Source: Melioribacter roseus (GTDB lineage Bacteria > Bacteroidota > Ignavibacteria > Ignavibacteriales > Melioribacteraceae). From it: a stretch of DNA of 44,572 bases. Shown here one piece after another: positions 1-44,572 of the stretch. Location of the stretch: assembly GCA_020724265.1 (NCBI GenBank), contig DYHH01000031.1:1-44572 (forward strand). The letters run 5' to 3'. The first letter of the stretch is position 1; every line of letters begins with the position of its first letter. Position numbers and translations under genes: made by a program. Below the pieces are notes generated by a model. That model was not told the DNA's origin. It did not search any database and saw nothing but the letters and a program-made list of their open reading frames with translations.

Positions 1-14
1 TTATCTATATCCAT
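1..14 (-). CDS. 5' end of a gene leaving the window
   Basis: On the minus strand an ATG at 14-12 opens a frame reading Met-Asp-Ile-Asp up to the window edge. It is preceded by AAAAGGAG six bases upstream, a strong ribosome binding site. Only four codons are visible, so no function can be given. It would be the next gene downstream of the integrase on the same strand. The support is the ribosome binding site alone. Confidence 0.4.
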
Positions 15-240
15 ATATACTCCTTTTAAAATATTGTATATTGTTATTGCCTAACTATTACTTAAATAGATCGATTGTTCTTAGTACATTCAGATAGTAT
101 TGCAAAAATTGCAGATATAAATTCTGAGAGATTTTCGCAAAAACTTCTAAGTGCTTTAAGAACAACCAGTTAATTAAATTTTCTTTTCATCTACAAGAAT
201 TTATTTATGCAAATATCTGCAATAATAAATTCTCATAGAA

Positions 241-1221
241 CTACCTATCTAACGGACTAATAACTCCCGCACCTTGATTAATTACGTGAGTGTATATCAT
301 AGTCGTCTTAACAGAACTATGTCCAAGTAATTCTTGTATAGTCCTAATATCATATCCGCTTTCTAATAAGTGCGTCGCAAAACTATGTCTAAAAGTATGC
401 GAAGAAGCTGGTTTTAAAAAAGAGGCTTTTCTAATAGCTTCTTTTATCTTTCTTTGAATTGTACTTTCATGAATATGATACCTGTACAAAATTCCCGAAT
501 CATTATCTTTAATAAATTTATCTGCCGGGAAAGCATACTGCCATCCAAATTCTAAATTTGCGTTTGGATATTTTTTTGTTAGTGCGAATGGCAGTTTTGT
601 TCTGCCTTTGCCTTTTTTAAGATCGTTTTTGTGTTGCACAAAAACTCTATTCAAATGTTGTTTTAACTCCGGCACAATAATTTTCGGTAATGTTGTAATT
701 CTATCCTTATCACCTTTTGCTTCTCTTACTATTATTTGATGCGATTCAAAATTTATATCCTTTACTCTTAGGTTTAATGCTTCACCGAGTCTGAGTCCGG
801 AGCCATATAATAGTGAACAAACTAACCATGGAACTCCTTCAAGATGATTTAACACTTCTTTTACTTCTGTTCTTGTGAACACAACCGGAATTCGTTTACT
901 GTATTTTGCTTTAATAACTTCATCCAACCAACCAAATTCCTTATCCAAAACTTTTCTATATAAAAACAAGAGTGCGGAAAGAGCTTGACTTTGAGTAGAT
1001 GCAGAAACGTTCCTTTCAACTGCGAGATGTGATAAGTAATTTTCAATTTGTTTTTTTGATCTATCGCGTGGATGTGTTTCTTTGTCGAATAATATGAATT
1101 CTTTGATCCATTTAGTATATGCTTCAATCGTCTTTTTGCTATAGCGCTCGGATTGTAATTTTAGCTTTACCTGCTCAAGCAGCTTGGGTTTGCTATTAAA
1201 AGTATTTGTAATTTTTTTCAA
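241..1221 (-). CDS. intI: Integron integrase (IntI-type tyrosine recombinase)
   Basis: Site-specific tyrosine recombinase of 326 aa. The N-terminal SAM-like core-binding domain covers about residues 14-95 and the catalytic domain about 115-315. The full catalytic set is visible: Arg144 (GLRLGE), Lys169 region (AKGDKD), His275 and Arg278 ([13 protein letters not shown]), His301 (LLGHSSV) and Tyr310 (TTMIYTHV). Between the first Arg and the HxxR box lies the extra segment found in integron integrases but not in XerC/XerD (about residues 205-250: [19 protein letters not shown]). That insert and the ending GVISPLD place it in the IntI family, whose members recombine attI with attC hairpins to capture gene cassettes. 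The length is normal and the frame intact, so it looks functional. ATG start at 1221. I see no cassette array on either side within the window. It could also be a solitary chromosomal integrase. Confidence 0.93.
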
Positions 1222-1440
1222 GTGATTACTATAACTTTAATAGTATTGTAATTGCTTATTAAAATAATTTAATCAATTTATAATAGCAAGATATTTTATT
1301 AATGGACATCTATTCTCATTTAAAAATCCAGGTTTCATATTGAACTAAAATTTATATTTTTGATTTCTGATAGATGATTTCTTATTTCCAATTCATGTCT
1401 GAGTTGTTATTTTGGCGGGATGTAATGAATAAATTTTTAA

Positions 1441-1517
1441 AATCGCGAATAAAAACAAAAAAACATTTGCCGCGAATTCGCGAATAAAGAAATCCCGGCT
1501 CATAATGAACTTGGATT
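1441..1517. repeat. CGCGAAT repeat plus decayed AATCCCGG hairpin
   Basis: TCGCGAATAAA occurs at 1443 and again near 1478, and the second copy overlaps the perfect palindrome CGCGAATTCGCG (1471-1482). Directly after it AATCCCGG (1491-1498) can pair imperfectly with TTGGATT (1511-1517). The spacer CTCATAATGAA resembles the spacer CTTTTTAATGAA of the intact hairpin at 3947-3974, so this is probably a degraded copy of the same terminator repeat. Confidence 0.5.
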
Positions 1518-1633
1518 ATAATAGGTCCCCAACGTATAACATACCGGAATAGTAACATATTTTCTATTTAAGTGAAGAAGATATTTGCCCACTTATTTTA
1601 AAATATCGATTCACTTTTTTAATTACGGCACTG

Positions 1634-1804
1634 CTGTCCAAAATAATTTTTCGTACATATATAAGAAGTACATATTGTATTTATTCGAGAAATTTTTTTT
1701 TGTTTGAACTCATTACCGCAACGTTATTTTATTTACGCACAAGAATAACAGATTTTTTTCAAACTCAAACAAGTAATTAATTATTGTAAAAAAATTTTGG
1801 ACAG
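1634..1804. repeat. MITE-like element with CTGTCCAAAAT inverted ends
   Basis: CTGTCCAAAAT at 1634-1644 is repeated inverted as ATTTTGGACAG at 1794-1804, an 11-base perfect match, and the arms extend as T-rich imperfect pairing ending in GTAC or GTAA. The interior (about 150 bases) has no open frame. A short element bounded by inverted repeats and coding for nothing is what a MITE or an internally deleted insertion sequence looks like. No clear target duplication is seen. The mobile origin is an inference. Confidence 0.4.
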
Positions 1805-1884
1805 GTATGAATTACTGCTAAAAACATCATTAAGAAAATAAAGCAGTTACAAGGATAGAATATTTATGGCTTTTGCATTATAAC

Positions 1885-2010
1885 GAGGGTGTTTTGAAAG
1901 TAGTAATTTTTTAAAAAGAGAATTCTGCTAACCTTACCGATGACAGGCAAAAAAAATGTTGGTTTATTTGCACCGGTTTAAAAATTGTAAATTACTTTTT
2001 GAACACCCTC
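1885..2010. repeat. MITE-like element with GAGGGTGTT inverted ends
   Basis: GAGGGTGTT at 1885-1893 is matched inverted by AACACCCTC at 2002-2010, and both arms continue with related AAAGTA and TAATTTTT/AATTTTT blocks, giving imperfect terminal repeats of about 30 bases. The pentamer TATAA flanks the element (1879-1883 and 2011-2015, one base off on the left), which may be a target duplication. The 126-base body has no gene. GAGGGTGTT ends followed by A/T-rich sequence resemble termini of insertion sequences, so this is probably a non-autonomous derivative. Confidence 0.5.
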
Positions 2011-2086
2011 TATAATAATTATACTCGCTTTAAATAAATGTATTGATCCGACAATTAACAAGAACTGCAAATAAAAAGTGATTCTC

Positions 2087-2461
2087 TTACCAAAGAGAAT
2101 GAACAATCTTTGCGCCGTTAACCAACAAAAATTTGCCCTTCATCATCCAGGCTTTAAGAGCTTCAAAATCTTCCCAACTGTTTTCAGCCTGCTGCCAGTG
2201 ATCCATTAAGCCCGCCGGTGATTCATAAACTTCGCATAGTAAAAAGTGAGTATTACCGGTGGGAACGGAATTCGGATCCATAGGGTCTTTCATTTCCGGA
2301 GCTTTTGAAAGATCGTATACAAGTAACGCTTTATCACCCTCCCGGTGATGAGTACGTGCCATCCATTTGGCATGTGATTCAAAAATACGGTCACCTTCGG
2401 AAACTAACTCGGAAGGGACAGTAAAGATCATATTGAATTGTATATTACCTTGTCGTGCCAT
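2087..2461 (-). CDS. Small hypothetical protein, possibly dimeric alpha-beta barrel
   Basis: A 124-aa soluble protein with no signal peptide or membrane segment. It has alternating strand-like (FNMIFTVPSEL, HFLLCEVYESP, KFLLVNGAKIVHSLW) and helical stretches (WMARTHHREG, LMDHWQQAENSWEDFEALKAWM), which suggests the small ferredoxin-like fold of antibiotic-monooxygenase-type (ABM) proteins. I do not recognise the exact family. It follows the second TetR gene by about 105 bases on the same strand, so the regulators above it may control it. Start ATG at 2461 with GGAG upstream (CTCC at 2468-2471 on the plus strand). Function unknown. Confidence 0.7.
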   Translation of the reverse strand: MARQGNIQFNMIFTVPSELVSEGDRIFESHAKWMARTHHREGDKALLVYDLSKAPEMKDPMDPNSVPTGNTHFLLCEVYESPAGLMDHWQQAENSWEDFEALKAWMMKGKFLLVNGAKIVHSLW

Positions 2462-2566
2462 AATAACTCCTTTTGTTTATGTTGAAGTGACAAAAGCAAA
2501 ATATGGAAGGATAACAAAACATAAAAAAAAATCGGTCAGATATTGTAGTGCATCAAAAAGGTGAAA

Positions 2567-3142
2567 TTAATTAATAAGCTTTAGTTGAGAAGCAATAAAG
2601 GCATCCAGTTCTTCTTTTGAGTGGGTTTTATAGAGAACGGCAAGCGAAAACAGGAGATTAATCAGAATATTGGTATAAAAAGGAATATATGACTCATTTT
2701 TAATTTCACCAAGTTTGTAACAATGTTGTAATTTTTTAGAATACATCTCGGTAACTCGTTTTATATACATCTCGTTCAGGTCTACTATGTCGCGATCTTT
2801 CCCTCCCATTTCAACAACGGTATTAACAAATAGACACGCTTTGGGCATGGTATTATTAATGAGAGAATCCGCCAGCTTGCTCATCTTCTCCTGAATAGCA
2901 TCGATACCGCGTAAATCATCATTAAGCGCCCCGAGGAAAGGGTCGGTGTAATTGTTAAGATAGTAATGAAAAACAGTCTCAAATAGACCTTTTTTGCCGT
3001 ATTTAGTATAGATGTAAGTTTTACTTAACCCGGTTTCCTCTACTATATCGTTAATGGTTGTGGCAGCGAACCCTTTAATCCAGAATAAGTTCATCAGCTT
3101 CACCATCATTTCCTTATCTTCTATTTGAATCTCTTTAGGCAT
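2567..3142 (-). CDS. TetR-family transcriptional regulator (downstream of pair)
   Basis: 191 aa. The N-terminal helix-turn-helix covers about residues 10-55, with the typical TetR pattern (FAATTINDIVEETGLSKTYIYTKYGKKGLFETVF). The C-terminal helical ligand domain (about 60-190) contains KACLFVNTVVEMG, a motif of the AcrR-like group with TetR_C_16-type partners. Its start overlaps the end of the preceding TetR gene by 8 bases, so the two are translated together. The ligand is unknown; no transporter lies in the same run. It probably represses its own operon and perhaps the small gene at 2087. Confidence 0.9.
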   Translation of the reverse strand: MPKEIQIEDKEMMVKLMNLFWIKGFAATTINDIVEETGLSKTYIYTKYGKKGLFETVFHYYLNNYTDPFLGALNDDLRGIDAIQEKMSKLADSLINNTMPKACLFVNTVVEMGGKDRDIVDLNEMYIKRVTEMYSKKLQHCYKLGEIKNESYIPFYTNILINLLFSLAVLYKTHSKEELDAFIASQLKLIN

Positions 3143-3710
3143 TACTCACCCGGCGGGGAAGGTTTATAAAATTAAGAACTGTCTCTGCGTATTCGATGCA
3201 TGAATCTGTTGGTTTGATAGACCTTACCAGCGGTATTGACGTGAATAGTGCCAAGAGCTGTTCTACTTTTTGCATGTGTTCCAACATATCCAATTCCGGA
3301 TGGTAATAATGAATGATTTCATTTAGTATAGATCTGACTTCGGCAAGATACTCTTCAAGCATCTTTACTACCTCAGGTATACTTTCACCTATTTCGGCTG
3401 TTATTTTTAGCATATAGCATCCATGAAAGTCATGGTCGCAGGGTTCCAACATCTTCCTGAAATAGCTGATGATGTCTTTATCATTTTTTAATTGTTCGAG
3501 CCATTGGGTTTGGAATCGTTCGATATAGAATTTGATGGTTAGAAGAAGTAGGTTTTCTTTGCTTTCAAAAGCTTCGTAGAATGTAAATTTATTGATTCTC
3601 ATTTTTCGGCATAGATTTGATACGGAAGTTGCTCCATAACCGGAATGCCAGAATTGATACATTGCATTTAGCAGTACCCTATTTACATTATATTCCTTAT
3701 ATCTTGGCAT
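3135..3710 (-). CDS. TetR-family transcriptional regulator (upstream of pair)
   Basis: 191 aa, the same length as its neighbour. The HTH is at about residues 10-50 (GYGATSVSNLCRKMRINKFTFYEAFESKENLL). The C-terminal domain has CDHDFHGCYMLKITAEIGE, matching the equivalent KACLFVNTVVEMG region of the downstream regulator, so the two are probably diverged tandem duplicates. The start ATG is at 3710. They overlap by 8 bases. A pair of TetR proteins could form heterodimers or sense two signals; this is an inference from arrangement only. Confidence 0.9.
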   Translation of the reverse strand: MPRYKEYNVNRVLLNAMYQFWHSGYGATSVSNLCRKMRINKFTFYEAFESKENLLLLTIKFYIERFQTQWLEQLKNDKDIISYFRKMLEPCDHDFHGCYMLKITAEIGESIPEVVKMLEEYLAEVRSILNEIIHYYHPELDMLEHMQKVEQLLALFTSIPLVRSIKPTDSCIEYAETVLNFINLPRRVSNA

Positions 3711-4039
3711 GGTGTTCTATAATCTTATTTTCTATTTTAATTACCGAATAATATTTGAATAATTACGCTGAGAAAAACATCAGTTAACTACATCGCCGAT
3801 ATTACCTGTAATACCATAAGAATAAAAGAAACAATCACTTAGATATATAATACCTGACCTCCTATTAATTTTTAATATAGCTAATTTCAATTTATGAAGC
3901 AATATTTTTACAACTCCGATCAAAAATCCGTAATAGTCAATAAAAAAATCCCGGCTTTTTAATGAACCGGGATTCTGCATTCCGCTTTCACTAAAGTTTC
4001 GGGGGATAAATCTGTAATCTGAATTATGAATTCTGCTTT
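3711..4039. other. Intergenic region between tetR pair and icd
   Basis: It contains the icd terminator (3942-3974) and, to its left, AT-rich sequence that should carry the promoter for the tetR pair. A 66-codon frame at 3780-3980 starts inside the terminator hairpin and has no ribosome binding site; I do not consider it a gene. No other structure is evident. Confidence 0.6.
3942..3974 (-). terminator. Intrinsic terminator of icd
   Basis: Perfect 8-base stem AATCCCGG (3947-3954) / CCGGGATT (3967-3974) with a 12-base loop. Read on the minus strand it is followed by a run of seven T, the normal form of a Rho-independent terminator. It lies 66 bases beyond the icd stop. The same hairpin type is seen decayed at 1491-1517, and a similar one ends the window at 44467-44499. 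Confidence 0.85.
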
Positions 4040-6289
<2,250 letters not shown>

Positions 6290-6390
6290 CTATTAATAAT
6301 TAATTTCTAATGGAAATTTTGAGTTTGGAAAATTTTGGAGTCGAAAGTTAATCAACTTTGACTATAATTGGAAATGGGGAGGGAATTAGC

Positions 6391-6450
6391 GGATTTCCTC
6401 CTTCGCATAAAGCTACGGAGGATTTCCTCCTTCGCTTAAGCTACGGAGGA
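6391..6450. repeat. Tandem 29-base hairpin repeat
   Basis: Two direct copies of GGATTTCCTCCTTCGC followed by GCTACGGA start at 6391 and 6420. They differ only in the spacer (ATAAA versus TTAA). Each copy folds on itself, TCCTCC pairing with GGAGGA around an inner GCTTAAGC-like core. This is a dispersed intergenic repeat (REP-like) rather than a gene; its function is unknown. Confidence 0.7.
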
Positions 6451-6509
6451 TATATCAGATTTGTTGATTGGAGAAGAAATTAGATTTTATGTTAATATAA
6501 ATCTGTGCA

Positions 6510-6577
6510 CTTTGTGAAATCTTTGTGCTCGTTGTGGTTTCAAGGCTTTACCACTAAGAACACGAAGTATCACAAAG
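6510..6577. repeat. Imperfect palindrome of the CTTTGTG/CACTAAG class
   Basis: CTTTGTGAAATCTTTGTGCTCGTTGTGG pairs imperfectly with CCACTAAGAACACGAAGTATCACAAAG around a short A/T-rich centre. Related text (GTCGCTAAGACGCAAAAG) occurs at about 15702-15720 next to folA. Repeats of this wording are scattered in many environmental bacterial genomes. Origin and role unknown. Confidence 0.5.
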
Positions 6578-6639
6578 CCCACTATAAAAATTCACTTTAC
6601 TCGAAAGAATTAATGAATATCTTATCTAAAGTACATCAA

Positions 6640-8073
6640 CTATACAGTTTCTATTTCACTTTTCACGTTTGACTTTTGACTGCTCTTCTTCCCGCAGTCT
6701 TGAATCCATGCGGTGTAACCACCGGTTAAATTAATCACATTATCAAATCCTTTGTTCAATAAATAACTTGCGGCAATAGCAGAACGGTCGCCGGTTTGAC
6801 AGTGAACAACTACCGGTTTTTTCTTTTCAATCCTGTCTAAATTTTCATTTATGTAACCGACATGAATATTATCCGAACCGTTAATATTTCCGCTTTTATG
6901 TTCGCTCAATCCTCTAACATCAATAATTTGTACATTATCTTCTTCAATCAAATTAAATAATTCTGAACATGTAATTTGATTTAATGTTCTCAATTCGTTA
7001 CCGGCATTTGCTAATGCATCCATATTTGGTAGATAGCCGAAAATATTATCCAATCCTATTCTAACAAGTTTTTTTGTTAAGTCTTCAATTCTATGATCGG
7101 GAGCGATAAGAACGAAAGGTTCATCATAATTTAACATCCATCCAGCCCATGTACTGAAAGAACCGTTATCTTGAATATTTAATGAACCGGGAACATGTCC
7201 GCCTGCAAAAGAAAGTTTATCCCGTGTATCAACTATTTTAATTTTGTTATCAACCGCATTTTTGAATTGGTTCAAAGTCATTCTACCCGGTCTGGGAATA
7301 CCGCCTAAAATTTGCGGACCGACTTTGTTTAATTTTTTCATCATAGCAAAATATTTCGGAGGTTCGGGTTGACCTTCTAATAATTGTTTAACAAATTCAT
7401 CTTCGTCACTAATATTCATTGCCCAGTTGACTAATTTTTCATAACCAACGGTTGTACTCGGAACTGCACCTAATGATTTACCGCAAGCCGAGCCTGCTCC
7501 GTGTCCGAGCCAAACTTGAATATAATCCGGAAGAGCTTTAAATTTTTTAAGTGATCGGAACATATCTTTTGCACCCTTTTCCATCGTACCGGAAATACCG
7601 GCTGCTTTTTCCAATAAATCAGGTCTGCCGATATCGCCGACGAAAACAAAATCACCTGTAAATATCATTATCGGTTTTGTACTTGCTGCGCCGTCGGTTA
7701 ATAGAAAACTAATATGTTCGGGTGTGTGACCGGGAGTGTGCATTACTTCTAAAATTAAATTACCAACTTTGAATTTATCACCGTCTTTTAGTCCGGTATG
7801 TTCAAATTGATATTCCCAATCTTCACCCCCTTCATCACTAAGTAAAATACCCGCACCGGTTGCTTGAGCAAGTTCTCTTGTGCCACTTAGGAAATCTGCG
7901 TGGATGTGTGTCTCCGTAACTTTTGTTATGCGCATATTTTCCCGTTCTGCAATTTGCAGGTAAGTATCAATATCTCTTTTAGGATCGATTACGATTGCTT
8001 CACCTGTTGCCTGGCATCCGATAAAATAACTTGCCTGCGCTAATCCTTTTTCATAAACATGTTCGAAATACAT
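6640..8073 (-). CDS. MBL-fold persulfide-dioxygenase-like protein with two rhodanese domains
   Basis: 477 aa. The metallo-beta-lactamase domain (about 1-255) has the metal motif THIHADFLSG (His56, His58, Asp60), HTPGH (His116), TGDFVFVGD (Asp141) and LGHGAGSACG (His191). This resembles ETHE1-type persulfide dioxygenases, which use one iron to oxidise glutathione persulfide to sulfite. Two rhodanese domains follow. The first (about 265-360) has Ala/Pro/Asp where the active Cys should be (VLIAPDHRIED) and is probably structural. The second (about 365-465) keeps the active loop VVHCQTGDRS with Cys425. It is followed by a single-domain rhodanese and a TauE/SafE permease, so the operon likely handles sulfane sulfur and exports the sulfite formed. 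The canonical HxHxDH is HxHxDF here, as in this multidomain group. Confidence 0.9.
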   Translation of the reverse strand: MYFEHVYEKGLAQASYFIGCQATGEAIVIDPKRDIDTYLQIAERENMRITKVTETHIHADFLSGTRELAQATGAGILLSDEGGEDWEYQFEHTGLKDGDKFKVGNLILEVMHTPGHTPEHISFLLTDGAASTKPIMIFTGDFVFVGDIGRPDLLEKAAGISGTMEKGAKDMFRSLKKFKALPDYIQVWLGHGAGSACGKSLGAVPSTTVGYEKLVNWAMNISDEDEFVKQLLEGQPEPPKYFAMMKKLNKVGPQILGGIPRPGRMTLNQFKNAVDNKIKIVDTRDKLSFAGGHVPGSLNIQDNGSFSTWAGWMLNYDEPFVLIAPDHRIEDLTKKLVRIGLDNIFGYLPNMDALANAGNELRTLNQITCSELFNLIEEDNVQIIDVRGLSEHKSGNINGSDNIHVGYINENLDRIEKKKPVVVHCQTGDRSAIAASYLLNKGFDNVINLTGGYTAWIQDCGKKSSQKSNVKSEIETV

Positions 8074-8137
8074 TTCTAATACTCCACTTTTTTTATAAAC
8101 TTTATCGCAGACATAAAATCTGCGGCATCATTATTAT

Positions 8138-8476
8138 TTATTCTATTTCTCCCATCCAGCCGATTATGCCGGGTTCAAGGTTATAAACTTTTGTAAAGCC
8201 TTTTTGAATCATTGCTCTTCCGGCATGATAACTTCTGTTACCGCTTCTGCAGTATAGATAATAAGTTTTGTCTTTATCGAGTTGTTCAATTTTATCAAGA
8301 AACATCGGGTCCATAATATCAATTAATTTTGAATTCGGAATTTTAGCATCATCGTGTTCACCTTTTGTTCGCACATCAATTAAAACTGCATCTTTATCTT
8401 CTTTTATTTGTTTTTCAAATGTTGACGAATCCAAATCAACAACTTGAACTTTGTTTGCCGAATCGAATAATCCCAT
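8138..8476 (-). CDS. Single-domain rhodanese sulfurtransferase
   Basis: 112 aa, one rhodanese domain. DVRTKGEHDDAKIPNS matches the conserved CH2A/B region and YYLYCRSGNRSYHAG the active-site loop with catalytic Cys76. It transfers sulfane sulfur to a thiophilic acceptor, with a cysteine persulfide as intermediate. No signal peptide, so cytoplasmic. It sits between the TauE-like permease (20 bases upstream) and the MBL/rhodanese gene (65 bases downstream) on the same strand and probably feeds or receives persulfide within that set. Confidence 0.93.
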   Translation of the reverse strand: MGLFDSANKVQVVDLDSSTFEKQIKEDKDAVLIDVRTKGEHDDAKIPNSKLIDIMDPMFLDKIEQLDKDKTYYLYCRSGNRSYHAGRAMIQKGFTKVYNLEPGIIGWMGEIE

Positions 8477-8495
8477 TATTACTCCTTATTTTATA

Positions 8496-9293
8496 CTATA
8501 AACTTGTGTAAACTTCTTTTGTAATTATATAAATCCCCATTACCAAAACAAACCAACCGAATGCCGGTTTTAATTTTTCGTTTGAAAAGAACATTGATAT
8601 ATAGCTGCCGAAGAAAATACCAACCACTGCTAACCCGGAAACAACAAAAAGAAATAACCAATCCACTGTTAAGTTAGTACCGATATCACCTGTAAAACCA
8701 ATCAATGACTTAACAGCAATAATTACTAAAGAAGTTCCAATCGCAACTTTCATCGGAAGTTTAGCAAGTATTACTAATGCCGGTATAATCAGAAAGCCTC
8801 CGCCCGCACCAACTAAGCCGGTTAAAAATCCAACAACAATTCCTTCAAAAAAAATCATCGGATAGTTAAATGGAATTACCGACTCTACCGGAGCTAATTT
8901 ATTTTTTTTTATCATCGAAACTGAGGCTGTAATCATCAACGCAGCGAATAAAATCATAATGAATATATCTTTTGTGATAACAATACTTTCAAAGCTCAAA
9001 ATTTCATCCGGAATTGCCGGAACAATAAATTTTCTTGTTGTAAATACGGCTATAAACGAAGGCACTGCAAAAACAGCCGCAGTAGAAAAACTTATTTCTT
9101 TTCTCTTTATATAAGTAAACGAACCTATTAAAGCAGTTAATCCTACAATAAATAAGGAATATGCAGTAGCCGGCACCGGGTCAATATTTAGCAGATAAAC
9201 CAAAATCGGTACCGTTAAGATTGAACCACCGCCACCAATTAAACCAAGTGCAATTCCAACAAACAATGCAGCTATGTAGCCTAATATTTCCAT
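8496..9293 (-). CDS. TauE/SafE-family permease (putative sulfite/sulfur exporter)
   Basis: 265 aa, almost wholly hydrophobic with about eight membrane segments. The two internal repeats each begin with the family's glycine-rich signature: ALGLIGGGGSILTVPILVYLL at the N-terminus and FLTGLVGAGGGFLIIPALVIL at about residue 155. The family moves organosulfur compounds, sulfite or sulfoacetate across the inner membrane. First gene of the sulfur operon, so sulfite made by the downstream dioxygenase is the likely cargo (inference). ATG at 9293. Confidence 0.92.
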   Translation of the reverse strand: MEILGYIAALFVGIALGLIGGGGSILTVPILVYLLNIDPVPATAYSLFIVGLTALIGSFTYIKRKEISFSTAAVFAVPSFIAVFTTRKFIVPAIPDEILSFESIVITKDIFIMILFAALMITASVSMIKKNKLAPVESVIPFNYPMIFFEGIVVGFLTGLVGAGGGFLIIPALVILAKLPMKVAIGTSLVIIAVKSLIGFTGDIGTNLTVDWLFLFVVSGLAVVGIFFGSYISMFFSNEKLKPAFGWFVLVMGIYIITKEVYTSL

Positions 9294-9408
9294 AATTTTA
9301 CTTTAATTTTATCGGTGGTATGATGTAGTAGAGTTAAAAAGGATTCATGGTGTGATTTGTGAGATTTACATGTCTTCTAAAATATTCATTTCAAATAGCA
9401 TCGATAGC

Positions 9409-9457
9409 AACCTTCGAGGATAAAGTTCTTAAACCGCAAACTCTTACCTCGAAGGTT
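9409..9457 (-). terminator. Hairpin at the end of the CorC/HlyC gene
   Basis: AACCTTCGAGG (9409-9419) and CCTCGAAGGTT (9447-9457) form a perfect 11-base stem with a 27-base loop, abutting the stop codon at 9457-9459. It probably ends or tempers transcription of the long 17.4-9.5 kb operon. There is no long T run after it. The text TTACATGTCTTC at the gene end (9457-9468) recurs at about 9365-9376, so a short duplication brackets the hairpin. Confidence 0.6.
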
Positions 9458-10689
9458 TACATGTCTTCAATAATATCCGGTTCAACAATTAGTTTAACCA
9501 GATCAACACGTGTTTTGTTGGAGCGAAGAATAGAAAAATTATACTGCCCAATTGAAAAAGCTTCACTCTTAGCCGGTATTCTTCCCAGTTCCGAAATAAT
9601 ATAGCCGGCAATTGTTTCATAATCACCTTCGGGAATACCGAGATCGAACTCTTCATTGATCCGGTCAATTTCAACCTTACCGCTGAATACATAAGTTGTT
9701 TCATTAATTTTTTTGTTTACTTCTTCTTCGTCGTCATATTCGTCTCTTATTTCACCCAACATCTCTTCGATAATATCTTCAACTGTAATAATTCCGGCAG
9801 TTCCACCGAACTCGTCTACAACAACTGCAATTGAAATACTTTTCTCTAAAAGTTCGTTCAGCATTTCAAGTGTCTTTTTAGTTTCGGGGACGAATATAAT
9901 ATCACGCATAATAGATTTTATATTTTCCGGGTTCTTGAATAAATCTTTAGCAATTATTAATCCTTTTATATTGTCAAGATTTTCTTCATACACAGGTATT
10001 TTTGTATAACCGGAATCTATTAATACTTGCAATGTTTCCTCTATTGAGCTGTTAATTTCAATCCCAACAATACCGGTTCGGGGTGTCATACATTCATAAA
10101 CTTTTTGTTCGCGCAGATCAATAATTTTACTAATAATTCCCGATTCTCTTGCATCGACCTCACCGGCAGCTGAGCTTTCATATATCAATTCTTGAAATTC
10201 TTCTTTGTCAAATAATTGATGTGTTTCAACCTCATCCAAGTCTTTTCTTCGGGTTAACAAATCGGAAATAGATGATGTTATTTTTACGAACGGGAAAAGA
10301 ATGAATGTAACTATTCTAATCGGCGTTGATAATACTCCGAAAAGAAAATCAGCAGTTTCCCTCGCAACATATTTCGGTATTATTTCACCTATTATTAAAA
10401 GCAAGGTTGCAGTAATTAATAATATTTCAAAATCATTAAGGTGAAAATGGGTTGTTAAAACAACCGTAGCTATTGAAGCAAAAGCAATGTTTACAAAATT
10501 GTTGGATATTAATATTGTAGAAAAAAATATTTGCGGATTTTTTACAAAGTAATTGGAGTTCTTTGCAGATAAATTTTTCTGTCTTGCGCGGACTTCAATT
10601 TTGATTCTATTGGCAACAACAAATGCTATTTCGGATGATGAAAAAAAAGCGCTGAATAATAATAGTACTATTAGAATTAACAATTCCAT
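9457..10689 (-). CDS. CorC/HlyC-family membrane protein (CNNM/DUF21 + CBS pair; GldE-like)
   Basis: 410 aa. The N-terminal DUF21/CNNM transmembrane domain (about 1-180; FSAFFSSSEIAFVVANRIKIE, ISNNFVNIAFAS, EIIPKYVARE) is followed by two CBS motifs (about 200-320; MTPRTGIVGIE, VVDEFGGTAGIITVEDIIEEMLGEI) and the small C-terminal CorC_HlyC domain (about 335-408). Members are linked to Mg/Co transport; the Bacteroidota paralogue GldE is tied to gliding lipoproteins. Which applies here cannot be decided from sequence alone. Last gene of a tightly packed run; its start lies 5 bases after the preceding stop. Confidence 0.92.
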   Translation of the reverse strand: MELLILIVLLLFSAFFSSSEIAFVVANRIKIEVRARQKNLSAKNSNYFVKNPQIFFSTILISNNFVNIAFASIATVVLTTHFHLNDFEILLITATLLLIIGEIIPKYVARETADFLFGVLSTPIRIVTFILFPFVKITSSISDLLTRRKDLDEVETHQLFDKEEFQELIYESSAAGEVDARESGIISKIIDLREQKVYECMTPRTGIVGIEINSSIEETLQVLIDSGYTKIPVYEENLDNIKGLIIAKDLFKNPENIKSIMRDIIFVPETKKTLEMLNELLEKSISIAVVVDEFGGTAGIITVEDIIEEMLGEIRDEYDDEEEVNKKINETTYVFSGKVEIDRINEEFDLGIPEGDYETIAGYIISELGRIPAKSEAFSIGQYNFSILRSNKTRVDLVKLIVEPDIIEDM

Positions 10690-10694
10690 TTCAG

Positions 10695-11189
10695 TTAGTG
10701 TGCCTTCTGAATTACAAGATTCCTTTCAAAACGGGAAAAAGTACCATCATCCGATGTAAAAATAAATTCAACATCTACTTCGGCATTTACATCAAAATTC
10801 TCTTTAACATTCATGCCGTCTTTGGTAGAAAATATTAGAAGTTTGTTACTATCGCCCGACGGATTTTCACCAAATCTAATTATCGGTTCAATTGAATAGA
10901 ATTGCAAATCGTTCTGATAAATATTTATGGTTGATAAAGTTATTTGTTCAATTTCATATTCGGACGATTCCGTAACTTCTATTTCACCGGTAATGTTAAT
11001 GCGCGGATTAAAATCCGGTCCGGGCATCATATTTATCCATACAAAAACTTGTTTAAGATTTATTCCTATTTCATCTAGCGTAAATTCAACTTTATTTACT
11101 TTATCGTTATTTTCTTTCGCACACTCGCTTGAAGCACATGCGTAAGAAACGAATAAAATTATTATAACAAAGCTTATGGTTTTCAACAT
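10695..11189 (-). CDS. Secreted or lipid-anchored hypothetical protein
   Basis: 164 aa. An N-terminal signal segment (LKTISFVIIILFVSYACASSEC) ends in cysteines that could be a weak lipobox; the -3 residue (Ser) is not ideal. The rest is beta-rich and hydrophilic (VEFTLDEIGINLKQVFVWINMMPGP, EYEIEQITLSTINIYQ), suggesting an immunoglobulin-like fold in the periplasm. I do not recognise the family. It is packed between the UbiA-family gene (4-base gap) and the CorC/HlyC gene (5-base gap), so it is cotranscribed. Confidence 0.75.
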   Translation of the reverse strand: MLKTISFVIIILFVSYACASSECAKENNDKVNKVEFTLDEIGINLKQVFVWINMMPGPDFNPRINITGEIEVTESSEYEIEQITLSTINIYQNDLQFYSIEPIIRFGENPSGDSNKLLIFSTKDGMNVKENFDVNAEVDVEFIFTSDDGTFSRFERNLVIQKAH

Positions 11190-11193
11190 GATA

Positions 11194-12063
11194 TTAGAGA
11201 AAGTATATTATTGCAATAATTACAAATATATATAAGATAGTGTTGATAATCATTGGGAAATCAGTCAACATTATTTCGGTTGGGTTTTCGCCTTTGCTTT
11301 TCTTAATAACTAAGAACATATATCTGAAAACACCAAAGACAATAAAAATGGTTGTAAAAACAAACAGTTCTGATTCGAACTGAGTTATTGTTCTTTCGGA
11401 GACAGAATAAAGTGCATAACAAATTATTAATCCCCCGGCAGAAATTGCAGAAATCTGATCAATAAATCTTTCCGAATAATCTTTAAGAACAATTCTGGTG
11501 GAATTATCTCCTTCATAAGCGATAAACTCGGAACGTCTTTTCATAATAGCTAAAAACAGTGCTAAAAATATTGTAGTTAAAATCAGCCAGTTGGAAACGT
11601 ATATATCGGCAACAAATGCACCGGCTAAAACACGAAGCATAAAACCGCTAGCAATACAAAACAGATCGACAATTATTATGTTTTTAAGTTTTATGCTGTA
11701 AAAAAAGTTTATTAGGATATATCCGCTAAGTACATATATAAATTCCCGGTTTAATTGTGATAAAAGAGAAATGATAATAACAAATAATACAACAATAAGA
11801 ATTTTCGCTTGAGATGGATTGATGTTGCCACTCGCAATCGGGCGGTATTTTTTAACCGGGTGTAATTTATCAAACTCTACATCAATTAGATCGTTAAAAA
11901 CATATACCATGCTTGATGTAAGTGAAAAGGTTATGAATGCAAGCAATACATCACTTAAATAAAGCCAATCAAAGAGATGTTGTGAAAACATAATCGGAAC
12001 AAAAACAAAAAGATTTTTGATCCAATGTGAAATGCGAAGTAATTTGAAATAATCCTTTGCCAT
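11194..12063 (-). CDS. UbiA-family transferase, decaprenyl-phosphate phosphoribosyltransferase-like
   Basis: 289 aa, about nine membrane segments. The first Asp-rich motif is NDLIDVEFDKLHP (residues 57-69) followed by KKYRPIASG, and the second conserved region is IVDLFCIASGFMLRVLAGAF. The HPxKxxRPIASG form is that of the DPPR-synthase-like subfamily (Rv3806c type), which moves phosphoribose onto a polyprenyl phosphate, rather than the ubiquinone or menaquinone prenyltransferases. The product could serve a cell-envelope pentose polymer (inference). It follows the mutase gene with a 3-base gap. Confidence 0.85.
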   Translation of the reverse strand: MAKDYFKLLRISHWIKNLFVFVPIMFSQHLFDWLYLSDVLLAFITFSLTSSMVYVFNDLIDVEFDKLHPVKKYRPIASGNINPSQAKILIVVLFVIIISLLSQLNREFIYVLSGYILINFFYSIKLKNIIIVDLFCIASGFMLRVLAGAFVADIYVSNWLILTTIFLALFLAIMKRRSEFIAYEGDNSTRIVLKDYSERFIDQISAISAGGLIICYALYSVSERTITQFESELFVFTTIFIVFGVFRYMFLVIKKSKGENPTEIMLTDFPMIINTILYIFVIIAIIYFL

Positions 12064-12066
12064 CAG

Positions 12067-13722
12067 TTAGAATACAATAGCTTCTTCGTAAATACCGAAA
12101 TGTTTTTTCAGTTCATTTACCATTTCACCTAAAGTAACATAATTTTCAGCAGCTTCAATAAATACCGGCATTAAATTGGAGCCGTCAACGGCAGCTTGAC
12201 TTATTGCAGCTAAAGAAGCTTCAACGGCTTGCTGGTTACGGATTAGTTTAAGTTCAGCTAATTGCTGTCTCTGTTTCTTTTCAACTTCGGGAGAGATTTG
12301 TAGTATCGGTATATCTATCTTTTCGTTTTCTTCAACAAATTCATTTACACCGACCATAAACTTTTCTTTCTTTTCAAGCTCACGTTGATAACGGTAAGCC
12401 GCATCGGCAATTTCTTTCTGGAAATAACCGGCATCAATTGCAGATATCACGCCGCCGAGAGAATCAATTTCATCAAATATTTTATTTGCTTGTTCTTCCA
12501 TTTTATTTGTCAACGCTTCAACGTAATAGCTTCCGCCCAACGGATCTACAGTATTCATAACGCCGGTTTCATAAGCAATTAATTGCTGTGTACGTAAGGC
12601 GATCTTTGCTGCTTTCTCGCTCGGTAATGCAAGCGTTTCATCCATTGAATTTGTATGAAGGGATTGTGTACCGCCGAGAACTCCGGCAAGTGCTTGTAAC
12701 GCAGTTCTAACAATATTGTTTTCAGGCTGTTGTGCTGTAAGTGTACAGCCAGCTGTTTGAGTATGAAATCTTAACCACCACGAGCGCGGATTTTTCGCAC
12801 CGTATTTTTCTTTCATTCTTCTTGCATAAATTCTGCGTGCTGCTCTGAATTTGGCAATCTCTTCAAAAAAGTCTAAATGTGAATTAAAAAAGAAAGAGAT
12901 ACGAGGAGCAAAATCATCAACATCCATTCCCCTATCAATACAAGCTTCAATGTAAGCAAAGCCATCAGCTAAAGTATAAGCTAATTCTTGAGCGGCAGTC
13001 GAACCTGCTTCACGAATATGATAACCGCTAACCGAAACAGGGTTCCATTGGGGAACTTCGTTAGTGCAGTATTCAATCATATCTGTAATAATTCGCATTG
13101 AAGGTTCGGGGGGATAAATATATTCTTTTTGAGCAATGTATTCTTTCAAAATATCGTTCTGCAAAGTACCGCGAAGTTTATCGAAACCGACACCTTGTTT
13201 TTTTGCAACTGCAAGATAAAATGCAAATATCATTGCGGCAGGTGAATTGATCGTCATAGAAGTTGATACCTGGTCTAAGGGAATTCCATCGAACAAAGTT
13301 TCCATATCTTTAAGTGAGGAGATTGCAACACCGCAAATCCCGACTTCTCCGCGGCTCAAATCATCATCAGCATCAACGCCCATTAATGTCGGTAAATCGA
13401 ATGCGACGGATAAACCGGTTTGACCGTTTCGCAACAAGTATTTAAATCTTTCGTTTGTATCTTCGGGCGAACCGAAACCGGCAAATAAACGCATTGTCCA
13501 AATTTTACCGCGGTAACCATTTGGATGAATACCTCGGGTAAAAGGATATTCACCGGGGAAACCTATATCATTTAAGAAATCAATATTGCTTATATCATCC
13601 GGTGAATATAAAGCTTGAACATCTTCACCGGAAACCGAAGTAAACTTCATCCCGGTTGTTTTTGATTGATTTAATTTATCAAGATAATTTTCTTTTGCTT
13701 TTTTATATTCTTCGTTTTTCAT
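12067..13722 (-). CDS. B12-dependent acyl-CoA mutase, large subunit (isobutyryl-CoA mutase-like)
   Basis: 551 aa, the TIM-barrel substrate-binding half of a coenzyme-B12 acyl-CoA mutase; the cobalamin-binding half is missing and must be a separate small subunit encoded elsewhere. Family blocks: [54 protein letters not shown] (catalytic His235), [18 protein letters not shown] and [14 protein letters not shown]. Methylmalonyl-CoA mutase binds the substrate carboxylate through Tyr89 and Arg207; the aligned residues here are Phe80 (RLFAGF) and Gln198 (YIAQKEY). That is the pair known for isobutyryl-CoA mutase. So carbon-skeleton isomerisation of isobutyryl/butyryl-CoA or a similar non-carboxylated acyl-CoA is more likely than methylmalonyl-CoA. 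Packed in the thyA-mutL operon. Confidence 0.9.
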
Positions 13723-13773
13723 TCCATCCTCTAAACTTTCAAATAATTTTTTGTAGAAAAAATAATAAATGGG

Positions 13774-15651
13774 TTAAGTTCTTCCAAAACGTTTATCTAA
13801 TTCGGTTAAAGGAATTTTTATAACAATGGGTCTGCCGTGGGGGCAAACATAAGGCATTGATGTAGCAAATAATTGGTCAACTAAAATTCTCATTTCTTGT
13901 TCGTTTAATTTATCCCCAGCTTTAATTGCAGCTTTACATGAAAATGATTTTGCGAGGTTATCTCTAACTTCAAGTTGTTTTTCTTGTTCATTCTTTCTGA
14001 ATTCATTTAGAATTTCCAACAAAGCATCTCTTTCGGAACCGATTTTTACATCTGAAGGAACACCGCTGATTGCAACAATATTTTTAGACATCAGTTTAAT
14101 TTCAAATCCGAGTTTGTTTAAGTACGGTTCCAATTCTTTTAAAAGTTCATAATCTGCGGGGTCTACTTGAATTTTCTGAGCAAACAAAAGCTGTTGTGAA
14201 AAAGGAATATTAGCTTCAAATGAACGGAGAGCTTTTTCATAAAGTATTCTTTCATGCGCTACGTGCGAATCGATAATCATTAACCCGCTTTTAATTTGAG
14301 AAAGAATATATTTATTATGCAGCAGCACAATAAAAGAACTATCGGCATCAACCGGTTCGTCTCTTCTGCTTCTTTCGAGTTTTGCTTCTTTCGGCAAATG
14401 GTATATTTCACCGGATTGTTTTTCTTCAAACGGATGTTCAATTTCATCCGTCACCGAAGTTGTACTGATATCACTTTTAAGTGAATCAAACAATCGGTCA
14501 ATCTCTTCTTCCGAAAATATGCTGTTTCTATTTGAGTTCCTATCGGTAATAAATCGAGGTCTATCAGAGAAATCACCTCTATCGCTTCTGCCGTGTGAAG
14601 TAAATTTTAATCTTTCATTTTCATCAACCGCTTCATTAAACGTCATTGACGGAACAAGGTCATGGCTCCCGATACTTTTTTTAACTACAGCATTAATGAA
14701 TGCATAAATATCTTTTTCATCTTCAAACTTGACTTCCAATTTAGATGGATGAACATTAATATCGATTCTTCGCGGATCGAGTTCAACGAACAAAACAAAG
14801 AAAGGATAGTCACCTTTTTCCAAAATATTTTCATAAGCACTAAAGACCGAATGATTGACAGTTCTGCTAACAACAAATCTACGGTTAATAAAAACATATT
14901 GATCGCTTCTATCTTTTTTTGTAAAAGTAGGTTTGCCGATATAACCGTAAATAGAAAGGAAATCAGTCTTTTCGCTTACCGGGATTACAGCATCTAAAAT
15001 ATTATCGGCAAAAACTTGCTGAAGTCTCTCTTCAAAAGTACCGGCTGCATAATCAAATATAAGATCATCATCGTTATAGAATTTAAAAGAAATCTCCGGT
15101 CTGCTTATTGAAATCTTTTTAAATGTTTCAATTATATGTTTGAGTTCGGTTGAATTTGTCTTGAGAAAATTTCTTCTTGCGGGAGTGTTGAAGAATAAAT
15201 TCTTAACCGCTATCGAAGTTCCTTTAGGGAATGATCCTTTTTCCTTTGTGAACTCACCGCTTTCGTTATTTTTTATTAAAGTACCGATTTCAGAATCATG
15301 TTCTTCTGTTTTTATTTCAACAAGACTAACCGCAGCAATTGAGCTTAAAGCTTCACCTCTAAATCCATAGGTTTTAATCGATTCTAAATCTTCGACAGAG
15401 CTAATTTTACTTGTTGCATGTCTTTGAATACATTGAACAGCATCTTCTTCACTCATACCGTCGCCGTCATCAACAATTTGAATGAGAGATTTTCCGGCTT
15501 GTTTAATATATACTTCTATATTTTTTGCATTTGCATCGACGGAATTTTCAAGAAGTTCTTTGACAACGGATTCCGGGCGCTGGACAACTTCACCGGCTGC
15601 AATTTTATTCGAAATATTTTCAGGTAATATCTTAATCTTACTCTTAATCAT
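13774..15651 (-). CDS. mutL: DNA mismatch repair protein MutL
   Basis: 625 aa. The N-terminal GHKL ATPase has NKIAAGEVVQRPESVVKELLEN (motif I), DDGDGM (motif II) and TYGFRGEALSSIAAV (motif III), then the transducer domain to about 330 and a charged linker (330-430). The C-terminal dimer domain keeps the metal-binding nuclease motif, but as DSHVAHERILYE (461-472) instead of DQHAAHERILYE, together with CKAA (about 572) and CPHGRP (603-608). It therefore belongs to the endonuclease-bearing MutL class, which nicks the new strand in organisms without MutH. Start ATG at 15651. It lies between folA and the mutase gene. Confidence 0.96.
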   Translation of the reverse strand: MIKSKIKILPENISNKIAAGEVVQRPESVVKELLENSVDANAKNIEVYIKQAGKSLIQIVDDGDGMSEEDAVQCIQRHATSKISSVEDLESIKTYGFRGEALSSIAAVSLVEIKTEEHDSEIGTLIKNNESGEFTKEKGSFPKGTSIAVKNLFFNTPARRNFLKTNSTELKHIIETFKKISISRPEISFKFYNDDDLIFDYAAGTFEERLQQVFADNILDAVIPVSEKTDFLSIYGYIGKPTFTKKDRSDQYVFINRRFVVSRTVNHSVFSAYENILEKGDYPFFVLFVELDPRRIDINVHPSKLEVKFEDEKDIYAFINAVVKKSIGSHDLVPSMTFNEAVDENERLKFTSHGRSDRGDFSDRPRFITDRNSNRNSIFSEEEIDRLFDSLKSDISTTSVTDEIEHPFEEKQSGEIYHLPKEAKLERSRRDEPVDADSSFIVLLHNKYILSQIKSGLMIIDSHVAHERILYEKALRSFEANIPFSQQLLFAQKIQVDPADYELLKELEPYLNKLGFEIKLMSKNIVAISGVPSDVKIGSERDALLEILNEFRKNEQEKQLEVRDNLAKSFSCKAAIKAGDKLNEQEMRILVDQLFATSMPYVCPHGRPIVIKIPLTELDKRFGRT

Positions 15652-15721
15652 AATCTTAATCCCTCAGTGTCAAGCGGTTGATTTTCAAAAGAGTTACCGA
15701 AAAGTCGCTAAGACGCAAAAG

Positions 15722-16204
15722 TTAATTCCTTTTCCTATAAATTTTTAGTGTAAATTCAGAATACACAATTTCTTCGGCAACTTGCCAAATCTTTTCGTCT
15801 ATCTGTGGAAAAAATGTATCTCCTTCTGCTTCAACTTTCATTTCACTTATAAGTAACTCATCAACGTTATTGATTTCATGTTTATAAATTTCTCCACCGC
15901 CGGTAACAAAAACTTTTTCATAATTCTGATTTTCACAATAATCATAAGCCTCTTTGATAGATGCAAACACCATTACATCTTCATGCGGATTCTCGAAATT
16001 TTTATCTCTTGTTAAAATAATATTTAATCTACCTTTTAACGGTTTACCCCCCATTGAGAAGAAAGTTTTTCTTCCCATAATTAAAGGGAATCCCATAGTT
16101 GTTTCTTTGAAATGTTTCAAATCTTCTTTTGAATGCCACGGCATAATACCATCTTTACCTATTACATTATTCTTTGCCACGGCAGCGATTATTATTTTTT
16201 TCAC
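15722..16204 (-). CDS. folA: Dihydrofolate reductase
   Basis: 160 aa, normal size. Makes tetrahydrofolate from dihydrofolate with NADPH. Visible motifs: IIAAVAKNNVIGKDGIMPWH (substrate loop with Trp23), the active-site acid as Glu27 in SKEDLKHFK, LIMGRKTFFSMG (NADPH site) and KVFVTGGGEIY. The start is a GTG at 16204 overlapping the TGA stop of the upstream lipoprotein gene by four bases (GTGA), so translation is coupled. thyA two genes upstream makes the dihydrofolate this enzyme recycles. Confidence 0.96.
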   Translation of the reverse strand: MKKIIIAAVAKNNVIGKDGIMPWHSKEDLKHFKETTMGFPLIMGRKTFFSMGGKPLKGRLNIILTRDKNFENPHEDVMVFASIKEAYDYCENQNYEKVFVTGGGEIYKHEINNVDELLISEMKVEAEGDTFFPQIDEKIWQVAEEIVYSEFTLKIYRKRN

Positions 16205-16506
16205 AACTTATCTCTCATCAAAATAAAGACTGAAATTCTATCAGCCGGTTCTACATTTATTACTTTTGTCGAATCCATATAACCGGTTAATTTCAGAGTA
16301 ACCAAATAAGTACCGGGTTCAAGATATTTTAAGGTATCGGGTGTCAGCTTCCCGGTAAATGAATTATTCAAATATATTTGGGCTTCACTTGGCGATGAAT
16401 TAACAAAAACATTAGCAGTTGATTGTTCGAGTGTAAACTCAACGGCATTTTCTCTACAAGCACAGAATAACAATACAACTACAAATATTGCGAAGAACTT
16501 TTTCAT
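16201..16506 (-). CDS. PEGA-domain lipoprotein
   Basis: 101 aa. Signal peptide with lipobox (KKFFAIFVVVLLFCAC; lipidated Cys about 17) and then a single PEGA domain (about 30-100). The domain shows the hallmark wording: VFVNSSPSEAQIYLNN, TGKLTPDTLKYLEPGTYLVTLKLTGY. PEGA domains are small beta-sandwiches of surface proteins. Wedged between thyA and folA with a start-stop overlap to folA; nothing links it to folate chemistry other than position. Confidence 0.88.
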   Translation of the reverse strand: MKKFFAIFVVVLLFCACRENAVEFTLEQSTANVFVNSSPSEAQIYLNNSFTGKLTPDTLKYLEPGTYLVTLKLTGYMDSTKVINVEPADRISVFILMRDKL

Positions 16507-16549
16507 TTATCCCCCCGGATATATTGTCTTCATAGTATTTTTTTTATTG

Positions 16550-17437
16550 TTAAACAGCGACTTCAAATTTTATTCTTGGATGATGTTTATATCCGACAAG
16601 TTCAAAGTCATCAAAAGTCAATTCATCCAAAGGTTTTTTTTCAATTTTCAATTTAGGAAGTTCATACGGTTCCCGTGTAAGTTGAAGTTTCAATCCTTCC
16701 GTATGATCATATTCTTCGGTATCGGAACCTTTATCGGCGATATAAATATGAGCATCAACAATTGTGTGAGCAAAATAACCGACTTCCAATCCCGCATCTT
16801 GCGCAATAATTTGTGTAAGTAAAGAATAAGCCGCAAGGTTAAAAGGGATGCCAAGTGCAATATCACCCGAACGTTGCGTAAGATGACAATTTAATTTTCC
16901 GTCGCTTACATTAAAAGTAAATGTATAATGACAAGGCGGTAATTTACTAACAACGGCATTTGCCGGATGCCAGGCATTAACAACCATTCTTCTCGATTCG
17001 GGATGATTTTTTATTTGATCAATTACCCATCCGATCTGATCGAAAGTTAACGATCCGTTTTCTTCTTTTTTTACGAATGGATTTGATTCATTTACAAAAA
17101 CTTCTTCGCCTAATGCAGCACTTTTTTCGGGGACGGGATAACGTCTCCAATATCTTCCGTAAGCCGTTTGTAAATTCCCGCTTTCATCAGCCCATGCATC
17201 CCAAATTTTTGTATGTTCGCGTAAATTTCTTATATGGTCATCGCCTGATAAATACCATAGTACTTCATACAAAAGTGATTTCCACATCATTTGTTTGGTT
17301 GTAAGAAGAGGGAAACCATTTGAAAGATCAACTCGATAAAAAGCGCCGAAATACGAAAGTGTATCTACGCCGGTTCTGGATTTTTTACGAACCCCATTTT
17401 CAAGTACAAGTTTGACAAGATCGTGATATTCTTTCAT
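16550..17437 (-). CDS. thyA: Thymidylate synthase
   Basis: 295 aa. Methylates dUMP to dTMP with methylenetetrahydrofolate. Conserved parts: phosphate-binding Arg21 (KKSRTG), LLTTKQMMWKSLLYEVLWYLSG, TAYGRYWRRY, SRRMVVNAWHP, the catalytic Cys169 in LPPCHY, HLTQRSGDIALGIPFNLAAY and AHTIVDAHIY. About 30 residues longer than the E. coli enzyme because of an insertion around residues 101-135, as in many longer bacterial ThyA. First gene of the run thyA-lipoprotein-folA-mutL. ATG at 17437. Confidence 0.97.
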   Translation of the reverse strand: MKEYHDLVKLVLENGVRKKSRTGVDTLSYFGAFYRVDLSNGFPLLTTKQMMWKSLLYEVLWYLSGDDHIRNLREHTKIWDAWADESGNLQTAYGRYWRRYPVPEKSAALGEEVFVNESNPFVKKEENGSLTFDQIGWVIDQIKNHPESRRMVVNAWHPANAVVSKLPPCHYTFTFNVSDGKLNCHLTQRSGDIALGIPFNLAAYSLLTQIIAQDAGLEVGYFAHTIVDAHIYIADKGSDTEEYDHTEGLKLQLTREPYELPKLKIEKKPLDELTFDDFELVGYKHHPRIKFEVAV

Positions 17438-17571
17438 TTAACCCCGAATTTTGAAATTTTTTAGTCTATTTCTATACTTTTTTACGATGCGGAATATACA
17501 TAAATTAAAGGAAAAAGGAGAATTGAGGAGACCAACATTTAGTGCTCTGAGCTTAATTAAAAATCAATATG

Positions 17572-20500
17572 TTATTGATTCTTCTGTAATCGGAATTTAT
17601 CCTTTGAAATAAGAGCATAGATTAAAGGTAAAATAAGAACAATAATAATTGATGAGAAACTTAGCCCACCAATTATGCTCAAACTCAAACTTCTCCAAAA
17701 AGACTCCTCAGGATTGAGAGCTAGAGGGATCAAAGCACATGCGGTTGTAATAGATGTAGTGAAAATCGGTCTTATTCTATCAAAAGATAACTGAACAATC
17801 CTCTTAAAATTGTATTCAAATAAATTTTTCGAAATATGATCAATCAATAAAATAGAATTGTTAATAGACAATCCGATTAACAATAATAACCCGGCATAAG
17901 CACCTCTATCAAAATTCAACTCTGTGAAATAAAACAAATAAACAGCACCTACCGCAGAAAATGGGATAGCAAGTAAAATGAGAAATGGTTTTTTATAAGA
18001 TTCAAACAAACTTGCAGTAAGCATAAAAATTAAAACAGCAGCCATCAATAATATAGCTGACATATTTGCTTCATCCTGTTCATTAAAAGAGAAACGGAAT
18101 TCCCGCATTGCAATGGAATAACCTTCAGGTAAGAGTTGATCATCGATCGTTTTTTGTACATACTCTTTTCCATATTTAAATGGACCTTTATAATCAAAAG
18201 TAATAAACCGAATATACTGCTGGTTTTCTCTGTGGATTGCCGGAATAACTTTTGAACGTTTGAATTCAACAAAATCACCTACTTTAATTTCTCTTCCTGA
18301 ATCCGTCAAAATGATCTTATTGCTAAGTTGATCTAACTGAATATTGTTATAATTATCGTATTTAATTTGGAAAATTACTTCATCATTATCGATTGAAAAT
18401 TTGTTATACGTTAAATTACCGCCGGTGCTTCCGCTTATAATCGAAAACAACTTAGTGGCTGTGATATCGTAGAACTTCAGCTTATCTCTCTTTATTTCAC
18501 CTACAATTTCATAAATATTATCAGCCCAATAATTCCTTGCTTTATTTATATCGACATTATCAATACGTGGGTTACGAACCAAATCGGAACGGAATCTCTC
18601 GGCAATATTTCGTGTGATTTCGTAATTATAACCACGAGCAACCACCGCCATTGTGCTGATTGGTGCACCGCCTGAAGAAAATCCGGGGCCATAGCCAAAA
18701 ACCCCAACTCTTAATCCGCCAATTCTGGTAGCATACGAGGTTAAGTAATTCTTCATTTTGTATGGAAACGATGACGAATTTTGTTTTTCATCGAATTCAA
18801 CTTTTAGAACAGCATTCTCCTCATCATAAATGTTTGCTGTTAATAGAGAAATATTATTTTTGTAAGCAAGAATTTCCCGTTCAAAATCTTTCACAAGCTG
18901 ATTCAGTCTTTTAATATCATTACCGTGCGGCAACTTAAGTTGAACAATAATATAAGTCTGATCACCATAATGCCAAATTTCACCTCTTGAAATTTTGTTA
19001 AAGAATAAATTCAATGCCCCGCCGAAAAGAGTATGTATTAGAGGTTCTACTTCTGTATATACTTCAGAATCAAAAAAGGAATTGTAGGTATTTACTAAGA
19101 AGGAATTTCCTTCTATTCGATTTGGGATTAACCATACGGGCAGACCAATTAATAGAATTAAAAATAAAAGAGCTGCCTTTTTGAAACGATATACAAATGT
19201 TATTATAAAAGTATAAAATTTAGAAAACGAATCAGCAATAGAATTCGATGTACTTTTGTGACGTTTTATAAATTTAATGTATAGAACAGGAATGAATGTA
19301 AAAGAAGAAATTAAAGAAGCGAAAAGAGTAAGTACAATTCCGAGTGCAAATTGCTCAAAGTAAAGTCTTAACTCTCCGGTAAAAAAAAGAATCGGTATAA
19401 AAACAGCAATTGTTGTGAGCGTTGATGCAAATAAAGGAGAGAAAATATTTTTTAAATGGACAACTAATTCCTTTATACCTTTATTTTGATAATACTTGTC
19501 GATATAATCTACCACAACAATTGAATTATCTATCATCAAACCTAATCCAAGAATGAAAGCAGAAATGGTTAATATGTTTAGAGAGAGATTGAAGAGATAG
19601 AATAAAATAAACGCGAATAAAAGAGAATAAATTAAAGACGAAAGAATTATCAGAGAATATTTAATACTTCTAAAAAGGAATAATAAAAGCAAAATCAAAA
19701 TTGCTAAAGAATAAACAGCACTTTGTAATAATTCATTTAGTTCGTTTGAAATATGTTCACTTTTATCAACCTCTTTATCTATAATATAATTTGGTGGCAA
19801 TGCAGATGTTAACTCATCAATTTTCGAATTCACCGCTTCTGCGGTTTTAATAGAATTTGCACCGGGTTCTTTTGAGATAATAATTGATACAGTTTCTTTA
19901 CCGTTGATACGAAAATAATTTGACGGCTGAGCATAAGAATCAACTACTTTCGCAATATCTTTAACTCTAATGGCGGAAGTATTATTAAAAACTTTAATAA
20001 CGGCATTTTCTATTTTTTCAATATCTTGAACTTTTTCGTCAACCAACAAATGAAAAAAGTATTTATCATATCGTATTTGACCCGCGGAAAGAATTATTTC
20101 AGAATTATTAACCGCATTTTCAATTTCATCATAGGTTAATCCGAATAAAAGGGCTTTTTCATAATCAACTATAATAAGAATTTCCCTATTTGTACCACCT
20201 CTAATTGATACTTCAGAAATACCATCTATTGTTAGAAGCGGATAATAAAAAGAATCGATTACTTTTCTGCGAATTTCAGATGCGTTAATATCAGCCGAAA
20301 CTGTATATGTAATAAATCCTTGAAGTTCTTTTAAATCTTCCGGTATATAAACCGATACTTTTGGAGCAGAAACACCAAATGGCAGTTTATCTTTTAATGA
20401 AAAAAGTTTTTCATTAATTTCAATTCTTGCAACGTTCATATTTGTATTTGGATGGAATTCAATTTCGATAAATGAAGAACCCGTAGTTGAACGAGATGAA

Positions 20501-20742
20501 ATATTTTTTACACCTTTAACAGATGCAATTTCGGCTTCGACAGGAGCTGTAACAAATGACTCAACAACTTCCGGGGATGTGCTAAACCAATTTACGTTGA
20601 TGCTTAATTTAGGGTATTCTGCATGAGGTGTTAATTCTATTGGGGTATTGAATATTACTGTTATACCCACAACTACCACAATAAAAAAAAACATTGAAGC
20701 GGTTACGGGTCGTTGAAGAAATATGTAAAATATTTTTTTCAA
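17572..20742 (-). CDS. RND-family efflux pump subunit (second in locus)
   Basis: 1056 aa inner-membrane proton-driven exporter with 12 membrane segments and two large periplasmic loops. The N-terminal start (FLQRPVTASMFFFIVVVVG), porter region (SPEVVESFVTAPVEAEIASVKGV) and TM4 (LGLGLMIDNSIVVVDYID) fit the AcrB/HAE superfamily. The usual Asp-Asp pair in TM4 is Asp-Asn, which is common in this subgroup. A second half repeat ends with GLLLLIGLSINNSILLIDHI and RPIFTTSITTACALIPLAL. It follows the adaptor gene by 14 bases. With the other pump at 22084 it may form a hetero-trimer like MdtBC (inference). Substrate unknown. Confidence 0.93.
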   Translation of the reverse strand: MKKIFYIFLQRPVTASMFFFIVVVVGITVIFNTPIELTPHAEYPKLSINVNWFSTSPEVVESFVTAPVEAEIASVKGVKNISSRSTTGSSFIEIEFHPNTNMNVARIEINEKLFSLKDKLPFGVSAPKVSVYIPEDLKELQGFITYTVSADINASEIRRKVIDSFYYPLLTIDGISEVSIRGGTNREILIIVDYEKALLFGLTYDEIENAVNNSEIILSAGQIRYDKYFFHLLVDEKVQDIEKIENAVIKVFNNTSAIRVKDIAKVVDSYAQPSNYFRINGKETVSIIISKEPGANSIKTAEAVNSKIDELTSALPPNYIIDKEVDKSEHISNELNELLQSAVYSLAILILLLLFLFRSIKYSLIILSSLIYSLLFAFILFYLFNLSLNILTISAFILGLGLMIDNSIVVVDYIDKYYQNKGIKELVVHLKNIFSPLFASTLTTIAVFIPILFFTGELRLYFEQFALGIVLTLFASLISSFTFIPVLYIKFIKRHKSTSNSIADSFSKFYTFIITFVYRFKKAALLFLILLIGLPVWLIPNRIEGNSFLVNTYNSFFDSEVYTEVEPLIHTLFGGALNLFFNKISRGEIWHYGDQTYIIVQLKLPHGNDIKRLNQLVKDFEREILAYKNNISLLTANIYDEENAVLKVEFDEKQNSSSFPYKMKNYLTSYATRIGGLRVGVFGYGPGFSSGGAPISTMAVVARGYNYEITRNIAERFRSDLVRNPRIDNVDINKARNYWADNIYEIVGEIKRDKLKFYDITATKLFSIISGSTGGNLTYNKFSIDNDEVIFQIKYDNYNNIQLDQLSNKIILTDSGREIKVGDFVEFKRSKVIPAIHRENQQYIRFITFDYKGPFKYGKEYVQKTIDDQLLPEGYSIAMREFRFSFNEQDEANMSAILLMAAVLIFMLTASLFESYKKPFLILLAIPFSAVGAVYLFYFTELNFDRGAYAGLLLLIGLSINNSILLIDHISKNLFEYNFKRIVQLSFDRIRPIFTTSITTACALIPLALNPEESFWRSLSLSIIGGLSFSSIIIVLILPLIYALISKDKFRLQKNQ

Positions 20743-20756
20743 CTTATTAATCGATG

Positions 20757-21974
20757 TTAACGGTTTATTACTTTTACTTTTGAGTCATGTGCTAAAGTAT
20801 AATGTCCTTCAACTATAACTGAATCTACAGGAGAAAGACCTTTCATTATTTCAATATACTGATCATTTTGTTTCCCGGTATCAACATATTTCCATTTAGC
20901 ATAATTCTCTTCTGCTGTAAAGACTAATTCCCTTTCGTCACGAACCAACAATGCTGCCTTCGGAATCAACAATCTGTTTTCCAACCGTTCAGTTTCAATT
21001 GAAGCAGAGGCAAACATTCCGGGTTTTACCATACGATCGGCATTTTTAACAGTTATAGTTACTTTTGCAGTTTTCGTTTCGGGATCAATATATGGACTAA
21101 TATGTTTTATTTTCCCAGTATAGATTTTACCCGGTAAAGCGTTGAAACGAAGGTCAACTGAATTACCTATAGAAATATTAGGGGTTTCACTCTCAATTAA
21201 GCCTACAATAACAATTAATTCTGAATTATCAAGCAATTTAAAAAGTTCTTCGCCAGTACCGATTCTCTGTCCTTCGGATAAATAAAAATCTCCAATAACA
21301 CCGTCAAATGGAGCACGTATTTTAGTGTATTCTAAATTTAACTTGGCTCGTTCGAGAGTATTTCGTGCTCGTGTAAACCCACTCTTACTAAGCAGCATTT
21401 CTTCTTTTTTAGCTCCGGTAAAAATTAATTCCAGCTCAAGCGAATCTCTTTTATTAATATATTGCTCTTCAGAAATTAATCCGGATGAAAATTGCGAGTA
21501 AAGTTTATCAAGAGTTTTTTCCAATTGATTTTCTTTATCTGTTGAAACACCTTCAATCGGGTTATATTTAATCAATAAGCCATATTCAACCCTGGCTTCA
21601 ATCAAATTGGCTTCAGCTTCTTTCAGTTCAATTTGGTACTCTTGATCTTCTAGCTGTATTAATATGTCTCCCTTCTTTACTAGTTTTCCATCGTAAATGT
21701 TAATGCTCTTAATGTAACCTGTTATATTAGAGCTTACACTGACCTCTTTAGCGGCTTTTACAATTCCATTCGCATTAGTTTTTAAAACTAAACTGCCAAG
21801 TAAAACCGGTGCAGTTTTTACATCGAATATTACCTCATCTAATTTTTCATAGTCGATTTTGGTTGCTTCAGTCTCATCATTCTTTTTGCTCTGTGAAAAT
21901 GGAATTACGAGTAAACCAATCACCACTATGAAAACAACTACTATTGCTGAAGCATATTTGATTTTTATCTTCAT
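20757..21974 (-). CDS. RND periplasmic adaptor (membrane fusion protein, HlyD/AcrA type)
   Basis: 405 aa. N-terminal membrane anchor (about 8-25), barrel-sandwich/lipoyl halves (about 70-110 and 215-250; NITGYIKSINIYDGKLVKKGDILIQL and TKIRAPFDGVIGDFYLSEGQRIGTGEEL), a helical hairpin between them (about 110-210), then the beta-barrel (DLRFNALPGKIYTGKIKHISPYIDPETKTAKV) and membrane-proximal domain. It links the inner-membrane pump to an outer-membrane channel. No TolC-like gene is next to it, so the channel must come from elsewhere. It lies between the two pump genes. Confidence 0.94.
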   Translation of the reverse strand: MKIKIKYASAIVVVFIVVIGLLVIPFSQSKKNDETEATKIDYEKLDEVIFDVKTAPVLLGSLVLKTNANGIVKAAKEVSVSSNITGYIKSINIYDGKLVKKGDILIQLEDQEYQIELKEAEANLIEARVEYGLLIKYNPIEGVSTDKENQLEKTLDKLYSQFSSGLISEEQYINKRDSLELELIFTGAKKEEMLLSKSGFTRARNTLERAKLNLEYTKIRAPFDGVIGDFYLSEGQRIGTGEELFKLLDNSELIVIVGLIESETPNISIGNSVDLRFNALPGKIYTGKIKHISPYIDPETKTAKVTITVKNADRMVKPGMFASASIETERLENRLLIPKAALLVRDERELVFTAEENYAKWKYVDTGKQNDQYIEIMKGLSPVDSVIVEGHYTLAHDSKVKVINR

Positions 21975-22083
21975 TAGAAATCCGTTTTTGATTTATTTTG
22001 ATGTTAATTCTGTGCTCATTCAGCATAAGTCTGATTAATATATTATCAGCAATCAAAATTAAAAAATATTACTGCCCGTTGTT

Positions 22084-25000
22084 TCATTTTTTTGAATACT
22101 TTTCAATATAACTGTAAAGAACAGGAATAATAATTAGTGTTAAAAATGTTGCAGAAACTAATCCGCCGGTAATTGCTAATGCAAGTGACATTCTTAGTTG
22201 TGTAGCAGCGCCAATTCCAATCATCATAGGAATTAAACCGAATATAACCGTTAAGCTGTTCATGACAATCGGTCGGAATCTATCTTTTCCGGCTTGCAAT
22301 ATTGCATCACGAACAGATAATCCTTCTTTCCTTTTTCGTAATATAAATTCAACTTTTACAACTGCGTCATTATCTGCAATTCCGATTAAGATTACCAATC
22401 CCATAAGAGAAATAATACTTAGACTTTCGCCCAAAAGATAAAGGGTTAATATCCCACCAATTAATCCCAAAGGTACTGAAAAGATTATAATAAACGGATA
22501 AAGCAGTGATTCAAATTCCGATGCCAAAATAATATACATTAGCAAAACAGAAATTAGCAGAGCAACATAAAGTTTCGAAAATGAATCTTCAATTTCTTGG
22601 TTAACGCCGGCAACAATAATTACTTCCGAAGGTGTTTTTGGCAACTCATCAATTCTTTTTTCAATTTCTTTTGCAACCTTCTCTATATTTGCTTCCTGAA
22701 TATCGGCGTAAATATAAACTGTGCGAGCTTGATCTTCTCTCCAAATTTCGGAATAGATTTCTTTCCTATTAACGTCGAGCAGATTTACCAACGGTATGGT
22801 TCTATTTTCAATTTTCACAGAACGTTGAAGAACTTTCTCTAATTCATCTCTTTGATTTTCATTTGTTGTTAATTTTACAGCAACTTTCTTATCGAAATCG
22901 GAAAAGTGCACCGCTTCAATTCCTTTTACCATTGATACAATTGTGTTGACAACATTGGAAACGTTTATGCCGTATGCATTACATTTATCGCGGTTAATTT
23001 GAATACTGTAACCGGGCAAACCCGATTCCATCCCAAAAACGAATTCTTTTATTCCCGCAATTCTATTTTCCGTTAAGTCATCAATCAACAGTTTTGCTTT
23101 TGCAACGGCATCATCAATGTTGTTGTTTTTAATTTTTATTTCAATGTCGTATTCCGAAGGTGAAATTACTTGAGTGTATGCTGTCTTTATATTTTTAAAT
23201 GAATAATCTATTCCACTGAGATTACGAAATATCTCTCTAAGTTTATCTTGTGTTTCGAAATAATAACTGCTGTTATTCAGTTTCACAATTAAGTTGGTTT
23301 TTTCAACTGAGAATTGTTCCTTATTAAGGAAATCGAATTCGTTTACTCTCCCGATATTTGAAACGATACTTTGAATATTTGGCAGCTTCAGCACGGCATT
23401 TTCAATTTCGGAAGTTAAATTTGCGTTGCCTCGTAATGATATACCTTTAGGGAATGTTAAATCAATTACAAACTCTTCCTGAGATGCTTCAGGTATAAAT
23501 TCTTTCTTAATATCGATAGCTGCTAATATAGTTGCCCCTGCAAGTAAAAGCGTAATTAATATAACTTTCGGTCTGTTGTTTAGTGACCATAGAAGTAATT
23601 TATGATAATACTCAATCAATCTTTCCATCCATAGATCAACTCTATGAAAAAACTTTCTAAAGATTGAATGGAGCTTATTAAATAATAACAGGTAAGTCTT
23701 AATGACAAAATATTTGGCAGAAGTAAAAAGTAGAACAAAAGGAATTTTAGACCAAAACCATAGTTTAGCTGTTATACTTAATGAATCCGGTTTTGGAATT
23801 ATAATATATTCACTCATGTACTTGCTTCGGTCAATTTGAAAATGTTTCTCTCTCGATACAATCATCGGAATAAGAGTTAATGCAGCAAAAATTGAAGCGC
23901 TCAGTGAAAAGACAATTGCCAAAGCTTGGTCTCTGAAAAGTTCACCGGTTATTCCTTTTATAAATATCAAAGGTAGAAAGACAACAATGGTAGTAAGAGT
24001 TGCGGCGACAACCGGCATCGAAACTTCACTTGTACCTTTTATTACCGCTTCTTTTAACGATAACCCTTGTTCAATGTATCGAACTATATTTTCAATAACA
24101 ATTATAGAATTATCCAGAAGCATACCTATACCTACTGCAATGCCGCCTAAAGATATTATGTTGAAATTAATTCCGAATGCATACATTAGTAAAACGGTAA
24201 TTACCAATGATGCGGGTATCGTGATAGCAATTGCAAAGATATTTCTTAAATTACCGAGAAAGAAAAAGAGTACTATAGAAGCAAGAATACCACCGTATAA
24301 AATTTCCTGCTTAACGTTTTCGATAGCATCTTCAATAAAACCGGACTGATCTGAAACAATATTTAAATCGAATTCGGGATATTCGGCTCGAAGTGATTCG
24401 ATTACTTCTTTAACTTTTTGTGCAACTGTTACAGTATTGGCTTCAGGTTGTTTGTAGATAAGCAATCCAACGGTTTCACTTCCGTTTAATCTTGTAAGTC
24501 CGTCTCTTTCTTTAAAATTTTCCTTTACATCCGCAACATCTTTTAACAACAGCACCGAGCCATCTGAAAAATATTTTATAACGGTATTTTCAATTTCCTC
24601 TGTATTTCTAAATTCACCTAAAGTTCTTAATGAATAACGGAAAAGTCCTTTCATAATTGAACCGGCGGGTAAATTTAAATTAACTGCTTTAATTGAGTTG
24701 GTTATGCTATCGAAGGTAAGATTGTAGTTATCTAACTTAGATGGATTTACTTCAACGAGAATTTCTCTTTCCAACCCACCTGTAACAATAGCCTGCGCTA
24801 CTCCTTCAATTTGTTCAAGTCTTCTTTTGAAAATAACGCGTGCAGCTTCTTTAAGGTTTATCAATCGTTCAATTTCATGTTGCGGTGATGAATGATCGAC
24901 ATACTTTATTTCAAATCCTTTACGGTGAAGGTTTCTCTGATCTTTTCTGTAAGTAAGAACAAGTGATTGAATCGGAGAGCCTGATGGATCAGAACGGATT

Positions 25001-25377
25001 ATTGTCGGTCTGCCTGCTTCAGGTGGTAATACGAAACTTATATTATCCAGCTTCTCTCTTAAACCGATAACGGTCATATCCATATCGGTTCCCCAAACAA
25101 AGTCGATAGATATAACAGAGATACCCTCTTTAGAAACTGATGAGATTTTCTTTACACCCGTCATTGTACCGATAGATGATTCGAGCGGTTCTGTAACAAG
25201 CTTCTCAACTTCTTCGGGTGCTGCGTTTGGATATGTTGTTTGTACTACAAGATGGGGCAGATATATATTCGGCAGTAAATCAATGCCAAGCCGCGAAAAT
25301 GCGATTACACCGAGGAAAGCTAATCCGAGGTAGAGCATTGTGGTTGTAACTGATCGGTTTATAAATGTTTTGAGCAA
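22084..25377 (-). CDS. RND-family efflux pump subunit (first in locus)
   Basis: 1097 aa, 12 membrane segments and two periplasmic loops. N-terminus FINRSVTTTMLYLGLAFLG, porter motif YPNAAPEEVEKLVTEPLESSIGTMTGV, TM4 region GGIAVGIGMLLDNSIIVIENIV, and the repeat MGLVILIGIADNDAVVKVEFI in the second half. An extra segment of about 90 residues between TM6 and TM7 (about residues 515-605) makes it longer than AcrB. First gene of the three-gene efflux locus. About 110 bases separate it from the adaptor, enough for an internal promoter. Cargo unknown. Confidence 0.93.
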   Translation of the reverse strand: MLKTFINRSVTTTMLYLGLAFLGVIAFSRLGIDLLPNIYLPHLVVQTTYPNAAPEEVEKLVTEPLESSIGTMTGVKKISSVSKEGISVISIDFVWGTDMDMTVIGLREKLDNISFVLPPEAGRPTIIRSDPSGSPIQSLVLTYRKDQRNLHRKGFEIKYVDHSSPQHEIERLINLKEAARVIFKRRLEQIEGVAQAIVTGGLEREILVEVNPSKLDNYNLTFDSITNSIKAVNLNLPAGSIMKGLFRYSLRTLGEFRNTEEIENTVIKYFSDGSVLLLKDVADVKENFKERDGLTRLNGSETVGLLIYKQPEANTVTVAQKVKEVIESLRAEYPEFDLNIVSDQSGFIEDAIENVKQEILYGGILASIVLFFFLGNLRNIFAIAITIPASLVITVLLMYAFGINFNIISLGGIAVGIGMLLDNSIIVIENIVRYIEQGLSLKEAVIKGTSEVSMPVVAATLTTIVVFLPLIFIKGITGELFRDQALAIVFSLSASIFAALTLIPMIVSREKHFQIDRSKYMSEYIIIPKPDSLSITAKLWFWSKIPFVLLFTSAKYFVIKTYLLLFNKLHSIFRKFFHRVDLWMERLIEYYHKLLLWSLNNRPKVILITLLLAGATILAAIDIKKEFIPEASQEEFVIDLTFPKGISLRGNANLTSEIENAVLKLPNIQSIVSNIGRVNEFDFLNKEQFSVEKTNLIVKLNNSSYYFETQDKLREIFRNLSGIDYSFKNIKTAYTQVISPSEYDIEIKIKNNNIDDAVAKAKLLIDDLTENRIAGIKEFVFGMESGLPGYSIQINRDKCNAYGINVSNVVNTIVSMVKGIEAVHFSDFDKKVAVKLTTNENQRDELEKVLQRSVKIENRTIPLVNLLDVNRKEIYSEIWREDQARTVYIYADIQEANIEKVAKEIEKRIDELPKTPSEVIIVAGVNQEIEDSFSKLYVALLISVLLMYIILASEFESLLYPFIIIFSVPLGLIGGILTLYLLGESLSIISLMGLVILIGIADNDAVVKVEFILRKRKEGLSVRDAILQAGKDRFRPIVMNSLTVIFGLIPMMIGIGAATQLRMSLALAITGGLVSATFLTLIIIPVLYSYIEKYSKK

Positions 25378-25494
25378 AATGTATTATGATATTCTATATT
25401 TTACACTTATTAAGATGATTAATTTTTACCAAAGTTGCCATAATAGATTCAAAAGCTTGCTCAATAACATAAACTTAGAAATGCTTCGATGGAA

Positions 25495-26091
25495 TTAATA
25501 TTCACTATTAAGCTTATCTAAAAATTTCGAATAAAATACTTCCGAGAATTCAAAGTCCTTCGTAACTGGTTGAAAGCTAAAAGTCTTTACTCCATTCTTA
25601 ACAAATATAAGTTGTGGGTATTTTGTTGTATCAAAAGATAACTCTTTTTTGAATATATTTTCATTCACAACCTTAATAGGGATTGTTAGATTGGCTTGCT
25701 TTTTGAAAATTAGGGACTTATTGCGCTTCTCTTCAGTGGTAATTGCAATGACATTAATACTTTTACTTTTCATTTGATTCCGCAAACTGTCTACCCTAAT
25801 AAGCTCTCTTTCCTGGCATTTAGCACAATCAAAATCTGACAAAAGTATAACTAGATAAGTAGAATCTTTATTCAACAATAATTTCTGATTATTAACATCG
25901 TAAACTTCTGCTACTTCTCTATCAAGGATAGCATTAGAGTTCCACAAGGAATTTATTCTTTTTTCGTAAATCGCTTTTTCTGCATTAAAAGTGAACTCAA
26001 AATCTTCAATTTTAATACGATAAAAGTTAAACAACGAGAAGACAACAAGTAATAAAAACCAGAAACCAAGTTTATATAATTTAGTTTTCAT
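25495..26091 (-). CDS. Membrane-anchored thioredoxin-like protein (module 1)
   Basis: 198 aa. One N-terminal membrane anchor (about 8-24), then a periplasmic thioredoxin-like domain. The redox motif is FDCAKCQ (Cys89, Cys92) after the strand YLVILLSD, and the cis-proline is Pro159 in KYPQLIFV. The CxxC sequence CAKC and the absence of further conserved WCxxC wording set it apart from classic thioredoxin; it is closer to TlpA/redoxin-type reductases. Its start overlaps the propeller gene end by 11 bases, so it is translationally coupled. In context I infer a periplasmic disulfide reductase or oxidase for the Cys-rich peptide encoded in the same module. Confidence 0.8.
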   Translation of the reverse strand: MKTKLYKLGFWFLLLVVFSLFNFYRIKIEDFEFTFNAEKAIYEKRINSLWNSNAILDREVAEVYDVNNQKLLLNKDSTYLVILLSDFDCAKCQERELIRVDSLRNQMKSKSINVIAITTEEKRNKSLIFKKQANLTIPIKVVNENIFKKELSFDTTKYPQLIFVKNGVKTFSFQPVTKDFEFSEVFYSKFLDKLNSEY

Positions 26092-27064
26092 TATAATCTT
26101 TTAATTTATATTTGAATACCTCTATCTCGGTGTTTTCTTTAGTTATATAAATTTGTTTGTCAGAGATAAAAATCTTTGATACCATTCCGATATTTTTTAA
26201 AAGTAACGAATATTTATATCTTCGCTCAGAAAGTGAATAAATATCAACTACAAATTCTTCTGCTTTCATCTGTAATTCGGTGGGCATAATGAAAACAAAT
26301 AAATCATCTTTGTATATGTTAGTACTTGCAAAAATATATTCCTCTCTACGTGGGAAATTTATAATGTTTCGACTCCCTTTTTTGCTTTTATTAATTTCTA
26401 CCCTTGGGTTCGTTGTTTCGTCAATTAATTTAAAAACATTCTCTATCATTCCTTCATCAGAATAAATAATAACATAACCTAAAATACTGGAAATATAAAT
26501 AAGTCTATTTGATACAGTATAATGTATATCTCCGATCAAAAAAGGCAACATCCCCAAATCTTCATTATCATTTATAGTCTCTGTGTCAAAAACATTCTGA
26601 TATTGAAAAATATCTTTTTGAAGAAAATTAATTCTTTGAAAAGGAGAAAATGTAAAAGGATCCATAAATTGAAAGGTTACTACCTCATTATTTGATACAA
26701 AACAAACTCTACCAGGAGTAAGTGTAGTTTTATATTCATAAACTTTTTCCTTATCGAAAACAGCAAATTTGTTATCATTCGGGTTGATCAGTTTAATCCG
26801 ACCATCCTTATCTACGTCAAAATAAAATCCGTTTGTAAATTCTCCTGGTCCTCTTCCTTTTTTACCATACTTCTGGATGTACTTACCCGTTCTATCAAAC
26901 TTTTTGACCGAGCAATCTAAGAAATCTAACACGTAAATATTTCCAAACTTATCAATCTTTATATTAGCTGGAAGAAGGAACATTTCATTGTCAATTCCCC
27001 CAAAACTAAATAAAGAATGAATTTCATATTCTCGAAAATCTCGCTCCCATGTTTTATTTTCCAC
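26081..27064 (-). CDS. Six-bladed beta-propeller protein lacking its leader (module 1)
   Basis: 327 aa when read from the GTG at 27064. Repeats of the NHL/six-bladed type: NIKIDKFGNIYVLDFLDCSVKKFDRTGKYIQKYGKKGRGPGEF, FDVDKDGRIKLINPNDNKFAVFDKE. Such proteins in Bacteroidota are usually secreted lipoproteins. Read upstream in the same frame there is an in-frame TAA (27094-27092) and then a complete lipoprotein leader (27241-27095), so the mature part has been cut off from its export signal. From the GTG it would stay in the cytosol. I see no good ribosome binding site before the GTG. Either a nonsense mutation, readthrough or a sequencing error; compare the intact paralogue at 28453. Confidence 0.75.
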   Translation of the reverse strand: MENKTWERDFREYEIHSLFSFGGIDNEMFLLPANIKIDKFGNIYVLDFLDCSVKKFDRTGKYIQKYGKKGRGPGEFTNGFYFDVDKDGRIKLINPNDNKFAVFDKEKVYEYKTTLTPGRVCFVSNNEVVTFQFMDPFTFSPFQRINFLQKDIFQYQNVFDTETINDNEDLGMLPFLIGDIHYTVSNRLIYISSILGYVIIYSDEGMIENVFKLIDETTNPRVEINKSKKGSRNIINFPRREEYIFASTNIYKDDLFVFIMPTELQMKAEEFVVDIYSLSERRYKYSLLLKNIGMVSKIFISDKQIYITKENTEIEVFKYKLKDYNEN

Positions 27065-27091
27065 TTCAGCAAAAATAAATTTAATCTCTCT

Positions 27092-27241
27092 TTAGTGATT
27101 CCCAATACTTACTTCGATACTCTCCTTTTTTAATGGAAAACTTTTCTCCAAATCCAATTTATCATTCTGCTCTTTTTTACAGCTCCATGATATACTTAAA
27201 ATTAGAATAATTACAAATGTAACATTGATTCTTTTAGTCAA
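27092..27241 (-). pseudogene. Orphaned lipoprotein leader of the module 1 propeller
   Basis: Starting from a TTG at 27241 with GGAGG five bases upstream (an ATG at 27253 in frame is also possible but has no ribosome site), the frame codes for a positively charged start (TKRIN), a hydrophobic core (VTFVIILILSIS) and a lipobox-like WSC followed by KKEQND. It then runs through SFPLKKESIEVSIGNH to TAA at 27094-27092. Nine codons after the stop the same frame reaches the GTG of the propeller. The leader has the form expected for an intact propeller lipoprotein, so the gene was once continuous from 27241 to 26081. Confidence 0.7.
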
Positions 27242-27266
27242 AAAAGCCTCCATTAAGAAAAATTCA

Positions 27267-27361
27267 GGCTATTCTAAAACTTGGATCATTTAGCATCTTG
27301 GTCTGCAGATAGTTATCTAAAATGAATTAAATACTTTGTTATATTTTGTCTTAGAATAGCC
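27267..27361 (-). promoter_or_regulatory. Long-loop hairpin between peptide and propeller genes
   Basis: GGCTATTCTAAAAC (27267-27280) pairs with GTCTTAGAATAGCC (27348-27361) with one mismatch (11 perfect outer pairs); the loop is 67 bases. It starts 7 bases after the stop of the small peptide gene and, on the minus strand, ends in TGAATTTTTC. It may act as a partial terminator or mRNA stabiliser, letting the peptide be made in excess over the downstream genes. Function inferred from position. Confidence 0.5.
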
Positions 27362-27368
27362 AAATTAA

Positions 27369-27632
27369 CTAAATAAAATAACCAAAACAGTAACCGTGAC
27401 CAACAACCCATGTGCAATAATCGTTATTTGAATTAGAACAAATTTCATTACACAGGTCTTCTTTTTCAGCTTTACTTGTTTGAATTAATTCAAGTTTATA
27501 ACCAAAAAACGACAGTTTCCCGTTGTCATCACCGAAAACAAGTTGAATATTAACAGCAAAAGTAGCCAAGAATAGAGATAGAATAGATATGTTAATAAAC
27601 TTAAACAATTTTTGCATAACTTTAGTTTTCAT
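27369..27632 (-). CDS. Small secreted Cys-containing peptide (module 1)
   Basis: 87 aa with AGGAGG ribosome site. N-terminal signal sequence (KLFKFINISILSLFLATFAVNIQLVFG, cut probably after Gly-34). The mature part is about 53 residues: DDNGKLSFFGYKLELIQ, a Lys/Glu-rich linker, then four cysteines (CNEIC, DYC, GYC) and an aromatic tail GYCFGYFI. The FFGYKLEL segment resembles LFGMNISL of the peptide at 30058, so the two are related. It resembles in layout the NVEALA-type small secreted peptides of Bacteroides, which also sit by propellers and thioredoxins, but has no NVEALA motif. Four Cys could make two disulfides. Confidence 0.75.
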   Translation of the reverse strand: MKTKVMQKLFKFINISILSLFLATFAVNIQLVFGDDNGKLSFFGYKLELIQTSKAEKEDLCNEICSNSNNDYCTWVVGHGYCFGYFI

Positions 27633-27648
27633 ACAACCTCCTATTTTA

Positions 27649-28119
27649 TTATTTATTATTTACTCTCCCAGCGCTGGGATTATTTTCATTCATTGTTAGA
27701 TAAATTGTTACAATGAGTAATAGAAAATTCCTGATTATCATTCCAATCCCAAAATCTGATTTGATTGTGTTTCCAAAACAACCACAATCACTTTCTAAAC
27801 CAATTGTAAATCCATAAAGACTGAATAGAAAAAAGAAAATAAATAATGTTGTAACAATTCGAAGTGTAGTTTTAATTTTTACTTTTAGAATCAGCATTAT
27901 ACCAAGTGATATTTCAATAACCGGCAAAAGGGATGTTAATGGTATTATAAAGCTATCTTCAATTAAGTTGGTAATTTGTATTGTTTCTATAAGCGGCTGT
28001 GAATCAATTATTTTACTTATGCCGGTAAATAGAAGAAGGACAGCAAGGAAGTAGTAGCTGAAAAGATATAAACTTTTTTGCAGATTTATCGATAACTTAT
28101 TTATTGGTAATGAGTCCAT
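27649..28119 (-). CDS. MauE/DoxX-like redox membrane protein (module 1)
   Basis: 156 aa from the ATG at 28119 (a TTG nine bases further up is also possible). Four membrane segments. The strongest feature is ESDCGCFGN (Cys112, Cys114), the paired Cys conserved in MauE-type proteins, which help disulfide formation in methylamine dehydrogenase and pair with thioredoxin-like partners. Its C-terminal half is nearly identical in DNA and protein to the copy at 32531, with 38 identical consecutive residues around the CGC motif. First gene of module 1, just behind a TTGACA/TATCTT promoter. Likely passes electrons across the membrane to or from the periplasmic thioredoxin and peptide (inference). Confidence 0.85.
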   Translation of the reverse strand: MDSLPINKLSINLQKSLYLFSYYFLAVLLLFTGISKIIDSQPLIETIQITNLIEDSFIIPLTSLLPVIEISLGIMLILKVKIKTTLRIVTTLFIFFFLFSLYGFTIGLESDCGCFGNTIKSDFGIGMIIRNFLLLIVTIYLTMNENNPSAGRVNNK

Positions 28120-28148
28120 CAAACTCAAATTGATTTATCTTTATGATG

Positions 28149-28176
28149 AAGATAAAAAAAAAGAAATTTGTGTCAA
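28149..28176 (-). promoter_or_regulatory. Promoter of module 1
   Basis: On the minus strand TTGACA (28176-28171) and TATCTT (28154-28149) are 16 bases apart with a T-rich spacer. It ends 29 bases before the MauE start codon, so the leader is short. The same pair with the same flanking words is found before the second MauE copy at 33058-33087, indicating that promoter and gene were duplicated together. Confidence 0.7.
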
Positions 28177-28452
28177 GAAAAATTTTTTAATGTTTCACCA
28201 TTAATTATAAATTAGTAAATAAATTATAACGTTTGCTTTTCATTTATTGTAGATGAATGAGTAAGTGAAAATAGTTGTAAATCAACAACTATCGTCCTTC
28301 AAAATTATATTTAGAAATTACTTTTTTCCTTAGTTTTCTATTATTATTAATTTTTTATATGAAATTAATAATATTAGCTTAACGAAATACACCAGACAAT
28401 AGATTCCGTTAAATCTTAGTATATAATAGCTAATTCAATTTGTAAAACTGAA
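28177..28452. other. Non-coding stretch between modules
   Basis: About 275 bases, very AT-rich. It contains a small hairpin (GTTGTAAATCAACAAC near 28273-28289) and nothing that reads as a gene on either strand. It may hold the transcription end of the upstream module; no clear T-tailed terminator is visible. Confidence 0.4.
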
Positions 28453-29505
28453 TCAAAAGGAAATATCAAATCTTAATACCCTTGATTTACTCCATTCAAA
28501 TGTAAATAAATGTTTTTCGCTTATATCAATTGATGAAACTGCAAATTCCTTTGGTACCATAAATAGTTTTTCTAGATATGATTCTGTTAAACTAATATTA
28601 AAAATCAACAAATATTGATTACTTGCTACTACGATATGATTGTCACCAAGCTTTTCAACATCGGTTATGATCATAGCAGTTCCACCCTGTTCTTGATCAA
28701 TTAAGTTTTTCTCTAAATCACTTATTTGTTTACTTACTAATTTGATTCCGTGAAATATGCTTTGTTGAATATTTGTAAAAAATATATAAGGTAAACTATG
28801 ATAATAGAAACAAATAATATTTTCAGAAACAAATAATGCATTTAGAGAAAGCATAGAATTGTATTTGGGATTATTAGTATTAAAAATCGGAGGAAATGTG
28901 TAGGTTGTATCCTCTTCCATTTGATGATAATTAATTTTATTTATATTATAAACATCATAAAAAGTGTACATCTCAGTAGGAACTAATAGCATTTTTAAAT
29001 TAAGTGAAAAATCTTGAACAAAAGGCATAAAAGCTGCTTCTATTGAATTTATATAGGTAAAATCTTTATCAAAAATTTGAATTCGCCCGTTGCCAACATC
29101 TTGTACAAAAATATACTTTCTATTTGATTTTATTGAAAATGGTTCTATGAATTCTTTCGGAGCTTTCCCCCTCCTTCCTATTTTGCTTATAAAATTACCT
29201 GAACTATCAATCTCTATTATTGTATTTAATATTCTGTCCGATATAAAATATCTATTATCTTGAAAGAGACAAGAAGTAGGGAAGGCTAGAAAAATTTCTT
29301 TTTCAACACCTTTAATAAACTTATCATCGATAATAACACTTGGTAAAAGTGTATCCGAATTAATATCATCTAAATCAAATTTAGTTATTTCCATTCTTTG
29401 AAGAATTTTTTCAATATTATTGTTATTTGAAAATTTATTCTCCTTTGTATCGGTACATCCGAATAATATAATTATTAAAATATAAGTTATATGATTTTTT
29501 TTCAT
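28453..29505 (-). CDS. Six-bladed beta-propeller lipoprotein (module 2)
   Basis: 350 aa. Lipoprotein leader with a good lipobox (KKNHITYILIIILFGC; Cys17). The mature part is a six-bladed NHL-like propeller; one blade reads DRILNTIIEIDSSGNFISKIGRRGKAPKEF, the next VQDVGNGRIQIFDKDFTYINSI. In wording and length it matches the BF3164-like propellers of Bacteroidota. Intact, unlike the paralogue at 26081. It follows the small lipoprotein gene by 19 bases and is the last gene of the right-hand operon. Likely a surface or periplasmic binding scaffold; partner unknown. Confidence 0.85.
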   Translation of the reverse strand: MKKNHITYILIIILFGCTDTKENKFSNNNNIEKILQRMEITKFDLDDINSDTLLPSVIIDDKFIKGVEKEIFLAFPTSCLFQDNRYFISDRILNTIIEIDSSGNFISKIGRRGKAPKEFIEPFSIKSNRKYIFVQDVGNGRIQIFDKDFTYINSIEAAFMPFVQDFSLNLKMLLVPTEMYTFYDVYNINKINYHQMEEDTTYTFPPIFNTNNPKYNSMLSLNALFVSENIICFYYHSLPYIFFTNIQQSIFHGIKLVSKQISDLEKNLIDQEQGGTAMIITDVEKLGDNHIVVASNQYLLIFNISLTESYLEKLFMVPKEFAVSSIDISEKHLFTFEWSKSRVLRFDISF

Positions 29506-29524
29506 TAATTAACTCTTTGCAATA

Positions 29525-30058
29525 TTATTCTATTGATTCATAATTATGATATCTGATATATATTAGAATTACCTTCTGAGTTTGGGGGGACAACGATATG
29601 TTCAAGGTAACTTCTCTTTGAGTTTCTTGTTCAAACTTCCATTTTGTGTGTTTATCGTTTGATAATTCTGGTTCGCCATAATCTGTTGTAACGATTTTAA
29701 TAAAATCTAAGTATAACTCATTTAATTCAGAATCTAATGACAATAGTTGAAACTGAAGAAAATATAATTTCCCCTCATAGAATTGTGCTAATAGGTTATG
29801 GATATCGTGATTAAAAAATTTACCACCTGAATAAAAATCCATTCTCATTTTACCCATATTATCAACCTTCAATAGCTTTAGTTCTCTTTCCGTAAAGAGC
29901 TTTTTTACATCTTGGGGGGAGGATTGCATACTTAATTTCTTAAAAAATAGACCGAAGGAGAGTTCTGCTTTATCGTAATTGTCTGTATTACAGTTTGTAA
30001 ATGCAACAGTACAAATTATTAAGAAAAAAATCATTTTTATTTTCAAGTTTATTAGCAT
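29525..30058 (-). CDS. Secreted hypothetical protein in the peptide cluster
   Basis: 177 aa from the ATG at 30058, which overlaps the stop of the peptide gene (TAATG), so translation is coupled. The frame is open further upstream to 30133, but that part lies inside the peptide gene. Signal sequence KMIFFLIICTVAFTNC, perhaps a lipoprotein with Cys at about 23. Mature part: helical start (AELSFGLFFKKLSMQSSPQDVKKLFTERELKLL), then strands (KLYFLQFQLLSLDSELNELYLDFIKIV) and EVTLNISLSPQTQKVILIYIRYH. I do not recognise the family. Its coupling to the Cys-rich peptide suggests a dedicated chaperone or immunity-type role (inference). Confidence 0.65.
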   Translation of the reverse strand: MLINLKIKMIFFLIICTVAFTNCNTDNYDKAELSFGLFFKKLSMQSSPQDVKKLFTERELKLLKVDNMGKMRMDFYSGGKFFNHDIHNLLAQFYEGKLYFLQFQLLSLDSELNELYLDFIKIVTTDYGEPELSNDKHTKWKFEQETQREVTLNISLSPQTQKVILIYIRYHNYESIE

Positions 30059-30426
30059 TAATAATATCCTGGGCAGTTTAGAGAATAATGGTACCAAGTT
30101 GAACCTATTCTGTAAATACAACTGCAAGCACAATTATAAGAACTACAATAAGCTTCTTGACCAGTTACTGCACAACCACCAATACAATTCATAGATTCGC
30201 AATAGGCTGTTGCTGTACCTCCACCACCACCGGATTCGGGATCATCCTTCAACACGGCAGCATTAATATCATTACCTAAGGATATATTCATTCCAAACAA
30301 TTCAAAATTATCCGTTTGATTATCAGAAAAACCAATTTGGATATTTAAGAGAAATAAAACAACAAACAGAAAATATCCCAAAATTTTGCTGCACATTTTT
30401 ACTCCTTTTTGCACCCTGACAGACAT
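30058..30426 (-). CDS. Small secreted Cys-rich peptide with glycine linker (module 2)
   Basis: 122 aa from the ATG at 30426 (AGGAGG upstream). A second ATG at 30396 has its own GGAG and gives the better signal peptide (CSKILGYFLFVVLFLLNIQIGFS), so that may be the true start. The mature part starts DNQTDNFELFGMNISL, related to the peptide at 27369. It then has a GGGGG linker and a C-terminal knot-like domain with eight Cys in about 47 residues (YCESMNCIGGC, YCSSYNCACSC, NCPGYY). Eight Cys, Gly/Ser-rich spacing and export signal suggest four disulfides. Function unknown; candidate secreted toxin, signal or surface peptide. Confidence 0.75.
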   Translation of the reverse strand: MSVRVQKGVKMCSKILGYFLFVVLFLLNIQIGFSDNQTDNFELFGMNISLGNDINAAVLKDDPESGGGGGTATAYCESMNCIGGCAVTGQEAYCSSYNCACSCIYRIGSTWYHYSLNCPGYY

Positions 30427-30462
30427 TTTGTCCTCCTAATTTGTTATTTATTGTTTATTATT

Positions 30463-30612
30463 TTACCCAGCACTGGGCTTATTATTTTCTTTGTCAAGTA
30501 AAGCGTTGACACTATAGGGCTGTTCTTTAGCGGCTTTAGCTTCTTCAGTTAAAAAAAATACATTTATAATTACGGAAAATAATACTGTTAATGTTGCTAA
30601 AAACCTTTTCAT
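30463..30612 (-). CDS. Mini secreted peptide without Cys
   Basis: 49 codons, start ATG 30612 with GGGAG upstream, stop 30465-30463. Signal peptide RFLATLTVLFSVIINVFFLTEEAKAA matches that of the Cys-rich peptide at 32295 (FVTLTVIIIGFINLLISTEDAQAA), but the mature part is only about 23 residues and has no Cys. Its last codons (ENNKPSAG) and the DNA around them closely match the 3' end of the MauE gene at 27649 (ENNPSAG). It therefore looks like a fusion of a peptide gene start to a MauE gene end, made by deletion between two modules. Could be inactive. Confidence 0.55.
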   Translation of the reverse strand: MKRFLATLTVLFSVIINVFFLTEEAKAAKEQPYSVNALLDKENNKPSAG

Positions 30613-30661
30613 AATATTACTCCCTATTTATTATATTATTATCACTATACGTTGGAGGTTA

Positions 30662-31285
30662 TTAACCCTCATCAATATCATTAATTAATTGTTCAATATT
30701 TGCAATGGACCAAAGTGAAAAATCTTCATTATCTGGAATTGGTAGATAGGAATATACAATACGTCGTTCGGCGACAACAGTTATCAGAGGAAAGTGCTTA
30801 ATATCTTTTATTAATGAAGGTTTTGAACCCATGAAAGCAAAAAAATCAAAATCAACTTCCGTTACTTTTCTCAATCTTAACGCATCAAGCTCACTATCAC
30901 CAGCATAAATGGCTTTGAAACTAAGATTATTACCAAATCTATTCTTAAGTTTTTGAAGTAGCTTAAGTTCCCTTACTTGACAGGGGTTACACCCGGAATT
31001 CGATAATAAAATTAATATTGTAAAATCTTCGAATTGAGTTTTGCTGGATTCACCAGTAATGATATTACTCACTTTTTCAATTGGGAATAGATTACCGATA
31101 ATACTTTGTGTATATGAAAGAGAATTAAGAATTTTCTCTTTTCTAAAATTAATCAGCTCCGAGTTAGCCTGATTATTGTTATACAAGTAATTGCATAGCG
31201 TAATTAAAAGCATAAGTATTACTACAACTGCAAAAAATCCGGTTTTATAGTTAATTTTATCTTTATTTATCTTCAATAATTTCAT
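30662..31285 (-). CDS. Membrane-anchored thioredoxin-like protein (module 2)
   Basis: 207 aa from the ATG at 31285; the frame is open to 31318, but that part overlaps the propeller gene. One membrane anchor (about 18-33; GFFAVVVILMLLITLC), then a periplasmic thioredoxin fold with NSGCNPCQVRE (Cys99, Cys102) and a cis-Pro in KHFPLITVV. It is the counterpart of the protein at 25495, with low overall identity but the same order: anchor, about 60 residues, CxxC, cis-Pro. It overlaps the end of the propeller gene, as in module 1. Probably a disulfide exchange partner for the cluster's peptides. Confidence 0.8.
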   Translation of the reverse strand: MKLLKINKDKINYKTGFFAVVVILMLLITLCNYLYNNNQANSELINFRKEKILNSLSYTQSIIGNLFPIEKVSNIITGESSKTQFEDFTILILLSNSGCNPCQVRELKLLQKLKNRFGNNLSFKAIYAGDSELDALRLRKVTEVDFDFFAFMGSKPSLIKDIKHFPLITVVAERRIVYSYLPIPDNEDFSLWSIANIEQLINDIDEG

Positions 31286-32288
31286 ATACATGTACTTCCG
31301 GATTAGGAAGTATTCCATTTTTTATTTCAGGTTGATGCATAAAATAAATTTTAGCATTCTTAGCAGCTAAAACCGGTTTATCAACTATTATATCGTTATA
31401 AAAATATTTCCCATCTGTCCCTAATATTTGAATACCATACAATCTATTATGATATAACAGAATGAGCAATTTATCTCTATCATAATAGAAAATATTTTGA
31501 ATTGTCGTTTTATTATTCAATACCTTTGGAATGTCTTTCATTACTTGAGCTGGATTATTATCATTCAAGTCTCTTTCAACTTTTCGAAAATATTTTGGAT
31601 ACTTTACGAATACATCAAGTTGTTTCCCATTTTGGTCAAATTTGAAAATTTCTGGACTAACCAAGTTCACTTGGTAAATATATTCTGAGTCATCAACAAC
31701 CAATCCACCGCCTTCAAATCTGTAAATCAAATTTTTAAATTCACCTGGAAAATTTCCGAAAGAATATACTGATTTGCCGAAAGGAGTCATTTTTTTTAAT
31801 TGATTACCATCGTCTAGATTGTAATAGCCAATTAGATTTCCATCACTTAAGAAATCAAAATGAATCGGAGGGAGAAATGAAACATCCATTTCTCCAAGAC
31901 AATTTCCCAAATTGTCAAAACGAAATCCCCAAGGTCCTCCATTTATCACAAGTATATTTCCGCTTTTATCAAATTTCGAAAAAATAGGTCTCCAATTGAA
32001 TCCCGGATGACACGAAACTGGGGAAACCTTATTTATAATGTTACCACTTTCTTGAAATAAATATACCTCCCCCGCAACACGATCAGTAATTAATAAATCA
32101 TCGGAATTATTTACATCAAGATAGTTTATATTGCCAATTACTATTTCATCTGGAAAGTTTATTGTTTTTGAATGCTTGGCAATTTGATAAAAATTAATTT
32201 CTTGTGAAATGCTGATTGAGTTTAACAGAATTAAATACAGTCCAACTAATAAGTTTATTATTCTCATTTTAAATCCCAAAATTTTCAT
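31263..32288 (-). CDS. Six-bladed beta-propeller protein, secreted (module 2)
   Basis: 341 aa from ATG 32288; the second ATG at 32267 (GGGA upstream) gives a cleaner signal peptide (RIINLLVGLYLILLNSISIS). Unlike the paralogue at 28453 there is no lipobox Cys. Propeller blades: NYLDVNNSDDLLITDRVAGEVYLFQESGNII, FSKFDKSGNILVINGGPWGFRFDNLGNCLGEM, VVDDSEYIYQVNLVSPEIFKFDQNGKQLDVF. It lies 6 bases after the Cys-rich peptide gene and overlaps the thioredoxin gene, so peptide, propeller and thioredoxin are one translation unit. Role inferred as binding partner of the peptide. Confidence 0.8.
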   Translation of the reverse strand: MKILGFKMRIINLLVGLYLILLNSISISQEINFYQIAKHSKTINFPDEIVIGNINYLDVNNSDDLLITDRVAGEVYLFQESGNIINKVSPVSCHPGFNWRPIFSKFDKSGNILVINGGPWGFRFDNLGNCLGEMDVSFLPPIHFDFLSDGNLIGYYNLDDGNQLKKMTPFGKSVYSFGNFPGEFKNLIYRFEGGGLVVDDSEYIYQVNLVSPEIFKFDQNGKQLDVFVKYPKYFRKVERDLNDNNPAQVMKDIPKVLNNKTTIQNIFYYDRDKLLILLYHNRLYGIQILGTDGKYFYNDIIVDKPVLAAKNAKIYFMHQPEIKNGILPNPEVHVYEIIEDK

Positions 32289-32294
32289 TACTTT

Positions 32295-32519
32295 TTAATA
32301 TGGATCATCAAAACATGTACAAGAAAAAATCGAACACTCATTTAAGGAACTCGGTAGATGACAACTAACCCAATAATCTCCTGAACCGCTACAAATACAT
32401 CCACGTCCATAAGACATTTTATATTTTTGTTCATACGCCGCTTGGGCATCTTCTGTTGAAATAAGTAGATTGATAAATCCAATAATTATAACAGTTAGTG
32501 TTACAAACAGCTTTTTCAT
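32295..32519 (-). CDS. Small secreted Cys-rich peptide (module 2)
   Basis: 74 aa with AAGGAG ribosome site. Classic signal peptide (KKLFVTLTVIIIGFINLLIS) with an AQA-A cleavage site at about residue 27. The mature part is about 47 residues with six Cys (GRGCICSGSG, VSCHLP, NECSIFSCTCF), a pattern suited to three disulfides. It shares the signal peptide with the mini-ORF at 30463 but not the mature sequence. It lies 11 bases after the MauE gene and 6 before the propeller. I know no family with this exact Cys spacing. Confidence 0.75.
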   Translation of the reverse strand: MKKLFVTLTVIIIGFINLLISTEDAQAAYEQKYKMSYGRGCICSGSGDYWVSCHLPSSLNECSIFSCTCFDDPY

Positions 32520-32530
32520 AATTCTACTCC

Positions 32531-33028
32531 TTATTTTATTAATAGATGAGTATTCCCTTGAACAGGGTTTTTATTTGAATTTATGGTTAAGTAAATTGAA
32601 ATTAATAGTAAGGAGAAGTTCCTAATTATCATTCCAATCCCAAAATCTGATTTGATTGTATTTCCAAAACAACCGCAATCACTTTCTAAACCAATTGTAA
32701 ATCCATAAAGACTAAATAGAAAAAAGAAACCAAATAATGTAGCAACTAGTCTAAGTGTAATCTTAATTTTCAATTTTAGAAGAAGCATTACAGCAAGGGC
32801 AACTTCTAAAAGCGGCAAGGCTGTGGCGAGTAAAAGAACCAGATTTTGATCAATCATACCCAAACTTTTAATTGTCTCAATTAAAGGTTGAGGATCAATT
32901 ATTTTACTTATGCCGGAAAAGAGAAGAACAAATGAAATGAGGTAATAATTGAAGAAGTAAAACCATTTATATAATAAAGATTTCTTGGAGTAATTGATAG
33001 TTGACTTATTTATTGATAAGGAGTCCAT
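32531..33028 (-). CDS. MauE/DoxX-like redox membrane protein (module 2)
   Basis: 165 aa from the ATG at 33028 (a TTG nine bases upstream is in frame). Four membrane segments and the ESDCGCFGN motif. The C-terminal half is almost the same as in the copy at 27649, in DNA as well (about 27728-27875 against 32619-32766, only a few percent different), while the N-terminal half has diverged. That pattern suggests recent duplication or gene conversion of the redox half. First gene of the second operon, directly behind a matching promoter. Confidence 0.85.
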   Translation of the reverse strand: MDSLSINKSTINYSKKSLLYKWFYFFNYYLISFVLLFSGISKIIDPQPLIETIKSLGMIDQNLVLLLATALPLLEVALAVMLLLKLKIKITLRLVATLFGFFFLFSLYGFTIGLESDCGCFGNTIKSDFGIGMIIRNFSLLLISIYLTINSNKNPVQGNTHLLIK

Positions 33029-33057
33029 CAAACTCAAATTGATTTATCTTTAAGATG

Positions 33058-33087
33058 AAGATAAAAAAAAAATAGAATTTGTGTCAA
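33058..33087 (-). promoter_or_regulatory. Promoter of module 2
   Basis: Minus-strand TTGACA (33087-33082) and TATCTT (33063-33058), 18 bases apart, in the same sequence context as the promoter at 28149-28176; the spacer differs only in the length of the T run and a few bases. The spacer length difference (16 against 18) could set the two modules to different strengths. Confidence 0.7.
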
Positions 33088-33441
33088 GAAAATAATTTTA
33101 AATTATTAACTATCGATTAAAAAGTTATTATATTCATCAACCGTTTGTACTTCATTAATTGTATATAAATCCTAATAAAATCTACATAATTTTTAAAAAT
33201 AAGTATTATTAATTGTCAGTCTTGTCCGTTATAACAGAATTATCACAAACTAATATTAGCTAAACAATTTGAAAAAATTACTGAAAAAATAATTTGTATT
33301 GAAGATTGGATTAAATCAGTTTGTTTCCCAAACACCTCAGTAATTCCATTAAAGAATTATCGAGCTACTTACATATGAGCTTTTAAAAAAGCATAATATT
33401 CGTTAAACTTTAGGTACAAAAATTCTTTGTAAGGAGAAAAG
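33088..33441. other. Divergent intergenic region
   Basis: About 350 AT-rich bases between the module 2 promoter and the antitoxin-like gene. It should contain the promoter of the plus-strand gene at 33442; no unambiguous -35/-10 pair stands out. No reading frame with a ribosome site. Confidence 0.4.
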
Positions 33442-33633
33442 ATGGATACAAAAATTTCTGATTTAACGGTTGATGAACTAAAGATTCTGATCTCTAAAAC
33501 CGCTCAAGAAGCAATAGAAGATTATCTTGAAGATCTAAATGCTCTAACAAGTAAAGAATATTTAAATTCTATTCGGGAAGCTAGAGAAAATTACAAATCA
33601 GGAAATTCTGTAGTTATTCTGCCTAATAATTGA
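33442..33633 (+). CDS. Small antitoxin-like protein, orphan
   Basis: 63 aa with a strong ribosome site (TAAGGAGAAAAG) before the ATG. Acidic helical start (ISDLTVDELKILISKTAQEAIEDYLEDL) and the phrase SKEYLNSIREARENYKSGNSV. The form DLTVDELK...EYLNSIREAREDYKxG is typical of short antitoxins of the RelB/Phd-like kind that pair with RelE or BrnT-like toxins. No toxin gene follows: the next gene on the right is on the other strand and ends 8 bases later. So either a lone antitoxin or a regulator. The only plus-strand gene before 40041. Confidence 0.65.
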   Translation: MDTKISDLTVDELKILISKTAQEAIEDYLEDLNALTSKEYLNSIREARENYKSGNSVVILPNN

Positions 33634-33640
33634 TTTCCAA

Positions 33641-34141
33641 TTAACCAATTTCCGCAAATACCTTCACCAACTCCTTCTTAGTCTCCAGCAAATCTTGCGA
33701 AATTACTTTCACTTCACCGATTGTGGGCATAAAGTTGGTATCGCCAATCCAACGTGGTAAAATATGAAAATGAATATGCTGATCGATTCCGGCACCGGCA
33801 GCTTTACCGATATTTGCACCGATGTTAAATCCTTGCGGTTTCATTAAATCCGTCAATGCTTTTTTCGATAGAGTTATGAGTTTGGTTATCTCGGCAAATT
33901 CTTCTTTTGTAATTTCTTCAATATCGGAGATATGGCGATAAGGGATAATCATTAAATGACCGCTGTTATAAGGATACAAATTAAGCATCACAAAACATAA
34001 ATCGGATTTATAAACAACCAGCGATTCGTCATTGTTAATATCCAATTGCTGAACGGAACAAAATACACATTCCTCATTGTCGCTTTTATGTTTGAATGAC
34101 TGAATATAATTGGAACGCCACGGTGACCAAAGTTTATCCAT
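33641..34141 (-). CDS. HIT-family nucleotide hydrolase/phosphorylase
   Basis: 166 aa. The HIT motif is QHIHFHILPRW (His122, His124, His126). The N-terminus MDKLWSPWRSNYI and a CVFC pair (Cys25, Cys28, possible zinc site) are those of the AP4A-phosphorylase-like HIT branch common in Chlorobi/Bacteroidota. Further blocks: LNLYPYNSGHLMIIPYRH and GFNIGANIGKAAGAGIDQH. Likely splits dinucleoside polyphosphates or nucleoside phosphoramidates. ATG at 34141; separated from the EF-G gene by a terminator. Confidence 0.93.
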   Translation of the reverse strand: MDKLWSPWRSNYIQSFKHKSDNEECVFCSVQQLDINNDESLVVYKSDLCFVMLNLYPYNSGHLMIIPYRHISDIEEITKEEFAEITKLITLSKKALTDLMKPQGFNIGANIGKAAGAGIDQHIHFHILPRWIGDTNFMPTIGEVKVISQDLLETKKELVKVFAEIG

Positions 34142-34227
34142 TGTTTGCCTGCTATTTAATCAAATTATTTGTTATTCCCGCTTAAACCACACGAGAATGA
34201 CAGTGGAATTCTATTTCAAAAATAAAA

Positions 34228-34254
34228 AAAGCGGAAGTGGTATTCTTCCGCTTT
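34228..34254 (-). terminator. Intrinsic terminator after the EF-G-like gene
   Basis: AAAGCGGAAG (34228-34237) and CTTCCGCTTT (34245-34254) make a perfect 10-base stem with a 7-base loop; on the minus strand it continues into a run of T. It lies 17 bases past the stop codon of the gene at 34271. Confidence 0.9.
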
Positions 34255-34270
34255 ATGAAAATCAATACTA

Positions 34271-36358
34271 TTAATCTTCTTCTTTTGACTTTTCGTATTC
34301 TTCGATAATTCTTGCTTCAACATCTTTAGGTACTTCTTCGTAATGAGAAAATGCCCTTGAATGCATACCCCTTCCCGAAGTTAACGAACGAAGATGTGTT
34401 GAATATTTATACAATTCCGATAACGGAACTTTAGCTTTAATAATCTGGAAAGGACCTTCGGAATCCATGCCGGAAATTTTACCGCGCTTACTTGAAATAT
34501 CTCCCATAACATCGCCCATATATTCTTCGGGTACTTTAACCGTAATATCATAAATCGGTTCAAGAATAACCGGCGAAGCAGATAGAAATCCTTTCTTAAA
34601 TGCTTGAGAAGCAGCAATTTTAAAAGATACTTCATCAGAGTCAACGTTATGGAATGAACCGTCGAACAAAGTTACTTTAACATCAATTACTTTACTTCCG
34701 GTTAAAATTCCTTTATTCAATATTTCTTTAAGCCCTTTTTCAACTGCTGGAATGAATCTGCCCGGTACGACACCGCCGACAATTGCATCAACAAATTCAA
34801 ATCCTGTACCACGAGGCTGCGGTTCTAATTTCAATAGTACGTGACCGTATTGACCTCTACCGCCTGATTGTTTCTTGTGTTTGTATTCGGCAACGTCACA
34901 TGCTTTTTTAATAGTTTCACGATAAGGAATTCTCGGTTCCACAAGATCAACTTCTACACCGTATCTATCTTTCAATAATTTTATTGCAAGGTTTAACTGA
35001 AGTTCACCTTGACCCGTAACAATTGTTTGTGCAAGTTCAGGATCAAAATGGACCGATAATGTGGGATCTTCTTCATGCACGGTATGTAAACCGGATGAGA
35101 TTTTATCTTCATCCCCTTTTGCTTTAGGTTTAATTGCACCGCGTATAACAGGTTCCGGGAATTTAATCGGATCAAACACAACCTGGAAATTTTTACTTGC
35201 GAGAGTATCGCCGGTGTGAGTGTCTTTCAATTTTACCACAGCACCAATATCGCCGGCAACAACTTTACTGACTTCTTTTCTTTGCTTTCCATTTAATATC
35301 GATAACTGTCCTAATCTTTCCGGTTTTTCGTTGGATGAATTTATAAGATCCATTCCGGGTTCCATCGTTCCGCTGTAAACTTTGAAAATAGATAATTCTC
35401 CAACATGTTGTTCGGATAACGATTTAAAGACTAAAGCAGCAACTTCACCTTTAGGATCACATATAATTTCAATTGCATCTTTACCTTTAATTGTTGCTTT
35501 AGGTGAAGGTGCTTCAACAGGAGACGGGAAATAGTTTACTACAAAATCCATAAAATTGTTTAATCCAACTCCTCTTGTACCTGAAGCTGCAAATACAGGA
35601 ACAATTGCTCCGGTTAATATTGCAGCTTTCAAACCTTTTTTAAGGTCATCATCATTTAATGTACCTTCTTCAAAAAACTTATTCATCAAATCTTCACTTG
35701 ATTCGGCAACTTTTTCAATCAACTCTTCGCGCATAGTTTCTACTTCATCTTTTAATTCAGCCGGGATATCAACTTCAACGGCTTTTTTAGAAGTTACATC
35801 TTCATATTGGTAGGCTTTCATTTTAATAAGATCAATTACGGTAGTGAAGTTTATTCCTTCGTTAACCGGCATAGTAATAACTGTTGCATCCTGGCTTAAA
35901 TGTTCTTTGATCATTTGAAATGTATCATTGAACCTTGAGTGTTCGTTATCGATTTTATTGATAATAACCGAAGCCGGAAGATTATATTGTTTTACATAAT
36001 TCCAAGTTGCTTCGGTACCAACTTCAACACCTTCGGCAGATTTAACAACTGCGACAGCAGTTTCCGCAACATGCAAACTACTAATTACCTGCCCGATAAA
36101 ATCGGAATAACCGGGTGTATCGATAAAATTAATTTTAGTGTTATTCCACTCAATGTGAAGAGGGGCTGAAGAAATTGATATTTGTCTTTCGATTTCATTC
36201 GGATTGTAATCAGAAGTGGTATTTCCCTCTTCCACTTTTCCTATACGGTTAATTTCTCCAGCAGTGTAGAGTAATAACTCTGATATAGTAGTTTTCCCAC
36301 TTCCTCCATGACCAATGAATGCTATATTGCGTATTGCATCCGGATTATACTCTTTCAA
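34271..36358 (-). CDS. fusA: Elongation factor G paralogue (EF-G2-like GTPase)
   Basis: 695 aa, full five-domain EF-G length. G1 GHGGSGKT (16-23), G3 DTPGYSDF (80-87), G4 NKID (134-137). The catalytic His of the usual DTPGHVDF is Tyr84, and switch I reads ERQISI instead of RGITI. Both changes are characteristic of the second EF-G subfamily (EF-G2 as in Thermus), not of the main translocase. Domain IV (RETIKKACDVAEYKHKKQSGGRGQYGHV) and the C-terminal domain (VILEPIYDITVKVPEEYMGDVMGDISSKRGKISGM) are complete. It probably acts on the ribosome in a special condition. No rpsL/rpsG/tuf neighbours, which fits a paralogue. Confidence 0.92.
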   Translation of the reverse strand: MKEYNPDAIRNIAFIGHGGSGKTTISELLLYTAGEINRIGKVEEGNTTSDYNPNEIERQISISSAPLHIEWNNTKINFIDTPGYSDFIGQVISSLHVAETAVAVVKSAEGVEVGTEATWNYVKQYNLPASVIINKIDNEHSRFNDTFQMIKEHLSQDATVITMPVNEGINFTTVIDLIKMKAYQYEDVTSKKAVEVDIPAELKDEVETMREELIEKVAESSEDLMNKFFEEGTLNDDDLKKGLKAAILTGAIVPVFAASGTRGVGLNNFMDFVVNYFPSPVEAPSPKATIKGKDAIEIICDPKGEVAALVFKSLSEQHVGELSIFKVYSGTMEPGMDLINSSNEKPERLGQLSILNGKQRKEVSKVVAGDIGAVVKLKDTHTGDTLASKNFQVVFDPIKFPEPVIRGAIKPKAKGDEDKISSGLHTVHEEDPTLSVHFDPELAQTIVTGQGELQLNLAIKLLKDRYGVEVDLVEPRIPYRETIKKACDVAEYKHKKQSGGRGQYGHVLLKLEPQPRGTGFEFVDAIVGGVVPGRFIPAVEKGLKEILNKGILTGSKVIDVKVTLFDGSFHNVDSDEVSFKIAASQAFKKGFLSASPVILEPIYDITVKVPEEYMGDVMGDISSKRGKISGMDSEGPFQIIKAKVPLSELYKYSTHLRSLTSGRGMHSRAFSHYEEVPKDVEARIIEEYEKSKEED

Positions 36359-36389
36359 GATGTCTCTCCTCTATGTTTCGATGTCACAA

Positions 36390-36764
36390 TTATGATTTAT
36401 ATTTTTCCCAAAATGCGCTGATCCCTTTCGAGAGAGCACTAAGGTTTTTAATAAGATTTATAACGGGGTTTTGGTCAGTACCTTCTTTAAAACGAGCTGA
36501 AAAAGTATTGAGCTTATATCTTGCATTAGAAATAAACTCATTTAACTCATTCATATGACTTTCCGCATCATTTGCAACTTTAGCAATTTTGTTGGAAGCT
36601 TCATTTAGATTATCCAAAACCGGAATGGTTGAATCGATCAAACGGTGTACGTCTGCACTTAATACATCAATCGATCGATTCAACTTTTTGAGAGTAACAA
36701 AGCAAAATACGATCAAAGCACTAACAAGAATTAATGCAATTATTATAAGTATCTCAATTAACAT
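36390..36764 (-). CDS. DUF948-family membrane protein
   Basis: 124 aa. One N-terminal membrane helix (EILIIIALILVSALIVFCFVTL) followed by a long amphipathic helix with the phrase RLIDSTIPVLDNLNEASNKIAKVANDAESHMNELN, the DUF948 signature. General-stress-type membrane protein of unknown job, commonly next to a YtxH gene, as here (8 bases apart). Confidence 0.85.
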   Translation of the reverse strand: MLIEILIIIALILVSALIVFCFVTLKKLNRSIDVLSADVHRLIDSTIPVLDNLNEASNKIAKVANDAESHMNELNEFISNARYKLNTFSARFKEGTDQNPVINLIKNLSALSKGISAFWEKYKS

Positions 36765-36772
36765 AAAAGTAA

Positions 36773-37189
36773 CTAAGCTTCTTTTTCAGATTTGTAAGTA
36801 TCGATACCTGCTTTAACCGCTGATTTCAGTTTTTCACTTTCTTTGTCAATTTTACCTTTACTTTCGCCGACGTATTTGCTGGTTTTATCTTTAGCTTCAT
36901 TCAGCACTTTTTCAGCTTCTTCAAGCAGATCATCAACTTTAGCTTTAGCATCGGAGATTAACTTTTCGGATTTCTTTTTGCCGTCATTTATAAGCTCAGA
37001 AGCTTTAACTTTAGCTCTTTCGAGATACTCTTCCGATTCATCAAGAAGTTCTTCACCTTTACTTCTTAATTCGCCTCTTAATTCCTTACCGGATTTGGGA
37101 GCATATAATAATGCAATAACCGAACCAATAACTGTTCCAGCTAATAATCCGAGGAATAATCCTTTACCTAATCCATTCTCATCTGCCAT
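36773..37189 (-). CDS. YtxH-domain protein
   Basis: 138 aa. N-terminal glycine-rich membrane segment with the YtxH signature (GLFLGLLAGTVIGSVIALLYAPKSGKELR) and then a Lys/Glu/Ala-rich coiled coil (residues 40-138) with heptad-like repeats (AKVKASELINDGKKKSEKLISDAKAKVDDLLEEAEKVL). Family is linked to stress in Gram-positives; its mechanism is unknown. Start ATG at 37189 after GGAGG. A palindrome at 37210-37233 lies just upstream. Confidence 0.87.
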   Translation of the reverse strand: MADENGLGKGLFLGLLAGTVIGSVIALLYAPKSGKELRGELRSKGEELLDESEEYLERAKVKASELINDGKKKSEKLISDAKAKVDDLLEEAEKVLNEAKDKTSKYVGESKGKIDKESEKLKSAVKAGIDTYKSEKEA

Positions 37190-37209
37190 AATTTCCTCCT
37201 AATATTTAT

Positions 37210-37233
37210 TTTTAGTTAACAGTCTAACTAAAA
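37210..37233. promoter_or_regulatory. Palindrome upstream of the YtxH gene
   Basis: TTTTAGTTA and TAACTAAAA form a perfect 9-base inverted repeat with a 6-base loop, 21 bases before the YtxH start codon. It could be an operator or a terminator-like hairpin; the sequence alone does not decide. Confidence 0.45.
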
Positions 37234-37443
37234 TAGCAAGCAAGCGACCGAAAATCAAGGATAACCGAGTCTATGTATTTATAAATGCTACTATTATCAC
37301 CAACTTTTGAGATCATTCAAAGAAATTTCATGTTAATAATTAATTAAAATTTTTACATTAGGTAATTATATAGCGAATAAAAAAAATGCACACAAATCAA
37401 AAAGGAAGGGAAAAGAAAAGGATTTTTTAATAATACACTTTAA

Positions 37444-38025
37444 TTACGACTCAATTTTATGAAGTGATGCATATAATTTTGAAAGAGGAAGACCTACCAC
37501 ATTATAATAACAGCCGTTAATTTTACTTACAAAAACAGCTCCGAAGTCATCTTGAATTCCATAAGCGCCGGCTTTATCCATCGGACTTCCGGCATCAACG
37601 TAATCACTTATTTCTTTTTTGTTTAGTACTCTAAAAGTTACAAATGTTTTTTCGTAGTCTAATATTGTTTTAGAAGTATCAGAATTATAAACTGCAAAAC
37701 CAGTATAAACAGTATGGGTTCTTCCGCTAAGTTTGCTTAAGAACAATTTTGCTTCTTTCTTATTTTCCGGTTTACCGATGATTTTTTTATCCAATACTAC
37801 AATTGTGTCGGCAGTAATAATAATTCCTTTTCTTACTTTTCTTTTTGCTACTTCTAATTTATGAAGAGCTAAACGCTTGACAGTTTTAACCGGATGCTCG
37901 CCATCAACAACTTCTTCATTTAAATCAACGGAAAAAGATTTAAAATTAATACCCAACTGATTTAAAAGTTTTCTTCTACGCGGTGATTTTGATGCAAGGT
38001 AAATTGGAAGTTTGGTATTTATCAT
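37444..38025 (-). CDS. maf: Maf-like nucleoside triphosphate pyrophosphatase
   Basis: 193 aa. N-terminal LASKSPRRRKLL is the Maf signature for nucleotide binding; EEVVDGEHPVKTVKRLALHKLEVAK, TADTIVVLDKKIIGKP (catalytic Asp) and FLSKLSGRTHTVYTGFAVY follow. The YhdE/YceF group cleaves dTTP, UTP or modified NTPs to monophosphate. It follows the fibronectin-like gene by 9 bases on the same strand. Confidence 0.95.
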   Translation of the reverse strand: MINTKLPIYLASKSPRRRKLLNQLGINFKSFSVDLNEEVVDGEHPVKTVKRLALHKLEVAKRKVRKGIIITADTIVVLDKKIIGKPENKKEAKLFLSKLSGRTHTVYTGFAVYNSDTSKTILDYEKTFVTFRVLNKKEISDYVDAGSPMDKAGAYGIQDDFGAVFVSKINGCYYNVVGLPLSKLYASLHKIES

Positions 38026-38034
38026 GAAACCAAA

Positions 38035-38445
38035 TTATCTGAAGAGAGCTTTAATGCTTCCCCAAGTTTTCTTTACACTGGAAATATTATCGTGCAAAAC
38101 GGGAGCTTCATTTGAATAGGAAATTGAACCGTCGTTATCAACAATTGCAACTCTATATACATAAATAGTTCCGGCTGTTTTATAAGCAGTTTCGTCAATA
38201 AACTCATAGTACTTATCAGCTTCAGGCAGTAATGTTGAAATAGACATGAAAGAACTATCTTTAGTTCTTCTCTCTATTACAAAATGTTTAATATTATTTT
38301 CGGTTAAGGTTTGCCAGGTAATATGAACATTTTCGCCATTGCTTCTAGCAGTAACACCGGGTTCTGCAATAGTTGCGCCTGCATTAAGTGAAATTGCTGC
38401 AATTGAAAGCAACATTAGTATGTAAAAGATTTTGAACAATTTCAT
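38035..38445 (-). CDS. Secreted fibronectin-type-III-like protein
   Basis: 136 aa. Signal peptide (KLFKIFYILMLLSIAAISLNA) and one FnIII-like domain (about 28-118): VTARSNGENVHITWQTLTENNIKHFVIERRTKDSSF, YRVAIVDNDGSISYSNEAPV. Same wording as the domains that precede T9SS sorting regions in this phylum, but there is no sorting signal here. Function unknown. It is cotranscribed with maf. Confidence 0.8.
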   Translation of the reverse strand: MKLFKIFYILMLLSIAAISLNAGATIAEPGVTARSNGENVHITWQTLTENNIKHFVIERRTKDSSFMSISTLLPEADKYYEFIDETAYKTAGTIYVYRVAIVDNDGSISYSNEAPVLHDNISSVKKTWGSIKALFR

Positions 38446-38515
38446 GCCTTAAATATATTGGGTCGATTTAATATTGTCAAGTTATTATTAGTATAAAAAT
38501 ATCTTCAAATATAGA

Positions 38516-39868
38516 TTAAACTTTGAGTACTTTACTCTCTTTAACAAAGCTGAACCTATAAAAAACAATTGCAGAATAAACAATCACATAAAACGGTAAC
38601 GCAGACCATGCACCTATCAAGCCCAAATCAAAAACAATTCCCAAAAGATATGCGAGCGGTACAAAAATAACCCAGTTTGAAATAACTTCTGCAACCATAA
38701 CAAAAAATGTTTGTCCCATTGCTTGAAGACCGTTTGCCAGAACAACTCCAACTGCATAAAAAATTTGTCCGAATCCGGCAATTCTTAAAATAGGAACAGC
38801 GGTTTCAATAACATTAGTGTCGTTTGTAATGAGAATCAAAATAATTCTTGGGGCAAAAATAAATATCATCCCAATAAATATTGTATACAAACTTGCTACT
38901 TTACTTGTCTCAAAACCATAAAATTTTGCTATTGCAAATTTTCCACTCCCCAACTGATTACCAACTAATGTCTGTACGGCAATACCAAAACCGAAGCAAG
39001 GCATTAAAGATATCATTAGCGAAGAAATAACTACCTGACTAGCTGCCTGCTCAAGTGTTCCGATTATTCCGGTAATAGCAACAAAACTAAGGAATCCGAT
39101 AAGTATAAATACATTCTGAAATGAAACGGGTAGTGAGATTTTAATAATTGATCTTGCAAAATCTTTAACAAATCTGAAATTAACAAAATAATTATACCGC
39201 TTTCGATAATAACTAAGTGATGAAATCCCGAGATAAAATAATGCATCGAAAAAAGTAGCGAGTGAAGAACCCAAGCCGGCACCTGCTAAACCCATTCCAT
39301 CAAATCCGAAAGCTCCGAAAATGAAAATATAATTAAAGACGATATTCAAAAAATTAACAAGAATTCCGGAGAACATGAAAATCTTTGTTTTCCCAATACC
39401 AAAGAAAAATCCTCTATAGGAAACTGAAAGAAGAAAGAACGGAAGTCCCATAAACCTGTAAAAGAGATAATCACCGGCATATTCACCGACTATATCATCG
39501 GCAGCAAAAAAATGAGCAATAGGAAATGAGAGCCCGACAATAAGTGCACCAACAAGCACACCGGCAATAAAAGAAATAATTAAAGATGTATTGAGAACAT
39601 CTCCGCAACCGTCGTAATCTTTTGAACCGAACCTTCTTGCGATTAAAACGTGGGTTCCGGTAGCAAGTGATGAAAAGAAACTAACAACCGCCCAGGTAGC
39701 AAGAACACCTAATCCCATAGCCGCAAGCGAATACTCTGCATCGGGTAAACGACCAACCATTGCAGTATCCACAAGTGAAACAACCATTTGCGTAGACAGT
39801 CCGGCAATTGCGGGGAGAGCCATTTTTAGGATATATTTATATACAGAACTTTCAGCAATGAATTTCAT
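38516..39868 (-). CDS. MATE-family efflux transporter
   Basis: 450 aa with twelve membrane segments in two similar halves. MATE wording: LPAIAGLSTQMVVSLVDTAMVGRL at the N-terminus, SLATGTHVLIARRFGSKDYDGCGDVLNTSLIIS, and in the second half GFGIAVQTLVGNQLGSGKFAIAKFYG. Exports cationic drugs or metabolites in exchange for Na+ or H+. ATG at 39868; it stands alone, with the divergent regulator gene at 40041. Confidence 0.93.
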   Translation of the reverse strand: MKFIAESSVYKYILKMALPAIAGLSTQMVVSLVDTAMVGRLPDAEYSLAAMGLGVLATWAVVSFFSSLATGTHVLIARRFGSKDYDGCGDVLNTSLIISFIAGVLVGALIVGLSFPIAHFFAADDIVGEYAGDYLFYRFMGLPFFLLSVSYRGFFFGIGKTKIFMFSGILVNFLNIVFNYIFIFGAFGFDGMGLAGAGLGSSLATFFDALFYLGISSLSYYRKRYNYFVNFRFVKDFARSIIKISLPVSFQNVFILIGFLSFVAITGIIGTLEQAASQVVISSLMISLMPCFGFGIAVQTLVGNQLGSGKFAIAKFYGFETSKVASLYTIFIGMIFIFAPRIILILITNDTNVIETAVPILRIAGFGQIFYAVGVVLANGLQAMGQTFFVMVAEVISNWVIFVPLAYLLGIVFDLGLIGAWSALPFYVIVYSAIVFYRFSFVKESKVLKV

Positions 39869-40040
39869 AAGCAGTAAAATTATTCATTTACCTCTTTTTT
39901 TGAAAGTTAATTATTTATTAACATTTTACTTGTTATCAAAAACTGCATAAATGAAGGAAAAATATTTTTTCTTTGAAAAGACTATTAAATGAATTTTTGT
40001 TATCTTTATTAATCAATAAGTCAACTTTTACGGCTTTTAA

Positions 40041-40586
40041 TTGACCCGACAAGAAGAAATAAAATATCTTCTTCATACATTCGGCATAAAACAAAGTTGG
40101 TTAGCCGATAAGCTTGGTATTCATAACCAAACTCTTACCTATTTATTAAATGACGCACCAATTCTTGATGAAGATCTTTTTAATAAAATTAAATCCATAC
40201 TTGACGACTACCAATTTGATTTAGCTCTTTTTGATGATGAAAAGCCAAAAGAAACGCTTGACTTATTTGAAGAAAGCAAACTACCTGTTATTTTGGGTGA
40301 GAGAATACGAATATTTGCTAAACGGAAATACGGCACACTTAAAAAACTTGCCGAAGCAATGAGAATTTCTCCTCAACAACTTCAACAATATATAAGCGGC
40401 AAACGAGAACCGGGTGCAAAAATCCTCGCAAAACTTTTGCGTCAAGGTTGTGATATTAATTGGTTACTCGGCGGTAAAGAAACTATGGAAGCATACCGAA
40501 CCTATCTACTGGAAGCAGAACTTCGTAAGTTGCAGACCGGAATAGATCAAATTTCCCATATAGTTAATAAAATTGAAAGAAAATAG
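40041..40586 (+). CDS. Regulator with two XRE-type helix-turn-helix domains
   Basis: 181 aa. The start is a TTG at 40041; a stop codon lies immediately before it in frame and no ATG occurs until residue 103, so TTG is the only reasonable start. Two HTH_XRE domains are visible: residues about 10-40 (FGIKQSWLADKLGIHNQTLTYLLND) and about 85-130 (GTLKKLAEAMRISPQQLQQYISGKREPG), followed by WLLGG and a short helical tail. The second HTH resembles phage-repressor-like proteins of Bacteroidota. Divergent from the MATE gene (about 170 bases apart), so it may control it. Confidence 0.8.
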   Translation: MTRQEEIKYLLHTFGIKQSWLADKLGIHNQTLTYLLNDAPILDEDLFNKIKSILDDYQFDLALFDDEKPKETLDLFEESKLPVILGERIRIFAKRKYGTLKKLAEAMRISPQQLQQYISGKREPGAKILAKLLRQGCDINWLLGGKETMEAYRTYLLEAELRKLQTGIDQISHIVNKIERK

Positions 40587-40770
40587 AAAGCCCGGTAATT
40601 CATAAGAATTTAATCGACTTGTTTAGCGTCAAATCGGATATAAAGGTGTTTGACAATTTACTATGAAATACTTTGTTTTACTTTAAATAAATATTTCTTC
40701 CGCCAAACTCTTTTCTTTTCATTTACTCACCAGGGCATGTTGTTGATCGTTTTAATAACGGAGGGACAGC

Positions 40771-42174
40771 ATGGAACACCCAGTAAGATTTTTAATCCTT
40801 GCTATATTATTATCCACAATTCTTATCGGACAGAGTAAGTACATTCCTAAAATTGATTCAACAATTTTTTACATGTCCGATAAAGTGAAAGTTACACTTC
40901 TTTCCGATAGCACATCTCAGGTTTCGGAATTACTAATTCAGCAATATCAAACTAATCAATATGTTAATTACTACAGAGCATTGTACAGCTATAATAATGA
41001 TGGAAATCAAACAGAATATTTGAGTCAAACTTGGAATAATTCAGCTTGGGAAAACAGCTATCGAATGGAGAATACGTATAATGCTCAAGGACTTCTATCA
41101 GCTACTTTGTATCAATACTATGCTTCGGGGTGGCAGAATTCAAGCAAGACCGAACGATTTTACAATGCTTATAACAATTTTACTCAAATAGTAGATTATT
41201 ATTGGTATAATTCGGCTTGGGGACCAAGTTATAAAAGTGAGTTCTCATATGACAGCCAACAAAGATTAGTTGAACAAGTCGGCAGCTCATATAATCAATG
41301 GCAGGTACCTCCGGGCTGGGTTTATACTTACAAATTAACAAATCAATATAATTCTCTTTCACAGGTTGAGTTGGATTATGTTTATTATTACGACGGTGTT
41401 AACTGGAACCTTTCAAGCAGAACTAGTTATACATACACACCTTCCGGGAAATCAGAAACATCTTATACAGAAGAGTATGATTCCACAATTACAAGTTGGC
41501 AACCAGTTTCAAGTGATTCTTCAGCTTATAATATGAACGACCAATTAACTTATAATATATATAGGCGATTTGAAGGTACTACATGGCAGAACATCGAACA
41601 GATAGAAAACTTTTATCAAAATAGTTTGATAACAGAAAGTGTTCAAACTTCTTGGATGTACGATCCTTATGATATATTTAAATATAAAGATCTCTTTTCA
41701 TATAGTGCAGACAATCTTGTAAGTCAAACTTCACAATCATGGGAGAATAATCAGTGGATAAATCAATCATTAATGAATATGTCATATAATTCACAAAATA
41801 ATGTTACAGTAATGGAAATGTTCATTTGGAACGGTCAAAGTTGGGACCCTAATTATAAATATATGTACTCATACATTTCTTTGGTTGATGTAAACGATGA
41901 TGAGCTAATAAATGATTTTGACCTGTATCAGAATTACCCAAATCCGTTTAATTCTTCTACAAGAATCGTATATACGGTTGCAAAATCTTCTGAGGTCTCT
42001 TTGGTTATTTACAATTCTTTAGGTGAAAAAGTTAAAGTCATAGATCAAGGATTAAAATCACCAGGGAAATACGAAGTAGTTTTGGAAGACAATTCTCTCA
42101 GTAGCGGAGTATATTTTTACGAATTTAAAACTCCAACTAAAAAATTAAGTAAGAAAATGATTCTTTTGAAGTAA
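40771..42174 (+). CDS. T9SS-sorted secreted protein with tandem aromatic repeats
   Basis: 467 aa with a strong ribosome site (ACGGAGGGACAGC). Signal peptide (FLILAILLSTILIGQS), then from about 60 to 365 about eight imperfect repeats of 35-40 residues with spaced Trp and Tyr: NSAWENSYRMENTYNAQGL, ASGWQNSSKTERFYNAYNN, NSAWGPSYKSEFSYDSQQR, GVNWNLSSRTSYTYTPSGK, NNQWINQSLMNMSYNSQNN and so on. These recall RHS/YD-type beta repeats. The C-terminus (about 385-467) is a type IX sorting domain (LYQNYPNPFNSSTRI, LGEKVKV, SSGVYFYEFKT). Cell-surface or secreted protein; target unknown. Confidence 0.87.
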   Translation: MEHPVRFLILAILLSTILIGQSKYIPKIDSTIFYMSDKVKVTLLSDSTSQVSELLIQQYQTNQYVNYYRALYSYNNDGNQTEYLSQTWNNSAWENSYRMENTYNAQGLLSATLYQYYASGWQNSSKTERFYNAYNNFTQIVDYYWYNSAWGPSYKSEFSYDSQQRLVEQVGSSYNQWQVPPGWVYTYKLTNQYNSLSQVELDYVYYYDGVNWNLSSRTSYTYTPSGKSETSYTEEYDSTITSWQPVSSDSSAYNMNDQLTYNIYRRFEGTTWQNIEQIENFYQNSLITESVQTSWMYDPYDIFKYKDLFSYSADNLVSQTSQSWENNQWINQSLMNMSYNSQNNVTVMEMFIWNGQSWDPNYKYMYSYISLVDVNDDELINDFDLYQNYPNPFNSSTRIVYTVAKSSEVSLVIYNSLGEKVKVIDQGLKSPGKYEVVLEDNSLSSGVYFYEFKTPTKKLSKKMILLK

Positions 42175-42614
42175 ATCATAATTATCGTAAAGAAAAATTT
42201 TCTTGTTTTCTAATGCATTGTAAACATGAGTAATTATTTTGAAATACTCTATACAAAGAAATAATATTGATCGATCTAAAATCGAAATCAGAGTATTCTT
42301 CAGAGTATTAATTATTCTTATCTACCGCAATGTAAACTATTATTTAAAGGATGATCTTCATCCCCCACCGTTTACACAATAAACTTCATAAATTCACCGG
42401 ATATAATCAAAAAGAAGTATATAGTTAAGCTAATAGCTGGTGGATTTTATATTCAGTTCACTCAATAATTTTTGAAGAGCTTTATTTAAGTAAATGGAGA
42501 AAAAACTATATGAATTTTTCAAGTATTTCATTTTTTTCTAACAACATTTAATAAAATAATTACACTATTGGCAACAAAGGAATTGAAAGAAGTGGGAATG
42601 AATACTAACTAAAA
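42175..42614. other. Intergenic region between the two T9SS genes
   Basis: About 440 AT-rich bases. GTAAAC occurs at about 42221 and 42329, and the inverted text AGAGTATTCTTCAGAGTATT is at about 42290-42309. A 13-codon frame at 42510 with GGAG before it could be a leader peptide but is unsupported. No RNA gene recognised. The promoter of the gene at 42627 must be here. Confidence 0.4.
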
Positions 42615-42626
42615 TTGGAGATGACT

Positions 42627-44069
42627 ATGAAAAATATACTAAAGCTAGGGATTATCATTTTATTACTTCAGTTTATTTTTGCTTCAAGTTATGCACAGAC
42701 CCCGTGGAAACAACATAGAAATAATCCACAAAATACAGGATATACATCTTCAATAACTCCGGAGATTCCTGTGATTGAAAAACAAATAACAATAAATGGA
42801 AGAATTTATGCACAACCGGTAGTTGATTCACAAGGTAATATTTTTGCTGCTAGTCAAAATGATACTTTATATGCATTTAATTCTAATCTAGAAATTTTAT
42901 GGAAACAAAAGTTAGGTATTCTGGATTGGAATTGGGGAAGCATAAACTCATATCCTGCTCTTAGCCCCGATGAAGCGACTGTTTACTTATTTGATTGGGA
43001 GGATGGAAAATTAAATGCTTTCAGAACCAACGATGGTACTCTAAAGTGGAAATCAGAAGAGTTCATTAAGGATTATGGCTGGGGAATTCCAATGGTTTCA
43101 TCCAACGGGGATATCATTCTTGTCCATGGAAATATAATTTGTATTTCACCTGACGGCTCAACTAAATGGCGTTTATCGAATGAGCAATATCATCACTGGG
43201 CGACTTTTTCACTTGATGAAAGTACGATATACGTCGGAAGTTATAATAAATTATTTGTCATTGATGTTTCTATTGGAGCAGCACAATATATTCAGTTTGA
43301 AACCTTTTGGGCTCCTTATCCTGTAGCGGTCGATAATTCGGGGAATCTATACTCCGGAAGAAGCAGATTATTAAGATCCATTGCCATGCCTGGGGCTAAT
43401 CTTAACTGGAGTATCAGCTACGCATTTGGTGATGCTGAAAAAATTGGAATCGATAATAATCGAGCGAAAGTATACATGGCTATTAATGATACTCTCTATT
43501 CATATAATTTTTCAGGCACACTAAATTGGAAAAAGAAAGTTGAGAATGCTTTCTTTGACAATAGTACAGCCCCCGTAATTGATGGCAATGGTTTTATCTA
43601 TGTAGCTAATTGGAATCTTCAATTAGGAAGAGGAATAATTAAATTTGATTGGCAAACCGGAAATGAGATAACTGAACTAATTGCTGTGGGTTCACCAATT
43701 ACAACGTTTCCTGTGATAGCAAACGGCAAGATATATGCCGGGTTAAATACGGGATTAGTAGTATGGGGTGATAACCCAGTAGATGTAAACGAAAAAAATC
43801 TAAACCTTACATTTGATTTATCACAGAATTTCCCGAATCCATTTAATCCATCAACAAATATTAATTATTCATTGCCGGAGAATTGCTTCGTAAATTTATC
43901 AATTTATGATGTACTGGGGAGAAAAATTGTTGATTTAATAAATCAATATCAGGTTGCCGGTCAATATACACAACAGTTCAAAGGAGAATCATTACCAAGC
44001 GGAATTTACTTTGCAAGGTTGACTGCCGGAAATAATTTTAAAACAATTAAAATGAATCTCATAAAATGA
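42627..44069 (+). CDS. T9SS-sorted secreted PQQ-like beta-propeller protein
   Basis: 480 aa from the ATG at 42627, chosen because TTGGAG lies six bases upstream; frame-open TTG and ATG codons at 42615 and 42621 are inside that ribosome site. Signal peptide (KNILKLGIIILLLQFIFASSYAQ, cut before TPW). The propeller body has PQQ-type blades (ALSPDEATVYLFDWEDGKLNAFRTNDGTLKWK, VDNSGNLYSGRSRLLRSI, VIDGNGFIYVANW), about residues 30-390. The C-terminal type IX sorting domain (LSQNFPNPFNPSTNINYSLP, LGRKIVDLI, LPSGIYFARLT) takes about 395-480. Exported to the surface; the PQQ cofactor itself is not implied. Confidence 0.9.
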   Translation: MKNILKLGIIILLLQFIFASSYAQTPWKQHRNNPQNTGYTSSITPEIPVIEKQITINGRIYAQPVVDSQGNIFAASQNDTLYAFNSNLEILWKQKLGILDWNWGSINSYPALSPDEATVYLFDWEDGKLNAFRTNDGTLKWKSEEFIKDYGWGIPMVSSNGDIILVHGNIICISPDGSTKWRLSNEQYHHWATFSLDESTIYVGSYNKLFVIDVSIGAAQYIQFETFWAPYPVAVDNSGNLYSGRSRLLRSIAMPGANLNWSISYAFGDAEKIGIDNNRAKVYMAINDTLYSYNFSGTLNWKKKVENAFFDNSTAPVIDGNGFIYVANWNLQLGRGIIKFDWQTGNEITELIAVGSPITTFPVIANGKIYAGLNTGLVVWGDNPVDVNEKNLNLTFDLSQNFPNPFNPSTNINYSLPENCFVNLSIYDVLGRKIVDLINQYQVAGQYTQQFKGESLPSGIYFARLTAGNNFKTIKMNLIK

Positions 44070-44273
44070 CATGATACTATTGAAAATATTTATTCATTTG
44101 TGAGGCTCTATCAACAATAACTAAATTCAAAATTGGAAGATAGACACTGTTGATTAGAATCGACGAACAGAAATTTTTGTTCGAGATTTCAAATGATGCA
44201 TTCTTATAGATATTTAATTGATTCTTTATTATTAGTTAACTACTTTTGATTCACAAAATTTTATGAATTGCTT
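44070..44273. other. Gap with a hairpin before the tRNA genes
   Basis: Holds the likely transcription end of the propeller gene. CGAACA (44164-44169) pairs with TGTTCG (44178-44183) and the outer AATC (44158-44161) with GATT (44185-44188), giving a ten-base bulged stem without a T tail. Nothing else is evident. Confidence 0.45.
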
Positions 44274-44340
44274 GGTGCTATAGCTCAGCTGGGAGAGCGT
44301 CCCGATGAAATCGGGAAGGTCAGCACTAAAGTCGAAAATA
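44274..44340 (+). pseudogene. Damaged tRNA-like sequence without T-arm (anticodon GAA)
   Basis: The 5' part is a normal tRNA: acceptor strand GGTGCTA, D-arm GCTC/GAGC with the loop AGCTGGGA, and an anticodon arm TCCCG/CGGGA with the loop ATGAAAT (anticodon GAA, Phe). After the variable part AGGTC the sequence should enter the T-arm with TTCGA; instead it reads AGCACTAAAGTC and drifts into A/T-rich text. AGCAC could pair with GTGCT of the acceptor, as if the T-arm had been deleted. The first half shares 20 identical bases with the intact tRNA-Ala 116 bases to the right. Probably inactive. Confidence 0.65.
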
Positions 44341-44390
44341 TATTTATAAATAATGTTCTTTAGAAATTGTATTAAATGGATTCTGAATTT

Positions 44391-44463
44391 GGGGCTTTAG
44401 CTCAGCTGGGAGAGCGTCTGAATGGCATTCAGGAGGTCAGCGGTTCGATCCCGCTAAGCTCCA
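44391..44463 (+). tRNA. tRNA-Ala (anticodon GGC)
   Basis: 73 bases folding as a full cloverleaf: acceptor GGGGCTT/AAGCTCC with one G-T pair, D-stem GCTC/GAGC, anticodon stem TCTGA/TCAGG with loop ATGGCAT (anticodon GGC at 34-36), T-stem AGCGG/CCGCT with loop TTCGATC, discriminator A. The 3' CCA is not encoded and must be added after transcription. The preceding tRNA-like copy at 44274 is the related damaged partner. Confidence 0.95.
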
Positions 44464-44466
44464 CTT

Positions 44467-44499
44467 AAAAATCCCGCTAATATTCTTAACGGGATTTTT
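44467..44499 (+). terminator. Terminator after tRNA-Ala
   Basis: AAAAATCCCG and CGGGATTTTT form a strong stem with an A/T-rich loop and a T tail on both strands, 3 bases after the tRNA, so it can act in both directions. The AATCCCG...CGGGATT wording recurs in this genome at 3947-3974. Confidence 0.85.
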
Positions 44500-44572
44500 A
44501 CATTTCCTCTAATTAAGATACTATTTATAGTTTAGGTCAAATGACCATAGGAGAGTATATTTAATTAATAAA

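Follow-up and report, generated by a model that had tools for sequence, protein, structure and literature searches.

A single TAA codon separates the leader and propeller of a putative secreted lipoprotein gene in Melioribacter roseus

A lipoprotein-like leader and a DUF5128 propeller, encoded on the minus strand of a Melioribacter roseus contig (DYHH01000031.1; the whole stretch of 44,572 nt that was analysed is called the window), probably make up one secreted lipoprotein gene that was interrupted by a nonsense mutation, a recent one by the standards of the family. ATG 27253-27251 and TTG 27241-27239 open one minus-strand frame, which is closed by TAA at 27094-27092; beyond this codon the identical frame stays open down to TAA 26083-26081 (Table 1). 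The initial annotation had described a leader with a GGAGG site in the frame of the propeller, parted from it by this one TAA, and both the frame reading and the profile comparison agree with that description. As the GGAGG at 27251-27247 overlaps ATG 27253, it is usable by TTG 27241 with a 5-nt spacer and not by the ATG. The anti-SD pairing energies are at best -9.3 kcal/mol for TTG 27241 and 0.4 kcal/mol for both ATG 27253 and GTG 27064, where the anti-SD letters behind this and every other pairing energy do not come from this genome. The window leader carries a lipobox-like cysteine, and a cysteine behind a hydrophobic stretch was also seen in 8 of 11 relatives (ambiguous in one, absent in two), all judged by eye.

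The relatives indicate that leader and propeller are one gene. Using a profile of the N-termini of the 11 relatives, the 49 residues ahead of the stop scored 23.7 bits (E 4.7e-06 over 2001 sequences) versus 13.9 bits for the best of 2000 shuffles, which argues that the agreement in frame is not due to chance; the columns of this profile came from an alignment that included the window, whose sequence was then removed. The full-length profile aligns to the window over positions 4-372 of its 373, and a single TAA falls inside the aligned part. Each of the 11 full-length copies outside the own genome (two each in G005, G021 and G050, one each in G010, G020, G026, G042 and G053) is a single frame with zero stops. 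Since these copies built the profile, they match over their full length by construction; that their DNA is free of stops does not follow from it. No aligned relative has a stop at the stop column of the window (0/11). The profile match across the stop, the fused relatives and the sense residue at this column together point to one gene carrying a nonsense codon. A pair of conserved separate genes, raised in the initial annotation as something that related strains might always have, can be dismissed: the comparison, which was between species and genera, found all 11 full-length matches in other genomes to be fused, single genes. The identity of these relatives to the window is 21-42%, and the most distant of them may not be strict orthologues.

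When 97 genomes from the genus, the family and the order were searched with the single propeller sequence at E 1e-10, 16 of them, including the own one, gave a match. Thirteen uninterrupted frames were read, and 11 of them, from eight genomes, were aligned; the two left out (L013 and L028) are the most distant propellers and are likewise uninterrupted. Partial matches to other propellers (e.g. L014-L017, L023-L025, L027 and L029) fell outside this reading of leader continuity. With the profile at E 1e-20, 12 of the 79 family genomes matched, the own genome among them and G107 only via a partial match to another propeller. Among 14 assessable copies, 11 are intact and 3 are broken (the window, G019:C3 and G007:C71), with G007:C9, which begins at a contig end, set aside and partial matches to other propellers uncounted.

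Table 1. Positions of the features discussed, in window coordinates unless a locus is named.
Feature	Position	Strand	Remark
Second RND permease	17572..20742	-	
Membrane fusion protein, RND pump	20757..21974	-	
RND efflux permease	22084..25377	-	adjoins cassette
Thioredoxin-like protein, CAKC	25495..26091	-	overlaps propeller end by 11 nt; weak matches to AhpC-TSA (E 0.042) and ResA (E 0.0043)
Remainder, DUF5128 six-bladed propeller	26081..27091	-	open to TAA 26083-26081
GTG, earliest in-frame ATG/GTG/TTG past stop	27062..27064	-	no ribosome site ahead
Premature TAA	27092..27094	-	variable column; sense residue in 11/11 aligned relatives
Leader fragment, lipoprotein-like	27092..27241	-	49 codons from TTG 27241, then TAA; profile homology to relatives' N-termini
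GGAGG ribosome site of leader	27247..27251	-	5 nt ahead of TTG 27241
Intergenic hairpin, 11-bp perfect arms	27267..27361	-	between peptide gene and leader; one place in genome
Small Cys-containing peptide, signal-like N-terminus	27369..27632	-	first gene upstream of broken one
MauE-family membrane protein	27649..28128	-	PF07291, E 1.2e-20
Intact DUF5128 propeller lipoprotein	28453..29505	-	distant family member; above Pfam cut-off
Second Cys-containing peptide	30058..30426	-	
Probable second thioredoxin-like protein	30662..31318	-	blastp matches in L056 and L057; CxxC by eye
Third propeller protein	31263..32288	-	DUF5128 13.1 bits, under 22.9 cut-off
Third Cys-containing peptide	32295..32519	-	no blastp match in relatives' loci
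Second MauE protein	32531..33037	-	67% identical to first
O-antigen-ligase-like (Wzy_C) + TPR proteins in relatives' cassettes	L053 8728-10554; L054 3789-5198; L056 6040-7776; L057 8260-9921		

The broken propeller belongs to the DUF5128 family (PF17170) of six-bladed propellers at 37.6 bits against a curated cut-off of 22.9, yet differs from its members in being interrupted. Its match to the NCBIfam model ScyF, at 39.6 bits, is far below the cut-off of 350. To place the stop on a fold, an intact relative from G005 (L003) stood in for the window protein. The AlphaFold model of this relative is a propeller (pLDDT 82.4, pTM 0.82), and its best matches among known structures are NHL propellers, with TM-scores of 0.74-0.75 normalised by target and 0.56 by query for the best two rows. 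The residue at the stop column varies among the 11 relatives and the column precedes the blades; by a hand-counted position, it falls in a short hairpin of the model (strands 42-47 and 50-56) between the end of the lipid anchor and the blades. The stop thus parts the blades from both export signal and anchor.

Translation from TTG 27241 would stop after 49 codons and give at most a short lipidated stub, and the propeller remainder lacks an export signal and is probably made little or not at all. The downstream thioredoxin-like gene, which overlaps the end of the propeller, may be lowered too. The case for silence of the remainder is weakened by a control on neighbouring intact starts, in which the pairing is strong in one of five (peptide 27632, -11.4 kcal/mol) and weak, from -2.4 to 0.4 kcal/mol, in the other four (propeller 29505, -2.4; thioredoxin-like 26091, -1.1; propeller 32288, -0.6; 31318, 0.4). 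As four of the five intact neighbours are also weak, that GTG 27064 has no ribosome site is no proof of silence. About 12 nt upstream of ATG 26983, which is in frame, lies a GGGGGA stretch (-8.4 kcal/mol), and judged from this motif a leaderless propeller could be made from that ATG.

Among the readings offered by the initial annotation, a fresh nonsense mutation in a family member that is being lost is the best supported, as the 11 full-length relatives are uninterrupted and the remainder has no additional stop or frameshift. The relatives share 22 invariant columns and the window keeps 20 of them, the changed ones being the start codon and a glycine in the C-terminal part. With the start excluded, 20 of 21 invariant residues are kept in the remainder, so that the loss looks recent on the family scale; in a leave-one-out comparison, the relatives themselves keep from 20/20 to 20/23. 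An undecayed remainder is also compatible with continued use of a product, and the changed glycine allows a somewhat older loss. Differences at codon positions 1, 2 and 3 against the two G005 copies (0.38/0.30/0.54 and 0.41/0.30/0.55) fit coding selection but are mostly older than the stop, and so do not date it.

A sequencing or assembly error, with the gene intact in the organism, is unlikely. The lesion is of the size of a single substitution in a gene that is otherwise unbroken, as this explanation would have it, but no homopolymer of at least four letters touches the stop. Ten other window genes were scanned and all gave Pfam matches at E 1e-5, one of them under its family cut-off; thymidylate synthase, methylmalonyl-CoA mutase and isocitrate dehydrogenase each cover practically the full profile without a change of frame. 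The assembly is 99.98% complete in 56 contigs, although such quality figures bear on the assembly and not on the base itself. The TAA could also be a minority allele. It is also improbable that the locus is a genuine two-part gene, terminating at the TAA and restarting at GTG 27064 or ATG 26983, with the stub and the leaderless propeller both under selection. The undecayed propeller, the GGGGGA upstream of ATG 26983 and the fact that a strong ribosome site is missing in 4/5 intact neighbours would suit such a gene; against this, leader and propeller are fused in all 11 full-length matches from other genomes, and a leaderless propeller would presumably remain cytoplasmic, apart from its presumed partners.

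Very unlikely is an on/off surface protein, whose stop is suppressed or flips within the population. Single lesions in otherwise readable frames occur in other cassette genes too, which would be in keeping with it, but the phase-like stop that the initial annotation had proposed finds no substrate: no tandem repeat lies over the stop (the sole one reported spans 27331-27349), nor does any homopolymer of the above length touch it. The inverted-repeat pair upstream (27267-27361) lies beyond the gene and has one copy in the genome, and no switching element was seen at the lesion. ARAGORN typed 42 of 45 tRNA hits and none carries a TAA suppressor anticodon; of the three untyped hits, one is at a contig end, one is partial and one is below the cut-off. 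TAA closes 30 of 40 window frames chosen out of 53, a further point against read-through. The inverted repeat folds into a hairpin of -27.3 kcal/mol (z -2.61; 1 of 200 shuffles is as stable) and is possibly a terminator or attenuator. A T-rich stretch comes next after it. That the hairpin marks a mobile or repeated element was rejected, as its pattern occurs at a single genome site, and Rfam at gathering scores found only a tRNA in the window.

The preferred reading, a nonsense mutation in one lipoprotein gene, makes the stop alone an ordinary pseudogene, to be annotated as one gene and not two, and 26081-27064 should not be taken for a cytoplasmic protein. The propeller gene appears to be patchily present and, judging from the assembled copies, to decay recurrently. 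The G019:C3 propeller is frameshifted as assembled, and the same-genus copy in G042 (69-74% identity) is intact; the G007:C71 copy also changes frame as assembled. Both breaks lie at other places in the gene than the window's TAA and are taken as independent of it. In another cassette of the G019 array, a thioredoxin-like gene has one in-frame TAG and is readable in the rest. In the other three genomes of the genus, which are 80, 93 and 99% complete, neither the propeller (at E 1e-10) nor the RND permease (at E 1e-200) has a match; in one of them MauE occurs in a distant form (31% identity). An accessory module that is patchy and has been broken more than once would suggest ongoing gene decay and no programmed switch. 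Cassettes of peptide and propeller, with breaks in three genomes, point to a fast-turning accessory system. This G019 array, locus L056 (G019:C3:1-20000), strings together many peptide, propeller and thioredoxin-like genes, among them at least the frameshifted propeller and the thioredoxin-like gene stopped by TAG.

The surrounding module, a little-studied cluster, is of more interest than the stop itself. The cassette runs in the order MauE, Cys-containing peptide, leader/propeller, thioredoxin-like protein, RND permease, membrane fusion protein and second RND permease. Upstream lies a second cassette of MauE, peptide, propeller and a probable thioredoxin-like protein, and between the two are a further peptide, one unnamed protein and the 28453 propeller. 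The name 'thioredoxin-like' stands for weak family matches plus a CxxC motif, and for 30662..31318 no thioredoxin family match was found in Pfam or NCBIfam. The MauE genes with the DNA just upstream (27680-28162 and 32571-33071) are 73-91% alike in pieces, and judged by this likeness the two regions are a duplicated cassette head. The 28453 propeller had been called an intact paralogue of the broken one. It is indeed intact, and the DUF5128 family model matches both proteins, but it does not hold up as a duplicate or spare copy: searched against its own genome at E 0.001, the broken propeller matches itself and, weakly, another contig, without reaching 28453. Given this divergence, the 28453 propeller would be weak as a back-up.

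We compared 12 loci from 10 relatives, with the counts made by eye and the own genome's C18 locus left out. MauE is present in 8/12, Cys-containing peptides in 9/12 (one a contig-end fragment), a thioredoxin-like gene recognised by blastp in 8/12 and RND genes in 7/12, with part of the misses being genes cut by contig ends. Peptides 27369-27632 and 30058-30426 have blastp matches in the relatives' cassettes. An alignment of 16 peptides, which are short and variable, shows one invariant cysteine column and, by eye, a leader common to most of them, which was not seen in the third window peptide and two G019 peptides. None of the 16 has a convincing Pfam or NCBIfam match (best E 0.024). In having a leader, a variable tail with cysteine and a propeller gene next door, these peptides presumably resemble the NVEALA peptides of Bacteroidota; identity with these was rejected, as no such family is among the Pfam or NCBIfam matches of the 16 peptides.

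The window bears a likeness to mau gene clusters in its closely spaced, same-strand genes for MauE (PF07291), a thioredoxin-like protein, a small Cys-containing protein and a propeller; the MauB subunit of mau clusters is a seven-bladed propeller. No methylamine dehydrogenase subunit was found among the family matches of the scanned cassette proteins, and the module is therefore not classed as a mau cluster. The combination of MauE and thioredoxin-like partners suggests extracytoplasmic disulfide handling. In the decRiPPter report, MauE is speculated to form disulfides in the beta subunit of methylamine dehydrogenase, and three candidate RiPP families from Streptomyces are described that have mauE homologues, one of them also mauD, with no other mau genes in the three Streptomyces genomes named there; each family has a predicted precursor with at least eight residues that are, by context, cysteines (PMC7794033). 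The window likewise has MauE beside a short, Cys-containing, precursor-like peptide. Unlike the module described here, those candidates are from another phylum, and a DUF5128 propeller and an RND pump go unmentioned in the passages on them.

Judged by gene order, a plausible role for MauE and the thioredoxin-like protein in an intact system is the extracytoplasmic oxidation of the small Cys-containing peptide, which the propeller lipoprotein would plausibly bind or receive. We tentatively propose, as a possibility that we hold with less than even confidence, that MauE, the short Cys-containing peptide, the DUF5128 propeller lipoprotein, the thioredoxin-like protein and the RND pump, joined in some relatives by an O-antigen-ligase-like TPR protein, form an undescribed redox-matured secreted-peptide system of Melioribacteraceae, in which peptides may diversify in tandem cassettes and propellers, perhaps receptors or protectors of the peptides, may be repeatedly gained and broken. 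We recognised no published account of a MauE/peptide/propeller module in the open-licence literature. All four of the large membrane proteins scanned, from four loci, match Wzy_C with TPR repeats. Adjoining the cassettes in two relatives are an NlpC/P60 and an N-acetylmuramoyl-L-alanine amidase (Amidase_2) protein (L060 2067-2687 and L058 10060-10707, respectively).
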